A stretch of 64,000 nt of DNA, from assembly GCA_015069205.1 (NCBI GenBank), contig SVIZ01000011.1, positions 1 to 64,000 on the forward strand. Direction: 5' to 3'. The position numbers and the translations under genes were made by a program. A model generated the notes under the pieces. The model saw nothing but the letters and a program-made list of their open reading frames with translations. It searched no databases and had not been told where the DNA came from. Positions 1 through 64,000 of the stretch are shown here, in pieces. The stretch comes from Oscillospiraceae bacterium (lineage in GTDB: Bacteria; Bacillota; Clostridia; Saccharofermentanales; Saccharofermentanaceae). Positions within the stretch are counted from its first letter, which is position 1. Every line of letters starts with the position of its first letter.

Positions 1-52
1 TTTCGAAAAGCCGCAGCAGTAAGGTTTTATCGTATTTAGAGAATCACAGTAA

Positions 53-226
53 AAGTCACAGTATGCTATGACGGTTATGTCGATGTACATTTTTCGCGAT
101 TTCCGACTCGAAAATTGCACAAAAACAGCTTTTTATGCAATTTTACGGCATTATTTGACAAAAAATGTACATCGCTGTGCTATCAGAGAACGACTAGAAG
201 TCACAGTGCACTATGACGGTTACTGT
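53..226. repeat. Imperfect direct repeat pair flanking a palindromic element
   Basis: Two related 25-nt segments at 53-77 and 198-222 share AAGTCACAGT, then four differing bases, then TATGACGGTTA. They bracket the 94-bp palindromic element at 81-174. The right copy can also fold into a short hairpin because TCACAGT at 201-207 is complementary to ACTGTGA at 222-228. The whole 1-355 stretch before mgtA contains no gene that I can support; it holds these repeats, the palindromic element and the mgtA promoter. Function is unknown. The repeats could be remnants of a larger repeat unit or regulatory sites. Confidence 0.6.
81..174 (+). repeat. 94-bp palindromic intergenic repeat, copy A (complete)
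   Basis: The element begins with CGATGTACATTTTT (81-94) and ends with its exact reverse complement AAAAATGTACATCG (161-174). An inner inverted repeat pairs AAAATTGCA (111-119) with TGCAATTTT (136-144) around an AAAAACAGC segment. The same sequence, nearly base for base, is found inverted at 46406-46499 and truncated at 22782-22849, and a degenerate relative of the inner hairpin lies at 3032-3069. All copies are intergenic. There is no coding potential. It resembles a REP/MITE-like family, but I see no target-site duplication. Confidence 0.8.
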
Positions 227-293
227 GATTTTTCTGCGATATGAGGTCAAAGACTCCGAAAAAACTGCGGCATTTTGAGACGACGGCTTTTCC

Positions 294-322
294 TTGTTGA
301 TGACAAAAATATTTTATATAAT
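294..322 (+). promoter_or_regulatory. Promoter for mgtA
   Basis: TTGTTG (294-299) and a perfect TATAAT (317-322) are separated by 17 bp. The -10 box lies 33 bp before the mgtA ATG, and an AGGAG ribosome binding site follows at 345-349. This is a good sigma-A-type match. Confidence 0.65.
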
Positions 323-355
323 CTACCCTACAACGCATAAACACAGGAGATTGAT

Positions 356-2980
356 ATGAAAAAGAAGGAAAACCCCGAACGCCGCAACGAAGTCGAAAAG
401 ACTTTGCTTGAACTGAGCAGTTTGGAGCAGAAAGTTCTTTTCGAGAAATATAAGACGGATGAAGAAGGTCTTGATCCCGTACAGGCATCCGACCGTCTTG
501 AAGAATACGGCAGGAATATCATTGATTTCGGGAAGGAAAAGAACCTTGCCGTACGTATCAAGGACGCAATAATCAATCCGTTCAACATTGTGCTTCTTGT
601 AGTTGCGGTCATTACATTCGTAACGGATGTCATCCTTGCTGACGAACCGTCATATGCTACGTTCCTTATGCTCGTTGCGGTAATCATTATTTCCGCAGCA
701 ATTTCCTTCATTCAGGAAGAGAAGTCCAACAACGCTGCTAAAAAGCTTCAGGGTATGATCTCCACCAAGCTCGATGTAATCCGCAACGGCGTTGAGATCG
801 AAGTAAATATCGAAGAACTGGTTCCCGGCGATATCGTTAAGCTCGCATCAGGCGACATGATCCCCGGCGACGTAAGATTCATTGAGACAAAGGACCTGTT
901 CATTGACCAGTCCCAGCTCACGGGCGAATCCAATCCTGTCGAGAAGTTCACGACATCTGATACGAATGTCGGTGTTACGGACCTCGCCAACATCGGATTC
1001 ATGGGATCGAACATAGTATCCGGAAGCGCCAAAGCGGTTATTCTTACAACGGGCGGTGATACATATTTCGGAAGCATGGCCAAGAGCCTCAACACATATG
1101 AGGAGAAGAGCGCTTTCGAGAAGAACCTTGATTCGGTGTCAAAGCTCCTTATCCGTTTCATGCTCGTAACAGTGCCGGTTATCTTTATCGCTAACTTCAT
1201 CACGAAGGGCAGGGGCGGCTGGCTCGAGTCCCTCATGTTCGGAATTACGATCGCAGTCGGAATCATGCCTGAAATGCTTCCGGTCATCATGAACTCTTCA
1301 CTTGCAAGAGGCGCTATCAACATGTCCCGCAAGAAGACGATAGTTAAGCGTCTTGGTGCAATCCAGACATTCGGCGAGATGGATGTTTTCTGCACCGATA
1401 AGACTGGTACTCTTACACAGGATGAGATCATCCTCGAGAAATACATGGACGTGTTGGGCCGTGAGGACAAGCGTATCTTAAGACACGCTTTCCTTAACAG
1501 CTACTTCCAGACAGGCCTTAAGAACCTCATGGACGTAGCCATCATCAGCCGTGGCGAGAAGGAAGAATTGTCATTCCTTAAGGAAGCATACGTAAGAGAA
1601 GACGAGATCCCGTTCGACTTTTCGCGCCGCCGCATGAGCGTCGTGCTTAAGGACAAGAACGGCAAGCGCCAGCTCATTACAAAGGGTGCAGTTGAAGAGA
1701 TCCTTTCCATCTGCTCATTCATCGAGATCGACGGTGAAGTTAAGGAGATCTCTGATGAGCTTATCGCAAATGCGAAAAAGATCGCTGAAGAGAATAACCT
1801 CGAAGGTATCCGTGTTATTGCCGTAGCGCAGAAGAACAACGTTCACGGCGTTGATGTTTTCGGCGTTGAAGACGAGAGCGACATGGTGCTCATCGGATTT
1901 GTAGGCTTCCTCGATCCGCCGAAGGAATCAGCAGGCAAGGCCATCGATGCTCTGAGAAATAACGGTGTCCGCACGGTCGTTCTTACGGGTGACTCCGAAG
2001 GCGTTGCGATCAACATCTGCGGAAGACTCGGATTTTCCACCGAGATGACACTGACAGGTGCAAAGGTCGATGCAATGAGTGATGAAGAGCTCAAGGAAGC
2101 ATGCAAGAAGTGCGACATCTTCTCAAAGCTTTCTCCTTATCAGAAGCAGCGTGTCGTTAAGATGTTCCAGGCTAACGGCCACATCGTAGGTTACATGGGT
2201 GACGGCATCAACGACAGCTTGCCCTTAAAGCAGGCAGACATCGGCATCTCGGTTGACAACGCCGTTGATATCGCGAAAGAAGTTGCCGACATCATCCTGC
2301 TCGAAAAGGATCTCATGGTCCTTGACGAAGGCGTTGTCGAAGGACGAAGCACATTTGCGAATATGTCCAAGTACTTAAAGATGTCTGTCAGCGGCAACTT
2401 CGGAAACATGTTCTCGGTACTCATCGCGAGCATCTTCCTGCCGTTCCTTCCGATGCTTCCGGTACATATCCTCGTGCAGAATCTCTTAAACGACTTCGCA
2501 CAGCTCGGTATGCCTTTCGACCATGTCGAATCTAAGTACATCGAGAAGCCGAAGAAGTGGGACCTTGGCGGCATCAAAGGCTTCATGGTATCGTTCGGAC
2601 TTTTGAGCACCGTGTTAGACGTTCTGTGCTTCCTTGTTCTGTGGTTCGTATTCGGATACAACAATCCTGATATGGCCGGATACTTCCAGTGCGGCTGGTT
2701 CATGTTCGGCGTCATCTCACAGACGATGGTAATCCACACGATCAGAACGCCGAAGCTCCCGTTCATCAACGACAGGGCATCAGTGCAGCTGACGCTCTCA
2801 ACACTTGCGGTAATTGCAGTTACGCTGATCATCGGCTTTACAGGTGTATCAACACTGTTCGATCTGCCCACGATGCCTTTAAGCTACATGCTCTGGCTTG
2901 CGGTCCTCATGCTCGTTTACATGGTTTTCGCACAGATCATGAAGGTCATCTACATCAAGAGACACAAGGACTGGTACTGA
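356..2980 (+). CDS. mgtA: Magnesium-translocating P-type ATPase (MgtA family)
   Basis: An 874-residue P-type ATPase of the P3B (MgtA/MgtB) group, expected to import Mg2+ across the cytoplasmic membrane. The phosphorylation motif DKTGTLT is at about residue 348, the TGES actuator motif at about 190 (LTGES), and the hinge GDGINDS at about 620. The block between DKTGTLT and the nucleotide-binding domain (NSYFQTGLKNLMD) is characteristic of MgtA proteins and rules out Ca2+- or heavy-metal-type pumps. Membrane segments lie near residues 75-125, 265-315 and in the C-terminal 200 residues. Its length is normal for the family. The ATG follows AGGAG. It appears to be a single-gene unit, and a second Mg2+ transporter, MgtE, is encoded at 19383-20777. 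Confidence 0.93.
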   Translation: MKKKENPERRNEVEKTLLELSSLEQKVLFEKYKTDEEGLDPVQASDRLEEYGRNIIDFGKEKNLAVRIKDAIINPFNIVLLVVAVITFVTDVILADEPSYATFLMLVAVIIISAAISFIQEEKSNNAAKKLQGMISTKLDVIRNGVEIEVNIEELVPGDIVKLASGDMIPGDVRFIETKDLFIDQSQLTGESNPVEKFTTSDTNVGVTDLANIGFMGSNIVSGSAKAVILTTGGDTYFGSMAKSLNTYEEKSAFEKNLDSVSKLLIRFMLVTVPVIFIANFITKGRGGWLESLMFGITIAVGIMPEMLPVIMNSSLARGAINMSRKKTIVKRLGAIQTFGEMDVFCTDKTGTLTQDEIILEKYMDVLGREDKRILRHAFLNSYFQTGLKNLMDVAIISRGEKEELSFLKEAYVREDEIPFDFSRRRMSVVLKDKNGKRQLITKGAVEEILSICSFIEIDGEVKEISDELIANAKKIAEENNLEGIRVIAVAQKNNVHGVDVFGVEDESDMVLIGFVGFLDPPKESAGKAIDALRNNGVRTVVLTGDSEGVAINICGRLGFSTEMTLTGAKVDAMSDEELKEACKKCDIFSKLSPYQKQRVVKMFQANGHIVGYMGDGINDSLPLKQADIGISVDNAVDIAKEVADIILLEKDLMVLDEGVVEGRSTFANMSKYLKMSVSGNFGNMFSVLIASIFLPFLPMLPVHILVQNLLNDFAQLGMPFDHVESKYIEKPKKWDLGGIKGFMVSFGLLSTVLDVLCFLVLWFVFGYNNPDMAGYFQCGWFMFGVISQTMVIHTIRTPKLPFINDRASVQLTLSTLAVIAVTLIIGFTGVSTLFDLPTMPLSYMLWLAVLMLVYMVFAQIMKVIYIKRHKDWY

Positions 2981-3031
2981 TACCTTTACTATAAAAAGAA
3001 TGCGTGTGCAATTGTTGGCCGATTTTTACGG

Positions 3032-3069
3032 CGACAATTGCACAAAAACGCTGATTTATGCAATTGTTG
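3032..3069. repeat. Degenerate relative of the palindromic repeat, copy B
   Basis: CAATTGCA and TGCAATTG arms are separated by AAAAACGCTGATTTA, which parallels the inner hairpin of the 94-bp element (TTGCACAAAAACAGC...TGCAA). The outer CGATGTACAT arms are missing; instead GTGCAATTGTTGGCC and related sequence surround it. It lies in the 193-bp gap between mgtA and the next gene and might act as an mRNA 3' end structure. Confidence 0.5.
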
Positions 3070-3107
3070 GCCTTTTTGGGGGCAAACAATTATACAACGC
3101 CGGTTTT

Positions 3108-3137
3108 TTGAGGCATCTTCTCTACTCGTGATACAAT
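3108..3137 (+). promoter_or_regulatory. Probable promoter for the 3174 gene
   Basis: TTGAGG (3108-3113) and TACAAT (3132-3137) are spaced by 18 bp, 37 bp upstream of the start codon at 3174. The match is acceptable but not perfect. Confidence 0.45.
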
Positions 3138-3173
3138 AAGCTTTAGTAAACATCAGGGAGACTTACCGGATAT

Positions 3174-4250
3174 ATGGCAAAAGGAAATAAAAAGAGATCC
3201 AGGGGAAAGAAGGTTATCAGAGGAATACTGCTGACCCTTCTCATTCTTGTTGCACTGGTCCTGGTTGGTGCACGGATATATTTCAGGGCGCCCGTAAATG
3301 CATACTATAAAGCTTCCGAAAAGGCTTTTGTCATACCGGGCCTTATGGATAATATGGTGCCTCAGGGTCTCGATTATATTGAAGATACCAACACTTATCT
3401 TGTGTGCGGTTATCAGAAGGACGGCTCGCCTTCACGTGTTTACAGAGTTGACGGCAGTAGCGGAAAAGATAACGGCTATATCATCATGGGAGATGAAGAA
3501 GGCAATGCGATCAAGCCTCATGCGGGCGGTCTTGCCGCACACGGTGAATATCTTTTCGTTGCAGGCGATGAAGATGCACTCATAAATGTTTACAGCCTAA
3601 GTGATGTCCTTTCCGCAAACAGCGGGGATGTTGTAAAAAAGCTCGGAAGTTTTCCGACACAGTTTTTAGACGACAAGATAAATGTTGCATGGATCTGCTT
3701 TTCTGATGACCGCATGATCGTCGGAGAGTTCTACAGGGATCCGAATTACATGACCGATGAATCGCACTGGGTCACTACAACGACAGGTGAAGAAAACCGT
3801 GCATTGGCTTACTGTTATGCATTTGGTGACGGTGAGGATTCTGTCTTCGGTATTGAGACATTACCGTCCGAGATATATTCGATGCCGGGGCTCGTCCAGG
3901 GCATGACGGTGAAGGACGGAAAGATATGGACATCCCAATCTTACGGAACAGCGAAGTCAACGATAAGCTGCTACGACATTTCATATTCAGAACCCGTGGA
4001 GTTTATGGGAAGGATCGGTTCCGGTCTCCCTGAAGCTACCGTGACGGTTCCGGTCTATGCATTGGACAGCAGCACGAGGGCATTTTACTTTGAAGCTCCG
4101 CCGATGGCAGAGGAGATAATTTTCGCAAACGGAAAGCTTCTTACAATGTGCGAGTCAGCATCGATGAAGTATTTCTTCGGCAATCTAACGGGCGGCAGAT
4201 GGTGCTACGCAACGGATATCGATTATTTTGCTAAAGACAGCGAGGTCTGA
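3174..4250 (+). CDS. Membrane-anchored, possibly beta-propeller, protein of unknown function
   Basis: A 358-residue protein with a basic N-terminus (KKRSRGKK), one membrane segment at about residues 14-32 (ILLTLLILVALVLVGA) and a large extracytoplasmic domain. The domain carries repeated motifs of the type 'YLVCGY', 'YLFVAGDEDALINVYSL' and 'RMIVGEFY', as in proteins built of beta-propeller blades, but I cannot assign a family. It ends 2 bp before the MscS gene at 4253, so the two are probably co-transcribed and may both concern the envelope. No catalytic motif is visible. Confidence 0.75.
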   Translation: MAKGNKKRSRGKKVIRGILLTLLILVALVLVGARIYFRAPVNAYYKASEKAFVIPGLMDNMVPQGLDYIEDTNTYLVCGYQKDGSPSRVYRVDGSSGKDNGYIIMGDEEGNAIKPHAGGLAAHGEYLFVAGDEDALINVYSLSDVLSANSGDVVKKLGSFPTQFLDDKINVAWICFSDDRMIVGEFYRDPNYMTDESHWVTTTTGEENRALAYCYAFGDGEDSVFGIETLPSEIYSMPGLVQGMTVKDGKIWTSQSYGTAKSTISCYDISYSEPVEFMGRIGSGLPEATVTVPVYALDSSTRAFYFEAPPMAEEIIFANGKLLTMCESASMKYFFGNLTGGRWCYATDIDYFAKDSEV

Positions 4251-4252
4251 CA

Positions 4253-5113
4253 ATGTTTGGAACAGATATTCCCGGAATCGATTTAGGTAATTACTTCGAC
4301 AAGACGACGATCCTTGGCCAGGTCCTTGAATTCCTGATCTACACGGCGATCGCCGCAATCGTCACTTCGATCGTGCTTGCGATATATAACCACTTCGTAA
4401 AAAAGAAACTCAAGGAAAAAAAGAATATCCAGATCCGCTTCACGCAGAACATCATAAGGACGCTCATCATCCTGATTGCGATAATATGGGTCCTCATGAG
4501 TTCTACTGCAACCACCGACATCGGTAAGGTCCTCTTCCAGGGAACCGCGATAATCGGTGCGGTCATAGGTCTTGCAGCACAGCCCGTTATCGGCGACCTT
4601 TTCAGCGGAATTGCGATCAGCATCAACAAGCCTTTTGAGATCGGCGACAGGATCGAGCTCGACGGCGGCCTTAAGGGAATCGTAATGGACATCACAATGA
4701 GGCATGTCGTTTTGAGAACGATCGATACGGTCGATGTCATCATCCCCAACAGCAAGATCAATTCAAGCACTATCACAAACATGAGCCACAACACGAGCAT
4801 CAGATCGGTCCACATGAGATTCAATGTTGCTTACGGAACTGATATGGACAAGGCCATGAAGGTGTTAAGGGATGCCGTTATCGAATCCGAATATTCCGAG
4901 CCCGAGTGGAAGAACAAGGACTATGGTCCTGTTTATTTCATCGCATATGCAGACAGCAGTCTCGTTCTTGCCACGACCGTTTACTATAAGCCCACCAACG
5001 CTACCGAGATGGTAATGAGCGACATCAATAAGCGCGTCAATGACGCCTTCGCAAGAGAAGGGATCGAGATCCCTTACAACTACGTTAATGTTGTCATGAA
5101 AAAGGACGACTGA
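4253..5113 (+). CDS. Small-conductance mechanosensitive channel (MscS family)
   Basis: A 286-residue MscS-type channel that would release solutes on osmotic downshock. Membrane helices lie at about residues 20-45 and 62-85. The pore helix and start of the beta domain are recognisable at about 93-150 (GTAIIGAVIGLAAQPVIGDL, then a GISISINKPFEIGDRI-like stretch and VIIPNSKI). The C-terminal part fits the MscS vestibule. The length matches the standard 280-290-residue form. The gene follows the previous one by 2 bp, and its stop codon abuts the stop of the convergent DUF3737 gene with no gap. Confidence 0.92.
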   Translation: MFGTDIPGIDLGNYFDKTTILGQVLEFLIYTAIAAIVTSIVLAIYNHFVKKKLKEKKNIQIRFTQNIIRTLIILIAIIWVLMSSTATTDIGKVLFQGTAIIGAVIGLAAQPVIGDLFSGIAISINKPFEIGDRIELDGGLKGIVMDITMRHVVLRTIDTVDVIIPNSKINSSTITNMSHNTSIRSVHMRFNVAYGTDMDKAMKVLRDAVIESEYSEPEWKNKDYGPVYFIAYADSSLVLATTVYYKPTNATEMVMSDINKRVNDAFAREGIEIPYNYVNVVMKKDD

Positions 5114-5947
5114 TCAGCCGGTAATTATTTTTCCGTCCGCACCGGGAATGTCCCTGATTATCTCTCCGACTGAAGGCACTTTTATGCTGCCTGACAGCGG
5201 ATTCTTTATGCTGATCACGGGAGTTGATATCGTTGCTTCGACATCAGATCTCTCGAACGCGAGATCGCAGTCTTCCATGCGGCAGTTAATGAGCTTTAAG
5301 CCATTGCAGTAGCAAAGCGGCTGTGTGCCCTTAATGGTGCAGTCTATGAATGTCAGGTTCTCTGAGTACCAGGCAAGATATTCGCCGTTGATAACGCTGT
5401 TTTTAATGGTCACGTTCTTTGCGTGCCAGAAGGCATCCTTGGTGTCGAATCTGCAGTTGTTGATCTCAACGTTTTCGACGTACTGGAAAGAATATTTCCC
5501 TTTGAGCGACACGTTCTCGAAAACAATATCCGAAGATCTCATGAGAAAATATTCAGACTCGGCTGAAGTATTAGTCATCTTAAGGCCTTTTACGGACCAT
5601 CCGAACTCAGGTGATATTATGGATGAATCAACGATCTCCGCGTCAGCGCATTCACGAAGCGCCTTTATGCCGTGGAGCTTTGTATCACTGATCTTTATGT
5701 CGTCCGAATACCACAGTGCGGCGCGGCATTTGCCGGTCATCTCGCATGAAGTGATATTGAGGCCGTGAACATGCCAGAAGGGGTATCTCAGATTGAAATA
5801 AGAATCCTCGACGGTAACATTACTGCATTCTTTAAGCGCGCTCTCGCCGTCAGCGGGACCGTCAAAGCGGCATGTCCTTACCGTAATGTCTGAGCTGCCG
5901 TATAGGGCGCGCTCTTCGTCCATTGTCATGTTTTCGATCAGATTCAC
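5114..5947 (-). CDS. DUF3737 family protein (right-handed beta-helix)
   Basis: A 277-residue protein made of repeated ~20-residue units such as 'NVTIKNSVINGEYLAWYSENL' fragments, each with alternating V/I-x-N/D-C-x-F patterns, as in right-handed parallel beta-helix proteins. The overall sequence matches what I know as DUF3737, widespread in gut Firmicutes and of unknown function. No signal peptide is visible, so it should be cytoplasmic. Translation probably starts at GTG 5947, 7-8 bases after a GAGGTG ribosome binding site; no in-frame ATG fits. It is transcribed alone, convergent to the mscS gene. Confidence 0.85.
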   Translation of the reverse strand: MNLIENMTMDEERALYGSSDITVRTCRFDGPADGESALKECSNVTVEDSYFNLRYPFWHVHGLNITSCEMTGKCRAALWYSDDIKISDTKLHGIKALRECADAEIVDSSIISPEFGWSVKGLKMTNTSAESEYFLMRSSDIVFENVSLKGKYSFQYVENVEINNCRFDTKDAFWHAKNVTIKNSVINGEYLAWYSENLTFIDCTIKGTQPLCYCNGLKLINCRMEDCDLAFERSDVEATISTPVISIKNPLSGSIKVPSVGEIIRDIPGADGKIITG

Positions 5948-6026
5948 ATGTACACCTCAGTAATTGATATCTAAATAATACTCTCCGAAAGCGAATCCCG
6001 TATATCAGTTTTTGGTTAGTTTTGTT

Positions 6027-6055
6027 TTGACATGCACCAATAAAGTTTGTAGTAT
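6027..6055 (+). promoter_or_regulatory. Strong promoter for the MntR/lar cluster
   Basis: A consensus -35 TTGACA (6027-6032), a 17-bp spacer and TAGTAT (6050-6055) precede the ATG at 6106 by 50 bp. This is one of the best promoter matches in the window. It could drive the regulator gene and, by readthrough, the whole 6106-10116 cluster. Confidence 0.75.
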
Positions 6056-6105
6056 TGAAATAATTTGTTAATGCAAACACTATAAGTTTTAAGAGGCATT
6101 TGTTT

Positions 6106-6507
6106 ATGAAGACCAACAGTGATATCGGCAAGTCCGCTGAAGACTATCTGGAGTCGATGATAATCCTCAAGGAAAAGAACGGATATGTCCGTTCCGTTGA
6201 CATTGCGGGATTTCTGGGTGTCACGAAGCCGAGCGTCAGCAATGCCATGAAACGTCTGCGTGAGGAAGGCTACATCGAGATGGACAAGTCCAGTTTCATC
6301 ACGGTGACGGAAAAGGGCATGGAGATTGCCTCCAAGATCTATACCCGCCATAAGAAGCTTACTGATTTCTTCGTAGCTTTAGGTGTCGGTCCGGATGTAG
6401 CTGAAGACGATGCCTGCAAGATCGAGCATGATTTAAGTGATGAGACGTTCGATGCGATCTGCCGCCACATCGAAGAATTCCGCAATAATAAGTCAAAAAA
6501 AGACTAA
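6106..6507 (+). CDS. Metal-dependent transcriptional regulator, DtxR/MntR family
   Basis: A 133-residue winged-helix regulator. The N-terminal half has the DtxR/MntR helix-turn-helix (VDIAGFLGVTKPSVSNAMKR, residues ~30-50) followed by the wing (EGYIEMDKSSFITVTEKG). The C-terminal half is the helical metal-binding and dimerisation domain with conserved E, H and C/D positions (EDDACKIEHDLSDE). There is no FeoA/SH3 domain, so the length resembles MntR rather than full DtxR. In-frame TTG lies at 6100, but the AGAGG at 6092-6096 fits ATG 6106 (9-base spacing). Because larE, larB and larC follow, the sensed metal could be Ni2+, Mn2+ or Fe2+; the sequence does not decide this. Confidence 0.88.
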   Translation: MKTNSDIGKSAEDYLESMIILKEKNGYVRSVDIAGFLGVTKPSVSNAMKRLREEGYIEMDKSSFITVTEKGMEIASKIYTRHKKLTDFFVALGVGPDVAEDDACKIEHDLSDETFDAICRHIEEFRNNKSKKD

Positions 6508-6593
6508 TATTCTGCCACTAACTGATATATACCGATTATTTTGCTATGCTAAAATCACATTATTGAGAAACTTTTTACAAAGGAGATCTCCCT

Positions 6594-6959
6594 ATGGCAT
6601 GTTTTTTGGTTCCTACAACAGAAGCAATCGTAACAACAGTAATCAAGCACGCAGCTGACAAGAAAGGTTCCGACAACATTTTCATCAAGAAGATGGGCTG
6701 GCTCAACAGTATGCTTTGGGGCGGTTCCGCACTCCTTGCTTTTGAGCATGTATGGCACGGCGAAGTAACACCGTGGTTTCCTTTCCTTACTGCAGCAGCT
6801 AATCCGGTTGACGCAGCTGAGATGCTCCGTGAGATGTTCACGAGCGGAGTTGCCATGGCAGTCCTTGTAACACTTGCCTGGGTAGTCATGGTGCTTGTAT
6901 CACAGGCCATTTCCAAAAAGAAAGTTCCGGCTGTGGACAAGAGTCAGGCAAAAGCATAA
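6594..6959 (+). CDS. Small membrane protein, first of a pair before larE
   Basis: A 121-residue protein of unknown function. It begins MACFLVPTTEAIVTTVI, has a hydrophobic segment at ~40-56 containing WGGSALLAFEHVWHGE and a second at ~85-106, and ends in a charged lysine-rich tail. The histidines in FEHVWHGE lie at the end of a membrane segment and could bind a metal, but that is inference. An AAGGAG site lies 7-8 bases upstream. It ends 12 bp before the second membrane gene and is probably co-transcribed with it and with larEBC. I do not recognise a named family. Confidence 0.8.
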   Translation: MACFLVPTTEAIVTTVIKHAADKKGSDNIFIKKMGWLNSMLWGGSALLAFEHVWHGEVTPWFPFLTAAANPVDAAEMLREMFTSGVAMAVLVTLAWVVMVLVSQAISKKKVPAVDKSQAKA

Positions 6960-6971
6960 GGAGATATTCCC

Positions 6972-7277
6972 ATGACACTTCTTATTACGGTATTTGCGGC
7001 AGCCATTGCCACTATCTTCTGGTACAACACAAAATCAGACAGAAAACTCGGCACACTTGCCCTTATGTACTGGGGCGCAAGCCTTATGTGGCTCGTTGAC
7101 GCCGTAGTTGAATACATTGAACTTGGTGCAGAGTTCTTCGAGCAGGCTCCCGCAGACATGCTCAACGATGCATATCTCGGACTTTGCGTAGTCGCACTCG
7201 GCATGGTCATCTGGCTCGTTATCCTCATCGTTAAGGATCCTGAGGGCAAGGTCAAGGCAATGCTGGCAGCTAAATGA
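6972..7277 (+). CDS. Small membrane protein, second of a pair before larE
   Basis: A 101-residue protein with three likely membrane segments at about residues 2-17, 29-50 and 68-88. Acidic residues (VDAVVEYIELGAEFFE) lie between the second and third. Its stop codon overlaps the larE start (ATGA arrangement), which indicates translational coupling with the cofactor genes. I do not recognise the family. Because its neighbours make a nickel cofactor, a role in metal or substrate transport with the preceding membrane protein is a reasonable guess only. Confidence 0.8.
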   Translation: MTLLITVFAAAIATIFWYNTKSDRKLGTLALMYWGASLMWLVDAVVEYIELGAEFFEQAPADMLNDAYLGLCVVALGMVIWLVILIVKDPEGKVKAMLAAK

Positions 7278-8119
7278 TGGATAACGAAGCAGATATCAGA
7301 ATAAAAGAACAAGCGCTCACGGAGCGCATTAAGGCCGCCGGGAAACTGGCGGTCGCTTTTTCAGGCGGTGTCGATTCGACATATCTTGTATATAAGGCCC
7401 ACGAAGTTCTTGGCGACAACGCCATCGCCGTCACGATAAGATCCCAGGTCCTCATCAACGAAGATTTCGAATGGACTGTCGAGTTCTGTAAAAATATCGG
7501 CGTTAAGCAGGTAGTGATCGAGTGTGACGTTTTCGATTCCGAACAGTTCGAAAACAACCCGCCCGACAGATGTTATTACTGCAAGAAAATGGATTTCGAC
7601 GCAATTAAGAAAGCCGCTGCGGAATACGGGATCACCGAAGTTGCCGACGGCAGCAATGTAGACGATACGGGCGATTACAGACCCGGCATGCGTGCCATGA
7701 AAGAACTCGGGATAGTAAGCCCCCTCAAAGAATCCGGCCTTACCAAAAACGACATCCGCGCGCTTTCAAAGGAAGCGGATCTTCCCACCTGGGATAAGCC
7801 TGCCGCCGCATGCCTTGCATCCCGTTTTGTATATGGCGAGAAGATCACCACCGAAGGCCTGATCCGCGTTGCCAATGCCGAGAAGTTCATCAGAGACATG
7901 GGATTTCGCGGTATCCGTGTAAGAGTTCACGGCGATATCGCGAGGATCGAAGCTGCTCCGGATGACATTGAGCTTCTTACATACGGACGCACAAGAAAAG
8001 AAATATCCGATGAACTTAAGCGTTTGGGCTTCAAGTACGTAACTATCGACATTGACGGTTACCGTACAGGCAGCATGAACGAAGTGTTGAACATCAAAGA
8101 GGGTTCGTCAAATGAGTGA
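7274..8119 (+). CDS. larE: LarE, sulfur-insertion enzyme for the nickel-pincer cofactor
   Basis: A 281-residue ATP pyrophosphatase-type enzyme that adenylates the carboxylated pyridinium precursor and inserts sulfur, needed twice per cofactor. The PP-loop SGGVDSTYLVYK is at residues 30-41. The known sulfur-donor cysteine position corresponds to Cys180 in PAAACLASR. There is also a CxxC (Cys100, Cys103, in DRCYYCKK). In described LarE proteins the combination CxxC plus the late cysteine binds a [4Fe-4S] cluster that works catalytically, whereas the Lactiplantibacillus enzyme sacrifices its single cysteine. The gene overlaps the membrane gene upstream by 4 bases and larB downstream by 8 bases. 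Confidence 0.93.
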   Translation: MMDNEADIRIKEQALTERIKAAGKLAVAFSGGVDSTYLVYKAHEVLGDNAIAVTIRSQVLINEDFEWTVEFCKNIGVKQVVIECDVFDSEQFENNPPDRCYYCKKMDFDAIKKAAAEYGITEVADGSNVDDTGDYRPGMRAMKELGIVSPLKESGLTKNDIRALSKEADLPTWDKPAAACLASRFVYGEKITTEGLIRVANAEKFIRDMGFRGIRVRVHGDIARIEAAPDDIELLTYGRTRKEISDELKRLGFKYVTIDIDGYRTGSMNEVLNIKEGSSNE

Positions 8120-8852
8120 TGCAAGAGAGATCTTAGATAAGGTTGCAAGCGGCGAGATGACTCCCGAAGAGGCTGAGACTGCTTTAAAGATGAAGCCTTT
8201 TGTCGATCTCGGTTTTGCCAAGCCCGACCTTCACAGAGGCATAAGGCAGGGCATTCCGGAGGTCATCTTCGGCGAAGGCAAGACGCCTGAGCAGATAGAT
8301 AAGATCACGGAAAGTCTTCTTGAAGGCGGAGTCAAGACAGTGCTTATCACAAGACTTTCCCCTGAGAAGGCTGCTGAGCTTAAGACTTCCATCAAGTATT
8401 ACGATGTTGCCCGGATCGGCGCTGCAGGCATAATACCGGAGCCTTCTGCCAAAGGGACCATAGTGGTTGCCACAGGCGGAACATCCGATCTTCCCGTAGC
8501 TGAGGAAGCTGCCGTTACTGCAGAACTTCTGGGCAATAAGGTTACAAGGCTTTACGATGTCGGCGTTGCAGGTATCCACAGACTTCTGTCTCATACAGAA
8601 GAACTGATGGAAGCAAGTGTCGTTATAGCCATTGCCGGCATGGAAGGCGCACTTGCAAGTGTAATCGGAGGTCTTGTCGACTGCCCCGTCATCGCGGTTC
8701 CCACGAGCGTAGGATACGGCGCATCTTTTGATGGGCTCACTGCCTTGCTGGCCATGATGAACTCATGCGCAAGCGGCGTCACTGTAGTTAATATCGACAA
8801 CGGATTCGGTGCCGGCTATTCTGCCAGCATGATCAATCACATCGGAGGTTAA
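8112..8852 (+). CDS. larB: LarB, NaAD carboxylase/hydrolase of nickel-pincer cofactor synthesis
   Basis: A 246-residue protein that carboxylates and hydrolyses nicotinic acid adenine dinucleotide to the pyridinium dicarboxylate mononucleotide, the first step of nickel-pincer cofactor synthesis. The C-terminal two thirds resemble the PurE carboxylase fold (TGGTSDLPVAEEAA at about residue 120, LYDVGVAGIHR at ~150, IAGMEGALASVIGGL at ~178). The N-terminus has the family helix with ASGEMTPEEAE. Its length is normal. It overlaps larE by 8 bases, and larC follows after 4 bases, so the three enzymes are made from one message. Confidence 0.94.
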   Translation: MSDAREILDKVASGEMTPEEAETALKMKPFVDLGFAKPDLHRGIRQGIPEVIFGEGKTPEQIDKITESLLEGGVKTVLITRLSPEKAAELKTSIKYYDVARIGAAGIIPEPSAKGTIVVATGGTSDLPVAEEAAVTAELLGNKVTRLYDVGVAGIHRLLSHTEELMEASVVIAIAGMEGALASVIGGLVDCPVIAVPTSVGYGASFDGLTALLAMMNSCASGVTVVNIDNGFGAGYSASMINHIGG

Positions 8853-8856
8853 CCTG

Positions 8857-10116
8857 ATGAAGACTCTTTATATCGAATGCAATATGGGCGCAGCAGGCGA
8901 CATGCTCCTGGCATCTCTGGCTGAACTTACGGGCGACGTCAAGGCATGTGAAGAAAAGCTTAATTCATTGGGAATCCCCGATGTCACATATAACTTCGAG
9001 AAGTCCGTCAAATGCGGCATCAAAGGCACCCACGCACGTGTTGTCGCACTTGGCGTTGAAGAAGATGAGCACATGCATGAGCACCATCATGATCATGAGG
9101 AGCACGAACATTCACATGAGCACTCCCATGAACATTCTCATGACCACCATCACGAGCATACTCATGAAGAACATACTCACGATCATCATCATGATCACGA
9201 GGGCGAACACCATCACCATCATCACACCCACATGAGTGATATCGAGAACATCATCGGCGGCCTTAACGTTTCTGACAAGGTTAAGCAGGATGCCCTCGCT
9301 GTTTACGGCCTGATCGCCGAAGCTGAGAGCAAGGCTCACGGCAAAGAGATCTCAGAGATCCATTTCCACGAAGTCGGAACGATGGATGCGGTTGCAGATA
9401 TCGTAGGTGTCTGCGTTCTGTTAGAGCAGATCGGCGCTGACAGGATCGTCGTATCACCTCTTGCGACAGGCTACGGCCAGGTCAGATGCGCACACGGCAT
9501 CCTTCCGGTACCCGCACCTGCCACTGCAAGCATAATCGAAGGCATTCCCACATATAGCGGCAACGTTGAAGGAGAGCTCCTCACACCCACGGGCGCGGCG
9601 CTCCTCAAGCATTTTGCTGACAGCTTCGGTCAGAGACCGGTCATGGCGATAGAGAAGACCGGCTACGGCATGGGAAAGAAGGATTTTGCAAAGGCCAACA
9701 TGCTCAGGACCTTTATCGGAAGCTCGGAAGACGAAGGCGATAAGGTAATCGAGTTCAAGTTCAATGTCGATGACATGACCGGTGAAGAGATCGGCTATGC
9801 GACAGGCATTCTCATGCAGGAAGGCGCCCTTGACGTTTTCACGACGCCCATCGGCATGAAGAAAAACCGCCCGGGAATACTTTTCACGATGCTCATAAAG
9901 CCCGAAGACAAGGAAAAGTTCGCAAGACTTGTTTTCGAGAACACCACGACGATAGGTATCAGATATAACGAGATGGACAGGTTCAAGCTCGCAAGGCGCG
10001 AAGAAAAAGTCCTGACAAAATATGGGGAAGTCCGTGTCAAAGTAACCGAAGGATACGGCGTAATTAAGGCAAAACCCGAATATGATGACATATCGGCAAT
10101 AGCAAATCAGGAATAA
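8857..10116 (+). CDS. larC: LarC, nickel insertion enzyme, single uninterrupted frame with His-rich linker
   Basis: A 419-residue CTP-dependent nickel insertase that completes the nickel-pincer cofactor. The N-terminal part starts with CNMGAAGDMLLASL and contains HFHEVGTMDAVADIVG and TPTGAALLKHF. The C-terminal nickel-binding half has FNVDDMTGEEIGYATG. Between residues ~70 and 126 there is a block with more than 25 histidines alternating with E and D, likely to bind or store Ni2+. In Lactiplantibacillus the equivalent product needs a ribosomal frameshift between larC1 and larC2; here the frame is continuous. No larA racemase follows; the next gene is VanW-like. Confidence 0.94.
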   Translation: MKTLYIECNMGAAGDMLLASLAELTGDVKACEEKLNSLGIPDVTYNFEKSVKCGIKGTHARVVALGVEEDEHMHEHHHDHEEHEHSHEHSHEHSHDHHHEHTHEEHTHDHHHDHEGEHHHHHHTHMSDIENIIGGLNVSDKVKQDALAVYGLIAEAESKAHGKEISEIHFHEVGTMDAVADIVGVCVLLEQIGADRIVVSPLATGYGQVRCAHGILPVPAPATASIIEGIPTYSGNVEGELLTPTGAALLKHFADSFGQRPVMAIEKTGYGMGKKDFAKANMLRTFIGSSEDEGDKVIEFKFNVDDMTGEEIGYATGILMQEGALDVFTTPIGMKKNRPGILFTMLIKPEDKEKFARLVFENTTTIGIRYNEMDRFKLARREEKVLTKYGEVRVKVTEGYGVIKAKPEYDDISAIANQE

Positions 10117-10134
10117 TATCTATAATTTATACAG

Positions 10135-10163
10135 TTGAGATTTGAGAAAAGCATGTTTATTAT
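10135..10163 (+). promoter_or_regulatory. Promoter for the VanW-family gene
   Basis: TTGAGA (10135-10140), a 17-bp spacer and TATTAT (10158-10163) lie 53 bp before the ATG at 10216. I see no clear intrinsic terminator between larC and this promoter. Confidence 0.6.
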
Positions 10164-10215
10164 TGAGTGAAGATAAAACTAGCAATTTTCTTTAATAAAT
10201 AGGGGTAGCTACTAA

Positions 10216-12129
10216 ATGAAAAAGACAGCCGATCAGGCACATGAAAACATAAGACCTGCCGCAAGAGCCGGAAACTCAAACGCTCTGGCAAAGGTTGAGC
10301 GCAGAAAGATCGAAGAAGACAGTTCTTTTATTGACTTTTCCAAGGAAAAGCCGGTAAAGAAAGAGACAAAGCCGGCAGATATTCCGGTCAGGCACACCTC
10401 GGCTAAAGAGGGCCCCAAGAAGAAAAAGTCTGCATTGCCCGTAGTTTTTGCTGTTTTAGGCATTCTTGTCGTTGCAGGCGTTATCTTCGGAGTTCTTTAC
10501 TTCAAGAATCCCGGTGAAAATCCCATCGAGAAAGTTTTTGAAGCCCAGATCGAAGTAGTCATGGCAGACGGCACGGTTCAGACCATGAACGCAAATGCCG
10601 CATATGCAGAGCTTGCAACAGATAAGTTCTATCCCGGAACAGTAATCGACGGAGTTGACGTCGGCGGTATGACAAAGCAGGAAGCTTACGAAGCAGTCAT
10701 GAAGAAACTGCCTGCAAATCCTGTTACTGTCGCAATAAAGCTCGACCTCGAAGGAAAGATCCTTACTCCTGATTTCAAGGACGTAACCATTGAATACAAC
10801 ACTGCCGAGATCATTGACGAGGCTTTTGCAAAATACAGACCCGTCAGCGGAGAAGACCTTACGAATCTTGCAGAGTGCTATAACAGCGTCCAGAAGCTCA
10901 AGACCGAGAAGGAAACTTACGAGTCAACTTATACAGTCAAGGTAAACGGCGTAAAAGAAGCAGTTTCCGCTGCTCTCACTCCTTTTGTTGAAGAGTACGC
11001 AACGGTAAAGAACGCTTCCATCGTTGACTTCGATACTGAGACCAGGGAATTCGTCATCGACAAGGAAAAGACAGGTTATGAGATCAACATCGACGGCGCA
11101 GCAAAGGCAGTCGAAGATCTCTTCAGTAAAGGCACATACACAGGCACGGTAAAAGTTCCCACAGTTGTAAAAGAGCCTGAGATCACAGAGGCAATGATCA
11201 ACGAGAACTTCGGTCTGGTAGGTTCCGAGTGGACAGTTACAGATGGTAACTCCAACAGAAACAACAACATCAGCCAGGCATGCGACAACATCAACGGCAC
11301 GATCCTTGAGCCCGGCGAAGTTTTCTCTTTCAACGAAGTAGTTGGTCAGAGAACATACGAAAACGGCTTCCTTACTGCAACGGTCATTGCCGGCGGTCAG
11401 TACGAGCAGGGCCTCGGCGGCGGTATCTGCCAGGTCAGCACGACCCTTTACAACGCAGCTCTCAAGACAGACCTCGAGATCGTGGAGCGTCACAGCCACG
11501 CTTGGCCGTCCGACTATATCTCACCCGGACTTGATGCTACAGTTGACTGGCCTGCATTGGATCTCAAGTTCAAGAATGACACTGATTACCAGATCGTTAT
11601 CTTAGCCTGGTGGGATCCTTCAGATTACACATGCAATGCAGAGATCTACGGCAGGAAGCTCCCTGAAGGCAAGTCCATCGAGACACGTGCAGAGATCGTC
11701 AGCAGAACTCCCGCAGGCGATACGGAGTATGTCGCAGATCCGAGCCTTTCAGTCGGCGAGACAAAGACACTCCGCAACTCTCACGACGGCATTACAGCTT
11801 ATGCTTACAAGGTCTGGTCCGATGCTGACGGCAACGAGATCGACCGCGTATATTACAATTCCACATACTATAATTCATACGGAGCGCGTATCGCGGTAGG
11901 TACTCTGAAACCAGACGGAACATATGCTTCCATTGATACGAGCACAGGTGAATACTTAGAGCCGATCAATACACCGGAACCTACTCCGGACACGACGACA
12001 CCGGAACCTACACCGGATACGACGACGCCTGAGCCGACTCCGGAGATCACACCGCCACCTGAAAATACCGGAACTCCAGAATCACCGGAAAACACAGGAA
12101 CACCTGAGACACCGGAAATTACCCCATAG
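10216..12129 (+). CDS. VanW family cell-wall protein with PT-rich C-terminal tail
   Basis: A 637-residue membrane-anchored protein. Residues 1-75 are cytoplasmic, charged and low-complexity. A single membrane segment spans ~76-97 (LPVVFAVLGILVVAGVIFGV). Residues ~120-330 resemble the putative peptidoglycan-binding domain that precedes VanW, beginning GTVIDGVDVGGMTKQEA. The VanW domain spans ~345-480 with GQRTYENGFL and GGGICQVSTTLYNA. A beta-rich (possibly G5-like) region follows. The last ~50 residues are repeats of PEPTPDTTT and similar units, typical of a wall-spanning spacer. VanW proteins are linked to glycopeptide resistance clusters by name, but their activity is not settled; no other van gene is near. 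Confidence 0.87.
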   Translation: MKKTADQAHENIRPAARAGNSNALAKVERRKIEEDSSFIDFSKEKPVKKETKPADIPVRHTSAKEGPKKKKSALPVVFAVLGILVVAGVIFGVLYFKNPGENPIEKVFEAQIEVVMADGTVQTMNANAAYAELATDKFYPGTVIDGVDVGGMTKQEAYEAVMKKLPANPVTVAIKLDLEGKILTPDFKDVTIEYNTAEIIDEAFAKYRPVSGEDLTNLAECYNSVQKLKTEKETYESTYTVKVNGVKEAVSAALTPFVEEYATVKNASIVDFDTETREFVIDKEKTGYEINIDGAAKAVEDLFSKGTYTGTVKVPTVVKEPEITEAMINENFGLVGSEWTVTDGNSNRNNNISQACDNINGTILEPGEVFSFNEVVGQRTYENGFLTATVIAGGQYEQGLGGGICQVSTTLYNAALKTDLEIVERHSHAWPSDYISPGLDATVDWPALDLKFKNDTDYQIVILAWWDPSDYTCNAEIYGRKLPEGKSIETRAEIVSRTPAGDTEYVADPSLSVGETKTLRNSHDGITAYAYKVWSDADGNEIDRVYYNSTYYNSYGARIAVGTLKPDGTYASIDTSTGEYLEPINTPEPTPDTTTPEPTPDTTTPEPTPEITPPPENTGTPESPENTGTPETPEITP

Positions 12130-12156
12130 GATTTGACGGATAATTAATCAGAAACA

Positions 12157-12190
12157 AAAAGCTCCCGGGAAAGGACTTCCGGGAGCTTTT
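12157..12190. terminator. Bidirectional intrinsic terminator
   Basis: AAAAGCTCCCGG (12157-12168) pairs perfectly with CCGGGAGCTTTT (12179-12190) around a 10-nt loop. With A-runs on one side and T-runs on the other it can stop transcription from the VanW gene and from the minus-strand lipoprotein gene. Confidence 0.85.
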
Positions 12191-12241
12191 CTATTGATTA
12201 ATTAATAACGAAAGAATATCTTCTGTTATTTTATTTAATCC

Positions 12242-13321
12242 TTATACTTCTTTAATGAAGACCATGCCTTCTGCGATATTCTCGTTGTATTCTTCCCAGG
12301 TTACACCGTTGTAGCTGAATACGAAGACACCCTTGTCATTTGTATATTCGACTGTCTCAGTCTCAGGTTCGCCTTCTTCTGTGTATGTGAATACCTTCTT
12401 TGTTCCGTTTTCATAGCTGATAGTCTCTGTGGCGGGATCGTACTTGCCGCACATTGACCAGACTGCCTTTGAGTTGTGAGATGCTGTCCAGATTACCCAG
12501 ATCTGTACGTTTTCGGGATCTTCGGAATCTACTTCAACAGTTACTCTGCCGCTCTTGTATTCGCCGTTGATGTCTGCTGCTGTCTTGGGAGCGGGTTCCG
12601 TAACTTCAACTGAAGGCTGTGTAGCTGCGGGCTCAGTAGGAGCGGCTGCTGTTTCAGTGGGCTTTGCTTCAGTCTCAGAAGGCTTTTCGGTGGGCTTAGG
12701 AGTAGGAGTTGCTGTAGGTTTATTTGTAGGCTTAGGTGTGGGGGTTGCTGTGGGCTCAGAAGGGATTGTCTCGACTACGTCTCCGGGGAAGATCGTTGTG
12801 CATACGTCCTCAACTGAATCGCCGAATCTGAAGACCATTGTGTCTGCCATGTGCTCTTCCAGATCATTCCATGTAACTCCGTCATAGCTGAATACGAATT
12901 CGCCTCTGCCGCTTGTGTAAAGGTACTCTTCGAAAATGACTTCGCCCTTCTCGTTAAGTGTGATCATCTTCTTGATTGCGTTATCGTAGAATACGCTTGT
13001 TGTAGCTTCATTGAAGGTGCCGCTCATTGTCCAGACTGCCTTTGTGTTGTAGCTGTCGCCCCATACTACGGTGATCTCTGCTTCATCAGAACCTTTTGCC
13101 TCAACGCTGACGCAGGCTCTTCCGCCGTAGTAATTGCCGATAAAGTTCATTACGGGATTCTGGCCGTCGTCAGGAGCTATGGTCTCTTTGGCGATTGTCT
13201 CTCTGAACTGGGGCTGTGCTGCTGCCTTTGCCGTGTTCTTCTTTGTTGCGCAGGCTGCGACTGCTATTGCCGTTGCGAGTACTGCTGTGGTACCGAGTAT
13301 TACGTATAAATACTTTTTCAT
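12242..13321 (-). CDS. Lipoprotein with two copies of one domain joined by a PT-rich linker
   Basis: A 359-residue predicted lipoprotein of unknown function. The start is taken at ATG 13321, 8 bases after AAAGGA, not at an ATG 51 bases further upstream. The signal segment ends in AVAAC (lipobox). Two homologous ~105-residue domains follow. The first contains GNYYGGRACVSVEAKG, KAVWTMSGTF and FVFSYDGVTWNDLEEHMAD; the second contains GEYKSGRVTVEVD, KAVWSMCGKY and FVFSYNGVTWEEYNENIAE. Between them lies a ~75-residue linker rich in PTPKPT and TEAKPTE units. The internal duplication is clear by eye. The domain is unknown to me; an extracellular binding role is plausible. Confidence 0.82.
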   Translation of the reverse strand: MKKYLYVILGTTAVLATAIAVAACATKKNTAKAAAQPQFRETIAKETIAPDDGQNPVMNFIGNYYGGRACVSVEAKGSDEAEITVVWGDSYNTKAVWTMSGTFNEATTSVFYDNAIKKMITLNEKGEVIFEEYLYTSGRGEFVFSYDGVTWNDLEEHMADTMVFRFGDSVEDVCTTIFPGDVVETIPSEPTATPTPKPTNKPTATPTPKPTEKPSETEAKPTETAAAPTEPAATQPSVEVTEPAPKTAADINGEYKSGRVTVEVDSEDPENVQIWVIWTASHNSKAVWSMCGKYDPATETISYENGTKKVFTYTEEGEPETETVEYTNDKGVFVFSYNGVTWEEYNENIAEGMVFIKEV

Positions 13322-13525
13322 TTTATTTGTCCTTTCTTGTTTGCCTTCCGGCTTTTTGTTTGATGGCTTCATTTAAACATCTGCCAAAAGTGCTAACAAT
13401 GAGCAATGAACAGGCCTTCCGTCGATTAAGCAACAGTCTTTATCTGATGTGTTGCCGATCGCGAAAAAAATCCTTCTGTCGACAGTCTGAAAAGCAGGCA
13501 GCCAAAAAAAATTTTAATAATCCTA

Positions 13526-13554
13526 TTGACAAGGTGGGTTTAACCGATTATCAT
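13526..13554 (+). promoter_or_regulatory. Promoter of the leader peptide-metY-cysK unit
   Basis: A consensus TTGACA (13526-13531), a 17-bp spacer and TATCAT (13549-13554) would start transcription near 13561, about 30 nt before the leader peptide ATG at 13591 and 170 nt before metY. The upstream stretch 13322-13525 holds no other feature that I can support. Confidence 0.75.
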
Positions 13555-13590
13555 ATGCAAAAATTCATTGAAGAGAGGAGGACGGGAGTT

Positions 13591-13707
13591 ATGTACGACC
13601 GCAAGTTCTATTTTCAGACATTAGTCCGTAATAACTTCCGTTGTGGACGAATGTGTTGTTCTTGTTCAAACAGCCGCTGTTCCGACAGCACAACTATAAC
13701 TATTTGA
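13591..13707 (+). CDS. Cysteine-rich leader peptide upstream of metY
   Basis: A 38-codon reading frame with a perfect AGGAGG (13576-13581) 9 bases before its ATG. Its sequence starts MYDRKFYFQTLVRNNF and then has five cysteines within 13 residues (C18, C22, C23, C25 and C30, in RCGRMCCSCSNSRC). All five use the codon TGT. It ends at TGA 13707, 23 bases before the metY ATG. Cys codons clustered near the end of a short frame in front of cysteine-synthesis genes are what a cysteine-responsive attenuator would look like. A hairpin GCTGT-TCCG-ACAGC (13676-13689) lies just after the cysteine codons. No T-tract follows, so control may be by translational coupling or Rho. The frame is open further upstream (through the promoter), but ATG 13591 has the only good ribosome binding site. 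Confidence 0.72.
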   Translation: MYDRKFYFQTLVRNNFRCGRMCCSCSNSRCSDSTTITI

Positions 13708-13730
13708 ATTAAGAAAGGAAAAACACAATT

Positions 13731-15011
13731 ATGTCCAACTATAAATTTGAAACTCTTCAGCTCCACGTAGGCCAGGAGCAGGCCGATCCTGCATCAGACG
13801 CACGCGCAGTACCGATTTACCAGACAACTTCATACGTATTCCATAACTCAGCACACGCAGAGGCAAGATTCAACCTCTCAGATGCAGGTAACGTATATGG
13901 AAGAATCACAAACTCCACACAGGGCGTTTTCGAAGACAGGATCGCAGCACTTGAAGGCGGCGTTGCAGGTCTTGCAGTAGCTTCCGGTGCATCAGCGATC
14001 ACTTACACCATCCTGGGTCTCGCAGTTAAGGGCGAGCACATCGTAGCCCAGAAGACGATCTACGGCGGTTCAGAGAACCTTCTCGCAAACACACTCCCTC
14101 TTTATGGTATTGATACAACATTGGTTAATATCCATGATCTGGACGAGGTAAAGGCTGCCATCAAGCCCAACACAAAGGCTCTCTACATCGAGACACTCGG
14201 TAACCCTTCTTCAGATATCCCGGATATCGAAGCTCTCGCTAAGATCGCTCACGAGGCAGGCATCCCGCTCGTTATCGACAACACATTCGGTACACCTTAC
14301 CTCATCAGACCTATCGAGTACGGCGCTGATATCGTAGTTCACTCAGCTACAAAGTTCATCGGCGGTCACGGCACAACATTGGGCGGTGTTATCGTTGATT
14401 CGGGTAACTTCGACTGGGCAGCTTCCGGCAAGTATCCCTGGCTCTCAGAACCCAACCCCAGCTATCATGGAATCAAGTTCACAGAGGCAGTCGGCAAGCC
14501 CGCTTTCGCTATCTATGTCAGAACAGTTCTTTTGAGAGACACAGGTGCAGCTATCTCACCTTTCGCTGCATTCCTTCTCCTTCAGGGTACAGAGACATTG
14601 TCTTTGAGAGTTGAGCGTCACGTTGAGAATACAAATAAGGTATTGGAATTCCTTGTAAATCATCCGAAGGTTGCAAAGGTAAACCATCCTTCACTTGCAG
14701 ATCACCCCGATCACGAATTGTTTAAGAAGTATTTCCCCAATGGCGGCGGTTCCATCTTCACATTCGATGTTAAGGGCGGCAAGGAAGAAGCATTCAAGTT
14801 TATCGATAACCTGAAGATCTTCTCACTCCTCGCAAACGTTGCAGATGTTAAGAGCCTTGTAATCCATCCGGCAAGCACAACACATTCACAGCTTTCCGAA
14901 GAGGATCTCGACAGCATCGGCATCCATCAGAGCACGATCCGTCTCTCCATCGGTACAGAGCACATCGATGACATCATCGCTGACCTCGAGAACGGTTTCG
15001 CAGCAATCTGA
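13731..15011 (+). CDS. metY: O-acetylhomoserine aminocarboxypropyltransferase (MetY family)
   Basis: A 426-residue PLP enzyme of the Cys/Met metabolism family. It would convert O-acetylhomoserine and sulfide (or methanethiol) to homocysteine (or methionine). Family signatures include the N-terminal FETLQLHVGQEQ, the YGRITNSTQGVFE block, IDNTFGTPYLIRPIEYGAD and the PLP lysine in HSATKFIGGHGTTLGG (residue ~207). The length of ~426 and the extended C-terminus match O-acetylhomoserine sulfhydrylases rather than shorter cystathionine gamma-synthases. It lies in one transcription unit with a cysteine-rich leader peptide and cysK. Confidence 0.93.
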   Translation: MSNYKFETLQLHVGQEQADPASDARAVPIYQTTSYVFHNSAHAEARFNLSDAGNVYGRITNSTQGVFEDRIAALEGGVAGLAVASGASAITYTILGLAVKGEHIVAQKTIYGGSENLLANTLPLYGIDTTLVNIHDLDEVKAAIKPNTKALYIETLGNPSSDIPDIEALAKIAHEAGIPLVIDNTFGTPYLIRPIEYGADIVVHSATKFIGGHGTTLGGVIVDSGNFDWAASGKYPWLSEPNPSYHGIKFTEAVGKPAFAIYVRTVLLRDTGAAISPFAAFLLLQGTETLSLRVERHVENTNKVLEFLVNHPKVAKVNHPSLADHPDHELFKKYFPNGGGSIFTFDVKGGKEEAFKFIDNLKIFSLLANVADVKSLVIHPASTTHSQLSEEDLDSIGIHQSTIRLSIGTEHIDDIIADLENGFAAI

Positions 15012-15065
15012 TTTCCAAATTAAGCGATATAATACTATTTAGCAGTTACAACAGGAGGACTATCT

Positions 15066-15998
15066 ATGTCTAAGGTTTATACGTCAGCAGACCAGCTTAT
15101 CGGCAAAACACCGCTTCTTGAGCTCACGCATCTCGAAAAGTCTTTGGGACTCGAAGCAAAGCTCGTTGCAAAGCTTGAATATTTCAATCCCGCAGGAAGC
15201 GTTAAGGACCGTATTGCCAAGGCCATCATCGAGGATGCTGAGGCTTCCGGCAGACTTAAGGAAGGCAGCGTCATCATCGAGCCTACAAGCGGAAACACAG
15301 GTATCGGTCTTGCATCCGTTGCAGCTGCTAAAGGATATCGTCTTATCATCACAATGCCTGAGACGATGAGCGTTGAGAGAAGACAGCTTATCAAGGCATA
15401 CGGCGCTGAGCTCGTCCTCACAGAGGGCGCTAAGGGAATGAAGGGCGCAATCGCAAAGGCTGAGGAACTCCAGAAGGAAATCCCTAACAGCATCATTGCA
15501 GGCCAGTTCATCAACCCCGCAAATCCTAAGGCTCACAAAGAGACGACAGGTCCTGAAATCTGGGAAGACACAGACGGCGAAGTTGATATCTTCGTTGCAG
15601 GTGTAGGTACAGGCGGAACAGTTACCGGCGTAGGCGAATACCTGAAGTCACAGAAGGCTTCCGTTAAGGTTGTAGCTGTTGAGCCTGCTGATTCTCCCGT
15701 TCTGAGTAAGGGTACTGCAGGTAGCCACAAGATCCAGGGTATCGGTGCAGGCTTCGTACCTGAAGTTCTCAACACAAGCGTTTACGATGAGGTTATTCCC
15801 GTTACTAACGACGATGCTTTCGCAACAGGCAAGCTCCTGGGCAAGAACGAAGGTGTCCTCGTAGGAATCTCTTCAGGTGCGGCTCTCTGGGCAGCAATCG
15901 AACTCGCTAAGCGTCCCGAGAACAAGGGCAAGACGATCGTAGCTTTGCTCCCTGATACAGGCGACAGATATCTCTCAACACCTCTTTTCGCTGATTAA
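15066..15998 (+). CDS. cysK: Cysteine synthase A (O-acetylserine sulfhydrylase)
   Basis: A 310-residue PLP-dependent beta-replacement enzyme forming cysteine from O-acetylserine and sulfide. The PLP lysine is in [11 protein letters not shown] (residue ~43), the substrate-binding loop is SGNTGIGL (~70-77), and the phosphate-binding loop is [10 protein letters not shown] (~180). The C-terminal [10 protein letters not shown] is typical. Its length is normal. A good AGGAGG precedes the ATG. It follows metY after 54 bp and is closed by an intrinsic terminator at 16038-16070, making a two-enzyme sulfide-assimilation operon. Confidence 0.95.
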
Positions 15999-16037
15999 TA
16001 GTTGGACGAAAGATAAAAAACTTACATATGCCTCAAT

Positions 16038-16070
16038 CACCCGTTGTCTTTAAGATGGCGGGTGTTTTTA
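16038..16070 (+). terminator. Intrinsic terminator after cysK
   Basis: CACCCG (16038-16043) pairs with CGGGTG (16059-16064), with weaker inner pairing, followed by GTTTTTA. It lies 40 bp after the cysK stop. Confidence 0.75.
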
Positions 16071-16081
16071 TGTTTATGCCC

Positions 16082-16153
16082 GGAGTCCGCAAAAAGGACT
16101 CCTCAAGTATAAAAATCCGGAAATCTTATACTTGGGGACCCGGTTTTCCGGGG
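16082..16153. other. Three tandem hairpins in the cysK/aldo-keto reductase gap
   Basis: Three perfect stems follow one another: GGAGTCC/GGACTCC (16082-16088 with 16096-16102), CAAGTATAA/TTATACTTG (16104-16112 with 16126-16134) and CCCGG/CCGGG (16139-16143 with 16148-16152). AGTATAAAAA recurs at 16106-16115 and 16159-16168. No T-tract follows, so this is not a simple terminator. It may be a structured RNA or a repeat element. Its function is unknown. Confidence 0.6.
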
Positions 16154-16275
16154 TGCGGAGTATAAAAAGGTAAAACCTAAAATTCACAAAATAAGCGGCA
16201 ATCAGACAGAAGTATGTATAATCCCTTTGCTATAATCCAAATATCTTTATCTGAAATTAGTCAGGAGGTGCTGTT

Positions 16276-17403
16276 ATGAGCGTAAATATCAACGAGATGC
16301 CCAAGATCGGATTCGGTCTTATGAGACTTCCGGAGAATGATGGTGTAATAGATATCGACAAGGTCAGCAAGATGGCCGATGCGTATCTTGAAGCAGGCTT
16401 CAACTATTTCGACACCGCATATGTTTATCACGGCGGCAACTCCGAGAAGGCCGTCAAGGAAGCGATTGTCAAGAGACATCCGAGAGAGTCTTTTACACTC
16501 GCTACAAAGCTTCCGGCATGGTTCATTCATTCAGAGGAAGACAGGGATAAGATCTTCAATGAGCAGCTCGAAAGATGCGGCGTTGATTATTTCGATTACT
16601 ATCTCCTGCACAGCATTGAAGACGGCAACAACTACGACACATACGTAAAATACGACTGCTTTAACTGGGGTATTCAGAAGAAGGCTGAAGGCAAGATCCG
16701 TCATTTCGGATTCTCATATCACGGAACACCCGAACTGCTCGTAAAGATCCTCGACAGTCATCCTGAGGTCGAGTTCGTTCAGATCCAGCTCAACTATATC
16801 GACTGGGATAACTCCATCGTTCATTCAGGCGAGCTCTATAAGATCCTCGCTGAGAGAAATATTCCGATCATCGTCATGGAACCCTGCAAGGGTGGTAAGC
16901 TCGCAAACCTTGATGAAGAATGTTCTGCAATCCTGAAGAACATCCGTCCGGACAAGTCAATGGCTTCATGGGCATTCAGATTTGTCGGCAGCCTTCCCGG
17001 AGTTGCAACGATCTTAAGCGGTATGTCCACAGAAGATCAGATGGCTGATAACATGAATACCTTTAAGAATTTCGAGCCTCTGACAGATGAGGACAAGAAG
17101 GCGATCGACGAAGTTGTTGAAGCTATGTCCCGTGTTGAACTGATCGGCTGTACGGCATGTAAGTATTGCGTTGAAGGTTGTCCTGCAGGTATCAGCATTC
17201 CCGATGTTATCAGTGCGATCAATACAGCCAGAAAATTCCCGGGTGACATGAGACCTCAGTTTTTCTACAACGGTCTGGTTGACAGATACAGCCATGCCTC
17301 AGACTGTATCGGATGCGGCCAGTGCGAAGGCGTATGCCCGCAGCATCTTCCTATCATCGAGATCCTTAAGGAAGCCGTCGAAAAGTTTGAAGCCAAGGGC
17401 TGA
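16276..17403 (+). CDS. Aldo/keto reductase with C-terminal [4Fe-4S] ferredoxin-like domain
   Basis: A 375-residue oxidoreductase. Residues ~8-280 form an aldo/keto reductase barrel (IGFGLMRLPENDG, catalytic-type D48/Y53 region FNYFDTAYVYHGG, LLHSIEDG). The C-terminus adds two cysteine clusters, CTACKYCVEGCPAGI (residues ~295-309) and CIGCGQCEGVCPQHL (~337-351), that should hold two [4Fe-4S] clusters. This architecture is common in anaerobes; substrates are not known. The ATG follows AGGAGGTG. It stands alone, with the bidirectional terminator at 17431-17474 behind it. Confidence 0.92.
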   Translation: MSVNINEMPKIGFGLMRLPENDGVIDIDKVSKMADAYLEAGFNYFDTAYVYHGGNSEKAVKEAIVKRHPRESFTLATKLPAWFIHSEEDRDKIFNEQLERCGVDYFDYYLLHSIEDGNNYDTYVKYDCFNWGIQKKAEGKIRHFGFSYHGTPELLVKILDSHPEVEFVQIQLNYIDWDNSIVHSGELYKILAERNIPIIVMEPCKGGKLANLDEECSAILKNIRPDKSMASWAFRFVGSLPGVATILSGMSTEDQMADNMNTFKNFEPLTDEDKKAIDEVVEAMSRVELIGCTACKYCVEGCPAGISIPDVISAINTARKFPGDMRPQFFYNGLVDRYSHASDCIGCGQCEGVCPQHLPIIEILKEAVEKFEAKG

Positions 17404-17430
17404 TCAGGATACTAATCAAACAGTAAATTT

Positions 17431-17474
17431 AAAAACCGTCCGGTTCCTTTGTGAGGTTCCGGACGGTATTTTTA
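17431..17474. terminator. Bidirectional intrinsic terminator
   Basis: ACCGTCCGG (17435-17443) pairs perfectly with CCGGACGGT (17459-17467), flanked by AAAAA on the left and TATTTTT on the right. It serves the aldo/keto reductase gene and the convergent hydrolase gene. Confidence 0.88.
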
Positions 17475-17488
17475 TGAAACGTTATTTA

Positions 17489-19048
17489 TCAGAGTGACAG
17501 CGACTTAAGGTATGCCTTAACGTCAGCGGCAAATTCATGAGGGTGGTCGCCCTGAACGTTGTGATTTCCGCCCGGGATCAGGATGTAATCCGCGCCGATC
17601 ATCTCAGCATATTCGATCATGACCTCATGTGAGCATGACCAGTCGTCGGAACCTGAGATGAAATAGACCGGAACCTCATAACTTGTCTGTGCCGTAAGGT
17701 CTGCGTTAAGACAGGTGTCGACAAGTTTGCCCTGAAGATTCATTACTTCTTCCTCACTCATTGTGGCCGTGTACCAGAGAAGATCGTCAGTGCCTAAATA
17801 AGGTGATTCCAAAGCGCCCAGGATGACCTGCGAAAAGTCCGGATACGGGTGATACTGCATCGCGAGATTGGAGACTTCGTTGGAGTTTTCATACGAAGGA
17901 TCATTTAAGTATTTCTCATAGGCTTCTTTCATTGCCGTAGTATCTTCGCCTGCAGCTTCTGCTATGGCAAGAGCGTCTTCATATTCGGATGTGGTGGAGA
18001 GCCTGTCGTTTACGAACTGGCCGACACCGATGTATGCCGCAACCTTTTCGGGATGGTCGTAAACATATGTAGCGCCGAGGATCGAGCCGTAAGAGTGGCC
18101 GATGATTATGATCTTGTCCTGGCCGAATCTGTCCAGCAGGTAGTCGGTGAGCACGTCAACGTCATCCAATGCCTGTTCGAAAGATACAGTCGCGTTGGAT
18201 TTGTCGTCGTTGGCGACATATGTTCTTCCGCAGCCGCGCTGGTCCCAGCAGACGAATGTGTAGTCGTCGATAAGGTCGTTTGAAAAAAGATAAGATACGT
18301 AAGAGTCAGGACTTAACGGACCGCCGTGAAGGTAAAGGATGACCGGGTTGTCCTTGCTCTTGCCGCGGATGGTGATGAACTGCTTCATTCCGTTGATATC
18401 AACATAAGTCTGCTCATCAACGCCCTTGAACGGATTGATGAAGTTGGAAAGATAATTGTAGTTTCTCTTTGCGATGTAGAAGATCGATGTTGCGGTAACT
18501 ATGATGAGCGGGATCGCGATCACGATCTGGAGCATTCCGACAAGTACCCTGGTGCCGGTCTTTTTCGGAGGTTCGTAGCCTGCTTCGCTTCTGTGCGCGA
18601 GATGGATACCGATGTGGCCGGTGCCGAGTATCAGTGACGAGATGACGATAAAGAGATTTGATGCGTAGATTCCGAGAAGGAACATGGCGATTACGGGAAG
18701 CGTTGCACCTGCAACGGGGAATCCCGCAAAAGAGGAGTACATGTCTGCCATGGTCTTCTTGCTTCTGAAATACTTAAGCCAGTATAACTCATAAAGGACC
18801 ATGCAGAGGAAGGATGCGATGAGCCAGCCGATCCACCAGGATCCGGGTCTTACATTAGTATCTTTGGTGATGAGAATCAGGCATGAGACGAGCACCTCGC
18901 CTGCGCGCTCTAAAAACAGCAGGATCCTGTTCTCGTTCTTTGCATATTCCTCATATCCTTCAGGTTTGTTTTTCGCCCAGATGATATTGGGGATAAACAG
19001 CATGGCAAGATATATCAGTCCGACATACGAAAATCCGAAATTGATCAT
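17489..19048 (-). CDS. Membrane protein with C-terminal alpha/beta hydrolase domain
   Basis: A 519-residue protein. The ATG at 19048 is preferred because GGAG lies 7 bases before it; an upstream in-frame start has no ribosome binding site. The N-terminal ~215 residues hold about six membrane helices. The rest is an alpha/beta hydrolase of the prolyl-aminopeptidase type: oxyanion HGGPL at about residue 267, CWDQRGCGRTY at ~293, nucleophile elbow GHSYGS at ~340, and the C-terminal GSDDWSC and GGNHNVQG carrying the likely Asp and His. The hydrolase should face the outside or the membrane surface. The substrate is unknown. The fusion of a multi-helix membrane part to this hydrolase is uncommon. 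Confidence 0.85.
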   Translation of the reverse strand: MINFGFSYVGLIYLAMLFIPNIIWAKNKPEGYEEYAKNENRILLFLERAGEVLVSCLILITKDTNVRPGSWWIGWLIASFLCMVLYELYWLKYFRSKKTMADMYSSFAGFPVAGATLPVIAMFLLGIYASNLFIVISSLILGTGHIGIHLAHRSEAGYEPPKKTGTRVLVGMLQIVIAIPLIIVTATSIFYIAKRNYNYLSNFINPFKGVDEQTYVDINGMKQFITIRGKSKDNPVILYLHGGPLSPDSYVSYLFSNDLIDDYTFVCWDQRGCGRTYVANDDKSNATVSFEQALDDVDVLTDYLLDRFGQDKIIIIGHSYGSILGATYVYDHPEKVAAYIGVGQFVNDRLSTTSEYEDALAIAEAAGEDTTAMKEAYEKYLNDPSYENSNEVSNLAMQYHPYPDFSQVILGALESPYLGTDDLLWYTATMSEEEVMNLQGKLVDTCLNADLTAQTSYEVPVYFISGSDDWSCSHEVMIEYAEMIGADYILIPGGNHNVQGDHPHEFAADVKAYLKSLSL

Positions 19049-19185
19049 GAAGTACTCCAAGAAAAATAAATCTTCACTATTATACCAACATTCCGAAAAG
19101 AGCGTAAAAATAAGGGTTAACAAATACTCTTTAGCGTGATAGAATTTCGGACGGGGGAGTTAACCCCCAATCCCATTATAAAAGT

Positions 19186-19347
19186 GAGGTGAATACGGTG
19201 GACGCTGGTGACAGTTGCGACAAACGAGGGAAACGCGGCCGAAATATCCTTTGTTCCTTAAAGTGCCAGTCGATGACCGTATCGGACCTTAAGGACTAAA
19301 TGATGTATCGTCACCTCTGTTTGCCCAAAGCAAAGCGGAGGTTTTTT
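19186..19347 (+). promoter_or_regulatory. Structured leader RNA of mgtE, riboswitch-like with alternative terminator
   Basis: The 334 bases between the hydrolase start and mgtE contain a folded leader. GAGGTGA (19186-19192) pairs with TCACCTC (19311-19317) to close the domain. ATACGGT (19193-19199) pairs with ACCGTAT (19276-19282), and CTGG (19205-19208) can pair with CCAG (19266-19269). The 3' strand of the closing stem is also the 5' arm of an intrinsic terminator at 19313-19347, so the two folds exclude each other. This is the layout of a transcriptional riboswitch or attenuator. I could not match it to the M-box core or other classes I remember. A GTG-started frame of 33 codons (19198-19299) overlaps it. 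A GGGGG/CCCCC hairpin lies further upstream at 19153-19168. Confidence 0.7.
19313..19347 (+). terminator. Conditional terminator in the mgtE leader
   Basis: ACCTC (19313-19317) pairs with GAGGT (19338-19342), and TTTGC (19320-19324) pairs with GCAAA (19330-19334), followed by six Ts (19342-19347). It ends 35 bp before the mgtE ATG, so it can only be conditional. Its left arm is shared with the leader's closing stem. Confidence 0.75.
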
Positions 19348-19382
19348 GTTCCCGTCGTTTGTTTACTTTTAGGAGGAGACAA

Positions 19383-20777
19383 ATGGCAGAGAAGGAAATA
19401 AGAAGAGATTATCAGGACGAGATAATCTCACTGATGAGGGGTAACGATTCCCCAAGGGTAATTCATTACAAGCTAGAAGATTATCACGCAAGTGACATCG
19501 CACAGATCTTAGAAGAGCTTAACGACACAGAGCGTAAGAAGCTTTTCAGGGTTTGCGGTAAGACACTGCTTGCCGAATCTTTCGAGTGTCTCGAAGAAGA
19601 GCAGGTAAGTGCTTACATCAATGAGATGGACATCAGGCGTGCTGCGGCAGTCATCTCGGAACTCGAGACGGACACGGCTGCCAATGTTTTAAGGGAGCTC
19701 GACAAGGAGAGAAGAGGTCTCATCATCGATGCTCTCGATACTGAAGTCAGAAAAGAGATCAGCATCATCGCTTCATACGATGAAGACGAGATCGGTTCCA
19801 AGATGACCGCAAACTTCATCCGTATCGGCCTGGACCTCACGGTCAAGCAGGCAATGAGCGCGCTCGTTACACAGGCTGAAGAGAATGACAACATCTCGAC
19901 AATCTTCGTAGAAGATGACGAGGGACTGTTCTACGGCGCTCTTACGTTGAAAGATCTCATCACGGCAAGGAGCACGACGGACCTCAACACGCTGATAGTT
20001 ACGTCGTTCCCTTACGTTTACGCCAACGAGCAGATCGATGACTGTATCGAAAAGCTCAAGGACTATTCGGAGGACTTGATCCCTGTCCTTGACGAAGACA
20101 ACAAGATACTCGGCGTTATCACATCACAGAGCATCGTCGAAGTTGTCGATGACGAGTTAGGAGAAGACTACGTCAAGCTCGCCGGACTTACTGCAGAAGA
20201 AGATATCAAGGAGCCTTTGCCCCAGAGTATCCGCAAGAGAATGCCCTGGCTTCTCATACTGCTCGGTCTCGGCATGGTCGTATCCACGCTGGTCGGTGCT
20301 TTCGAGGCGGTCATCGCACAGCTCACGATCATCATGGCATTCCAGTCACTGATCCTCGACATGGCAGGTAACGTCGGCACGCAGTCGCTCGCTGTCACGA
20401 TCAGAGTTCTCACGGACGAGAATCTCACGGCAGGTCAGAAGATCAAGCTCGTATTTAAGGAAGCAAGGGTCGGTCTGTCGGTAGGTCTTATCCTCGGTGT
20501 GGTATCGGTCATACTGATCGGCGTATATCTCATGGTGATCAAACACAGAGAGCCCCAGTTTTCTTTTGCAGTAAGCGGATGCATCGGCGCAGCTTTACTC
20601 GTCTCCATGATCTTCTCTTCGATCGTCGGAACGCTTATCCCGTTGTTCTTCAAGAAGATCAAGATAGACCCTGCAGTTGCGTCCGGACCATTGATCACAA
20701 CGCTCAACGACCTTATCGCCGTAGGCTGCTACTATGGAATGAGCTGGCTTTTGCTTATCAACGTGATGGGTTACTGA
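19383..20777 (+). CDS. mgtE: Magnesium transporter MgtE
   Basis: A 464-residue Mg2+ channel/transporter. The ATG at 19383 lies 6-7 bases after AGGAGG and is preferred over an in-frame alternative start 24 bases upstream. Residues ~1-125 are the MgtE N-domain of helical repeats (HASDIAQILEELNDTERKKL, AAAVISELETDTAANVL). Residues ~130-255 hold two CBS domains (IFVEDDEGLFYGALTLKDL, PVLDEDNKILGVITSQSI). Five membrane helices follow from ~280, with the conserved GNVGTQSLAV (about residue 327) lining the pore. Its length is normal. The upstream leader RNA predicts control by transcription termination, probably by Mg2+ status. Confidence 0.95.
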   Translation: MAEKEIRRDYQDEIISLMRGNDSPRVIHYKLEDYHASDIAQILEELNDTERKKLFRVCGKTLLAESFECLEEEQVSAYINEMDIRRAAAVISELETDTAANVLRELDKERRGLIIDALDTEVRKEISIIASYDEDEIGSKMTANFIRIGLDLTVKQAMSALVTQAEENDNISTIFVEDDEGLFYGALTLKDLITARSTTDLNTLIVTSFPYVYANEQIDDCIEKLKDYSEDLIPVLDEDNKILGVITSQSIVEVVDDELGEDYVKLAGLTAEEDIKEPLPQSIRKRMPWLLILLGLGMVVSTLVGAFEAVIAQLTIIMAFQSLILDMAGNVGTQSLAVTIRVLTDENLTAGQKIKLVFKEARVGLSVGLILGVVSVILIGVYLMVIKHREPQFSFAVSGCIGAALLVSMIFSSIVGTLIPLFFKKIKIDPAVASGPLITTLNDLIAVGCYYGMSWLLLINVMGY

Positions 20778-20782
20778 TCTTA

Positions 20783-21274
20783 TCAGAATTCCAAAGCGTA
20801 TACGTAATCGTCCATGTAAAAACCGTTGCCGATATCGTTTTTCTCTTCCCACGCAACGGTGAAGCCAAGCTTCTCATAGATCTTTACAGAAGGGTTATTC
20901 CTGTTTACATTGAGCTCGATCCTGTTAAGGCCGAGCTCTTTTGCTTTTTTCTTAAGAAATTCCAGCATGACTCTCGAAAAGCCTTTCCCGCGCTGGTCTT
21001 TATAAAGATATAACTTGCTGAGATAAAGCGCGTCCTCTCTCGGATAGAACGCGAGAAAACCGGCATTTACGCCATCGTTTTTTGCAAAATAGTAGTTGTA
21101 GCCGTGAGAGAGCTGTTCCGTAACCGCTTCAACAGACTGGAACATATCGAGCATGTAATCGTTCTGCTCTTTTCCTATTATGGGATCGTAATGCTCGCGC
21201 AAAATGGCAGTTGCCATCGCTGACATCTCTTTTATGCCTTTAACGTCGTCTAATGAAAGCTTTATAAAATCCAT
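20783..21274 (-). CDS. GNAT family N-acetyltransferase
   Basis: A 163-residue acetyltransferase. The acetyl-CoA binding signature is KDQRGKGFSRVMLEF (about residues 97-111), followed by the usual ELNVNRNNPSVKIYEKLGF. The ATG at 21274 is chosen because GGGGAG precedes it by 9 bases; an ATG 33 bases upstream has none. It is convergent with mgtE, 5 bp apart. The substrate cannot be told from sequence. Confidence 0.88.
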   Translation of the reverse strand: MDFIKLSLDDVKGIKEMSAMATAILREHYDPIIGKEQNDYMLDMFQSVEAVTEQLSHGYNYYFAKNDGVNAGFLAFYPREDALYLSKLYLYKDQRGKGFSRVMLEFLKKKAKELGLNRIELNVNRNNPSVKIYEKLGFTVAWEEKNDIGNGFYMDDYVYALEF

Positions 21275-21363
21275 CTGCCGGCTCTCCCCGAGAATTGCTT
21301 GCAACATAATAACATATTAAAAAACAAGGTATAATATCTTATAGTTCAGACACGGAGGAAACT

Positions 21364-21612
21364 ATGGAACACGTAACATTCACACCCAAGGGAGTATGCT
21401 CCATCCAGATAGATTTTGATCTGGAAGACGGCAAGCTTTACAACGTGCAGTTCGTCGGCGGCTGCAACGGCAACCTCAAGGCCATCGGCAGACTCGTCGA
21501 AGGCAAGGATGCAAAGGAAGTTGCCGGTATCTTAAGAGGCAACACCTGCGGCATGAAGGGCACATCCTGCGCTGACCAGCTCGCCAGGGCAATCGACGGG
21601 AAGGTCGGCTGA
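21364..21612 (+). CDS. TSCPD domain protein (TIGR03905 type)
   Basis: An 82-residue protein matching the small TSCPD family found in ribonucleotide reductase C-termini and as stand-alone clostridial proteins. Four cysteines (VCSI, GGCNGN, NTCGMKGTSCAD) could bind a metal. A TATAAT at 21329-21334 and GGAGG precede the ATG. Its function is unknown. Confidence 0.85.
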   Translation: MEHVTFTPKGVCSIQIDFDLEDGKLYNVQFVGGCNGNLKAIGRLVEGKDAKEVAGILRGNTCGMKGTSCADQLARAIDGKVG

Positions 21613-21705
21613 TAAAGGCTTTTACATTATGTTTTCGAGGTCCCGGTGCAACAAGCCGGGACTTAAATCTGTTTTATAAGTAGAAAACCTTGGGAGGGAA
21701 TTCTT

Positions 21706-22686
21706 ATGAAACTTACAAAGATGATCGCATCAGTTCTGACAGGCTCGCTTTGCTTGTCCGTATTCTGCTGTGGCTGTACGAACACCAGAGAGACGGAAGA
21801 CAATAAACCGGTAGTAGATGAACTTCCCGAAGATGAGGTCCTTATCAGATCAAGCCACAAGAACGGCGCATGGGGATATGACAGCAGCGTGAATTACGTG
21901 TTTTCTGACGGCAACGTGTACAGTTCCAGCGAGTCCTTTGAAGGCTACTATGCATATGGTCAGAATAATCTTACTGAAGAGGACAGGATCGCGCTTCTTA
22001 AGAAGTACACCAAACCCAGAGCTTATATAGATGAGAACCAGCTTCTCAAGATCTATCAGCAGGCTATGCAGATCGATCCGGATGCCGAATTCGTATACGA
22101 AGATCTGTATGCATGTGATGCAGGTACAAGTGTTATCGAAGTCAACGTTGACGGCGAGTGGATCACGCTCAGCGAATCAGGCGACCAGAACGGGGCACTT
22201 GATGACCGCCACGCGAAAAAGGCAAATGCTCTTATAGAAGGTGTTTTTAATACCACCGATTGGAATACGGGTGCCTCAGTCTATTCCGGGAACGAGACAT
22301 TTCTTGAGACATTCGAGTGCCCTAACGCAAGCCTCGATAATGCCAGAAGGCTCATCACGAGCGAAAAGGAACTCAGGCAGTTCGAAAAGGACACCGGCAT
22401 CAAACTGAGTGAGATGGAAGAATTCGAATACTTCACAGATTCCAGTTACGACTCTTACTCTTATCTCTGCATAGGTGTTGAGATCATCCAGTACGACAAC
22501 TACATGAGCCTTGATGAAGTCTCCGCCGACGCATTCATCGTCTCCCCGGATTACACGGGCTTTGCTCTCGTCGAAGATCCCCAGGTCGATATCTCCGATG
22601 AAATCGTCGAACAGAAAACCTACTGCTACGTCGTCATACTGCCGGGATACGACCTGAGCGTCTACGAAGATTTCTTACATCACTGA
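21706..22686 (+). CDS. Predicted lipoprotein of unknown function
   Basis: A 326-residue protein with a lipoprotein signal (ASVLTGSLCLSVFCCGC, cleavage before Cys at about residue 24) and an acidic, tyrosine- and aspartate-rich mature part. No conserved motif is recognised. A GGGAGG site precedes the ATG. It is transcribed alone and followed by a strong terminator. The high content of acidic residues suggests a surface-exposed, perhaps cation-binding protein, but that is only an impression. Confidence 0.78.
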   Translation: MKLTKMIASVLTGSLCLSVFCCGCTNTRETEDNKPVVDELPEDEVLIRSSHKNGAWGYDSSVNYVFSDGNVYSSSESFEGYYAYGQNNLTEEDRIALLKKYTKPRAYIDENQLLKIYQQAMQIDPDAEFVYEDLYACDAGTSVIEVNVDGEWITLSESGDQNGALDDRHAKKANALIEGVFNTTDWNTGASVYSGNETFLETFECPNASLDNARRLITSEKELRQFEKDTGIKLSEMEEFEYFTDSSYDSYSYLCIGVEIIQYDNYMSLDEVSADAFIVSPDYTGFALVEDPQVDISDEIVEQKTYCYVVILPGYDLSVYEDFLHH

Positions 22687-22690
22687 TATG

Positions 22691-22718
22691 AAGGATGTCC
22701 CGCGGGGCATCCTTTTTT
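22691..22718 (+). terminator. Intrinsic terminator after the 21706 lipoprotein gene
   Basis: AAGGATG (22691-22697) pairs with CATCCTT (22708-22714) over a CCCGCGGG core and is followed by TTTTTT. It starts 4 bp after the stop codon. Confidence 0.85.
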
Positions 22719-22781
22719 GTGTTTGATTTCTCGATTATTCGCAGCTGCTAAAAGCCGTGTTCTATTTTTCCCGTTTTACTG

Positions 22782-22849
22782 CGATGTACATTTTTCGCGG
22801 TTTTCGACTCGAAAATTGCACAAAAACAGCTTTTTATGCAATTTTTGAC
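22782..22849 (+). repeat. Palindromic intergenic repeat, copy C (right end missing)
   Basis: It starts with CGATGTACATTTTT and continues with the same TTTTCGACTCGAAAATTGCA and AAAAACAGCTTTTTATGCAA segments as copies A and D, then diverges after about 68 bp. The closing AAAAATGTACATCG is absent. It lies between two convergent genes, between their terminators. Confidence 0.75.
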
Positions 22850-22905
22850 CATTTTTTAGGGAATTGCGGCTATTGAGCGTGGCCGCATCTTTTATCACCC
22901 CATCG

Positions 22906-22937
22906 AAAAGGGATGCCTCACTTCACTGAGACATCCC
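22906..22937 (-). terminator. Intrinsic terminator for the lipid kinase operon
   Basis: GGGATG (22910-22915) with CATCCC (22932-22937) and CTCA with TGAG form a stem. On the minus strand it is followed by TTTT. It lies 25 bp after the stop of the minus-strand kinase gene. Confidence 0.75.
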
Positions 22938-22962
22938 TATTCAAATCAATTAATTACCCGAA

Positions 22963-23814
22963 TTACTTATACGCAGTATATGTCGTTACGTTAAGCACGG
23001 TCTCGCCGTCGATCTGGAGAGCGACAGGGCGGTCAAATGTGACTGTGATCTTGTGGCCTGTCTTTACCTCAACGACTTTGGTGTGGTTGATGTGCTTGCC
23101 CTTGAAGATGGAAGGGAAGATAGCAAGTGTTCTGATCTTGCCGCTGCCGTGGAAAAGGAGCAGTGAGAGGAGACGGTCCTTGCCAAGACGGTCCTGGGCG
23201 GGTGTGGCGATCATGCCGCCGCCGTAATAACGTCCGTTCATTGAAGGCGCGAGCCATACTTTCTGATAAGAGAACTTCTGACCATCAACATCGATCTCTG
23301 CGTTTGTGGGCTTGTAGTGGAAGAGCAGTCCCTTGATGGCGATTCCGGCGTAGTCGATCTTCTCCTTGCCGGCTTCTCTCATCTGGTCGCCGACTTCGCA
23401 GCAGTAACCGTCGATGCCGTAGCCGATACCGTTGATGAAGCGCTTCTTCATGCCATTAACTTCGACGAAGGGGAGGTCCTTGATGTATTCGTTGATCTGT
23501 ACCGGAGCATCGCCGACCTTCTTGCCCAGGTCGTTCCAGAAGTCGTTGCCTGTTCCTGTAGGGAAGAAGTAGAGAGGCTGTACGATGTCGATCCCGTCGG
23601 TGTTGTTGATGAAGCGGTTGAGCGTACCGTCGCCGCCGCAGAGATAGAGTTCGTCATCAGGATTGAGACCTGCAAAGAAAGCATTGGCATCGGTGATCTT
23701 TGTGACGTCCTCGAAAACCAGTTCCTTGCCGCTTAAGAAGGGCTTGATCTCTTCTGCTTTGGTCTTGCCGGTTCCGTTTCCGGAAAGGCTGTTATACAGT
23801 ACGTAGGTTGACAT
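22963..23814 (-). CDS. Diacylglycerol kinase family lipid kinase
   Basis: A 283-residue kinase with the DAGK catalytic domain: YNSLSGNG near the N-terminus, the nucleotide-binding GGDGTLNRF at about residue 62, and FPTGTGNDFW at ~87. It probably phosphorylates diacylglycerol or a related lipid at the membrane. ATG 23814 is preferred because GAGGAGGAG lies just upstream. It overlaps the 3' end of the acyltransferase gene by 23 bp, so the two are translationally coupled and likely act in phospholipid recycling. Confidence 0.9.
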   Translation of the reverse strand: MSTYVLYNSLSGNGTGKTKAEEIKPFLSGKELVFEDVTKITDANAFFAGLNPDDELYLCGGDGTLNRFINNTDGIDIVQPLYFFPTGTGNDFWNDLGKKVGDAPVQINEYIKDLPFVEVNGMKKRFINGIGYGIDGYCCEVGDQMREAGKEKIDYAGIAIKGLLFHYKPTNAEIDVDGQKFSYQKVWLAPSMNGRYYGGGMIATPAQDRLGKDRLLSLLLFHGSGKIRTLAIFPSIFKGKHINHTKVVEVKTGHKITVTFDRPVALQIDGETVLNVTTYTAYK

Positions 23815-24553
23815 TATCGTTCTCCTCCTCGTTATTATCGATATAAGCAAGCATGAGATTTCTTGCATAATCGGAGATCTCGTTGCAGCGCTGTGCCTTT
23901 ACGTCTTCGGCAGACACCACGTCTAAGACCTCAAAATAAACGTCACTCTTATGAAGCGGGAAATTCTTGCGGATCATGTCGGCACCCTTGATGCCGCAGA
24001 TGACAACCGGAACGTTTGCCTTCTGTGCGATCTTGAAGATTCCGCTGTGGAAAGGAAGAAGTCCTTCACCGAAGTTTCTTGTTCCTTCCGGATATACTGC
24101 CATGGATACTTCATCGTTCCTGAGGAGCTCAGCTGCCTTGTTGACAGTCTCCATTGCCTTCCTCGGATTCTCACGGTCTATTGCGAGGAAGCAGCACTTT
24201 CTTATGATGTTGCCCCAGAAAGGAACGTGAAAATTCTCTTCCTTGGAAATGAAGGCGAGGTCATAGTCCTTGAACATGTACCATGTCGTGATCGGATCTA
24301 ATTTGGATTTGTGGTTGCAGACGAGAAGAAATCTCTGATTCTGGGGAATCTTGTCCATTCCTTTGGTGTGCAGATGCACGCGCCCGAAAAACACCAGGAT
24401 CCAGGTCGAGCTGTTAAGGAGCCAACGGTAATAGCCGTTGTGCTTGTCATAGAACTTCTTGGAATCAACCAGGCACGCGCTGACCATCAGGAGAAGTGCG
24501 TACTGGAGGACACCGAAGATCAGAAAAATAAATAACCAAAGTATATATTTCAT
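23792..24553 (-). CDS. plsC: 1-acyl-sn-glycerol-3-phosphate acyltransferase (PlsC family)
   Basis: A 253-residue membrane-bound acyltransferase forming phosphatidic acid. The catalytic HX4D is NHKSKLD (about residue 81), and the substrate-binding block is YPEGTRNFGEG (about 149-159). An N-terminal membrane segment lies at ~3-25. Its length is typical. It is the first gene of a two-gene minus-strand operon with the lipid kinase. The 268-bp gap upstream (24554-24821) holds nothing else that I can support apart from an AT-rich stretch before the xylanase. Confidence 0.9.
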   Translation of the reverse strand: MKYILWLFIFLIFGVLQYALLLMVSACLVDSKKFYDKHNGYYRWLLNSSTWILVFFGRVHLHTKGMDKIPQNQRFLLVCNHKSKLDPITTWYMFKDYDLAFISKEENFHVPFWGNIIRKCCFLAIDRENPRKAMETVNKAAELLRNDEVSMAVYPEGTRNFGEGLLPFHSGIFKIAQKANVPVVICGIKGADMIRKNFPLHKSDVYFEVLDVVSAEDVKAQRCNEISDYARNLMLAYIDNNEEENDNVNLRTV

Positions 24554-24821
24554 CTGAACACCACCATTACGACAATCATAGCAGAAAGGAAATTATCTTG
24601 ATAATCAAATTTTTGAATCTCTGTTCGTTAAGTTAGCTAAATCAAAAATACATAAATTGCGGACAATAGCAATATCTGTAAAGTGGAGATGGCAGCCTGA
24701 CGGAAATTTGTGCTTATTTTTAGGCAATGCCCCTTATCCAAGTTGATTGTTTGCTTAACCATTCTTGCTGTATCATTTATTTTGACAAGAAGCAAAAATA
24801 AAATTGTTTCGTGGAGGTAAT

Positions 24822-26843
24822 ATGAAAAAAGGTTTAGTTAAACTCATCGCGGGAGCTTTGGCAGGCATGTTCCTCCTTAGCGGATGTGACGCGCTTCCCA
24901 AGGGCTCAGACGGACCGCGTGAAGTTCCGCAGACCATCACGGCGGACTTCACAAAGAAGGAAAACAAGGGCAACTGGGTCACATATGGTGACTGCAAGGT
25001 AACCCTTAAGGATGGAACAGCTGTTGTTACGGAGCGTAAATCAAGCAACAGCGGTGTCGCAGTACCTTGCCCTGATTACAGAGGCAACACGATCAAGACA
25101 ACTGCACAGGCAACGACCGGAAATGACTCACTCACTCTTTCGATGAGATACGAGATCTTCGGCAACGTTACCTACGTAAACATTGCAGGCGGACAGCCCG
25201 ATGCATCCGGTGCGGTAAGCATTACCGGTACGGTCGAGATCCCTGCAAACGCAGAAAATGCTTTGATCTATCTCGAAGCAAATGACGTAAGAGATTACAC
25301 GGTTTCTTCTTTTACGGTAAGCATTGAAGGCGAGTTCAACAATCTTACGGGCGTACCTGTTGAATCACTTCAGGATCCTACACAGACAGCTTCTCTTGCA
25401 GCTGCTTATGCCGACTACTTCAAGTTCGGTGTAGCATCCCCTGCAACTGTCATGACAAACACAAACGACGGCTTCAGAAAGCTCATCACGACACAGTTCA
25501 ATTCAGTTACACCTGAAAACGAACTCAAGCCTGACAGCGTTCTTGATGCTGCTACAACACTTGCAGATCCCGCAAAGTACAATGAGTGCCCTGCGATCCA
25601 TTTCGATGCTGCAAAGCCCATCCTGGACTTCTGCAAAGAGAATGGCATCCAGATGAGAGGACATACTCTCGTATGGTATTCACAGACACCTTCTTGGCTC
25701 TTCTATGAGAACTATGATGTCAACGGAAATCTCGCAAGCAGAGAGCTCATGCTCAAGAGAATGGAAAACTATATCGACCAGGTCATGAACTGGTGCGAAG
25801 AGAATTATCCCGGCGTTATCTATGCCTGGGACGTAGTCAATGAAGCGGCCGCAGATGATGGGGGAATGAGAGACTGTTACTGGAAGCAGACAATTGGTGA
25901 TGACTACGTTGCTAAGGCATTCGAGTTTGCAAGAAAGCACGGACCTGCCGGGGTACAGCTCTTCTATAACGATTACAACGAATATCAGACATCCAAGCAG
26001 GATGACATCCTCGCTTTCCTGAAGCCTATCGCTGAAGCAGGCAACCTCGACGGTATGGGCATGCAGAGCCACATCAGCTCCGGCCTCAATGTCGACAACT
26101 ATGTTGAAGCTGCCAAGAGATATGCAGATGAGCTCGGTGTAGTTATCCACATCACAGAGCTTGACGTTACAGCACCCAAGTCAGTTAACCCTATGTACGA
26201 CCAGGGCGTTTACATGAAGAAGTTCTTCACAGCCATCATCGAAGCAGACAAGGCAGGCGTTCCGATCGAGTGCGTTACTGTCTGGGGCCTCACAGATGAC
26301 ATGAGCTGGAAGTCTGCAACAAAGCCGTTGCTCTTCTACGGAAACCTCTCACCCAAGCCGGCATACGAGGGCGTTATGTGCGCTATCAACGGCGGCGAGG
26401 TTGCAAAGCCTGCTGACTATGTTGAGCCTGTATCAGATACAACTCCTTTCACAGAGGACTATGAGGACCAGAGCTTCATCGGCGGTCCTAGATACAGCTC
26501 CGTACAGAAGGTTGTTGAAGGCGGTCACGACAGTGGTTTCTGCCTCCAGAATACAGAAGGTTATGCTGAGTACGACGGTTATTCGATCGACGTATCACAG
26601 TATGCAGGACACGTTATCCACGTAAGCTTCTGGATCAAGTCCAAGGCAGATGTCTGCAAGTGCACCGCTGACATCGACGGCACATGGCCTAACATTGCCG
26701 AAGTCCAGACTGGTTCTGATGAGTGGGTATTTGGCGAAGGCGATTTCGAGATCGAAGAAGGCGCTACTCTCACGATCTATTTCGAGAGTTCCGACATGAG
26801 CCCGTTCTTCCTCGACGACGTTGAGATCAAAGCTATGAACTGA
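24822..26843 (+). CDS. Lipoprotein endo-1,4-beta-xylanase, GH10 with flanking carbohydrate-binding regions
   Basis: A 673-residue extracellular enzyme that hydrolyses xylan. ATG 24822 follows GGAGGT; a frame extension of six residues lacks a site. The signal ends in LLSGC, so the protein is probably anchored to the membrane by lipid. Residues ~35-180 look like a beta-sandwich carbohydrate-binding module. The GH10 barrel spans ~190-530: RGHTLVWYSQTP, the acid/base Glu in AWDVVNEA (about residue 346) and the nucleophile Glu in HITELDV (about 443). A second beta-sandwich, probably CBM-like (FTEDYEDQSF onward), makes up the C-terminus. A single-gene unit with a terminator at 26871-26906. It would supply xylo- and arabino-sugars for the pentose locus further on. 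Confidence 0.93.
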   Translation: MKKGLVKLIAGALAGMFLLSGCDALPKGSDGPREVPQTITADFTKKENKGNWVTYGDCKVTLKDGTAVVTERKSSNSGVAVPCPDYRGNTIKTTAQATTGNDSLTLSMRYEIFGNVTYVNIAGGQPDASGAVSITGTVEIPANAENALIYLEANDVRDYTVSSFTVSIEGEFNNLTGVPVESLQDPTQTASLAAAYADYFKFGVASPATVMTNTNDGFRKLITTQFNSVTPENELKPDSVLDAATTLADPAKYNECPAIHFDAAKPILDFCKENGIQMRGHTLVWYSQTPSWLFYENYDVNGNLASRELMLKRMENYIDQVMNWCEENYPGVIYAWDVVNEAAADDGGMRDCYWKQTIGDDYVAKAFEFARKHGPAGVQLFYNDYNEYQTSKQDDILAFLKPIAEAGNLDGMGMQSHISSGLNVDNYVEAAKRYADELGVVIHITELDVTAPKSVNPMYDQGVYMKKFFTAIIEADKAGVPIECVTVWGLTDDMSWKSATKPLLFYGNLSPKPAYEGVMCAINGGEVAKPADYVEPVSDTTPFTEDYEDQSFIGGPRYSSVQKVVEGGHDSGFCLQNTEGYAEYDGYSIDVSQYAGHVIHVSFWIKSKADVCKCTADIDGTWPNIAEVQTGSDEWVFGEGDFEIEEGATLTIYFESSDMSPFFLDDVEIKAMN

Positions 26844-26870
26844 TAATTCAAACCGATTCTCCGTACAGGA

Positions 26871-26906
26871 CAGGGTGTCTCAGATTACTGAGGCACCTTG
26901 TTTTTT
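26871..26906 (+). terminator. Intrinsic terminator after the xylanase gene
   Basis: CAGGGTG-T-CTCAG (26871-26883) pairs with CTGAGGCACCTTG (26888-26900) around ATTA, allowing one G-T pair and one mismatch, followed by TTTTTT (26901-26906). Confidence 0.88.
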
Positions 26907-27019
26907 GCCGGGCGGTCCGTGAAAGCGCCACTGTAAACATGCTTCAGGCCTGGTTTTCGCGGGCGCCAAACAGTAATAACTCCCGGTGTTGTCTCAGCGG
27001 CAGCAATAAACATTTTATC

Positions 27020-27051
27020 GAAAAACAATAAAAAGTAATTGAAAAACAATA
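27020..27051. repeat. Two GAAAAACAATA direct repeats upstream of the 27108 gene
   Basis: GAAAAACAATA occurs at 27020-27030 and 27041-27051, 21 bp apart (two helical turns), just upstream of a TATAAT at 27065-27070. They could be a response-regulator-type binding site. The -35 region is unclear. Confidence 0.45.
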
Positions 27052-27107
27052 TAACACGTGCTAATATAATCCCAACCATGGTAATTCTTTATTAGGAGTA
27101 AGGTCAG

Positions 27108-27626
27108 ATGAAAAAGGGATTTGCTATAGGATTTGGTATCTTTGGTACGATAGCTCTTTTGTTTGGAGCGCTTATCTTCATGTTTATCCGTGGTTACGTC
27201 AAAGCTTCCAACGGGGATGTATACGAATCCATGACGGCTGAACAGCAGAAGGAGTATGGTTACAAGGCGCTGTTCCCGGATCTTGCACCATGCTTTGAGC
27301 GTTATGCAAAAAAGGGTTTGCGCGATGCGGTATATGAGGTCGAGACATATCAGTATAACAGCCTTGATGAGATGTATGAGGCTTTGCCTGAAGGGTGCAG
27401 GGATTCCATTGAGATAACCTTGCAGGATACAGATCCGGAAGACAGTAAAGATATTCAGGGCACAACCGTTAAGCGTTACCGGATCTCATCCGGTCTTCCG
27501 CTGCTCGACGAGGATACCATACCGGAAGAATACGAGTTTTACACCTATGGTGCGTTCCATGATTATTACGTATATGAATATGAAGATGGTACTTACCGTT
27601 TTGCAACTGTGATAAGTACCACCTGA
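27108..27626 (+). CDS. Membrane-anchored protein of unknown function
   Basis: A 172-residue protein with an N-terminal membrane segment (residues ~5-28, GFAIGFGIFGTIALLFGALI) and an acidic, tyrosine-rich outer domain (YVYEYEDGTYRF near the end). An AGGAG site lies about 10 bases before the ATG. No family recognised. It has its own -10 box (27065-27070), preceded by the GAAAAACAATA repeats. Confidence 0.75.
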   Translation: MKKGFAIGFGIFGTIALLFGALIFMFIRGYVKASNGDVYESMTAEQQKEYGYKALFPDLAPCFERYAKKGLRDAVYEVETYQYNSLDEMYEALPEGCRDSIEITLQDTDPEDSKDIQGTTVKRYRISSGLPLLDEDTIPEEYEFYTYGAFHDYYVYEYEDGTYRFATVISTT

Positions 27627-27648
27627 TAAAGTTTTTATATCTGTTGTA

Positions 27649-27705
27649 TTAAGCCTGTTTTTTATCCTTTGCGAAAAGCATTACTGCTTCAAGTATTATG
27701 CCTGC
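27649..27705 (-). pseudogene. Remnant: duplicated last 18 codons of a CPBP-type gene
   Basis: Immediately after the CPBP gene stop, in another frame, lies a second tail reading AGIILEAVMLFAKDKKQA then TAA (27705 down to 27649). It aligns with the true C-terminus PVIIFAAVLLFANGKKQA at 12 of 18 positions, including the final KKQA and stop. It overlaps the last bases of the intact gene. The simplest reading is a former tandem paralogue reduced to its end by deletion. Confidence 0.65.
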
Positions 27706-28589
27706 TTCTTTCCGTTTGCGAAAAGAAGTACTGCCGCAAATATTATCACCGGCAGGCATCCCAAAAGGCCGAAGCAGTTGGGTCCTAAGATCGACAGGTG
27801 TTGGTTGCCGCTCTTAAGAAGGAACATAAGGGGCATCGCTGCAGCATTCATTGAAGAGTGCATGAGGGAAGGGATCCAGATGCAGCCTGTTTTCTCGTAA
27901 GCGAAGTCGATCAGGATACCGAATGCACAAAGAGCTACGCATATCATGACGGGTCCTAAAAAAGACTTGCCGAAGTAATCGCCTTCGTAGAAGTAATTGC
28001 CGAGGATTACCAAAGGCCAGTGCCAGATGCCCCAGAGAGCGCCACCTGCAAGCTTGCCGCCGACAGGACCGAGCTTGCTCTTAAGGAACGGATACATAAC
28101 GCCTCTCCAGCCGGCTTCCTCGCCGAGGCTCGGAAGGATCTGGGAGATGGGGAGGAATGTAAGTGACATTACCGTCATCGTGATGAGCATTGCATAAGGG
28201 TTAATGGAAGATGTGTCGATGAGGGCTTTAGTCTCTTCGGGGAGCATTGCCATATAAGCGTCCAGGCTTACTCCGAATGCGTCCCTGTTGAACAGGAAGA
28301 AGAGCCCGGCGCCGATCCAGCTTAAGAGCTGGGGTCCGATGAGGGATGCAATCAGGTACTTAAACTTGAACTTCGGCTTCCATCCGAGCTTTTTGAAGGG
28401 AAGGCCGGATACGGCTACTGCGATCAAAGGAATGAATATTGCTATGAACCTGAAAAGGAACAGACAGAGCAGAGTGTTGCCGCCTTTATAGGCAATTCCT
28501 GCGATTGAAAGAGGGATATATGCCACCAGAAAGGCGACAGCCATAAAGATACCAAACTTTTTGTTTGTTATTTCAGAAGTGTTTATCAT
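27696..28589 (-). CDS. CPBP family intramembrane protease
   Basis: A 297-residue polytopic membrane protein of the CPBP (CAAX protease/bacteriocin-processing, Abi) family. The three conserved motifs are present: EEAGWRG (about residue 158), GIWHWP (about 188) with the H used in catalysis, and HSSMNAA (about 244). Around eight membrane helices. Partners in bacteria range from peptide processing to bacteriocin self-immunity. It follows the XRE regulator gene by 16 bp and is presumably controlled by it. Confidence 0.9.
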   Translation of the reverse strand: MINTSEITNKKFGIFMAVAFLVAYIPLSIAGIAYKGGNTLLCLFLFRFIAIFIPLIAVAVSGLPFKKLGWKPKFKFKYLIASLIGPQLLSWIGAGLFFLFNRDAFGVSLDAYMAMLPEETKALIDTSSINPYAMLITMTVMSLTFLPISQILPSLGEEAGWRGVMYPFLKSKLGPVGGKLAGGALWGIWHWPLVILGNYFYEGDYFGKSFLGPVMICVALCAFGILIDFAYEKTGCIWIPSLMHSSMNAAAMPLMFLLKSGNQHLSILGPNCFGLLGCLPVIIFAAVLLFANGKKQA

Positions 28590-28605
28590 ATTGTGATCCT
28601 CATTA

Positions 28606-29121
28606 TTATTTCTTGTTTTTGCCGAGCTTTGATTGCTTCCATTCCGTGACCTTACGGAAATTCTTGTCGGTAATGAAGATGCCCATAATGAGCATTCCGA
28701 ACATTATTCCGAGCAGGCCGCCGTTGAGAAAGCCGTAAAGGCCGGTATCGATATCCGGTCCGAAGAAGATCAGAAGAATGTAGAGAGCTCCGCAAACGGT
28801 TGCGCCGATGAACATCAGCTGCATTCTCTTCATTACTTTCTTCATATTGTCGTCAGTGTAATCTGCTGCCATGAGCATTGTTTCTTTAAGATCCTTATCC
28901 ATGGTCTCGTTTTTCCTTTCGCCATTGAAGATTTCCCTCATGTCGACATCGTAAAGATCTGCAAGCTCAACTAAGATCGAGAGGTCCGGAAGGTTGCTTC
29001 CTGTCTCCCATCTTGAGACTGTTCTTCTTGAGACGTTCATCTTATCTGCAAGTTCTTCCTGAGTAAGGTTTTTGTCCTTTCGAAGTGTCTTAAGAAATTC
29101 TCCAATCTTCTGCTGATCCAT
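28606..29121 (-). CDS. XRE family transcriptional regulator with membrane tail
   Basis: A 171-residue protein. Residues ~3-58 form a lambda-repressor-type helix-turn-helix (LTQEELADKMNVSRRTVSRW). The C-terminal third has two membrane segments (about 105-125 and 130-152), so the protein may be held at the membrane. ATG 29121 is preceded by AAGGAGG with suitable spacing; a longer frame has no site. It is the first gene of an operon with the CPBP protease. An inverted repeat near its transcription start (29215-29233) is a candidate own operator. Confidence 0.87.
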   Translation of the reverse strand: MDQQKIGEFLKTLRKDKNLTQEELADKMNVSRRTVSRWETGSNLPDLSILVELADLYDVDMREIFNGERKNETMDKDLKETMLMAADYTDDNMKKVMKRMQLMFIGATVCGALYILLIFFGPDIDTGLYGFLNGGLLGIMFGMLIMGIFITDKNFRKVTEWKQSKLGKNKK

Positions 29122-29214
29122 TTCCGTCTGCCTCCTTGAGTGATGGCTTGAGTTTAGTTTTCCGCCCGCCCGAAAAACAGGACACAAAACGAGCAAATGC
29201 CTTGTTTTCGGGAA

Positions 29215-29233
29215 TGGGACACCAAATGTCCCA
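29215..29233. promoter_or_regulatory. Candidate operator, 7-bp inverted repeat
   Basis: TGGGACA (29215-29221) and TGTCCCA (29227-29233) form a perfect inverted repeat with a 5-bp centre. It lies just downstream of the predicted minus-strand transcription start for the XRE gene, a good place for autorepression. A related half-site, AGGACACAAAA, lies at 29179-29189. Confidence 0.5.
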
Positions 29234-29245
29234 TGGTTTTTGCTT

Positions 29246-29254
29246 ATTATAACA
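29246..29254 (-). promoter_or_regulatory. Extended -10 promoter of the XRE-CPBP operon
   Basis: Read on the minus strand, the sequence is TGTTATAAT, a perfect extended -10 (TGnTATAAT). No good -35 is visible, as is common for extended -10 promoters. Confidence 0.5.
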
Positions 29255-29272
29255 AAGGGTTTTCTTAGCGCG

Positions 29273-29281
29273 TGTTATAAT
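29273..29281 (+). promoter_or_regulatory. Extended -10 promoter of the deacetylase gene
   Basis: TGTTATAAT at 29273-29281 is a perfect extended -10 on the plus strand, 54 bp before the ATG at 29335. It is divergent from the XRE promoter 20 bp away, and both may respond to the same regulator. Confidence 0.5.
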
Positions 29282-29334
29282 TGTCTTCAGGCATCAGGAT
29301 ATGATAGTTAATGAATAAATATGAGGATGAAATA

Positions 29335-30033
29335 ATGATCAGGGCATTACTTACAATCGATGACGTCTCATCAAATAACACACCCGCAATCGTTGATTAC
29401 TTAAACGGGAAGAATATTCCCGCGATAATGTTCATGGTAGGGCAGTGGGCCGAAAACCACCCTGCAGAACTGATATATGCATTGCAGCACGGCATGATCG
29501 TAGGCAACCACAGCTATACCCATCCTCATTTCTCTGAGATCAGTTTTGAAGAATGCAAAAAAGAGATCGAAAAGAACGAGGAAGTCTTAAATAAGTTCTA
29601 CGAAGAAGCCGGCGTTGAGAGAAAGTACAGACCTTTCCGTTTCCCTTATGGTGACAAGGGCGGAGACAACAAAGCCCTCATTCAGGAATATCTTTCCGGG
29701 CAGGGCTTCAACAAAGTCGACGATACTAAATTCGGCTATCCTTTCTGGACAGAAGAAGGCCACAACAAGGACATCGATACATTCTGGACTTTTGATTTTG
29801 CTGAATATAACATCCGTCCGGGCTCAGGCTTCGGCCTTGAAGACGTCATGAAGCGCATCTACGATAAGGAACCCGGGACAGGTGCTCCGCTTTTGGCTGA
29901 CGGAAGCTGCCACCTGCTGCTCCTTCATGCGCATGATGAGACGGAAGCCATGGTTCCTGAGTACTATAAGATCTTCATCGAAGAGCTGCTCAAGAACGGC
30001 GTGGAGTTTGTAAAGCCCGAATTTATTTCTTAA
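29335..30033 (+). CDS. Polysaccharide deacetylase (NodB family)
   Basis: A 232-residue CE4-type deacetylase. Motif 1 is TIDDVSS (the two Asp include the catalytic base), motif 2 is HSYTHPH (the two metal-binding His) and motif 3 is RFPYGDKGG. A C-terminal LLLLHAHDE supplies the final His. There is no signal peptide, so the protein is probably cytoplasmic and acts on soluble amino sugars or oligosaccharides. ATG 29335 has GAGG 8 bases upstream; ATG 29311 is possible but less well placed. Its stop overlaps the convergent DUF3021 gene by 4 bp. Confidence 0.85.
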   Translation: MIRALLTIDDVSSNNTPAIVDYLNGKNIPAIMFMVGQWAENHPAELIYALQHGMIVGNHSYTHPHFSEISFEECKKEIEKNEEVLNKFYEEAGVERKYRPFRFPYGDKGGDNKALIQEYLSGQGFNKVDDTKFGYPFWTEEGHNKDIDTFWTFDFAEYNIRPGSGFGLEDVMKRIYDKEPGTGAPLLADGSCHLLLLHAHDETEAMVPEYYKIFIEELLKNGVEFVKPEFIS

Positions 30034-30479
30034 TCCCGGGATTCCTTTGCCGAGAAAGATCTCTGGAACTCCTTCAGATCGGAGGTCATGATCTTCGCGC
30101 TTCTCTTATCGAAGAAAAATCTGATGACGATAACGAGCACGAAGACTACTGCGATCGATACCATCTCTGCAATTATGAGCGTAAGATTCTCAATCCTTAA
30201 GCCGTTGATCCCGAATGTGAATATAAGGATTATGAGTTCGATCGACAGAAGCTGGATCACTTCTCTTACTATCATCTGCTTTACGGTCAGCTCGCGCTTT
30301 GAGTACATGACAATGCCGGGAATTATTCCGAGCGCTCCGTCGATTATCGGTACAAGAAAAGCCGAATAGGTGATCTCCTGGTCGGGTGCGAGGATCGTTC
30401 CGCATACGAATATCACGATATTTACCAGAGTTACTATGATGAAGAAATTCATCAGATTGTCTTTTATGTTTTCCTTCAT
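30030..30479 (-). CDS. DUF3021 family membrane protein
   Basis: A 149-residue protein with four membrane helices (residues ~10-30, 40-60, 73-95 and 103-125) and a basic C-terminus. It matches DUF3021, which is regularly encoded next to a LytTR DNA-binding protein, as it is here (3 bp downstream of it). The pair is thought to work as a membrane-controlled regulator. The function of the system is not known. Confidence 0.85.
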   Translation of the reverse strand: MKENIKDNLMNFFIIVTLVNIVIFVCGTILAPDQEITYSAFLVPIIDGALGIIPGIVMYSKRELTVKQMIVREVIQLLSIELIILIFTFGINGLRIENLTLIIAEMVSIAVVFVLVIVIRFFFDKRSAKIMTSDLKEFQRSFSAKESRD

Positions 30480-30482
30480 GAC

Positions 30483-30926
30483 TTATACCTTCTTCGAGAT
30501 GAATTCCTTGAACGGATTAACGTATTTGCGCGAGATTATTACCTCTTCGCCGTTTCTTAAGATGCAGCTGAATCTTCCGTTCAGCGCGGGCTTGATCGAA
30601 TCGACTTTCATGATGTTTAACACGACTGATTTGGAGATCCTTAAAAAGCTCCTGCCTTTTAACAGTTCTTCGAATTCATAGAGCTTTCTTGTGGTCTCAT
30701 AACAGTCTTTGGATGAGTAGATGAAAGTCTTGTTGTCGACCGATTCGATGTAGAAGATCTCGGTCACGGGGATCGCGTATTTCTTCTCGCCCTTCGTGCC
30801 GCTTATGTTGCCTTCCAGGTTTTCCACAAACCTGACGATATCGTTGATACGGCCGTCACGCACGTGACAGCCGATCTCGATATATTCCTCTTCGGTCTCG
30901 CCGATCTTCTTAACGTTAATGTCCAT
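30483..30926 (-). CDS. LytTR family DNA-binding regulator
   Basis: A 147-residue protein whose C-terminal ~100 residues are a LytTR domain (EIFYIESVDNKTFIYS, YEFEELLKGRSFLRISKSVV, VNPFKEFISKK). There is no receiver domain, so it depends on a partner, probably the DUF3021 membrane protein encoded 3 bp downstream. Its ATG overlaps the stop of the upstream hydrolase gene by 1 base (TAATG), which indicates translational coupling. Confidence 0.9.
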   Translation of the reverse strand: MDINVKKIGETEEEYIEIGCHVRDGRINDIVRFVENLEGNISGTKGEKKYAIPVTEIFYIESVDNKTFIYSSKDCYETTRKLYEFEELLKGRSFLRISKSVVLNIMKVDSIKPALNGRFSCILRNGEEVIISRKYVNPFKEFISKKV

Positions 30927-32302
30927 TATCTGACTCCGGGATAAGATTCGTTCACAGAGAACTGACCTTCTCCTTTAAGATAGCAATCAAAGAAACTGAC
31001 CGCAAGGGAGTTTACCCGGTCCATCATGTAAGCGTTGTCGACGTTGCCCGAGCCTAAAAGTTTTGCGAGGAAAGGCGAGAACAGCGGAAGATCCGTATAA
31101 TCCATGTGGAGCGACCCTTCGAAGTATGTGCCGTAGTAAACATCGGCATTGTCCCTGATAACGAAATTCGGATAGGGATAATCCATCTTCTCGATCTCGG
31201 TCAGTTCGTAGTAGCTTTCCGCATTCTTCAGCTCGAAAAGAGGCACGTGGTACTCCACGTCTTCAATTATATATTTGCCGTCTTTAGCGCCTTTTATGGA
31301 TCCGAGCATCGTTCCGTCGATGTCGATCACTGCATCGATGTCATCTCTTTCCAAGCCGATCTCGACAGCAGTCGCGCCGCCCATCGAATGACCCATAACA
31401 CCGATCTTGTCCGTATCGATGAGGCCAAGAGCTTCCAGAGAATCTTTCTTTAATGATTCATTTTCAAACCAGTATGCTTCGATGTCGTTTTCATCCGCTC
31501 CTTTCTTGAGTTCGTCGAGCACGAAGTTCATGTCATCAACACGGAGCTTCATCCACTTGGCAGATTCTTCGGAGATCATCTCTTCTGCAGCATCTCCGTT
31601 TGCGTTCATTACGCTGTTAATGAAATCAGGATCAACGGTAATCGTCTTTCCGTTTGTATCCTTCGTGAAGAAAGAGTGATATGGGTGATCAAGGCTTACG
31701 ACGACATAGCCCTGGCTTGCAAGTTCAAGATAAGTTGAAGCGTTGCTCTCATAATATCCGAATGCGCCGTGAGAGAAAACGACGAGAGGGAATCTGTCAC
31801 CTTCGGATGCATTCTCCGGATAGAAGAAATAAACGGGAACTTCCCTATAAGAACCGTCGCTCTCAAACTCTTCGATCCTGTTCTTATCGGCCAGGATGGC
31901 ACTGCTCTGCTTTACTCCATAAGGGCCGTGAACAGGGAGTCCCGCGTAGTCCGTGAAGATGAATGAAGGCAGCATTGCGCCTGCGATAAGAAGGATGCTT
32001 AATATAAGGCTTGCGATCTTTCCGGAGAGCTTCTTTGCCACGGTCTTGTTTTTGTTGATGAGCACTGACACACCTGCAAAAACAAGTCTTATGACAAGAA
32101 GGATAATAAGTCCCGTGAACCTGAAACTCGTATCGATCCCGGGAAGGAGCAGCATCAACGCGAAAAGTACCGCCTGTCCAAGATTGGCGATGAGTCGTCT
32201 TAACGACCACGTCTTTTTGGAAGACTTTTTTATCTGGTCGAAGATCAGAAATCCGATCTCAATTGCCGCCATTAAAATGAGTAGTAAATATGCCATAACC
32301 AT
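30926..32302 (-). CDS. Membrane-anchored alpha/beta hydrolase (PAF-acetylhydrolase-like)
   Basis: A 458-residue protein. Four membrane helices occupy the first ~125 residues. The hydrolase domain has the oxyanion strand VVFSHGAFGYYESN (about residue 180), YVVVSLDHPYH (~205), the nucleophile elbow GHSMGG (~307) and acidic DIDGTMLG (~331). The layout recalls platelet-activating-factor acetylhydrolase or chlorophyllase-type esterases. The start is ambiguous between ATG 32302 and 32296. It is first in an operon with LytTR and DUF3021 genes, which may control it. Confidence 0.84.
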   Translation of the reverse strand: MVMAYLLLILMAAIEIGFLIFDQIKKSSKKTWSLRRLIANLGQAVLFALMLLLPGIDTSFRFTGLIILLVIRLVFAGVSVLINKNKTVAKKLSGKIASLILSILLIAGAMLPSFIFTDYAGLPVHGPYGVKQSSAILADKNRIEEFESDGSYREVPVYFFYPENASEGDRFPLVVFSHGAFGYYESNASTYLELASQGYVVVSLDHPYHSFFTKDTNGKTITVDPDFINSVMNANGDAAEEMISEESAKWMKLRVDDMNFVLDELKKGADENDIEAYWFENESLKKDSLEALGLIDTDKIGVMGHSMGGATAVEIGLERDDIDAVIDIDGTMLGSIKGAKDGKYIIEDVEYHVPLFELKNAESYYELTEIEKMDYPYPNFVIRDNADVYYGTYFEGSLHMDYTDLPLFSPFLAKLLGSGNVDNAYMMDRVNSLAVSFFDCYLKGEGQFSVNESYPGVR

Positions 32303-32468
32303 ACCTGCCTTTGCTTGTTTTGAGGCGAGTATAGTTAACGGAATTCCCGGGCTCAATGACTCTTAAGGTAAGATGCAAAAAAGCGTTGTGAAATGCAGAA
32401 AATGCCTTAACCAATACGAATTACATATTGGTATAATGGGAAATATAAATTTTCGGAGGTATATGAAT

Positions 32469-32699
32469 ATGCCGCATGTAGAGATCAAATGCTATCCGGG
32501 CAGAACGGAAGAAGTAAAGGCAAAGTGTGCCGAAGAAGTAGCTAAGGCAATTTCTGAAACAATGGGATGCGATCTGTCAAGCGTTTCCATCGCGATAAAA
32601 GAGGTCGAAAAGGAAGACTGGAAGTCAAAGGTCTGGGATACACAGATCGCGCCTGAGTGTGACAGCTTATATAAAAAGCCCGGTTATACTTGTGACTGA
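32469..32699 (+). CDS. 4-oxalocrotonate tautomerase family protein
   Basis: A 76-residue tautomerase-superfamily protein. ATG 32469 is chosen over ATG 32463 because GGAGGT (32455-32460) is then 8 bases away and because Met is followed directly by Pro (MPHVEIKCYPG), the catalytic amino-terminal proline of this family. The natural substrate is unknown. A nitroreductase gene follows after 14 bp. Confidence 0.88.
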   Translation: MPHVEIKCYPGRTEEVKAKCAEEVAKAISETMGCDLSSVSIAIKEVEKEDWKSKVWDTQIAPECDSLYKKPGYTCD

Positions 32700-32713
32700 T
32701 CAAGGAGGATGCC

Positions 32714-33226
32714 ATGGAATTCACCGATGTAATAAGAGACCGTTATTCATGCAAGAGTTACGACGGAAGAAAAGTCGAGCCTGAAAAGCTTGAGAGGATC
32801 CTTGAGGCAGGAAGGCTCGCGCCCACAGCGAAGAACCTTCAGGAACAGCACATCTACGTCATCCAGTCTGACGACGGACTTGCGAAGATAGATAAAGTCA
32901 CACCCTGCAGATACAACGCAGGCACATGCCTTCTTGTTGCTTTCGATAAGAACAACGTTTATACATATCCGGATTCTGCAAGGGAATCAGGCGTTGAGGA
33001 TGCATCGATCGTTGCAACGCATCTCATGCTCGCAGCGGCAAACGAAGGTGTCGACAGCTGCTGGCTCAACTGCATCGATCTTGAGCAGATAAGATCCGTA
33101 TTCGATCTTCCTGACAACGAGGATGTTCTCATGATCCTTGATCTCGGTTATGCATCGGCAGGAACAGGTCCTCTTTCAAATCACGGAAAGAGAAAGCCTT
33201 TGTCGGAGACAGTTACTTATCTGTGA
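32714..33226 (+). CDS. Nitroreductase family protein
   Basis: A 170-residue flavin oxidoreductase of the nitroreductase fold. The FMN-binding start RDRYSCKSYDGRKV and the central APTAKNLQEQHIYVIQ are recognisable, and the C-terminal ILDLGYAS...HGKRKPLSETV is typical. A short form with no Fe-S domain. It is co-transcribed with the tautomerase and convergent with the transglutaminase gene (2 bp apart). Confidence 0.9.
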   Translation: MEFTDVIRDRYSCKSYDGRKVEPEKLERILEAGRLAPTAKNLQEQHIYVIQSDDGLAKIDKVTPCRYNAGTCLLVAFDKNNVYTYPDSARESGVEDASIVATHLMLAAANEGVDSCWLNCIDLEQIRSVFDLPDNEDVLMILDLGYASAGTGPLSNHGKRKPLSETVTYL

Positions 33227-33228
33227 TA

Positions 33229-35664
33229 TCAGATATTAATAAGCAACAGTCTGAACAGGAGCTTCTTTAATCTGGTATAGCTCTTTGAACATTCAACCAT
33301 ATGCTCCCTACATAATGTATGGAGCATTTTTATTTCTTCATCAGACAGCGAATCTGCGGCGAACGCAGCCTTCTCGGCGATCTCAACTGCCTTTCTCGGG
33401 ATCGTAAATCTTAACGTGCGTCCCATGAAGCAATAGTAGTGGTAGTATGCGATGGCCTTTTCGTCGTTCTTGTCGGTATTGAATTTTCGGTACCAGAAGA
33501 TATAGTAAGCGACCCTCAGGATCATCACGAATACGACCAGTGAGACTACTACTATCAATAAGATGAGAAGTACTTTAAGAGTGACCTGCTCGATCTCTTT
33601 GACCTTCTGTTCTGCAGGTGAGATATATTCATCGTCAGTACCTGCAGGATCTGTGCCTTCGTATTCAATATCAACTGACGGAACAGTCTCACCTTCAGGT
33701 GTTGTGGGAGCGGCAGCCGGTGTGGGTGTTGCTCCGGCTTCAGTTGTCCCGGATGTCTCTTCAGTCTCTGTTGTATCCGGAGCCGTCTCTTCAGTTTCTT
33801 CCGCACCGGTCTCGGAAGGTTCAGTCTCAGAACTCCCGGAAGGTTCAGTTGGTTCTTCGTTATTTCCTAATTCCGGATTCTCGATCTCAGGATAAGCTTT
33901 TGTCAGCGCGTCGACATTGTAGAAACTTGCATCGGAGCCGCAGCCGGGCGTTGAATCTCCCATTACCCAGCCGTATTCGGGTATGAAGAATTCGAACCAG
34001 GCATGTGCCTGCTCAGCTGTGACAATGCTCTCGGAATCGTTAAAGGAGTTGTTAACGACATAGCCTCTGACATATCTTGTGGGGACACCGATCATTCTCA
34101 AAAGGACCATGGTGGTTGCAGCATAATGGACGCAGATTCCGCTCTCGGCATCGCTTACGAACCACGCAACAAAATCAACGTCTTCAGGCGGATATTCCGT
34201 ATCCCTGTCATAAGGGTGAAGCTGGCTTACAAATTCGGTTACCCTTCTGACTTTTTCGACATCGGACATCTCGGTATATCCGTGGTATACGTCCAGGTAC
34301 CAGTCGGGAAGATCGCCGCTCTCGATAAGAGCGCCCTTGGTGCCATAAGGAACCCTGAGACACGTTCTGTAAACATAGGTATTCAGATACTGCTCAGAAT
34401 ATATGTTGCCAGTCTGTACAGGCAGAGGCGAAGCAGCGAAAACGGTCTGGTTCTGGTGCGTATTGTTGAAAGGATTTACGTTGGAATATTCTGTTGAATC
34501 TTCGACATAGAAGTCGTTGTAATAAGGCACTATGTCGATGGCAGAGTATCCTATCGGGGTTATCTCGACCGTGCACGGAGCTTGCTGATAGAATACCCAG
34601 TAGTCGTCTTTATAAACGTTGTTCGTTACTCTTGATGACTTAAGTGTATTGTTTTCGTATGTATCGAACGACTCAACTTTAAGATACATGGTGTGGCCCA
34701 TGAAAAGCGGTCCGTTGTAAGAAAGATTACGCTTTCTGTTTACCCGGAGGACCGGGTCTGAAGTCGGGTTGAATGGTCCGATGCGTTCCAGGTTTGTGCT
34801 TGACGAATAGAGAGGGGAGAACATGTCGTAGTTTTCTTCGAAATACGGATTCTTAAAACCGTTTATCGCGTTGTCGAGCATCATGCTGAGTTTGCTGCCG
34901 CTGCCAAAAGTCTTGTCGACTTTCTCCTGCATCGAGATAAGGATATTGGTTGCGAGCTCATTCTGTTTGTACTTGTCTCCCGGGAAGATCGAGCCGAAGA
35001 GCACCGAGAAAATGATCACGGGAATTATCAGTATAAGCAGGGCCCTCTCGGCTACTGCACGGCTCTTGTTGCGGAAAGCATGCGCGAATAAAAGCAGTAT
35101 TACTCCGGTTGCTGCAATAAGGCAGGGAACCACCCGGGGAACCATGATGATGTTGGCAACAGCGCATACAAATACCGGAAGATATGTCAGAAGTCCTACG
35201 GGTATCAGCCTGCGTCTCATCAGGAAATACGATGTGCAGCATACTGCGATCAGATTATATGCTGCAAGAAATGCGAATATCGCAGTGTTTTCGCCCGCAT
35301 AATCGTCATAATTTCCGGGGAACCAATAGAAAGCATAGAGCCTGATATAGTAGCACAATCCGAGAAGACCGGTGCGCACTTTGAAAAGGTTTGTGATGAG
35401 CAAAAGCGCCAGTATAGACGGAGCTGCAATGAAACCGCCAATGCTGAGTTTCTTTTTGTTCAGATAGAATACAGCCGCAAACGCAATCGAAGTCACAAAA
35501 GATATGGCCAGGACCGATACCCAGTCAAAATCAAGTTCAAATGCCGTCCCGAGCATCAGCATAAGTCCTGAGCTGATGCCCATTGTGGTAATGGCAGACG
35601 TTATTACCGAGCTTAAGCCGGGAGATTGGTTCTCTCTGACTGATACTATCTTTTCAGTCTTCAT
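33229..35664 (-). CDS. Transglutaminase-like membrane protein
   Basis: An 811-residue protein. Six or more membrane helices lie within residues ~18-245. The transglutaminase-like domain spans ~460-590: Cys in DAESGICVHYAATTMVLLR (about 518), RYVRGYVV, His in EQAHAWFEFF and Asp in GWVMGDSTPG. A PT/E-rich linker follows (~615-690), then a last membrane helix and a C-terminal cytoplasmic DUF4129-like region. ATG 35664 with GAGGAGG is preferred. It is the last gene of a MoxR-DUF58-transglutaminase operon and overlaps DUF58 by 11 bp. Such operons are thought to act in envelope protein assembly. Confidence 0.9.
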   Translation of the reverse strand: MKTEKIVSVRENQSPGLSSVITSAITTMGISSGLMLMLGTAFELDFDWVSVLAISFVTSIAFAAVFYLNKKKLSIGGFIAAPSILALLLITNLFKVRTGLLGLCYYIRLYAFYWFPGNYDDYAGENTAIFAFLAAYNLIAVCCTSYFLMRRRLIPVGLLTYLPVFVCAVANIIMVPRVVPCLIAATGVILLLFAHAFRNKSRAVAERALLILIIPVIIFSVLFGSIFPGDKYKQNELATNILISMQEKVDKTFGSGSKLSMMLDNAINGFKNPYFEENYDMFSPLYSSSTNLERIGPFNPTSDPVLRVNRKRNLSYNGPLFMGHTMYLKVESFDTYENNTLKSSRVTNNVYKDDYWVFYQQAPCTVEITPIGYSAIDIVPYYNDFYVEDSTEYSNVNPFNNTHQNQTVFAASPLPVQTGNIYSEQYLNTYVYRTCLRVPYGTKGALIESGDLPDWYLDVYHGYTEMSDVEKVRRVTEFVSQLHPYDRDTEYPPEDVDFVAWFVSDAESGICVHYAATTMVLLRMIGVPTRYVRGYVVNNSFNDSESIVTAEQAHAWFEFFIPEYGWVMGDSTPGCGSDASFYNVDALTKAYPEIENPELGNNEEPTEPSGSSETEPSETGAEETEETAPDTTETEETSGTTEAGATPTPAAAPTTPEGETVPSVDIEYEGTDPAGTDDEYISPAEQKVKEIEQVTLKVLLILLIVVVSLVVFVMILRVAYYIFWYRKFNTDKNDEKAIAYYHYYCFMGRTLRFTIPRKAVEIAEKAAFAADSLSDEEIKMLHTLCREHMVECSKSYTRLKKLLFRLLLINI

Positions 35665-36616
35665 GAGACACCTCCTCAGCAACATTTCCGCCGGGTTCGT
35701 CCATGTCATTCCTGTCATGGGATTCTTCGTTCAGATCGTCAGGTATCCTCATTCGGAGGATCATGGCAATTGCTCTCTGAAGATCAGTCTCTGATTCGAC
35801 CTCAAAAGCGATCTCTCTTCTGTCGGGAGGAATTATCCTGATCTTATGAGGAGTCTCGTGCTCGATGAAAAATCTTGAAGTGAATAATATCTGTCCGAGA
35901 TGAAGATCCATCAGATCCCTGTCATGTGTGAGCTTCAGGATGACGCGCGAATGTCCGCCGTATTCTTCCAGCGGTTCTTTGACGAGAAGCTTGTCTTTCT
36001 TGGCGGACATCTTCCAGTGTATGGTCTTGACCGGATCGCCCATCTGATAGTCTCTTATGTCGTAGATCTCAGTGTGCGGCTGCTTTGCCTTGCGGAGGTT
36101 CTTGGCCTTGAATCCGAACATGTCAGGCATGACTTCCGGCATTGCGGGAACGGGCATTACGAGTATCTCTTTATCTTTGTTTATCGTCTTGCTGAAATGG
36201 AAAAATCCGAAGAGATCGTACACATCGATCTTCGGCATCTTATATGTGAAAGAACCGCAGTGCGAAGTATCCACAGGGATCTTTGAAGTGCCTTTGTCGT
36301 GTATTATCAGCGCGAGCTTTTTCGTAGTGCCTGCCATATGGTCAGTTACTTCGGCATTGATCCTGCAGAATGCAAAATAGGAAGCATTTCCGTTTACTGT
36401 GATCCTTATGTACAAAGGAACTCCGACAGGAGCGTCCGACGGGCATTCCACTTCATATGTCATCGTCTGCGATGCTATGACGCATAACAGAAGTGCCAGA
36501 AACGGAACCAGAAGTATTACGATCAGGCAGAACCATGAGACCCACATCTTGTAGCAAAGGAAAAAGATGAAGGTTGAGATCAGTGAGACTGAGTAAATGA
36601 CCCAGGTCTTCAGCAT
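35654..36616 (-). CDS. DUF58 domain protein
   Basis: A 320-residue protein with two N-terminal membrane helices (residues ~5-22 and 27-48) and a DUF58/von Willebrand-like region marked by DIRDYQMGDPVKTIHWKMSAKKDKLLVKE (only its parts IRDYQMGD and IHWKMSAK are diagnostic, residues ~190-215). It works with the MoxR ATPase encoded 6 bp upstream. Confidence 0.9.
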   Translation of the reverse strand: MLKTWVIYSVSLISTFIFFLCYKMWVSWFCLIVILLVPFLALLLCVIASQTMTYEVECPSDAPVGVPLYIRITVNGNASYFAFCRINAEVTDHMAGTTKKLALIIHDKGTSKIPVDTSHCGSFTYKMPKIDVYDLFGFFHFSKTINKDKEILVMPVPAMPEVMPDMFGFKAKNLRKAKQPHTEIYDIRDYQMGDPVKTIHWKMSAKKDKLLVKEPLEEYGGHSRVILKLTHDRDLMDLHLGQILFTSRFFIEHETPHKIRIIPPDRREIAFEVESETDLQRAIAMILRMRIPDDLNEESHDRNDMDEPGGNVAEEVSHED

Positions 36617-36622
36617 AACTTA

Positions 36623-37555
36623 TCAGACCTTGGGAACAAAAGCAGATTCGAGGATCTCTTTTGCTATGTCAGAAGTCTTCCTGCCGTTGACTTCAGCTTC
36701 AGGCGTGAGAATAAGTCTGTGGGTGATAACGGGGAGGAACACTCTCTGGACGTCCTGGGGGACAACGTAGTTCCTTCCGCTTAAGTATGCATGTGACTTT
36801 GCCATTGCAGTGAGGGCAATCGTAGCACGCGGGCTTGCGCCTCTCATAAGATCGCCGTGTCCTCTCGTCCTGTTGATCAGGGCGATGATGTAGTCTACGA
36901 CTTTCTCGTGTACGAAGACGTTATTTACTTCCGCCTGCATCTTCTGCAGCATGTTTACGTCACAAATCGGGGCGACGCTTTCCATGGGGTTTACGCCGTT
37001 TCTTCTGCGCTCGAGCATTGCCTTCTCGTCTTTTGCGGAAGGATAGCCGATTGAGATCCTTACCATGAATCTGTCGATCTGAGAGTCGGGAAGAAGTGAC
37101 GTGCCGGATGCGCCCGTAGGGTTCTGTGTTGCAAATACGATGAACGGTTTGGGCAGCATGTATGTGGTGCCGTCTACGGTAACGCTGCTCTCTTCCATCG
37201 CTTCGAGAAGAGCTGACTGGGTACGTGAAGAAGCACGGTTAAGCTCGTCTGCCAGGAACAGATTGTGGAAGATCGCGCCCGGCTGGTACTTCATGGAATC
37301 GGTTTTCTTGTCGTACATCGAGAAACCTGTGATATCGGAGGGAAGAACGTCCGGTGTGAACTGGACTCTTCCAAAATTAAGCCCCATCGTTTTCGAAAAG
37401 GCTAAGGCCATAGTGGTCTTTCCGACTCCCGGAACATCTTCCATCAGAATGTGTCCGCCTGCCAGGATCGCCGTCAGCATCTGTGATATGACGTAGTCTT
37501 TACCGCAAATGACCTTCTTTACTTCATGGATTATTCCATCAGAAACATTGCCCAT
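36623..37555 (-). CDS. MoxR family AAA+ ATPase
   Basis: A 310-residue AAA+ chaperone. Walker A is GVGKTT (about residue 40), Walker B is LFLADELNR (about 97-105), sensor 1 is VFATQNP, and the C-terminal lid includes GASPRATIAL. MoxR ATPases act with DUF58 and vWA-type proteins in maturation of envelope complexes. GGGGGAT precedes the ATG. First gene of the three-gene minus-strand operon. Confidence 0.95.
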   Translation of the reverse strand: MGNVSDGIIHEVKKVICGKDYVISQMLTAILAGGHILMEDVPGVGKTTMALAFSKTMGLNFGRVQFTPDVLPSDITGFSMYDKKTDSMKYQPGAIFHNLFLADELNRASSRTQSALLEAMEESSVTVDGTTYMLPKPFIVFATQNPTGASGTSLLPDSQIDRFMVRISIGYPSAKDEKAMLERRRNGVNPMESVAPICDVNMLQKMQAEVNNVFVHEKVVDYIIALINRTRGHGDLMRGASPRATIALTAMAKSHAYLSGRNYVVPQDVQRVFLPVITHRLILTPEAEVNGRKTSDIAKEILESAFVPKV

Positions 37556-37715
37556 ATTGTTATCCCCCGATATTATTCTTTATGAGTATACAATAATCTT
37601 TGCCTGAGTTGACCCAAGAATGTGGGAATTTTGCGATAACTCACGGGCATGAAGCAGAAAATATCCGGCTGTCAAAATGGCATCACGATGTATGAAACAG
37701 AAAATAATAAAGTAA

Positions 37716-37746
37716 GAACCCGCTGCAGTTATCAAACAGCGGGTTC
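37716..37746 (-). terminator. Intrinsic terminator of the pentose transport operon
   Basis: GAACCCGCTG (37716-37725) pairs perfectly with CAGCGGGTTC (37737-37746), 60 bp beyond the araD stop. On the minus strand it is followed by a T-rich stretch (TTACTTTATTATTTT). Confidence 0.8.
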
Positions 37747-37805
37747 CTACTTTGAACAAGAAAGCAAACAATTAAATTGTTTCGCGTCAGATTTAGAGGG
37801 GCTTA

Positions 37806-38495
37806 TCAGCCCTGGCCGTAGTAAGCATTTGCACCGTGCTTGCGGAGATAATGCTTATCGAGGAGTGTCTGCTGCATTCTGCCTGCAGAAGGGTTGAGTG
37901 TCATGGCGTGATAGTCCATGAATGCTACTTCTTCCATGACTACTGCATTGTGCACTGCATTGAAAGGATCGGTGCCCCATGTGAAAGGTCCGTGAGAGAA
38001 TACGTTTACTGCAGGGATGGCATCAGGATCTTTGTCCTTGAATGTCTCAACGATAACGTTGCCTGTTTCTTTTTCGTATTCGCCCTTGATCTCTTCATCG
38101 GTCATGGGACGTGTGCAGGGGATATCACCATAGAAATAGTCGCCCTGTGTCGTGCCCATTGCCGGGATCGCCATGCCTGCCTGGGCAAATGTAACTGCCC
38201 AGCGTGAGTGCGTGTGGACGACGCCGCCGATGTTAGGGAATGCCTTATAAAGAACAACATGAGTGGGAGTGTCAGAAGAAGGCTTCCATTTGCCCTCAAC
38301 GACCTTGCCGTCGAGATCTACTACTACCATGTCTTCTGCCTTCATGGTGTCATACTCGACGCCGGAGGGCTTGATTACGACGAGGCCGGATTCTCTATCG
38401 ATACCTGATACGTTGCCCCATGTGAATGTAACGAGACCGTGCTTCGGGAGAAGGAGGTTTGCCTCCAAAACTTTTGCTTTAAGTTCTTCTAACAT
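37806..38495 (-). CDS. araD: L-ribulose-5-phosphate 4-epimerase
   Basis: A 229-residue class II aldolase-fold enzyme converting L-ribulose 5-phosphate to D-xylulose 5-phosphate in L-arabinose breakdown. Family marks are [36 protein letters not shown] with Zn-binding His, and [10 protein letters not shown], and [10 protein letters not shown] with a further His. Its length is typical (about 231). Its ATG overlaps the kinase stop by one base, giving tight coupling. It is the last gene of the minus-strand transport operon. Confidence 0.93.
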
Positions 38496-40048
38496 CAGAT
38501 AACCTCCGTAGCCTTTCTTTCCATGGGGAGGGCAGCCTTGTACTTCGCAAGGAAATCTGCAAATCCCTTAACGTCGGAATCTTCAGCCATTACGCTTACG
38601 CTCTTTGCACCTGCGAAAACCTTGTTGTCCAGGAAGTCGGGAAGTGATTCGCCTTCTTCTTTCTGGATCATGTAGGATACGAGGAGAGCCATTCCGTAAG
38701 GTCCGCCTTCGCCTGCTGTCTCCATAACGGATACAGGTGCTGCAACGGCTGCGCTGAGCATCTTCTGGCCGACTTCGGGAGTCTTGAAGAAACCGCCGTG
38801 GCCATAGAGCTTGTCGATCCTTACATTCTCAGTGTCCTGAAGGATATCCATACCGATCTTCAAAGTTGCGAGAGCTGAGAGGAGGTGTGTCCTCATGAAG
38901 TTTGCAAGAGTAAATGAGCAGTCGGGGGTTCTTGCAAAGAGCGGACGGCCTTCATCTAAGTCCGTAACGCCTTCACCTGAGAAGTAGTTATAGGACAAGA
39001 GTCCGCCGCAGTCGGGATCGCCCTTTAATGCAATCTGGAAGAGCTTTGTGTAGAGGTCGTTCTTGGAGATATCAACACCGAATAACTTTGCGAACTCATC
39101 GAAAAGATTTACCCATGCGTTGATGTCTGATGTGCAGTTATTGCAGTGGACCATTGCGACAGGTGCGCCTGCAGGTGTTGTAACCATGTCGATCTCTCTG
39201 TGTACGCCGAGATCGTGATCTACGACTACCATTGCAAAGTCGGATGTGCCTGCACTTACGTTACCTGTGTAAACACGGACGGAATTTGTGGCAACCATGC
39301 CCGTGCCTGCATCACCTTCGCAGGGTGCAATCGGGATGCCTGCCTTGAGGTCGCCGTCGGGATCTAAGAATTTAGCACCTTCTTCTGTAAGTGTGCCTGC
39401 GTTCTCACCTGCAACGAGGACCTTAGGAAGGATGGACAAAAGATCCTTGCCTGTAAGCTCGTTGAACTTGGCAACCATCTTTTGGTCGTAGTCGTTCGTA
39501 GAGCTGTCGATGGGGAACATGCCGGATGCTTCGCCTACGCCCATGACCTTAAGGCCTGTCAGACGCCAGTGAATGTAGCCTGCAAGTGTTGTCAGATAAT
39601 CGATGTCACCGACGTGTGACTCGTTGTTGAGGATTGCCTGATAGTAGTGAGCGATGCTCCAGCGCTGGGGAATGTTGAATCCGAGCGCATCGGTGAGCTT
39701 TTCAGCTGCTTCGCCGGTTATCGTGTTACGCCATGTGCGGAATTCAGCGAGCTGGTTGCCATCCTTGTCGAAAGGAAGGTAGCCGTGCATCATGGCAGAG
39801 ATTCCGATGCCGCCGACTTCTGTTAATGTTACTCCGAACTTTGCCTGAACGTCAGCCTTGAGTGCCTTATAGCATGCCTGGATGCCGTTGTGGATCATGT
39901 CGGACGAATATGTCCAGATGCCGTTTTCGAATTGGTTTTCCCATTCGAAATCACCTTGTGCGATGGGCAGATGATCCTTGTCGATCAGGACTGCCTTGAT
40001 ACGTGTGGAACCGAGTTCGATTCCCAATGCTGTTGTCTTAAGATCCAC
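38495..40048 (-). CDS. FGGY-family carbohydrate kinase, probably L-ribulokinase
   Basis: A 517-residue sugar kinase of the ASKHA fold. The N-terminal phosphate-1 loop is [15 protein letters not shown], the substrate region has [12 protein letters not shown], and the adenosine-binding loop GHGGFFKTP is near residue 425. The protein starts at GTG 40048, which follows GGAGG. Because it lies directly before araD, L-ribulose is the likely substrate; xylulose is the alternative. No L-arabinose isomerase gene (araA) lies in the window. Confidence 0.87.
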
Positions 40049-40060
40049 TTTGTGGCCTCC

Positions 40061-41149
40061 TTAATTTGTGCGCTTGCTTTTTGTTTTGCGCAGTGTTGTT
40101 CTAACGTAAAGTATAACACTCTGGATAATAAGGAAGACGCAAAGCATTGCACCGACGGTGATATTTGTCCACCAGGCCTCATCAAGACCCAGCGAAGTTA
40201 CGATGTTCTTAATTGTTGAGAGCGAGAGAACTCCGAAAAGTGTTCCTACAATGTTTCCGACACCGCCTGAAAGGAGTGTTCCGCCGATGATCGAAGAAGC
40301 GATAGCGTTCATCTCGGCGCCCTGTGCGTGCAGGGGAGAGCCTGAGCACGCGTGGAGGAAGAAGAGATATCCGCCGATGCCTGCACAGAGACCGCAGAGA
40401 ACGTGTGCCAGGAACTTTGTGAGCTTAACGTTGATACCGAGCATGTTTGCGCTCTGGTTGTTACCGCCGACTGCGTAGAAATTACGTCCGAGCTTTGTCC
40501 ATTTGAGGAAACAGAAGAGAAGGACAACTACTGCAAGTGCAACGACTACGCCTACTTCAACATAAGCAGGAATATATATGCCTTTTTTGTTTACTGAACC
40601 GAGGAAAGGAATGGTGACTTCGGTTCTGCACAATTTGACGAAGGGTTCGTAAGTTACGGCGATTCTGTCGCTGCTTACTATGGTGGTCATACCTTTTGCA
40701 AAGAACAATCCTGCCAATGTGACTATGAACGGCTGGAATTCGAGATAAGCTACGAGGAATCCCTGTACGATACCGAAGGCAAGGCCGATAGCCAGGGCGA
40801 TGCACATTGAAGTAAATACATTGCCGGCGATCAGGCCGTCATTTACTTTCTGGAGATAAACGGCGCATGTCATACATACGAGAGATGTTACCTGACCTAC
40901 AGAGATATCGATTCCGCCGGTGATCATGACGAGTGTCATGCCGCATGACAGTACGAGGAGCGATGCATTCTCGTTAAGGATATTGAAGAACATCTGAGGC
41001 TTCAGGAATCCCTGTTTGAGATAGATTACGGCGCTGGTGTACATTACGAAGAATACAGCGATGGTAATTATAAGAAGGAGATTTGAATCTGTTAAGGAAG
41101 AACGCTTTTTAAGCTTGTTCTGTCCTAAGGTATTAGAGTTAACTGACAT
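40061..41149 (-). CDS. Sugar ABC transporter permease (YjfF-like)
   Basis: A 362-residue ribose/galactofuranose-type permease with about nine or ten membrane helices. The BPD_transp_2 block is LSCGMTLVMITGGIDISVGQVTSL, of which GGIDISVGQ (about residue 80) is diagnostic, and VGGNNQSANMLGI (about 240) is also conserved. ATG 41149 is chosen because GGAGG lies just before it. It starts 1 bp after the stop of the sister permease gene. Confidence 0.9.
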   Translation of the reverse strand: MSVNSNTLGQNKLKKRSSLTDSNLLLIITIAVFFVMYTSAVIYLKQGFLKPQMFFNILNENASLLVLSCGMTLVMITGGIDISVGQVTSLVCMTCAVYLQKVNDGLIAGNVFTSMCIALAIGLAFGIVQGFLVAYLEFQPFIVTLAGLFFAKGMTTIVSSDRIAVTYEPFVKLCRTEVTIPFLGSVNKKGIYIPAYVEVGVVVALAVVVLLFCFLKWTKLGRNFYAVGGNNQSANMLGINVKLTKFLAHVLCGLCAGIGGYLFFLHACSGSPLHAQGAEMNAIASSIIGGTLLSGGVGNIVGTLFGVLSLSTIKNIVTSLGLDEAWWTNITVGAMLCVFLIIQSVILYVRTTLRKTKSKRTN

Positions 41150-41150
41150 A

Positions 41151-42257
41151 TCAGTTTGCCTCCTTTCCGATTTTCGACTTTCTGGAAGCAAGGTTCTTGT
41201 TCCTCACGTCTGCGATCCAATTGCGGATAACAGGAGCAGAGATGAAGATCAGGAGGATGACTACGACTGCTTTGTAAGCAGAGATCTCGCTTGAACTTAC
41301 CTTGAACTTGAAAAGCGTGGTTGTAAGGAACTGGATAACATAAGCACCGATTACTGATGCCGTAAGATTGAACTTACCGCCGCCTAAGTTGTTGCCGCCC
41401 AATGCTACTGCGAGGATCGCATCCATTTCGATGTTGTTTGCGATAACGGAGTAGGTGATCGAAGAAGTACGTGATACCTTAATGAATCCGCATACGGCAA
41501 CGCATACACCGAGGATAATGAAAGTAAGGAGCTTGATAAGCTTAGGGTTGATACCATTGAGTCTTGAAGATGAAGCGTTGATACCTACGGACTGTGCATA
41601 GAGTCTGAGGTTTGTAAACTTCAGGACAAGAGCAATAACGATAAGACAGATAGCTGTGATGAATACCGGAGTCGGAACGGGGATCCCCGGAATGAAGTTA
41701 CCGAAGTAACCGAATCTTGTGTCATTGATGGAGATATTGTCGTTGTTGTTGATCCATGCCGCGATAGAACGTCCTGCAGTAAAGAGGATCAGGGTTGCAA
41801 CCATCGGCTGTATCTTAAAGAACGCTACCAGTGCTCCGTTAAATGCACCGAACAGTGCAGATACTACTACGCAAGCAAGGAAAGATAAGATAATGACTGC
41901 TGCAAACTTTCCGCCGCTGATATCGGGCGAATACATTTTTACGAATCTTAAGACCATTGATCCGGCGATGGCAATGGTTGCACCTACGGAAATATCCTGA
42001 CCGCCTGAAGCGGATGTAACGAGTGTCATTCCGATAGCGAGAATGGCAAGCTCTGATGCGTTGTCGATGATACTGATCAGGTTGCCTGACAGGATGAGAT
42101 TACCTGTGCTGCTCGGCTCTAACGAGATCTTAAAGAAAGTGGGATCTGCAAATAGATTTATTGCTACAAGAATCAGGAGAGCCACAAGCGGGATAAACAA
42201 CTGATTTCTTACGAGCTTACCGAAGAAACCTCTTGCTGATATTTTACTGGATGTCAT
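41151..42257 (-). CDS. Sugar ABC transporter permease (YtfT-like)
   Basis: A 368-residue permease paired with the one downstream. It shares the motif ASGGQDISVGATIAIAGS (about residue 82) and SVGINASSSRLNGI (about 230). ATG 42257 follows GGAGGTG. It overlaps the ATPase gene by 14 bp. Two different permeases in one operon is typical of YtfQRT/YjfF furanose transporters. Confidence 0.9.
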   Translation of the reverse strand: MTSSKISARGFFGKLVRNQLFIPLVALLILVAINLFADPTFFKISLEPSSTGNLILSGNLISIIDNASELAILAIGMTLVTSASGGQDISVGATIAIAGSMVLRFVKMYSPDISGGKFAAVIILSFLACVVVSALFGAFNGALVAFFKIQPMVATLILFTAGRSIAAWINNNDNISINDTRFGYFGNFIPGIPVPTPVFITAICLIVIALVLKFTNLRLYAQSVGINASSSRLNGINPKLIKLLTFIILGVCVAVCGFIKVSRTSSITYSVIANNIEMDAILAVALGGNNLGGGKFNLTASVIGAYVIQFLTTTLFKFKVSSSEISAYKAVVVILLIFISAPVIRNWIADVRNKNLASRKSKIGKEAN

Positions 42258-43764
42258 TGGATTCACCTCCGGCAATCGTTGCCATGATCTTATTCTGGTT
42301 GAGATCGTCGCCCTTAAGTTCGCCTACGACCTTGCCGTCGCGCAAGACTATAAGACGCGAACATGTACGGATCATCTCGTCGATCTCGGAAGAAATGAAC
42401 GTTACGCTCTTTCCTTCTGATGCAAGCTTTAATACGAGCTTTTGGATCTCGACTTTTGTTCCTACGTCGATACCTCTTGTAGGCTCATCGAGAATCAGGT
42501 ACTGGGGGTTTGCAAGAAGCCATCTTGCAAGGATTACCTTCTGCTGGTTACCGCCTGAAAGCGACTTGATCGGAGTATCCTGTGAAGCCGTCTTGATGTT
42601 CAGGAGTTCTATATATTCGTCTGCAAACTTCTCGGCTTGTGCACGTGAGAAAGGTTTGAAGAATCCCTTCATTACCTGCAGCGCCAGGATGATGTTATCT
42701 CTTACTGAAAGGTCACCGACGATACCGTCTCTCTTTCTGTCTTCAGGAAGGTAGCTGATGCCGTGTTTCATTGCATCGAGAGGCTTTCTGATGGTAACGG
42801 GCTTGCCGTTGATCATTACCTTACCTCCGGCTACTCTGTCCGCACCGAAGATCGCACGGACGCTCTCGGATCTTCCGGAACCCAGAAGGCCGGTAAAGCC
42901 GTTAACTTCGCCTTTGTGTATCTCAAAGTTGAACGGCTTTATTCCGGTCGTTCCGGTAAGGTTAATTGCCTGGTAAACGGGAGTACCGTTATAATCCACT
43001 TTTTCAGCATCCGAGTCACTCTTGATCTCGGCCATGTCATCGAAATCCTTACCGAGCATCTTTGATACGAGCTGTACTCTGGGAAGGTCTTCGATAATGT
43101 ATTCACCGACGAGCATTCCGTCACGGAGAACGGTAATGCGGTCGCATACTTCATATACCTGTTCAAGGAAGTGTGTAACAAAGATAATGCCGACGCCCTT
43201 GCTCTTAAGGTCACGCATCAGCTTAAAGAGCTTCTGAACTTCCTGTTCGTCAAGTGAGGATGTAGGCTCATCTAAGATAAGAACCTTACAGTCCATGTCT
43301 ACCGCACGTGCGATGGCTACCATCTGCTGGACTGCGATCGAGCAGTTTCCGAGCTGGTCTTTTGCCCTTGCGGGAATGCCGAGTTCATCAAGAAGATGGT
43401 CTGCATCTGCGTTGATCTTTCGCCAGTTTGTGAAAGGTCCTCTTGTACGTCCGATGTACATGTTCTCGGCAACCGTAAGGTTAGGACAGAGTGTGATCTC
43501 CTGATAAACCGTAGCGATTCCTATATTCTGTGCATCCTGTGGCGACTTTATATGTACGGGAACGCCTGAAAGAGTGACATAGCCCGCGTCTTTTGGATAT
43601 ACGCCGGTCAACACTTTAATGAGTGTTGATTTTCCTGCACCGTTCTCGCCCATCAGAGCGTGGATTTCACCTTCTCTTAATGTGAAATCAACCTTCTCAA
43701 GAGCGCGTACACCCGGGAAATATTTACATATCCCGCGCATTTCCAAGATTGCGCCTGCTTCCAT
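42244..43764 (-). CDS. Sugar ABC transporter ATP-binding protein (YtfR-like, two domains)
   Basis: A 506-residue duplicated ATPase. The first domain has Walker A GENGAGKSTL (about residue 39), a signature region with the variant NCSIAVQQM and Walker B LILDEPT. The second domain has a degenerate Walker A (GLLGSGRSE), the signature LSGGNQQKV (about 405) and LILDEPTRGIDVGTK. This is the standard RbsA/MglA/YtfR layout. ATG 43764 follows GGAGGAG; a longer frame runs through the upstream hairpin and is unlikely to be used. Confidence 0.95.
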   Translation of the reverse strand: MEAGAILEMRGICKYFPGVRALEKVDFTLREGEIHALMGENGAGKSTLIKVLTGVYPKDAGYVTLSGVPVHIKSPQDAQNIGIATVYQEITLCPNLTVAENMYIGRTRGPFTNWRKINADADHLLDELGIPARAKDQLGNCSIAVQQMVAIARAVDMDCKVLILDEPTSSLDEQEVQKLFKLMRDLKSKGVGIIFVTHFLEQVYEVCDRITVLRDGMLVGEYIIEDLPRVQLVSKMLGKDFDDMAEIKSDSDAEKVDYNGTPVYQAINLTGTTGIKPFNFEIHKGEVNGFTGLLGSGRSESVRAIFGADRVAGGKVMINGKPVTIRKPLDAMKHGISYLPEDRKRDGIVGDLSVRDNIILALQVMKGFFKPFSRAQAEKFADEYIELLNIKTASQDTPIKSLSGGNQQKVILARWLLANPQYLILDEPTRGIDVGTKVEIQKLVLKLASEGKSVTFISSEIDEMIRTCSRLIVLRDGKVVGELKGDDLNQNKIMATIAGGESNDIQ

Positions 43765-43793
43765 TTTCTTCTCCTCCTGTTTAAAGAAAGAAT

Positions 43794-43824
43794 GTGCGAT
43801 GCGATGAGACGCATCGCATCGCAC
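43794..43824. other. Strong 13-bp hairpin between binding-protein and ATPase genes
   Basis: GTGCGATGCGATG (43794-43806) and CATCGCATCGCAC (43812-43824) pair perfectly around a 5-nt loop. On the minus strand it is followed by ATTCTTTCTTT. It lies between the stop of the binding-protein gene (43869) and the start of the ATPase gene (43764). It probably acts as a leaky terminator or mRNA stabiliser that keeps binding-protein levels above those of the membrane parts. Confidence 0.8.
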
Positions 43825-43868
43825 AACTTTCGTGGTTAGCTAAATACTCCGGTTAAAGAGAGTTAGTA

Positions 43869-44900
43869 TCAGATACCGTAGTTAGCAACGTCCTCTGCTG
43901 TGATAGTTGTAGCGTCGAAGCCCTTCTCGTCCATGATGACTACCTTTGTTGTAACGCCATTCTTGATGATGTCGTCGATGTAAGCAGCCTGGAAAGGATT
44001 GCACTGGCCATCGTAGTTCCAGTTGCCTGCGAGGAGCTCTTCAAGTGCCCATGTGTTGCAGTCGAAACCGATAACGATAACGTCCTTGCCTACGCCGTGA
44101 GAGATGTTAGCCTTGTCGAGAGCTGCAACAGCACCCTTAGCCATGTTGTCGTTCTCTGCATAGATAACGTTGAATGTCTCGCCTGAGTCGATGACTGCCT
44201 GAACGATCTGCTGAGCTGTCTCTTCTGACCACTCTGCTGTCTGCTGTGTAACGATGCTCCAGTTAGCCTCTGCAGCTACCTTATCGTCGAGAGCGCCTGA
44301 ACGGCCGATCTGAGCGGATGAACCCATAACGCCCTGGATGTGAACGATCTTGTATTCAGGAAGATTCTGGGAAGCGAGCCAGTCAACTGCCTGCTGACCT
44401 TCCTTAGCCATGTCGGAAACGATGGAAGCTTCATAGAGGCTCTCGTCTGCGTCGATTGTTCTGTCGAAGAGGATAACCTTGATGCCAGCCTTCTGAGCCT
44501 GCTCAAGAACTCCGTCCCAACCTGATGTACCAGCTGCTGAGATCAAGAGATAATCTACTTCGTCCTGGATGAACTTCTGAGCTGCTGCGATCTGGTCTTC
44601 ATTCTTAAGGCTGTAGAAGAAAGAAGCCTCATAGCCGTTCTCTTCTGTAAATGTTTCCTTCATGTCTCTGTCGTTAGCTGTACGGTAACCGGACTCGTTA
44701 GGATCGTTGTTGATGATACCAACCTTGATAAGTCCGTCTGCTGCAGGTGCATCGGTAGGTGCCTCAGTTGCTGCTGTTGTTCCGTCAGTAGGAGCAGCTG
44801 TAGGTGCCTGTGTAGGTGTTGTCTGTGTGCAAGCGCACATACCAAATGCCATAGCACCGATGACTGCGGAAGAAACCAACATCTTTACAAATTTCTTCAT
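43869..44900 (-). CDS. Sugar ABC transporter substrate-binding lipoprotein (YtfQ-like)
   Basis: A 343-residue periplasmic-binding-protein-like lipoprotein. The signal ends in FGMCAC (lipid on Cys at about 23), and a PT/A-rich spacer follows to ~50. The mature part has the LacI-type fold with VGIINNDPNESGYRTANDRDM fragments, VKVILFDRTID-like and GKDVIVIGFDCNTW. It is close to YtfQ, which binds galactofuranose; in this locus arabinofuranose or another pentose is likely. ATG 44900 with AGGAG is preferred over a much longer frame. First gene of the operon that ends at 37806. Confidence 0.92.
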   Translation of the reverse strand: MKKFVKMLVSSAVIGAMAFGMCACTQTTPTQAPTAAPTDGTTAATEAPTDAPAADGLIKVGIINNDPNESGYRTANDRDMKETFTEENGYEASFFYSLKNEDQIAAAQKFIQDEVDYLLISAAGTSGWDGVLEQAQKAGIKVILFDRTIDADESLYEASIVSDMAKEGQQAVDWLASQNLPEYKIVHIQGVMGSSAQIGRSGALDDKVAAEANWSIVTQQTAEWSEETAQQIVQAVIDSGETFNVIYAENDNMAKGAVAALDKANISHGVGKDVIVIGFDCNTWALEELLAGNWNYDGQCNPFQAAYIDDIIKNGVTTKVVIMDEKGFDATTITAEDVANYGI

Positions 44901-45356
44901 AATGATTCTCCTTTTCATTTTGAGGTTTTTGCCCGGCCTTGTGATGTGGTCCGGTGTACTCTGCCCCAAATAAACACCCATCGGCAATAACCCGCAACGA
45001 ATCTCGTATGCCGTATTGAGAATGGTAAGTTTGCATAAATACAGATTTGAAATTTTCGTGATGAAAACAGACAACTTGCATTGTCTTGCACTGCTTTTAT
45101 GTGCCATTGTGGAAAATCTTTTGCACCGTTGTCGGATATTCTACGATGACAGGTTAAGGCACCTGCACAAATTCAAATTGTCATTATGAACAACTGCGAT
45201 TTTCTTATTCCGAAATCATATAATTCCGTTTTGGGAACAAGATAAAATACTCCACTTTTTCCGCGTCGAAAAACGACACCTCAAAAATTTAGCGTTACTT
45301 TGCACACAAGGCGGACTGTATAATTTTGCCAAGTATAAAAGAGGGGTCTTTTAACC
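44901..45356. other. 456-bp divergent regulatory region of the pentose locus
   Basis: This stretch lies between the transport operon (minus) and the AraR-like gene (plus) and holds no gene I can support. For the plus direction TATAAT lies at 45319-45324 with a weak TTACTT 18 bp upstream. For the minus direction I see no convincing promoter. ACAAATTCAAATTGT (45168-45182) and GTCG-AAAAA-CGAC (45265-45277) are imperfect or short inverted repeats and possible operators. Confidence 0.45.
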
Positions 45357-46388
45357 ATGGCTGAGAAATATAAAGTCATAGTTAATAAGCTTGAGTTGGA
45401 ACTCAAGAAGATGAGATCGGAAGGCAGGACGAGACTTCCTTCCGAGCAGGATCTCTGTTCTGAATTTTCGTGCAGCAGACAGACGATCCGTGCAGCCCTC
45501 GACGTTCTCCAGCAAAAAGGACTGATCGTAAAACGACGCGGCGCAGGTTCTTATATTGCAGATGATTCTTTTAATAACAGAACTGTTTTCTTCATGACCG
45601 AAGACTGTGACAGATACCAGAGTCCCGCTCTTATTTCAGGTCTTAAAGAACAGCTCTTAAATTCCAAATACGAACTCAGATCTTTCTCGTGCGGCGGAAG
45701 TGTATCTGAAGAATCGAAGATATTATCACGCGTCATAAATGAGCATCCTGCGGCACTCATTATCGAACCTGTAAAAGACCTGGTCCCCGATCCGAATTTG
45801 CGGCTTATTGAAGAGATTGAAGATACCGGAATACCCGTTATCTATCTGAATTCTTCTTTGGGAAAAATACATGTCGTATCCGATAATTACGAAGGCGGAA
45901 GGGACCTTACAAAACATATTCTTGAGACCGGCAGAAAGAAGACCGCATGCATATTCAGAATAGATGATTCATCAGGCCGCGACAGGTATAAAGGATATAT
46001 CGATGCGCTTCTTGATGCTGATGCAGGCTACGACGAATCAAGATGTTTTCTTATGACATATAAAGAAGAGAAAGAGATCATCTCAGGCGACAGCAAAAAG
46101 TTTGCTTCATTTATCGATAACCATCTTTTCGGATGCGATTCGGTAATCTGTCAGAACGGCATGGTCGCGCATCAGCTCATTTTCCTTCTTCGTAAAAGGG
46201 GAGTATCGGTGCCGGAAGATATTCTGGTGGCATGCTTTGACAACGATTATTATTCAGGTGATTCCGGAATCGTTTATGCCGGATGCGATATCGATTCATA
46301 CTGCAAGACTCTTGCCAGATCTTCGGTTGCATTGGCTGAAGGGCGGAGTGCTACATGCGTTACCGTTCCGATGAAGATCTCTAAATAA
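45357..46388 (+). CDS. AraR-like transcriptional regulator (GntR DNA-binding plus LacI-type sensor)
   Basis: A 343-residue hybrid regulator. Residues ~5-70 are a GntR winged helix (RLPSEQDLCSEFSCSRQTIR, LDVLQQKGLIVKRRGAGSYI). Residues ~75-343 are a periplasmic-binding-like sugar sensor (ITDNY-type GKIHVVSDNYEGGRDL, VACFDNDYYSGDSG). This architecture is that of AraR, the arabinose-responsive repressor. Its place opposite the transporter and next to araD supports the same role here. The sugar that releases it is probably L-arabinose. Confidence 0.9.
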   Translation: MAEKYKVIVNKLELELKKMRSEGRTRLPSEQDLCSEFSCSRQTIRAALDVLQQKGLIVKRRGAGSYIADDSFNNRTVFFMTEDCDRYQSPALISGLKEQLLNSKYELRSFSCGGSVSEESKILSRVINEHPAALIIEPVKDLVPDPNLRLIEEIEDTGIPVIYLNSSLGKIHVVSDNYEGGRDLTKHILETGRKKTACIFRIDDSSGRDRYKGYIDALLDADAGYDESRCFLMTYKEEKEIISGDSKKFASFIDNHLFGCDSVICQNGMVAHQLIFLLRKRGVSVPEDILVACFDNDYYSGDSGIVYAGCDIDSYCKTLARSSVALAEGRSATCVTVPMKISK

Positions 46389-46405
46389 ATTACGACAGTT
46401 TTTAG

Positions 46406-46499
46406 CGATGTACATTTTTGGTCAAAAGAAGCCGTAAAATTGCATAAAAAGCTGTTTCTGTGCAATTTTCGAGTCGAAAATCGCGAAAAATGTACATCG
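46406..46499 (-). repeat. 94-bp palindromic intergenic repeat, copy D (complete, inverted)
   Basis: Read on the minus strand it is nearly identical to copy A at 81-174, with the same 94-bp length, exact CGATGTACATTTTT ends and the same inner AAAATTGCA/TGCAATTTT hairpin. Only about six or seven positions differ. It fills the space between the convergent AraR gene and the sensor binding-protein gene, where it could serve as a bidirectional terminator-like structure. Confidence 0.82.
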
Positions 46500-46516
46500 A
46501 TATTAAGGGTCAGTTA

Positions 46517-47509
46517 TCAGTATTCTCTCGAATCAACAAATTCCTGTGTGATGTTCTGCGTCGTATAAGCAGATTCATCAACGTAAACGTGCTTCGGGAT
46601 CGGCAGTCCGTTCCTGTAGTTTTCAATGAGTTCTTTTACACGCGGACCGAACATCGGATTACACTCGACACAGAGATTTATCTTGCCGTCATGGCAGTAC
46701 TGCAATGCTTCTTTTGTGGCATCGAAAGTGATGATCTTGACCTGGCCGCCGTTACCGTAAGAGATGCCTGCTTCATCAAGCGCTCTCATCGCGCCGAAAG
46801 TCATGTTGTCGTTCTCACTGTAGAGCACGTCGATGTCGCTGTTTTCTTTTAAGTAGTCGGTCACTACCTCATATGCTTTTGCTTCGGTGAAGTCGCCGTA
46901 TAGCTGGCTTGTGATCTCCCAGTTGGGATGCTTTGCAACTGCATCTTCAAGAGCTTTTGTACGTTGGATCTGCGCGGTCGCACCGATCGTTCCCTGAAGA
47001 TGAAGTATCTTGATCTCAGTGTCTTCGGGGATCTCATCTTCGAGCCATTCGACTGCGAGATTTCCCTGACGCAAAAAGTCGGAACCGATGTTAGTGAGAT
47101 AGAGATCTTCGTCATCGACTGCAACGGATCTGTCCATGATGATCACCGGAATCCCGGCATCGTGGACCTCTGTAAGGATCGTCTGCCAACCGTCTTCGAC
47201 CGTGGGTGCGATGATGATGAAATCCACACCCTCAAGGATATAGCGGCGTACAGCGGCAAACTGGTTTTCCTGCTGCTGTCTCGCATTATCAATTACGAGT
47301 TCGTAGTCGGGATTATTGGCGAATGTATCGTTCATCGATTTTGTATTCGCGATCCTCCAGTCGGATTCGGAACCGAGCTGCGAAAAACCGATGACATAGA
47401 CATCGGGATCTGATGTTTCCTGTGCAGGGCGGAACGAGCATCCTGCCATGCCGCAGACAAATGCAAAACTTAAAAATATGCTAAGAGCTTTATCAAAGAA
47501 TCGTCTCAT
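46517..47509 (-). CDS. Second sugar-binding lipoprotein, probable sensor subunit
   Basis: A 330-residue lipoprotein (signal ends in GMAGC). Its mature part resembles the YtfQ-like protein at 43869: VIGFSQLGSESDWRIANTKS, DFIIIAPTVEDGW, VIIMDRSVAVDDEDLY. It is encoded together with a YesM-type kinase and YesN-type regulator, not with permeases, and overlaps the kinase gene by 17 bp. It is therefore more likely to present the sugar to the kinase than to the transporter. Confidence 0.9.
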   Translation of the reverse strand: MRRFFDKALSIFLSFAFVCGMAGCSFRPAQETSDPDVYVIGFSQLGSESDWRIANTKSMNDTFANNPDYELVIDNARQQQENQFAAVRRYILEGVDFIIIAPTVEDGWQTILTEVHDAGIPVIIMDRSVAVDDEDLYLTNIGSDFLRQGNLAVEWLEDEIPEDTEIKILHLQGTIGATAQIQRTKALEDAVAKHPNWEITSQLYGDFTEAKAYEVVTDYLKENSDIDVLYSENDNMTFGAMRALDEAGISYGNGGQVKIITFDATKEALQYCHDGKINLCVECNPMFGPRVKELIENYRNGLPIPKHVYVDESAYTTQNITQEFVDSREY

Positions 47510-48932
47510 TATCTATGTCTGCCTTTCCCGGAATCTTTAAACTGATCGATGTTCCTTCCTGAGGTTTGCTCTCGATCTTGAAATCGAATTCATCGCCATA
47601 GAGGAGCTTTAATCTCTTATAAGCCGAAGTAAGTCCGAAGCTCTTTGTATCCTCGTTTAAGATCCTTGTCTGTAATGTATCAAGTTCTTCTTCGCTCATA
47701 CCGAGGCCCGTGTCTGATACCTTGAGTATGATGTCGCCGTTCTCGCGTACACCGGTAACGATTATCTTACCTTTGCCGCGCTTGGGCTTGAGTCCGTGAT
47801 AGATCGCATTCTCGACCAGAGGCTGTAAAGTCATCTTGGGAAGCTTGGTATTCTCGATCGAAGGATCGATGTCGATCTCATATTCCATGATGTCCCTGTA
47901 GCGGACCTGCTGTATCTCGAGATAACTCTGGATATGCTGTTTTTCTTCGGCAACGGTTACGATGTCGCGGCCGTCACTGAGAAACGAACGGAAGTAGGAC
48001 GACAGGCTCGTTACCATCTGTTCTGCCTGGTCGTTCTTGCCTATCTCGATGAGCCATACGATCGCATCGAGTGTGTTGTAGAGGAAGTGCGGATTGATCT
48101 GTGCCTGGATCAGTGACAACTCGATATCCCTGAGCTTTATCTGTTCCTGGCGGTTAAGTTCGATCTGCTTATCAAGTCTTGCCGCCATGTCTTCGATTCC
48201 GGTACTGAGGGATGCAAGACTCGGGTCGTCAGTTGCGACAGGCGTCTGCGGGCTTAAGTCGCCGCCGCCGATCTGCTCAACGCGGCCGTTCATTGCAACG
48301 ATGGGATCGGTAATGCTTTTCGAGAGCTTTACTGCACGGCTCAAAACGAGAGGGATGACGATGAGCATTACGATCACGACAAAAGCGATCTCGACCGAGA
48401 GCCAGAAATCGATCTGCTTCTGGATGCTCGCCATCTCACCGGCCTCATAGTAGAGGTACGAATACATGTAGTCTTCGATGAGCTGCGTGATACCGTATAT
48501 GTTCGTCTCGAGCTCTTTCATACGGTCTTCGTAGCTTGCGATGGAGTCGATGTTCTCCATGTAGGTACTTAAGTTGTCGCAAAGAGAAAGGACGTTGTTC
48601 ATCGCCATACGGCCGTCGGGATTTGAGGTATTCTTCAAAAGATCTTCTGCGAGGGCTCTTGCGGCTTCAACGTCGTCCCACGGCTTTTCGTCGCTGCTTC
48701 CTGCAACGTAGAGATACATCTGGAGATCAATGTCGTCTTTGAAGTCCTGGTTGAATCCCGAAGCTTTTACGATGTTGCCCGATACCGATGCGTAGATGAT
48801 GTTACGCGTTAAGAGCATTACGAAAATACTGACCAGTATGACCGCGATCGGAATAAACATCTGCAGCATAAGACGGTACATTTTTTTCTGTACCGAATTG
48901 GCGCTTTGGGATCTGCCTGAAGGAGACTTCAT
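47493..48932 (-). CDS. Sensor histidine kinase, YesM/LytS type
   Basis: A 479-residue kinase. TM1 spans ~21-43, an outer domain ~44-170, TM2 ~172-196, then HAMP. The His_kinase domain is at ~275 (IQAQINPHFLYNTLDA, with the phospho-accepting His), and the ATPase domain is at ~370-470 (NAIYHGLKP N-box, SDTGLGMSEEE G1 box). Its ATG overlaps the stop of the response-regulator gene by one base. With the binding protein downstream it forms a binding protein-kinase-regulator set comparable to XylFII-LytS-YesN of Clostridium beijerinckii. Confidence 0.93.
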   Translation of the reverse strand: MKSPSGRSQSANSVQKKMYRLMLQMFIPIAVILVSIFVMLLTRNIIYASVSGNIVKASGFNQDFKDDIDLQMYLYVAGSSDEKPWDDVEAARALAEDLLKNTSNPDGRMAMNNVLSLCDNLSTYMENIDSIASYEDRMKELETNIYGITQLIEDYMYSYLYYEAGEMASIQKQIDFWLSVEIAFVVIVMLIVIPLVLSRAVKLSKSITDPIVAMNGRVEQIGGGDLSPQTPVATDDPSLASLSTGIEDMAARLDKQIELNRQEQIKLRDIELSLIQAQINPHFLYNTLDAIVWLIEIGKNDQAEQMVTSLSSYFRSFLSDGRDIVTVAEEKQHIQSYLEIQQVRYRDIMEYEIDIDPSIENTKLPKMTLQPLVENAIYHGLKPKRGKGKIIVTGVRENGDIILKVSDTGLGMSEEELDTLQTRILNEDTKSFGLTSAYKRLKLLYGDEFDFKIESKPQEGTSISLKIPGKADIDNETIL

Positions 48933-50542
48933 TATTCGTTAACTTCCCCGTTACGGTACTGGCTGGGGGTGCAGCCCTGGTTCTTTTTGAATACGAATGA
49001 GAAATATCTGGGATCCCTGTAACCGATCTCGTTTGCGATCTCGCCGGACCTCTTGCTCGTGTTGCGCAGCAGGATCTTTGCCTTTGCCATTCTCTTCTTG
49101 GTGATGTATTCGACGAAGGATAATCCGACCTTGTTTGAGAACAGTGCGCTTAAATAGTTAGCGCTGATGTTGATCTCTTCTGCAACGGAATCGAGTGAGA
49201 TGTCTTCATCCGCATAGTGTTCGTTTATGTAATCGACCGCATTGTTAATGATGTCGTTGCCGCGCTTCTGTGCTTCGGCATCGCGCATCTTGATCGCGAC
49301 TGAAAGTGCTTCGTTGAGATAGGGCTTAACTTCCTCAGCCGTGATGTTCGTGTCGAACGTGGGGAGGCTGTTTGCTATCTGTTCGGAATCGACGTCTGCT
49401 TCCTTGAGCGCGAGTTCGACGTTGACCCTGATGCTCACGAGCAGGTAGTAGCGGAACAGGATCGAATTGACGCTCGATTCAAGGCTCTTCAGATAGTCGT
49501 CGGCAAATGTCTCAACTTCGCCGGCGGTACCCGTCTGGACGAAATATCTGATGATCATGGGATCGAACTTGCCGGCATCAATCTTATGGAGCTCGCTCTC
49601 ATCAGGAACGTATTGCTCTGACTTGATCTGTTCTGACGTGAAGATATGCTGGTTAGGGAAGATGTGTCTGTATGCAAATGCACGGTTCGCATCCTGATAG
49701 CAGGATGAAAGGCCGCTCAGTCTGTTCGTCGCGACGCCGACTGCAACGTGCCAGTCGAGAGTGGCCGAAGCCTGCTCGCAGTGCTGGCCGATCATCTTGA
49801 CGCACTTTTCCTCCATGCGCTTTAAGCTCTCTTCGTCACCCTTGATGAGCACGGCATATGAGAACAGATTGCATCTGAAGATGATGTAATCGGGATACTG
49901 CAGGAACTGGTTTAAGAGATTTTCCGTTACGCCGGAAGCCTCATCCGAATATGTGGACTGGTCCAAGTCCCTGATCGAGAATATAACAATGTTATATCCG
50001 TCGGCCGAGAGGTTTAAGTGGAGTTTGTCAGCCTCTTCGTAGATCTCCTGTACCGACAGGGAGCCTTCCACGAGCTTCTCGAAAAACACCCTGTGCGACA
50101 GACGCTCAAACTTCTTGAACTCCTGTTCGTAGAGCTTTACATAGTCTTTCTGCTCGTTCTCTTCGGTGATCTTCTTGCGGACGCCTTCAAGGGCGTTGAT
50201 CATGTCTGTCTTGGTGACTGGTTTTAAGAGATACTGCTCGACACCGATCTCTATCGCTTTTCGGGCGTACTCAAAATCGCTGTAACCTGAGATTACGATG
50301 ATCTTGATGTTGGGAAGCTCTTTGGTGACGGTCTTGCTTAAGGACAGTCCGTCCATGAAAGGCATTGTGATGTCCGTGATGAGCACGTCGGGCTTTAGCT
50401 TGCGGATCATGGGCAGGGCCATCTCGCCGTCGGGAGCATCTCCGACGAACTCGAAGCCGTACTTCTCCCACGGGATCATGTCGCGCAGACCTTCGCGCAC
50501 GATGCTCTCGTCTTCACAAATAAAAACCTTGAACAGATCCAT
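48932..50542 (-). CDS. Response regulator, YesN/AraC type
   Basis: A 536-residue regulator. The N-terminal receiver domain (residues ~3-125) has CEDE acidic residues, the phospho-accepting Asp in VLITDITMPFMDG (residue ~56) and Lys in YLLKPVTK (~106). A long middle region follows. The C-terminal ~100 residues are an AraC-type double helix-turn-helix (DSVAEEINISANYLSALFSN, GEIANEIGYRDPRYFSFVFK). First gene of the sensor operon; probably activates the neighbouring sugar transport genes. Confidence 0.94.
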   Translation of the reverse strand: MDLFKVFICEDESIVREGLRDMIPWEKYGFEFVGDAPDGEMALPMIRKLKPDVLITDITMPFMDGLSLSKTVTKELPNIKIIVISGYSDFEYARKAIEIGVEQYLLKPVTKTDMINALEGVRKKITEENEQKDYVKLYEQEFKKFERLSHRVFFEKLVEGSLSVQEIYEEADKLHLNLSADGYNIVIFSIRDLDQSTYSDEASGVTENLLNQFLQYPDYIIFRCNLFSYAVLIKGDEESLKRMEEKCVKMIGQHCEQASATLDWHVAVGVATNRLSGLSSCYQDANRAFAYRHIFPNQHIFTSEQIKSEQYVPDESELHKIDAGKFDPMIIRYFVQTGTAGEVETFADDYLKSLESSVNSILFRYYLLVSIRVNVELALKEADVDSEQIANSLPTFDTNITAEEVKPYLNEALSVAIKMRDAEAQKRGNDIINNAVDYINEHYADEDISLDSVAEEINISANYLSALFSNKVGLSFVEYITKKRMAKAKILLRNTSKRSGEIANEIGYRDPRYFSFVFKKNQGCTPSQYRNGEVNE

Positions 50543-50686
50543 CAGGGGTCCTCCGCTATTATTTATTTCATTTTATCATAGGAGACACACGACTATTTTA
50601 TTCTTTGTGTTTGAAAAGTTCAGAAATAGCAGCCCGCATATGCCCATGCTAAAATCCTAAAAAACCCTTGATATTAATGGACTTTG

Positions 50687-50715
50687 TGATATTTTTCACC
50701 GAAATGTTGTATAAT
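50687..50715 (+). promoter_or_regulatory. Probable promoter of the glycan cluster
   Basis: A perfect TATAAT (50710-50715) lies 39 bp before the first glycan gene (50754). The hexamer 17 bp upstream, TGATAT, is a poor -35, so activation by another factor is possible. Confidence 0.4.
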
Positions 50716-50753
50716 AACTGACAGGGATAAAATAAACAATAAGGGTAGATTAA

Positions 50754-51218
50754 ATGAGCGACAAAAAAATAAAGGTGTGCCTCGTAGGTTCGTCCGGGGG
50801 ACATCTTGATCATCTGTATATTTTGCGTCCCTTTTGGGAGGGTAAAGAGCGCTTTTGGGCTACTTTCGACAAGGAAGATGCCAGGAGCCTGCTTAAGGGT
50901 GAAAAGATTTACCCTGTCTATTATCCGTCGAACAGAAGCCTTAAGGCTTTGATCATCAACACGCACAGAGCAATTAAGATCCTCCGCAAGGAGAGGCCTG
51001 ATCTGATCATATCAGCTGGTGCCGCACCTGCCGTTCCATTTTTCTACATCGGAAAGCTGATGGGTGCCAAGCTCATCTATCTTGAGACTTTCGACAGGAT
51101 CAACAAGGCTTCGCTCTCGGGCAAGCTCTGCTACAAGATCTCTGACCTTTTCATTGTCCAGTGGGAACAGATGAAAGAGGTCTTCCCAAAAGCTGTTTAT
51201 TACGGGAGTCTTTTCTGA
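50754..51218 (+). CDS. Alg14-like glycosyltransferase subunit (PssD/CpsF type)
   Basis: A 154-residue protein with the Alg14 start CLVGSSGGHLDHLY, then SNRSLKALIINTHRAIKILR and DLIISAGAAPAVPFFYIGKL, and LIYLETFDR. In fungi and streptococci (Cps14F) this subunit anchors and assists the catalytic Alg13-like subunit. The partner gene begins 2 bp downstream. Together they would transfer a sugar from UDP to a lipid-linked acceptor at the inner face of the membrane. Confidence 0.9.
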   Translation: MSDKKIKVCLVGSSGGHLDHLYILRPFWEGKERFWATFDKEDARSLLKGEKIYPVYYPSNRSLKALIINTHRAIKILRKERPDLIISAGAAPAVPFFYIGKLMGAKLIYLETFDRINKASLSGKLCYKISDLFIVQWEQMKEVFPKAVYYGSLF

Positions 51219-51220
51219 GC

Positions 51221-51715
51221 ATGATAGTAGTTACCGTCGGAACGCACGAGCAGCAGTTTAACCGTCTGGTTGAATATATGGACAATTGGGCCGGGGAGCA
51301 TGATGAGGAAGTCGTCATCCAGAACGGCTATTCCACGTACCAGCCAAAACACTGTGTCTGGCAGAAATTTTACAAGCAGAGTGAAATGGACGAGTTTATC
51401 AAAAACGCAAGGATCGTGGTTACCCACGGAGGTCCCTGCTGCTATATTGAAGTAGTTAATCTCGGTAAGGTTCCCATTGTTGTTCCCAGACTTCATGCTT
51501 TAGGCGAGCACGTTGATGACCATCAGCTCGAGATCGGTCGCGAACTCAAAAAACAGAGACACAATATCATCCTGATCGAAGATATCAATGATCTGGGTGA
51601 CATTCTTATACGTTATGATGAGATAATAAAGGGTATGGATGCCAAACCGTATCAACCTGACATTGAAGGTTTTTGCGAAAAGCTGTCCGAGGCCGCTGAT
51701 AATCTGTTCAAATGA
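51221..51715 (+). CDS. Alg13-like catalytic glycosyltransferase subunit (PssE/CpsG type)
   Basis: A 164-residue GT28-type C-terminal domain. It starts MIVVTVGTHEQQFNRL and contains ARIVVTHGGPCCYIEVVNLGKVPIVVPR, of which the THGGPC nucleotide-sugar loop (about residue 67) is diagnostic. ATG 51221 is 2 bp after the upstream stop. Split Alg13/Alg14 pairs are common in Gram-positive capsule clusters, where they add the second sugar, often galactose on glucose. Confidence 0.9.
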   Translation: MIVVTVGTHEQQFNRLVEYMDNWAGEHDEEVVIQNGYSTYQPKHCVWQKFYKQSEMDEFIKNARIVVTHGGPCCYIEVVNLGKVPIVVPRLHALGEHVDDHQLEIGRELKKQRHNIILIEDINDLGDILIRYDEIIKGMDAKPYQPDIEGFCEKLSEAADNLFK

Positions 51716-51722
51716 GGAGCAA

Positions 51723-52691
51723 ATGATAGTGCCCGATAATCCGAGTCTGTCCATAATTATCCCCGTTTATAATGTAGAGAAGTACCTTCCTATGTGTCTT
51801 GATTCGCTTTTGAAAACGGAAGGGATTGAAGAGACCGAGATAATCCTGATAGATGATGGCTCTACTGACAGATCAGGTGAGATTGCCGAAGATTACGCCC
51901 GGGATTATCAGAACATAAGGGCCATTCACAAGGGAAATGAGGGTCCTTCCGCATCGCGTAATCTTGGTCTCCGGGCAGCTTCCGGGACTTATGTGTTCTT
52001 TTGTGATTCTGATGATGAAGTGGTACCTGAAAAGTTTAAGAGGATCATAGAACTCTCCAAAGAATCATCGTATGACCTCATTCTTTGGGATAGTGCGCTT
52101 ATTTATGATAAGGATGATCCGATAGACAGAAAGCGTCGTGAAGGATACTTTGCCCACTATGGTCTTGACAGGGAAGAACGGACATATACCGGAAAGCAGC
52201 TGATATCAACACTCCTGAAAAACAGCGGAAACTTTGTTGCTACCGTATGGATCAGCGCATACAGAAGAACTTACCTTATTGAGAATGAACTGTTTTTCGA
52301 GAATGGCCTGATCCACGAGGATGAATTATGGGTACCCAAAGTTTACCTTCGTGCCGGAAGTATCAGATATATCCCTGAAAGAATCTATCATTACAGGATC
52401 CACCCGGGTTCTATCATGAATCCCGTTACAGGTGACAGAGCTCAAAGTGTCAAATCACTTATGCATGTCTATCCGTCGTTATATGAGTTTTACGATGAGA
52501 CATTGGCAGGTGATCCACTGAAGGATTTGATTGAAGAGAACCTTACGAAAAGATATCTTCACATGATCTACAAATACCGCATCTGTAAATATGGTTACGG
52601 AAAGCAGATAGATAAGAAGCTTTTATTAAGGACCTCAAGAAGACTGAGGGAAAAGATCATGGCTCTTGGGCTTTATATCTTTGTACATTGA
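51723..52691 (+). CDS. Glycosyltransferase family 2
   Basis: A 322-residue GT-A enzyme. SIIIPVYNVEKYLP at the N-terminus, IILIDDGSTDRSGE (~40) and the DXD-type FFCDSDDE (about 95-102) are clear. HEDELWVPK (about 200) has the usual ED base motif. There is no membrane segment. ATG 51723 follows GAGGAG; it begins 7 bp after the Alg13-like gene. The donor sugar cannot be inferred. Confidence 0.92.
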   Translation: MIVPDNPSLSIIIPVYNVEKYLPMCLDSLLKTEGIEETEIILIDDGSTDRSGEIAEDYARDYQNIRAIHKGNEGPSASRNLGLRAASGTYVFFCDSDDEVVPEKFKRIIELSKESSYDLILWDSALIYDKDDPIDRKRREGYFAHYGLDREERTYTGKQLISTLLKNSGNFVATVWISAYRRTYLIENELFFENGLIHEDELWVPKVYLRAGSIRYIPERIYHYRIHPGSIMNPVTGDRAQSVKSLMHVYPSLYEFYDETLAGDPLKDLIEENLTKRYLHMIYKYRICKYGYGKQIDKKLLLRTSRRLREKIMALGLYIFVH

Positions 52692-52715
52692 GGATGGCTG
52701 AGAGGAACAGACGTA

Positions 52716-53567
52716 ATGAAAACGAGTACTAAGGTAAACCTTAAGAGCAAATGCCCAAAAGCTTTGTGGAATGCAGCAAAGAAGGTTTACCGCGGCATTT
52801 CAAAGGCCGGATATAAAGCCGGGATGAAGATCTCGCCTGATGATAAAAATGTTTTTTGTTCCTGCTGCGGTTTGAGGTTTAAGAAGTTCAAACAGGGAGA
52901 CCATTATGAACGGCCGGATTTCTACGACCTCTCGCTTTTCAGTGGGCAAAGACAGGATATAGCTTGTCCTTACTGTGGTTCGCTTCCCAGACACAGGATC
53001 CTTGCAGCATGGTGTAATGAAAACATAGATCTTATCAGGTCGAAGGATATTCTTTATTTCGCTCCTGAAAAGAGCATGACGATATGGATGGATTCAAACG
53101 GGATCAAGTTTAAAACTGCCGATTTGTATGATCCTGAAGCAGATCTCAATATAGATATCCAGAAAACCGGACTTGAAAGCGAATCGTTTGATGTGATCAT
53201 CTGCAATCATGTTCTGGAGCACGTAAGTGATGTCATGACAGCATTGAATGAAATGAAACGGATATTAAGGTCTGGCGGACTTTTCATCTGTTCATTCCCT
53301 GTAAGTCCGGATGTTGAACTGGTTCTTGAAGATCCTTCTGCTGTAACCGGTCAGGACAGAAGGAGGGTATACGGACAAAGTGATCATGTGAGATTATTCG
53401 GCATGAAAGCTGATACTTTTATGAAGGATGCGGGATTTGATGTCACTGTTATCAGCGGTGATGATTATCCTTTTGAGATCCTTCCTGTAACAGGACCCTG
53501 TAAGTATGATATAAACCGTCTGTTCCTTTGCAAAAAGCCTTTGCGAACAGCGATAGAGGTTAAGTGA
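52716..53567 (+). CDS. SAM-dependent methyltransferase with N-terminal zinc-ribbon-like part
   Basis: A 283-residue protein. Residues ~48-100 contain CSCCGLRF and CPYCGSLPRHR, which look like a zinc-binding module. A class I methyltransferase core follows (ILYFAPEKSM, ADLYDPEADLNIDIQ, FDVIICNHVLEHVSD, LRSGGLFICSFP). It may methylate a sugar of the glycan made by neighbouring enzymes. It starts 24 bp after the GT2 gene. Confidence 0.85.
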   Translation: MKTSTKVNLKSKCPKALWNAAKKVYRGISKAGYKAGMKISPDDKNVFCSCCGLRFKKFKQGDHYERPDFYDLSLFSGQRQDIACPYCGSLPRHRILAAWCNENIDLIRSKDILYFAPEKSMTIWMDSNGIKFKTADLYDPEADLNIDIQKTGLESESFDVIICNHVLEHVSDVMTALNEMKRILRSGGLFICSFPVSPDVELVLEDPSAVTGQDRRRVYGQSDHVRLFGMKADTFMKDAGFDVTVISGDDYPFEILPVTGPCKYDINRLFLCKKPLRTAIEVK

Positions 53568-53583
53568 GGGACACGACACTGTT

Positions 53584-54711
53584 ATGGAAAACAACGATAG
53601 AAAGATTGGCATAGTAACTATTGTTGACTATACAAATTACGGTAACCGGCTTCAAAATCTGGCTTTGACGAGGCTCCTTGAAGAACAGGGGTTTACTGTC
53701 ATTAATGATATTGTTGTTTATACCAAAGAAGAATATGTTGAGCGCACAAACGGGATTGTGAAGAAGGCACTTAAAAGGAGCGTTCCGATATCTGTCCTTA
53801 AGTCCCGCATAGCGCCTGAACAGTATAAGATGGATTCTCTAATGCGCCGGAGGGAAATGCGTTTCAGGGAATTTTCATCACGCAATATCAAAACGGTTGA
53901 TCCCATAATCTGTGAGAACCTGGATGAAGCGGTCTGCATTTTGGAAGAGCTGGAAATAGATTTTTATATAGCAGGTAGTGACCAGATCTGGAATCCTGAT
54001 TATTTTACGCAGATGTATGGCTTTTTGCCTTTCGCACCTGAAGATAAAAGGTTCTCATTTGCTGCAAGCTTCGGAGTTGATTCGATTCCGGATGAAAAGA
54101 AGGAGATGTTCAGAGCTGGTCTTTCAGGCATGAAATATATTTCCCTTAGAGAAGAAAAAGGTGTGGAACTCGTTAAGGAACTTACCGGAAAGAATGCTGA
54201 TCTTACACCTGATCCGACACTTCTTTTAGAACGCGGCGAATGGGAAAAGATAGCGGCAGATCCTGATTTCACACTGAATGAGGATTACATCTGCACATAC
54301 TTCTTAGGAGAGGTTCCGGAAGCAGTCCGTCTGTTTGTGAAAGAAAAGGGTCTTTGTGTATATAACCTTAACCGGAAAGATGATGAACGATTGTTTACGA
54401 TAGACCCTGGAGAGTTCCTTTATTTCATTAGGAATGCCCGGTTTGTTCTGACCGATTCTTTCCATGCGGTTGTTTTTTCAGTGTTGTTTCACAAAGAGTT
54501 TTATGTTTTTGAAAGAGAGCAAAAGGGTGTCCGGAGTATGTTTTCAAGAATAGATACAGTACTGGCGATGACCGGACTTGAGAACAGAAGATCCGGCAGA
54601 GATAAGATCATTGAACAGGAACTGATCGGTCATTGGGATAGTATCGACAGCAAATTAGCTGGGGAAAAGGAAAAGAGCATAAGCCGCCTGTTGAGCGCAA
54701 TGGGAATGTAA
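53584..54711 (+). CDS. Polysaccharide pyruvyl transferase family protein
   Basis: A 375-residue protein of the family that puts pyruvate ketals on surface polysaccharides. The N-terminal IVTIVDYTNYGNRLQNLAL, the GSDQIWNPDYF motif (about residue 130) and the C-terminal TDSFHAVVFSVLF (about 298) are characteristic. It starts 16 bp after the methyltransferase gene. Pyruvylation would add acidic groups to the glycan. Confidence 0.9.
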   Translation: MENNDRKIGIVTIVDYTNYGNRLQNLALTRLLEEQGFTVINDIVVYTKEEYVERTNGIVKKALKRSVPISVLKSRIAPEQYKMDSLMRRREMRFREFSSRNIKTVDPIICENLDEAVCILEELEIDFYIAGSDQIWNPDYFTQMYGFLPFAPEDKRFSFAASFGVDSIPDEKKEMFRAGLSGMKYISLREEKGVELVKELTGKNADLTPDPTLLLERGEWEKIAADPDFTLNEDYICTYFLGEVPEAVRLFVKEKGLCVYNLNRKDDERLFTIDPGEFLYFIRNARFVLTDSFHAVVFSVLFHKEFYVFEREQKGVRSMFSRIDTVLAMTGLENRRSGRDKIIEQELIGHWDSIDSKLAGEKEKSISRLLSAMGM

Positions 54712-54715
54712 AGCC

Positions 54716-55432
54716 TCAATCCGAAGCTTTGCCCATTACCATAAATGATTTTGTAATACCCAAAAATCTTTCTTTACGGATCGTTCCTTTGGGAAAAAGG
54801 GCTTTCAGGTCCTTTTGTGTCAGAAGATGTATACTGTCTGCTGCTTCGTAAGCCTGCTCATATGTCTCAATATAAGCAAACCACCCGTGACGGAAGTGCT
54901 TGAGGATAAATGCCTTGGTTTTGAGCGGCAGAAACTGAAATCCGAGGAACAGGAAATGCGGCTCCATCGGGAAATATTTATTCGGAGTCTGAAGAAAATA
55001 ATATCTTCCTGTTCTCAACATCTCGTTCCGCATCTTTTCCCATTCGGGCTTTTTGCCGACATGTTCGATGCATGAATTGCTGAATACGAGATCATAAGAA
55101 TTGTCGGCGATATCTTTCATGTCCGTGGCATCACCGATCTTGTTTGAAAAACGCCTGTCACCGGTATTATCGAGTTCTGCTGCTTTAAGATTTAGCAGTG
55201 TGAATTCACAGTTTGAAATATATTTGAATCCGACCGAATTCCAGTATCTGTTACGGCCGCCTATATCAAGGATGCGGATGGTCTTTCCTGACTTAAGTTC
55301 GTTTGCGAAGGTGCTTTCAAAAAATTCTTCAAAGACCTTCATCCTCTTGCGTCTGAAACGGTTGGACAAAGAGTCTTTATTGTTACCATCTGCATTGTAG
55401 TGAAGATTACCCTTTATGCCCACTTTCGTCAC
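54716..55432 (-). CDS. SAM-dependent methyltransferase, opposite strand
   Basis: A ~238-residue class I methyltransferase: IRILDIGGRNRYWN (motif I), AELDNTGDRRFSNKIGDATDM, DLVFSNSCIEHVGKKPEWEK and YYFLQTPNKYFP. The start is uncertain. CAGGAG lies close to GTG codons at 55432 and 55423, and a TATAAT on the minus strand (55462-55467 read inverted) makes a start further upstream unlikely. It interrupts the otherwise plus-strand glycan cluster and is convergent with the pyruvyl transferase gene (4 bp apart). Confidence 0.8.
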   Translation of the reverse strand: MTKVGIKGNLHYNADGNNKDSLSNRFRRKRMKVFEEFFESTFANELKSGKTIRILDIGGRNRYWNSVGFKYISNCEFTLLNLKAAELDNTGDRRFSNKIGDATDMKDIADNSYDLVFSNSCIEHVGKKPEWEKMRNEMLRTGRYYFLQTPNKYFPMEPHFLFLGFQFLPLKTKAFILKHFRHGWFAYIETYEQAYEAADSIHLLTQKDLKALFPKGTIRKERFLGITKSFMVMGKASD

Positions 55433-55535
55433 GCTCTCCTGTTTTTGCCGGTAATAAACCAATTATACAGTTATATTTCGAGATAAGCGTTGCGAGATTT
55501 GAAAGAGTATTTTCGGACTTATTGAGGAACCCGGT

Positions 55536-56798
55536 TTATTTTTCAGTCTGAACCACTGTTAATTCATTAACATTTTCGAGTTCCCTGATCTTCTTGATTC
55601 CGAGCATTACCAGAGCGACTACAATAAGGCAGATTCCTGATCCGATGATCGTGATTGAAGAACCTGTTCCGACACCTTCGCCTGTGATCTTTCCGACCGC
55701 ATCAGCTGTTACACCGCTTAATCCGTAGGCCACTACATAACCGAGCTGTGAGATGAATCCGAGGAACGCCCACGCTCTGCCCTGAAGCTCAGGTGCTATG
55801 TTGATCCTTACAAGATAGTCGAGGCAGTTATTAGCAAAAGGCAAAGCTGCGAAGAATACGAATCCGAATGCGCAGATGATGTAGACATTTCTTGTTACCG
55901 CGAACATTGCCATGCCTGCACCCGATACCGCAAGACCGATGCTGAGCACTCTTGCGAAGTTCTTCTTGATGCCTTTGATACCCAGAAGAATGCTTGTAAC
56001 GAGCATGCCTGATGCTGCTGCCGTCTCTACGATTCCGAGTGTTTTTGAGTCAGCGAAGGAGAGTACGAAAGGCTCGCCCAAAACCTGGAATACACCCATG
56101 AAGAGACAGATGATCGAAGATACGGCTACGAGAACGAGAAGCCCCTTGTTGCCGGATACCGCCTGCCAGCCTTCCTTCATGCTCTTGAAGAACGGTTCGG
56201 GATTGGAAGGTGTGCTTGTCTTTATAGAGCTTCTTACGACTGCAGCTGCAACGACTGTCAGGAAGAATGTGCAGATGTCGATTATGAGGATCAGCTTGAT
56301 GTCGCTTACTGCAAGAAGGAATCCTGCAATAATGGGTGAGAAGAGATATCTAGCTGAGCCTGCCATCGATACAAGACCGTTAGCTTTTGAGTATTGTTCT
56401 TTTGTAAGAAGGTCTGTAATAGTAGCTGTATATGAAGGTTCCAGGAGGGCGGAGAAGACAGAGCTTATGGTGGTTCCGAGATAGATCTGCCAAAGCGCGG
56501 CTTCTCCTGTGAGCATGCAAATGAGAATGAACAGAACGCCGAGACCTGAAAGGCCGTCGCCGATCATCATGAGAAGACGTCTGTCGTAGCGGTCAGCAAG
56601 AACGCCTGCGGGAATCTTGAGGACAAGCGCAGGGAGGAAACCAAGAAGAGTGAGCAATGCCATGTCTGCTGCACTTCCGGTCTTCTGGAAAATATAAAGA
56701 CCAAGACCGAAACTCGTGAGACCACCGCCGATGGATGAGATGAGTTCACCTGCCCACAGCAGGAGAAATTTACCGTAATTGTTCTTTGTCTTTTCCAT
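55536..56798 (-). CDS. MFS transporter
   Basis: A 420-residue, 12-helix major facilitator of the drug-efflux-like group (LLWAGELISSIGGGLTSFGLGL start; KIPAGVLADRYDRRLLMM loop 2-3 signature at about residue 65). The substrate is unknown. It lies on the minus strand within the glycan cluster, has its own upstream gap of 194 bp, and may be unrelated to the glycan genes. Confidence 0.9.
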   Translation of the reverse strand: MEKTKNNYGKFLLLWAGELISSIGGGLTSFGLGLYIFQKTGSAADMALLTLLGFLPALVLKIPAGVLADRYDRRLLMMIGDGLSGLGVLFILICMLTGEAALWQIYLGTTISSVFSALLEPSYTATITDLLTKEQYSKANGLVSMAGSARYLFSPIIAGFLLAVSDIKLILIIDICTFFLTVVAAAVVRSSIKTSTPSNPEPFFKSMKEGWQAVSGNKGLLVLVAVSSIICLFMGVFQVLGEPFVLSFADSKTLGIVETAAASGMLVTSILLGIKGIKKNFARVLSIGLAVSGAGMAMFAVTRNVYIICAFGFVFFAALPFANNCLDYLVRINIAPELQGRAWAFLGFISQLGYVVAYGLSGVTADAVGKITGEGVGTGSSITIIGSGICLIVVALVMLGIKKIRELENVNELTVVQTEK

Positions 56799-56992
56799 TT
56801 AAGCTAAACCGCCTTTTCGATTTTTCTGACTATACTTTACAGTCAGCGGGGAAGTAAATCTTGAGATAAGTCTTACGCATTCCTTAAATATTCCTTAAAT
56901 CGTATCGGCAGTGCGATTCAAAGATGCACGAAATTACAATATAATAAGGTCTGATGTAAACGGACAGCCGGCGTAAAATGGTGTAAGGGAAC

Positions 56993-58522
56993 ATGGCTGA
57001 GAGCAATAACAAACGCATAGCAAAGAATACGGTCTTCCTCTATGGCAGGATGCTGCTTGTCATGCTCGTTACTCTTTACACTTCCAGAGTTACCCTGAAA
57101 GTGCTCGGAGTAGATGACTACGGGATTTATCAGACCGTGGGTGGAGTTGTGACTTTTCTCTCGTTTTTGAGCAATGCATTGGGAACGGGAACTTCACGTT
57201 TTTTAACATTTGAGATGGGGAAAAAGAAGCCGAGACTGTCATTGCTTTTTGCAACAGTAAGGACAGCTCATATTGTTCTCGGCCTCATTATCGTAGTCCT
57301 CGGCGAGATCATCGGACTGTGGTTTATATATAACAAACTTGTTATTCCGGCGGACAGATTAAATGCTGCCGTTTTTGCTTTTCATTTTTCAATTATTGCA
57401 ACTTTTTTCCAGATAACCCAGATTCCTTACAATGCCACACTGATAGCACATGAGGATATGAATATTTATGCCTACATTAGTATTGTTGAAGCTGTCTTTA
57501 AGCTGGCCATAGTATTTCTTCTTCAGTTGTTTGTGTTTGATCTGCTCGAATTCTATGCCGCGTTAATGTGCACGACTACTGTCGTTATTCTTTTCATCTA
57601 TAGAATCTATTGCCGCAAAAAGTATCCTGAAGTCAAAGGAAATCTTAGGTTTGATAGGGAACTGTTCAAGGGTGTTGCTTCCTTTTCCGGATGGAATCTG
57701 ATCACAAGTTCGGCGATGTCTCTCGCAAATCAGGGCGTAACTATTGTTACCAACATGTTTTTCGAGCCATCAGTAGTAACCATAAGGTCGCTGGCTCTCC
57801 GTGTGAATGACATCATTAACACCTTTATCGGTAACTTCAGAACAGCGGTTAATCCTCAGATAGTGAAAAAATATGCAGCGAAGGATTATGAGGCTTCGAA
57901 AAAACTTGCCCTGGAATCCACGAAATACACATACTATCTGATGCTCATTATTGTTGTTCCGATCCTGCTCCTGAGTGAGCCGTTATTGAAGATATGGCTC
58001 GATGAAGTTCCTGACGGTTTGGTGCCTTTTGTCCAGATAGCAGTATTTCAGGGACTGTTTCAGGCTTTGGATACATCTTTGTATGCGCCGATTTTTGCGA
58101 CCGGGAAAATAAAAGAAAATGCACTGATCAGCCCGCTGTTTGATTTCATACAGCTGCCTGTTGTATATGGGCTTTTCCTTTTAGGATATCCTCCTATAGT
58201 ACTTGCCTGGGTCAGTGCTGCAGCATGTATATTGCTCGGCGTTGTGGTAAAGCCCATTCTTGTCCATAAGATCGTCAACTACGGCTATATGGAAATAAAG
58301 AAAGTAATCGGCAAATGCATGGCAGTTACATTGCTTTCTTCGATTCTTCCGGTAGTGACAGCATTCATGTTCGACAATATGACGGTCAAAGGCTTCATAG
58401 TAATTCTTGCCGCGTCACTTTTGTCAACCGGATCGGTAATCTGGTTTGCGGGACTGGATAAGTCATCAAGAAAGATGATCCGGGCTCTCGTATCCGAGAA
58501 ATTTATGAAGAAACGGGCATGA
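56993..58522 (+). CDS. Oligosaccharide flippase (Wzx/MATE-like)
   Basis: A 509-residue protein with about 12-14 membrane helices. It starts RIAKNTVFLYGRMLLVMLVTLYTSR, and VDDYGIYQTVGGVVTFLSF and AVNPQIVKKYA are typical for polysaccharide exporters of the Wzx type. It would flip the lipid-linked glycan unit to the outer face. A new plus-strand run of genes (56993-63324) begins here. Confidence 0.9.
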   Translation: MAESNNKRIAKNTVFLYGRMLLVMLVTLYTSRVTLKVLGVDDYGIYQTVGGVVTFLSFLSNALGTGTSRFLTFEMGKKKPRLSLLFATVRTAHIVLGLIIVVLGEIIGLWFIYNKLVIPADRLNAAVFAFHFSIIATFFQITQIPYNATLIAHEDMNIYAYISIVEAVFKLAIVFLLQLFVFDLLEFYAALMCTTTVVILFIYRIYCRKKYPEVKGNLRFDRELFKGVASFSGWNLITSSAMSLANQGVTIVTNMFFEPSVVTIRSLALRVNDIINTFIGNFRTAVNPQIVKKYAAKDYEASKKLALESTKYTYYLMLIIVVPILLLSEPLLKIWLDEVPDGLVPFVQIAVFQGLFQALDTSLYAPIFATGKIKENALISPLFDFIQLPVVYGLFLLGYPPIVLAWVSAAACILLGVVVKPILVHKIVNYGYMEIKKVIGKCMAVTLLSSILPVVTAFMFDNMTVKGFIVILAASLLSTGSVIWFAGLDKSSRKMIRALVSEKFMKKRA

Positions 58523-58556
58523 GTTGTGTGTTACTATGATTCAGGGCGGTAACTAA

Positions 58557-60365
58557 ATGATCAATATAAAAGACAAAATTCAATGTTCCGGTTGTAATGC
58601 GTGCGGAGATTCCTGCCCGGAAAATTCGATTTCATTTGCAGTTGACGGGGAAGGTTTCTGGTATCCGCATGTCGACACATCGCTTTGTGTCCAGTGCGGA
58701 TCATGTGAAAAAGTCTGTCCCATTCTGAATGAATGCGGAAGGAAATTGACGAATTACACCGAACCGAAGTGCTATGCCGCTGAGCACAAGAGCGTTGAGG
58801 TCTTGTTTGCCAGCACATCAGGCGGAATGTTTTCCGCGCTTGCAGATGTGATGTATAACGACAAAGGCTATGTCGGCGGCGCTGTTCACAATGATGATTT
58901 TTCCGTATCGCACTTTATATCGAATGACCGCTCTGATCTGAAATACCTGAGGCGTTCAAAAGATCTCCAGAGCAATGCGGAAGGATTCTATAAAAAGGTT
59001 AAGAATTTGCTCGAAAAAGGTGAAAAAGTCCTTGTGTGCGGGCTGCCGTGCCAGATTGCCGGTCTTGTGAATTTCCTTGGAAAAGAATATGAGAATCTGA
59101 TCACCGTTGACCTTATATGCGGCGGTGTAAATTCTCCAAAGGCATGGAGAAAATATCTTGATTACATTGAAGAGATCAATGCCTCGAAAATAGTATGGAC
59201 AGAGAACAAGTCCAAAGAGTACGGTTGGAGAAATCTTACTCAGAAATTTGTTTTTGAGAACGGCAGCGAATACTTTGATACACGCAAAACAAGCTGCTTT
59301 ACAAATGGTTATATAGGATCTCATCTGTACCTGAGACCTTCCTGTTATGAATGCAGATTCAGAGGTTTCCCGAGAATTGCAGATATTACGATCGGTGACT
59401 TTTGGGGAATCGAAAATTTTACCGGGAAATACAAATCCGACATGGGGACCTCAGTTGTTATGGTCAATAACGAAAAAGGTGCCCGTTATTTTGCGAAGGC
59501 GAGCCGGAGGATAAACTGCGAGGAAGTCAGTCTTGACTGGGTCTTGCCGGGCAATCCGTCTCTTACACCTCATGCTTCGAAGATGCCGGACAGAAGAGAA
59601 GAGTTTTTCAGAGATCTTGACCTGATGCGTTTCGATGAGGCAGTCAAAAAATATCAAGTTGAGGAACAGCATAAGTCTTCAAGATTTAAGAGTGCAGTAA
59701 AGTTTTTCCTTTATATTGCAAAGATTACTCGTATGAACCCCAGGGCACTGTGTCAGACCATCAAGTACAGTGGCATTAAAAACCTTAAGGCCGGACGCGG
59801 TATCATTTGCGGAACAAACTGCCATTTTAATGTGGATAAGACGGCAAGTATTGAGATAAGCGGCCTTGTAACATATGGACGCAAAGACAGGTTTAAGCGG
59901 AGCAAGGCTGAATCCAGGCTCTATCTTGGCAAGAATGCAAAGCTTGTCTTTAATGGAGATTTCTATATTGATGCCGGTAATGAGATCGAAGTTTTTGACG
60001 AAGCCGAGCTTATCATTCATGGATGCAGGCTCGGATACAGTGATGCAAATACCGGTCTAAACATCGTATGCGGACAGAAGATCGAGATCAAAAGTGATGT
60101 CGGTATCGGAAAAAACGTTACTATCCGTGACACTAACGGTGAGACTCACTATATCAACACAACAGGATACCGGACATCCAGGCCTGTCGAGATTGGAGAA
60201 AAGGCCTGGCTGTGTGAATCCTGTACGGTTATGCCCGGTGTAAAAGTAGGCACTGGAGCTATAGTCGGTGCATGTTCTATGGTAACAGCGCCGGTTCCTG
60301 ACCATGTTATCGTTTCCGGAAATCCTGCTTCGATCGTGCAGGAAAATATTATGTGGAAATTATAA
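58557..60365 (+). CDS. Fusion: F420-hydrogenase beta-subunit-like Fe-S protein with C-terminal hexapeptide transferase
   Basis: A 602-residue protein. Residues ~8-55 hold two [4Fe-4S] motifs (CSGCNACGDSC, CVQCGSCEKVCP). Residues ~80-390 match the coenzyme F420 hydrogenase/dehydrogenase beta-subunit domain (ASTSGGMFSALADVM, CGLPCQIAGL, CYECRFRGFPRIADITIGD). Residues ~430-602 are left-handed beta-helix hexapeptide repeats ending in AIVGACSMVTAPVPDHVIVSGNPA split as an acetyltransferase tail. F420-beta-like proteins are frequent beside pyruvyl transferases in glycan clusters, but as separate genes. It probably modifies a sugar by reduction and O-acetylation; the details are inference. Confidence 0.85.
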   Translation: MINIKDKIQCSGCNACGDSCPENSISFAVDGEGFWYPHVDTSLCVQCGSCEKVCPILNECGRKLTNYTEPKCYAAEHKSVEVLFASTSGGMFSALADVMYNDKGYVGGAVHNDDFSVSHFISNDRSDLKYLRRSKDLQSNAEGFYKKVKNLLEKGEKVLVCGLPCQIAGLVNFLGKEYENLITVDLICGGVNSPKAWRKYLDYIEEINASKIVWTENKSKEYGWRNLTQKFVFENGSEYFDTRKTSCFTNGYIGSHLYLRPSCYECRFRGFPRIADITIGDFWGIENFTGKYKSDMGTSVVMVNNEKGARYFAKASRRINCEEVSLDWVLPGNPSLTPHASKMPDRREEFFRDLDLMRFDEAVKKYQVEEQHKSSRFKSAVKFFLYIAKITRMNPRALCQTIKYSGIKNLKAGRGIICGTNCHFNVDKTASIEISGLVTYGRKDRFKRSKAESRLYLGKNAKLVFNGDFYIDAGNEIEVFDEAELIIHGCRLGYSDANTGLNIVCGQKIEIKSDVGIGKNVTIRDTNGETHYINTTGYRTSRPVEIGEKAWLCESCTVMPGVKVGTGAIVGACSMVTAPVPDHVIVSGNPASIVQENIMWKL

Positions 60366-60397
60366 CGTTTGTTATCTGATTTATCGGAGGTTTGTTC

Positions 60398-61558
60398 TTG
60401 AAGATACTTATAACAGGCGGAACGGGTCTTATCGGCGGGGCAATAGCTGAAGCTGCCGTAAGAAAAGGCCATGAAGTGTGGATCTTAAGCAGAAAAGAAC
60501 CGTCAGGTAAGATATCGGGACTTGATGCGCATTTCATCTGTGGCGACTGGTATGACGACCGTTTTGTCGAAAGTACCGTTTCACAAGACTATGATGTTGT
60601 GGTTGATACACTTATCTTCAACGAGAACCAGATGGAAAGAACGATCCGGATCATAAACGGCCATTGCAGGCAGTTCCTTTATATATCAACGGACTCTGTC
60701 TATCCTCATCCCGGGAAGGATGTCTCAGAGAATGACGAAATCGATATAAACGATATTAAATGGAAATACGGTTATGATAAACTGAAAGCTGAAAGATATT
60801 TAGAAAGCCATGAACAGGAATTGAGCTTTTTCTGGACTGTAATAAGGCCGACAGTTACATTCGGTGATACGAGACTTCCTGCAGGATTTGTTTCAAAACG
60901 GAACACCTACACGCTGGCTGAAAGGATATTAAACAACAAACCAGTGATCCGGTTTGATGATCCCGCAACAAAACACGCATTGTGTCATGTCTCTGTTTTC
61001 GGTGAAGCCGTATCATGTCTTCTGATGAATGAAGCTGCTGCCGGTCATTGTTATCATATCTCTGACAACAAATCTTATACGTATGATGACATCTTCAGAA
61101 GCATTGAGAAAACGCTGGGAACTAAGGGTATTTATGTTCATTTGCCTTCTGATGTTCTCCGCAGATACAACAGGGTGTTATATGAGGATATGATCTATGA
61201 CAAGGTGCCGGAGTTTACACTTGACAACAGTTTGATCAGGGAGATCTGCCCGGATGTAGAGTTCAGTGTTGATATTGATGCTGTTATTGCAGAAACACTT
61301 CAAAATCTCAAGTCCACTAAATCTGCAGTAATACAAGATCAGGAGTATGATGTTATCTCGGATCTCATCCTTCTTAATGAAGCTGATAAAATTAGTGACA
61401 CTAACATGAAAAATGAAGTTGCCGCTTATACCGGACGGATGACTGATGAGCAGAAGCGTACACTTAAAGCGTACGAATCCCAAAACAAAAGGGCACGCTT
61501 TAGAGAGAAAATGAAAAAACCGCTCAGATCGCTGAAACACAAACTTATTAAGGGATAG
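60398..61558 (+). CDS. NAD-dependent epimerase/dehydratase family protein
   Basis: A 386-residue SDR-type sugar-nucleotide enzyme. The Rossmann loop GGTGLIGGAIAEAA is at the N-terminus, and the catalytic YxxxK is YGYDK (about residue 127). Residues after ~300 form an extra helical tail. It starts at TTG 60398, 7 bases after GGAGG, giving MKILITGGTG; no ATG fits. The product could be an epimerised or deoxy sugar for the glycan. Confidence 0.86.
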   Translation: MKILITGGTGLIGGAIAEAAVRKGHEVWILSRKEPSGKISGLDAHFICGDWYDDRFVESTVSQDYDVVVDTLIFNENQMERTIRIINGHCRQFLYISTDSVYPHPGKDVSENDEIDINDIKWKYGYDKLKAERYLESHEQELSFFWTVIRPTVTFGDTRLPAGFVSKRNTYTLAERILNNKPVIRFDDPATKHALCHVSVFGEAVSCLLMNEAAAGHCYHISDNKSYTYDDIFRSIEKTLGTKGIYVHLPSDVLRRYNRVLYEDMIYDKVPEFTLDNSLIREICPDVEFSVDIDAVIAETLQNLKSTKSAVIQDQEYDVISDLILLNEADKISDTNMKNEVAAYTGRMTDEQKRTLKAYESQNKRARFREKMKKPLRSLKHKLIKG

Positions 61559-61576
61559 AACACGGAGGATGATGTT

Positions 61577-61798
61577 ATGGTATCGAAAGAACAGTTTTTG
61601 GAAGATTTTAAAAGTTCGTTGAATATAAAATCAGATATTACTCTGGATACGGATCTTCTGGATATTGATGAATGGAGTTCATTCAGCATGGTTCTATTCA
61701 TTAGCATGGTGGAAGAAAAATATGGCATTAAAGCTGAACCGTTTTGTGTAGCTGAAGCGGTATTTCTTGAAGATCTTTACCATATAGTCGAAGGCTGA
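61577..61798 (+). CDS. Acyl/peptidyl carrier protein
   Basis: A 73-residue carrier protein. The likely phosphopantetheine site is Ser35 in DEWSSFSMV, in the position of the usual DSL motif. The helical pattern and length fit. The adenylation enzyme encoded 17 bp downstream is the probable loader. No holo-ACP synthase is in the window. Confidence 0.85.
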   Translation: MVSKEQFLEDFKSSLNIKSDITLDTDLLDIDEWSSFSMVLFISMVEEKYGIKAEPFCVAEAVFLEDLYHIVEG

Positions 61799-61815
61799 TA
61801 AGCGGAGGCAGATTT

Positions 61816-63324
61816 ATGTGCCGGTTGGTTACGGATTATCTTGATAAAACAGTTAATGAATATCCTGATAAAACAGCGTTTATTGATTTTAAAAGAGTCA
61901 TTACTTTTCAGGAACTGAAAGATGAAGCTTCAGCCATAGCAAGTGCAATCATAGACAGAAATGTTTTCAGAAAACCCATATTGCTCTTTATGGACAAGCG
62001 CGTTTCTACAGTCAGCTCATTTATCGGCATTGCATATTCAGGCAATTTCTATACCCCGGTCGATATTAAGATGCCAGATGACCGCATTGGCAAAATACTG
62101 AACATCTTAGATCCTGCAATAGTTATCACGGACAAAGAACATGAGGAGCAGGCCAGGACTATTTTCGCAGGCAGAGATATCATGGTGTTTGAAGACGAAG
62201 TCAGCAGGCCTGTACTCAATGACAGGATTACTGATGTCAGGAGCAGACTTACAGATGCGGATACGCTTTATGTGTTTTTTACGTCAGGATCTACCGGTAT
62301 ACCCAAAGGTGTAATTATCAGCCATAGAGCAGCAGTTGATTACACTGACTGGATAAGTGATTGTTACGGTTTTGATGAGAAAACTGTTTTTGCCAATCAG
62401 GCCCAGCTGTATTTTGATGCTTCAATTCAGGACATTTATGCACCATTAAGAAATGGTTCTACTACATTACTCATACCCAACAGGCTTTTTGCCTCACCAG
62501 TACGCGCATGGAAAGAGATTATCAGGCACAAAGCAAATACACTGTTCTGGGTTCCTTCCGTCCTGTGTCTTTTTGCAAATTTCGATGTGCTGTCTCATGT
62601 TGAGAAAGCACCGTTAAAAACAGTTCTTTTCTGCGGCGAGGTCATGCCGGTAAAGCAACTCAATTACTGGATTGAAAATTACCCGGATGTAATATATGCA
62701 AATCTCTATGGTCCTACCGAATGCACAGATGCATGTACGTATTACACGATAGACAGGAAGTTTAAAGATAATGAAGCGCTTCCAATAGGTAAGCCCTGCG
62801 CAAATACGGAGGTGTATGTGATTACAGAAGAGGGCGCGCTTGCGGACAGGCCCGGGGTAACAGGAGAACTTTATATAAGTGGTAAGTGCTTAAGTGACGG
62901 TTACTATAACGATCCCGAAAAGACGGCGAAAGCTTTTCTCCCTAATCCGTTTAGTTCAAATGAAGCTGAGCTGATGTATAAAACGGGCGATCTTGTCTTC
63001 TACAATGAAGCAGGTGAACTTATATATGTATGCCGCAAAGACTATCAGGTCAAAATTCATGGTTACAGGGTTGAGCTGGGTGAGATCGAAGCTGCCGCAT
63101 TATCTGTGAAAGGCGTCGACTATTGCTGTTGTCTTTTCGATCAGGACAACGAAAAGACTATCCTTGTCTATACAGGAGAAATAGGTGAGGATGAGTTGAA
63201 TGACATTCTTAAAACCAAACTACAGGATTACATGATACCTTCAGCTTATAAACATAGAGAGACAATGCTCTTCAACAATTCGGAAAAGATAGACAGAATA
63301 GCTCTGAGGAATGAGTATCTTTAG
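61816..63324 (+). CDS. Adenylation enzyme (AMP-binding, DltA/NRPS A-domain type)
   Basis: A 502-residue acyl- or aminoacyl-AMP ligase. Core motifs are visible: TSGSTGIPKGVIISHRA (A3, about residue 157), NLYGPTECTD (A5, about 297), YKTGDLV (A7, about 388), YQVKIHGYRVELGEIE (A8, about 412) and a C-terminal K in SEKIDRIAL (A10). The size matches stand-alone DltA. There is no condensation domain. It would activate an amino or hydroxy acid and load it on the neighbouring carrier, for transfer to the glycan or a sugar nucleotide. The transferase is not obvious. Last gene of the cluster. Confidence 0.88.
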   Translation: MCRLVTDYLDKTVNEYPDKTAFIDFKRVITFQELKDEASAIASAIIDRNVFRKPILLFMDKRVSTVSSFIGIAYSGNFYTPVDIKMPDDRIGKILNILDPAIVITDKEHEEQARTIFAGRDIMVFEDEVSRPVLNDRITDVRSRLTDADTLYVFFTSGSTGIPKGVIISHRAAVDYTDWISDCYGFDEKTVFANQAQLYFDASIQDIYAPLRNGSTTLLIPNRLFASPVRAWKEIIRHKANTLFWVPSVLCLFANFDVLSHVEKAPLKTVLFCGEVMPVKQLNYWIENYPDVIYANLYGPTECTDACTYYTIDRKFKDNEALPIGKPCANTEVYVITEEGALADRPGVTGELYISGKCLSDGYYNDPEKTAKAFLPNPFSSNEAELMYKTGDLVFYNEAGELIYVCRKDYQVKIHGYRVELGEIEAAALSVKGVDYCCCLFDQDNEKTILVYTGEIGEDELNDILKTKLQDYMIPSAYKHRETMLFNNSEKIDRIALRNEYL

Positions 63325-63383
63325 TCAATAAAAGAATTATTCTGTTATAATACGGACGTTATTTAATTCCAAAGGAGTATGTT

Positions 63384-64000
63384 ATGGACAAATTAATTGC
63401 TTTCATACTCTATTTCGTGGTTGTCCTTGGTATCGGTATTTTCTTCTTCTTCAAGAGCAAGGGCAGCGACGAGAAAGAGTATTTCCTCGGCGGTCGTCAC
63501 ATGGGTCCTTTCGTTACTGCGATGAGCGCGCAGGCATCGGACATGAGCGGCTGGCTGTTGATGGGTTTCCCGGGTTCGCTTTTCGCGTTCGGTATGGGAC
63601 AGGTTTGGATCGGAATAGGTCTTGCACTGGGTACGGCAGGCAACTGGATCTTCGTTGCCACAAGACTCCGCCGTTTCTCAAAGGCATCAGGTGACTCGAT
63701 CACTCTCCCTCAGTACCTCACAAACAGATTTGCAAGCCAGAGCCCCGTGCTGAAGGTCGTATGCGCTATCATCTTCCTCATCAGCTTCACGGTTTATGTT
63801 GCATCCGGCTTCGTTGCAGGCACAGCAGTTTTCACAGCTGTCATTCCGGCGCTTGCTGACAAGCCGCACCTCGCAATGATCATCTTTGCAGTATTGATCC
63901 TCATGTATACATTCCTTGGCGGTTATAAGGCTGTATGCTGGACTGACTTTTTCCAGGGCATCATGATGCTCATCGCACTCCTTGCAGTACCGATCGTAAT
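63384..64000 (+). CDS. putP: Sodium/proline symporter PutP-like (5' part only)
   Basis: The first 205 or so residues of a sodium:solute symporter; the gene continues beyond the window. FFFKSKGSDEKEYFLGGRHMG (only the piece EYFLGGRHMGP is diagnostic), SAQASDMSGWLLMGFPG and LGGYKAVCWTDFFQGIMM match PutP. The SASDMSGW-type stretch includes the Na+/proline-binding Ser. AAAGGAG lies 7 bases before the ATG. Proline uptake is the best guess; pantothenate or another solute is possible. Confidence 0.85.
   Translation, partial: MDKLIAFILYFVVVLGIGIFFFFKSKGSDEKEYFLGGRHMGPFVTAMSAQASDMSGWLLMGFPGSLFAFGMGQVWIGIGLALGTAGNWIFVATRLRRFSKASGDSITLPQYLTNRFASQSPVLKVVCAIIFLISFTVYVASGFVAGTAVFTAVIPALADKPHLAMIIFAVLILMYTFLGGYKAVCWTDFFQGIMMLIALLAVPIV

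What the first reader, a model, noticed from the sequence alone, without database searches (positions are those of the whole stretch)
13526..13730. Cysteine-rich leader peptide as a probable cysteine attenuator for metY-cysK
Directly seen: a consensus promoter, then a perfect AGGAGG and a 38-codon frame with five TGT cysteine codons within 13 residues, ending 23 bp before the O-acetylhomoserine sulfhydrylase start. Established: amino-acid-rich leader peptides control the matching biosynthetic genes, and cysteine-rich upstream frames control sulfur genes in mycobacteria. Inference: ribosome stalling at Cys codons when cysteine is scarce changes access to metY. Because no intrinsic terminator follows, the mechanism may be translational coupling or Rho-dependent rather than classical attenuation. 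Clostridial examples are not known to me.
Basis: partly seen in the sequence, partly recalled or inferred. Interest (0 to 1): 0.82.

Follow-up and report, generated by a model that had tools for sequence, protein, structure and literature searches.

The report
Rare-codon pause switch for sulfur genes
Many Clostridia carry, just ahead of a gene for making sulfur amino acids, a tiny gene holding the rare arginine codon CGA followed by a methionine codon, and this pair is predicted to make the ribosome pause when methionine or cysteine is short, which would switch the sulfur gene on.

Summary
In detail: promoter-like site, AGGAGG, a 38-codon frame with five TGT codons, 23 nt before metY; the peptide recurs in 20 of 115 family genomes. 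The cysteine-attenuator reading is only partly right. The part shared with relatives across Clostridia is the codon pair CGA-AUG (Arg-Met), often within N[FY]RxGRM; 34 of 194 leader frames have no Cys codon. Upstream of 59 metY loci picked by metY alone, CGAATG occurs in 29 (expected 4.6), in frame in a short SD-led ORF in 27; other Arg codons before ATG are not enriched. CGA is also preferred before later Cys codons (36 of 51, against 49 of 424 other Arg codons). The genome shows no tRNA with anticodon TCG. In the window's clade the pause and Cys codons are predicted to pair with the metY ribosome site; a parked ribosome opens it in 15 of 15 sequences, but not in five other genus leaders. Some relatives couple the pair to an antiterminator and terminator. 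Best reading: a sulfur-amino-acid leader whose sensor is a CGA-potentiated Met/Cys codon. Pausing and direction are predicted, unmeasured.

The parts
13517..13542 (+). imperfect inverted repeat around the -35 box, a possible operator (Rrf2/CymR-like by recalled resemblance)
   Evidence: read; similar CCTA-TTGACA-TAGG repeats upstream of other leaders read by eye; not tested
13526..13554 (+). promoter-like TTGACA-17-TATCAT
   Evidence: 11 of 12 matches
13576..13581 (+). leader ribosome binding site AGGAGG
13591..13707 (+). leader ORF, 38 codons, MYDRKFYFQTLVRNNFRCGRMCCSCSNSRCSDSTTITI
13633..13653 (+). conserved core codons N-F-R-C-G-R-M
13648..13653 (+). CGA-AUG codon pair, the proposed pause site
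13654..13665 (+). codons 22-25 (TGT TGT TCT TGT); predicted to belong to the arm that pairs with the metY ribosome site
13645..13670 (+). 5' arm of predicted sequestering hairpin
13676..13689 (+). inner hairpin GCTGT-TCCG-ACAGC
13703..13736 (+). 3' arm of the hairpin: spans the leader stop, the metY ribosome site (13713-13719) and the metY start codon
13731..15011 (+). metY, O-acetylhomoserine aminocarboxypropyltransferase/cysteine synthase
   Evidence: TIGR01326 above cut-off
15066..15998 (+). cysK, cysteine synthase A
   Evidence: TIGR01139 above cut-off

Best explanation
The 38-codon frame before metY-cysK is one of a wide set of clostridial leader ORFs that share the codon pair CGA-AUG, and it likely works as a translational attenuator in which a ribosome predicted to pause at CGA-AUG when methionine or cysteine is scarce would uncover the metY ribosome binding site. 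Shown by sequence: the leader ORF and its conservation, CGA as the Arg codon before Met in leaders, its preference before later Cys codons, the absence of a tRNA with anticodon TCG among those found, and an AUG-to-metY spacing that does not follow the length of the leader tail. Predicted by folding: a hairpin in the window's clade whose 5' arm is the pause site plus Cys codons and whose 3' arm is the metY ribosome site and start codon, opened if a ribosome sits at CGA-AUG. Inferred: CGA is read through an inosine-adenosine wobble, this wobble in the P site slows decoding of the following Met or Cys codon, the pause becomes long when charged Met- or Cys-tRNA is low, and metY-cysK then rises. 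The conserved peptide N[FY]RxG may add to the pause. In some relatives the same pair is coupled to an antiterminator and terminator instead.
For: Codon: in 391 class genomes searched for N-[FY]-R-F-G-R-M with free Arg and Gly codons, 14 of 20 matches lie in leader ORFs and all 14 use CGA; the other 6 are not leaders. 59 metY upstreams picked by metY alone: CGAATG in 29 against 4.6 expected, 27 in frame; in-frame CGT-ATG 2, CGG-ATG 1; other Arg-ATG strings at or below expectation (the two sets overlap). Arg before Cys downstream of the pair: CGA 36 of 51 against 49 of 424 other Arg codons; among 106 representatives 19 of 25 against 24 of 260. CGA is 0 of 58 Arg codons in five genes of the window. 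tRNA-Arg anticodons found: ACG, CCG, TCT, CCT, no TCG, in a genome listed as 98.64% complete. Regulon: 105 of 131 leaders from the two pattern scans have metY within 350 nt; of ten of the 24 others, four precede NlpA lipoproteins, one an ABC ATPase with NIL domain, two transport permeases. Output: hairpin z -2.78, 1 of 200 shuffles as stable; two compensatory pairs in 27; ribosome-site openness 0.00-0.35 free and 0.38-0.70 with a parked ribosome in 15 of 15 clade sequences. Spacing: AUG-to-metY does not grow with tail length, slope 0.13 +- 0.07, 132 leaders. Literature, passages seen: CGA is translated slower than CGU and CGC by the same tRNAs in Salmonella (PMC4046918); [quoted passage not shown]
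Against: No ribosome occupancy, expression or starvation data. The hairpin belongs to the window's clade: in 5 other leaders of the genus the metY site is not or hardly sequestered (L022, L023, L025 unchanged, L027 0.55 to 0.59, L024 0.38 to 0.56), and for leaders with a gap of 80 nt or less the RNA from +12 on is less structured than shuffles (103 loci, mean z +0.38). Over 93 short-gap leaders listed as other, a parked ribosome raises openness from 0.40 to 0.60, but blocking the middle of the gap gives 0.54. The covariation term of the clade alignment is unfavourable (+0.5). A ribosome at the leader stop also opens the site (0.25-0.98), so plain coupling is not excluded. 16 of 84 family metY loci and 32 of 59 class loci show no such leader. 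One leader has CGA-GTG (L025). The conserved N, [FY], R, G of the peptide is not explained by codon reading. Direction and signal are inferred.
Confidence: 0.5

Rival explanations
1. Nascent-chain arrest peptide: the peptide N[FY]RxGRM stalls the ribosome near the end of the frame, perhaps with a sulfur ligand (methionine, S-adenosylmethionine, cysteine) as co-factor, TnaC-like; CGA is an accessory.
For: N, [FY], R, G, R, M conserved while third positions of N, F and the first R vary, so the peptide is selected; at 48 of 199 Arg-Met sites the next codon is a stop (45 TGA, 3 TAA).
Against: Divergent leaders keep CGA-AUG without NFRxG (for example MKANIQRRYCRM, MEHTKFYFNRCCLSFSLLLNIDRM); a peptide model does not predict CGA over CGU or CGC, nor CGA before later Cys codons.
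Confidence: 0.25
2. Cysteine attenuator: tandem Cys codons are the sensor.
For: All five Cys codons are kept as TGT in 15 of 16 38-aa leaders of the window clade; many relatives are Cys-rich; mycobacteria have Cys-codon attenuators (reference and passages seen in PMC9094748).
Confidence: 0.12
3. Simple translational coupling: the leader ribosome delivers itself to metY by reinitiation, without sensing anything.
For: Stop is 22-23 nt before metY in 17 of 20 clade loci; a ribosome at the stop opens the metY site.
Against: Stop-to-start distance runs from -37 to +82 among 112 short leaders while AUG-to-start does not follow tail length; does not explain CGA.
Confidence: 0.08
4. Sequence-specific RNA site (CGAAUG) bound or cut by a factor, independent of translation.
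For: The hexamer is constant at nucleotide level in leaders (where it was also the search key).
Against: 27 of 29 occurrences are in frame in short ORFs with a ribosome site, where a third or fewer would be expected.
Confidence: 0.05

Closest known systems
Polycysteine leaderless sORF attenuators of mycobacteria (Canestrari 2020, seen only as a reference and in passages of PMC9094748)
   Same: small frame with Cys codons before operons, reported as cysteine-responsive attenuators
   Different: here a ribosome-site-led frame, Cys codons optional, CGA-AUG shared, Clostridia, hairpin or antiterminator output
ermC-type translational attenuation (recalled; mentioned in a PMC2965389 passage)
   Same: a ribosome parked in a leader frame predicted to free a sequestered downstream ribosome site
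   Different: no drug; the predicted signal is sulfur amino acid supply
trp/his-type transcription attenuators (recalled); a his leader in Firmicutes is reported in PMC2965389 (passages)
   Same: type C relatives have a leader frame with mutually exclusive antiterminator and terminator
   Different: a single CGA-preceded Met codon in many leaders rather than a run of regulatory codons; no terminator in the window
TnaC/SecM/MifM-type arrest peptides (recalled; related papers seen as listings)
   Same: short conserved peptide ending near the proposed stall
   Different: a fixed codon as well as fixed residues; divergent members lack the peptide motif
S-box (SAM) riboswitches and T-boxes (recalled as controls of methionine and cysteine genes in Firmicutes)
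   Same: control the same kind of genes
   Different: no Rfam match in 60 metY upstreams, 40 without and 20 with the leader

Membership tests
Mycobacterial polycysteine leaderless attenuators | leaderless start (ATG at the 5' end of the RNA) | tested here: not met
   AGGAGG at 13576-13581 and a promoter-like site whose -10 box ends 36 nt before the ATG; the transcript start itself is not measured
Mycobacterial polycysteine leaderless attenuators | Cys codons in all members | tested here: not met
   present in the window, but 34 of 194 related leader frames have none
ermC-type translational attenuator | downstream ribosome site paired with sequence under the paused ribosome | tested here: met
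   predicted by folding in the window clade, 15 of 15 sequences, z -2.78; not met in L022, L023, L025, L027 and weak in L024
ermC-type translational attenuator | ribosome pause under the inducing condition | not testable with these tools
   needs ribosome profiling or toeprinting
trp/his-type transcription attenuator | intrinsic terminator after the leader frame | tested here: not met
   none in 13400-13800; terminator-like stretches in the 14 aligned type C relatives, ten of them picked for that
trp/his-type transcription attenuator | run of regulatory codons for the end product | tested here: inconclusive
   window has Cys-Cys-Ser-Cys after CGA-AUG; 34 of 194 leader frames have no Cys
Arrest peptide | residue-level conservation independent of codon choice | tested here: inconclusive
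   N, [FY], R, G conserved with varying third positions, but the last Arg is CGA in 14 of 14 leaders found with free codons
SAM riboswitch or T-box | Rfam covariance match | tested here: not met
   window 10000-18000 at E <= 1 gave no such family; 0 matches in 60 other metY upstreams at gathering scores

The most novel reading that the evidence does not exclude
Clostridia run a lineage-wide sulfur regulon through a codon-pair sensor: CGA, readable only by an inosine-adenosine wobble, is placed in the P site to make the next Met or Cys codon hypersensitive to tRNA charging, and this one module is plugged into different outputs (ribosome-site hairpins, antiterminators, plain spacers) before metY, methionine importers and related genes.
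Probability: 0.42. Interest if true: 0.87.

Novelty: new variant of a known kind. Interest (0 to 1): 0.74.

Why it matters
If true, a single rare codon is a working part of a natural sensor rather than a nuisance, which makes the question of what inosine-adenosine decoding does in cells testable with one synonymous change. It would also be a regulatory element shared by metY and methionine-import genes across many clostridial families, at genes where 60 of 60 upstream regions tested showed no SAM riboswitch or T-box, and it gives a simple sequence rule for finding further leaders in gut and rumen genomes.

Tried and rejected
Thiolated tRNA idea: 2-thiocytidine at position 32 of tRNA-Arg(ICG) is recalled to restrict CGA decoding, which would link sulfur status to CGA. 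The tRNA has C32, but of three PF01171 matches in the genome one is a strong 513-aa frame (taken for TilS, not checked further), one the LarE-like frame in the window and one a GMP-synthase-like frame (names recalled). No TtcA-like protein was seen, so the idea is dropped for this organism.

Riboswitch or T-box: no match. Protein family: no NCBIfam or Pfam match for five leader peptides. Strings RFGRM, FRFGRM, NFRFGRMC, YRFGRM in papers: three irrelevant hits.

RNA structure over the metY ribosome site as a general rule: not general; kept for the window clade. One search starts 12 nt after the C of CGA and so leaves the pause site out; the middle group (81-120 nt, 23 loci) had mean z -0.15. 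In one search the segment upstream of the pair was more complementary to the ribosome site, relative to its shuffles, than the one downstream (z -0.72 against -0.40).

Type B leaders (CFSC...RM with a terminator): pairing of TGCTTCTC with the terminator arm was seen by eye in the output and not tested; no common structure was apparent. Type C single folds gave the antiterminator helix in 6 of 7; L049 folded into the alternative with the terminator.

The strict RCGRM class scan found only the own genus; it was too narrow and is replaced. Three matches without a start codon (among them L131, Lentisphaerae, and L170) were dropped; L181 (Listeria cornellensis, not before a sulfur gene, possibly chance) is counted among its 131 leaders. 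The 194 frames include at least one probable non-leader (L252).

Rows dropped or not fetched: L092 (no metY start located); L320 (truncated); family metY of G010, G014, G016 and G017 (fragments) and of G004, G100, G104, G111, G112 and G114; among class loci G144 and G224. In L287 and L296 no metY start was located and a nominal one was used.

Full report
What is in the window. One search shows TTGACA-17-TATCAT (13526-13554), AGGAGG (13576-13581), a 38-codon frame (13591-13707) and metY at 13731, followed by cysK at 15066. metY and cysK match TIGR01326 and TIGR01139 above their cut-offs. There is no terminator-like site between 13400 and 13800; six Rfam matches at E <= 1 in 10000-18000 all lie at 12148-12314 on the other strand, below their gathering scores.

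The same leader in close relatives. A six-frame search of 115 genomes of the family finds the peptide at E <= 1.9e-11 in 20 genomes including the own one; metY lies in all 20 fetched loci. In the 16 of these 20 loci with a 38-aa frame that I compared, codons 15-23 are identical in all, synonymous sites included, while several of codons 4-13 carry synonymous changes. One genome has an in-frame tandem copy of NFRCGRMCCSCSNS (L020). Four further genus members have a frame ending in NYRCGRM, NYRCGRMC or NYRCGRV, and one MLQYIIRHNYRNGRMCRSCCRIS.

Following it outward. metY at E <= 1e-120 is present in 95 of 115 family genomes. I oriented 84 metY upstream regions; 68 have a frame with CGA-ATG (one CGA-GTG) and 16 have none (the frames were found by looking for CGA[AG]TG). 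Peptides fall into three shapes: A, N[FY]RxGRM; B, Cys/Met-rich ending in RM at or near the stop; C, [CM]RM[LFP]xSRA...RC. They share Arg-Met written CGA-ATG. An order-wide pattern scan finds type A in 50 of 188 genomes with no match to the reversed control. Of 131 leaders read from these and from the class scan, 105 have metY within 350 nt; 24 do not, one of which has it at 431 nt, and the rest are cut by contig ends. Of ten proteins downstream of these 24, four are NlpA lipoproteins (MetQ type, by recall), one an ABC ATPase with NIL domain (MetN type, by recall), two transport permeases, one of the phosphomethylpyrimidine-kinase family, one ThiF-like, one URO-D.

The codon. Two tests do not presuppose CGA. 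First, N-[FY]-R-F-G-R-M with free Arg and Gly codons in 391 class genomes gives 20 matches; 14 lie in leader frames and all 14 use CGA, while the other six are not leaders and read CGG, AGG, AGT, AGG, AGA and once CGA at that place. Second, of 216 class genomes 111 have metY at E <= 1e-130; I fetched upstream regions of 60 of the 62 best loci outside the family, of which 59 were usable, from 58 genomes. CGAATG is present in 29 of 59 against 4.6 expected from first-order resampling of the same regions; 27 are in frame in a short SD-led frame, three of them with GTG starts; in-frame CGT-ATG occurs twice and CGG-ATG once (binomial 4e-17 and 7e-17). The two sets overlap. Several peptides there are unlike type A (MKANIQRRYCRM, MGECYIFRMCLCCCGK, MEHTKFYFNRCCLSFSLLLNIDRM), so the codon pair outlasts the peptide. 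A third test uses positions that no search selected: Arg directly before Cys downstream of the pair is CGA in 36 of 51 cases, other Arg (not before Met or Cys) in 49 of 424 (Fisher 4e-19; 19 of 25 against 24 of 260 among representatives). The count of CGA before Met over all leaders (181 of 185) is inflated by selection and is not used as evidence. Background: besides type A, two CGA-ATG frames of this kind occur outside long ORFs in about 1.9 Mb of summed strands, and one of them (L193, 6418+) is itself a type C leader before what reads as an amino-acid ABC transporter operon. Sequences are related and partly the same species in two releases, so the P values are guides.

Who reads CGA. Fifty-one tRNA matches were found in the own genome. 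The Arg anticodons are ACG, CCG, TCT and CCT, with no TCG, so CGA is presumably read by the ACG anticodon, inosine after editing (inferred). CGA is 0 of 58 Arg codons in five genes of the window. In Salmonella, CGA is translated slower than CGU and CGC by the same tRNAs (PMC4046918, passages); [quoted passage not shown] These are analogies, not tests in Clostridia.

Output in the window clade. The 96 nt from the pause site to the start of metY fold at -22.4 kcal/mol, z -2.78, 1 of 200 shuffles as stable. GGACG, AAU and GUGUU of the pause site pair with the metY start region and UUCUU of the Cys codons with AGGAA of the metY ribosome site. In 11 distinct clade sequences the consensus has 27 pairs, two with changes on both sides, though the covariation term is unfavourable (+0.5). 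L015 changes TCT-TGT to TCC-TTT, losing a Cys, along with a changed ribosome-site region, and its site stays closed (0.00). Ribosome-site openness is 0.00-0.35 free, 0.38-0.70 with a ribosome parked at CGA-AUG, 0.25-0.98 with one at the leader stop, and 0.31-0.57 when the 18 nt after the pair are shuffled (15 sequences). In five other genus leaders there is little or no sequestration (same call).

Output elsewhere. Leaders with at most 80 nt between AUG and metY are not structured from +12 on (103 loci, mean z +0.38); 81-120 nt gives -0.15 (23 loci) and more than 120 nt -1.61 (49 loci). Over 93 leaders listed as other with a gap of at most 90 nt, a parked ribosome raises openness from 0.40 to 0.60 and blocking the middle of the gap to 0.54; for 58 with longer gaps the values are 0.44, 0.55 and 0.46 (at least one member of the window clade under another locus name, L190, is in these sets). 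This is a weak general effect. The AUG-to-metY distance hardly depends on tail length (slope 0.13 +- 0.07, P 0.07, 132 leaders with distance up to 130 nt; medians 64.5, 64.5, 70 and 77 for rising tail length); the cut at 130 and kinship limit this. In type C, a script found ten leaders with an arm 9-12 nt after the C of CGA that pairs with an arm just before a terminator-like stretch; I added four by eye and aligned 14. With arms that I set by hand, the main helix is 97.9% standard and three of its pairs change on both sides; the two smaller helices are 50% and 76%. Cells changed on both sides (10) exceed all 500 shuffles, but the number of pairs so changed (4, reached by 74 of 500) and of pair types (9, reached by 409) do not. 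Since ten were picked for complementary arms, the percentage leans upward. A ribosome at CGA-AUG would sit just short of that arm (inferred from the recalled footprint), so the helix could form ahead of it.

How it most likely works. A leading ribosome meets CGA-AUG. With ample Met- and Cys-tRNA it passes; with little it pauses. In the window clade the paused ribosome holds the hairpin open and metY is translated. In type C the pause would favour the antiterminator. All dynamic steps and the direction are inferred. The peptide motif probably contributes, and the nascent-chain rival is the most serious one. Confidence 0.5 in the whole chain; about 0.9, as a judgement, that CGA-AUG leaders are a real regulatory family.

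Novelty. NCBIfam and Pfam have no match for five leader peptides and Rfam none for the upstream regions tested. Searches of the held open-access library (listings and starts of abstracts seen) showed no description of such a leader; subscription papers and preprints are not covered. Leader peptides and attenuators are a known kind, hence a new variant.

Noticed in passing
window 7274-10116: Three consecutive frames resembling the nickel-pincer genes larE, larB and larC (names recalled; the first matches PF01171 weakly) lie shortly before the metY region.
   Followed up: no
window 13517-13542: Imperfect inverted repeat overlapping the -35 box, with similar repeats upstream of other leaders, possibly an Rrf2/CymR-type operator, so the operon may have a second, transcriptional control.
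   Followed up: no
L193 6418-6530 and L200 1558-1722: A second CGA-AUG leader with a type C attenuator on contigs that also carry a metY leader; in L193 it precedes what reads as an amino-acid ABC transporter.
   Followed up: partly
L020 (same as L183): In-frame tandem duplication of NFRCGRMCCSCSNS inside the leader, giving two CGA-AUG pairs.
   Followed up: no
L270, L273, L274, L288, L312: In these metY loci without the leader the frame directly upstream looks NifU-like (first three) or Rrf2-like (last two), read, names by recall.
   Followed up: no
L035-L041, L053, L062-L065: Type B leaders: Cys/Met-rich frames ending in RM at or near the stop, with CFSC codons that look complementary to the 5' arm of a following terminator.
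   Followed up: partly
L153 (Treponema MAG), L137 (Erysipelatoclostridium): Type A leaders outside the usual clostridial families; horizontal transfer or mis-binning.
   Followed up: no
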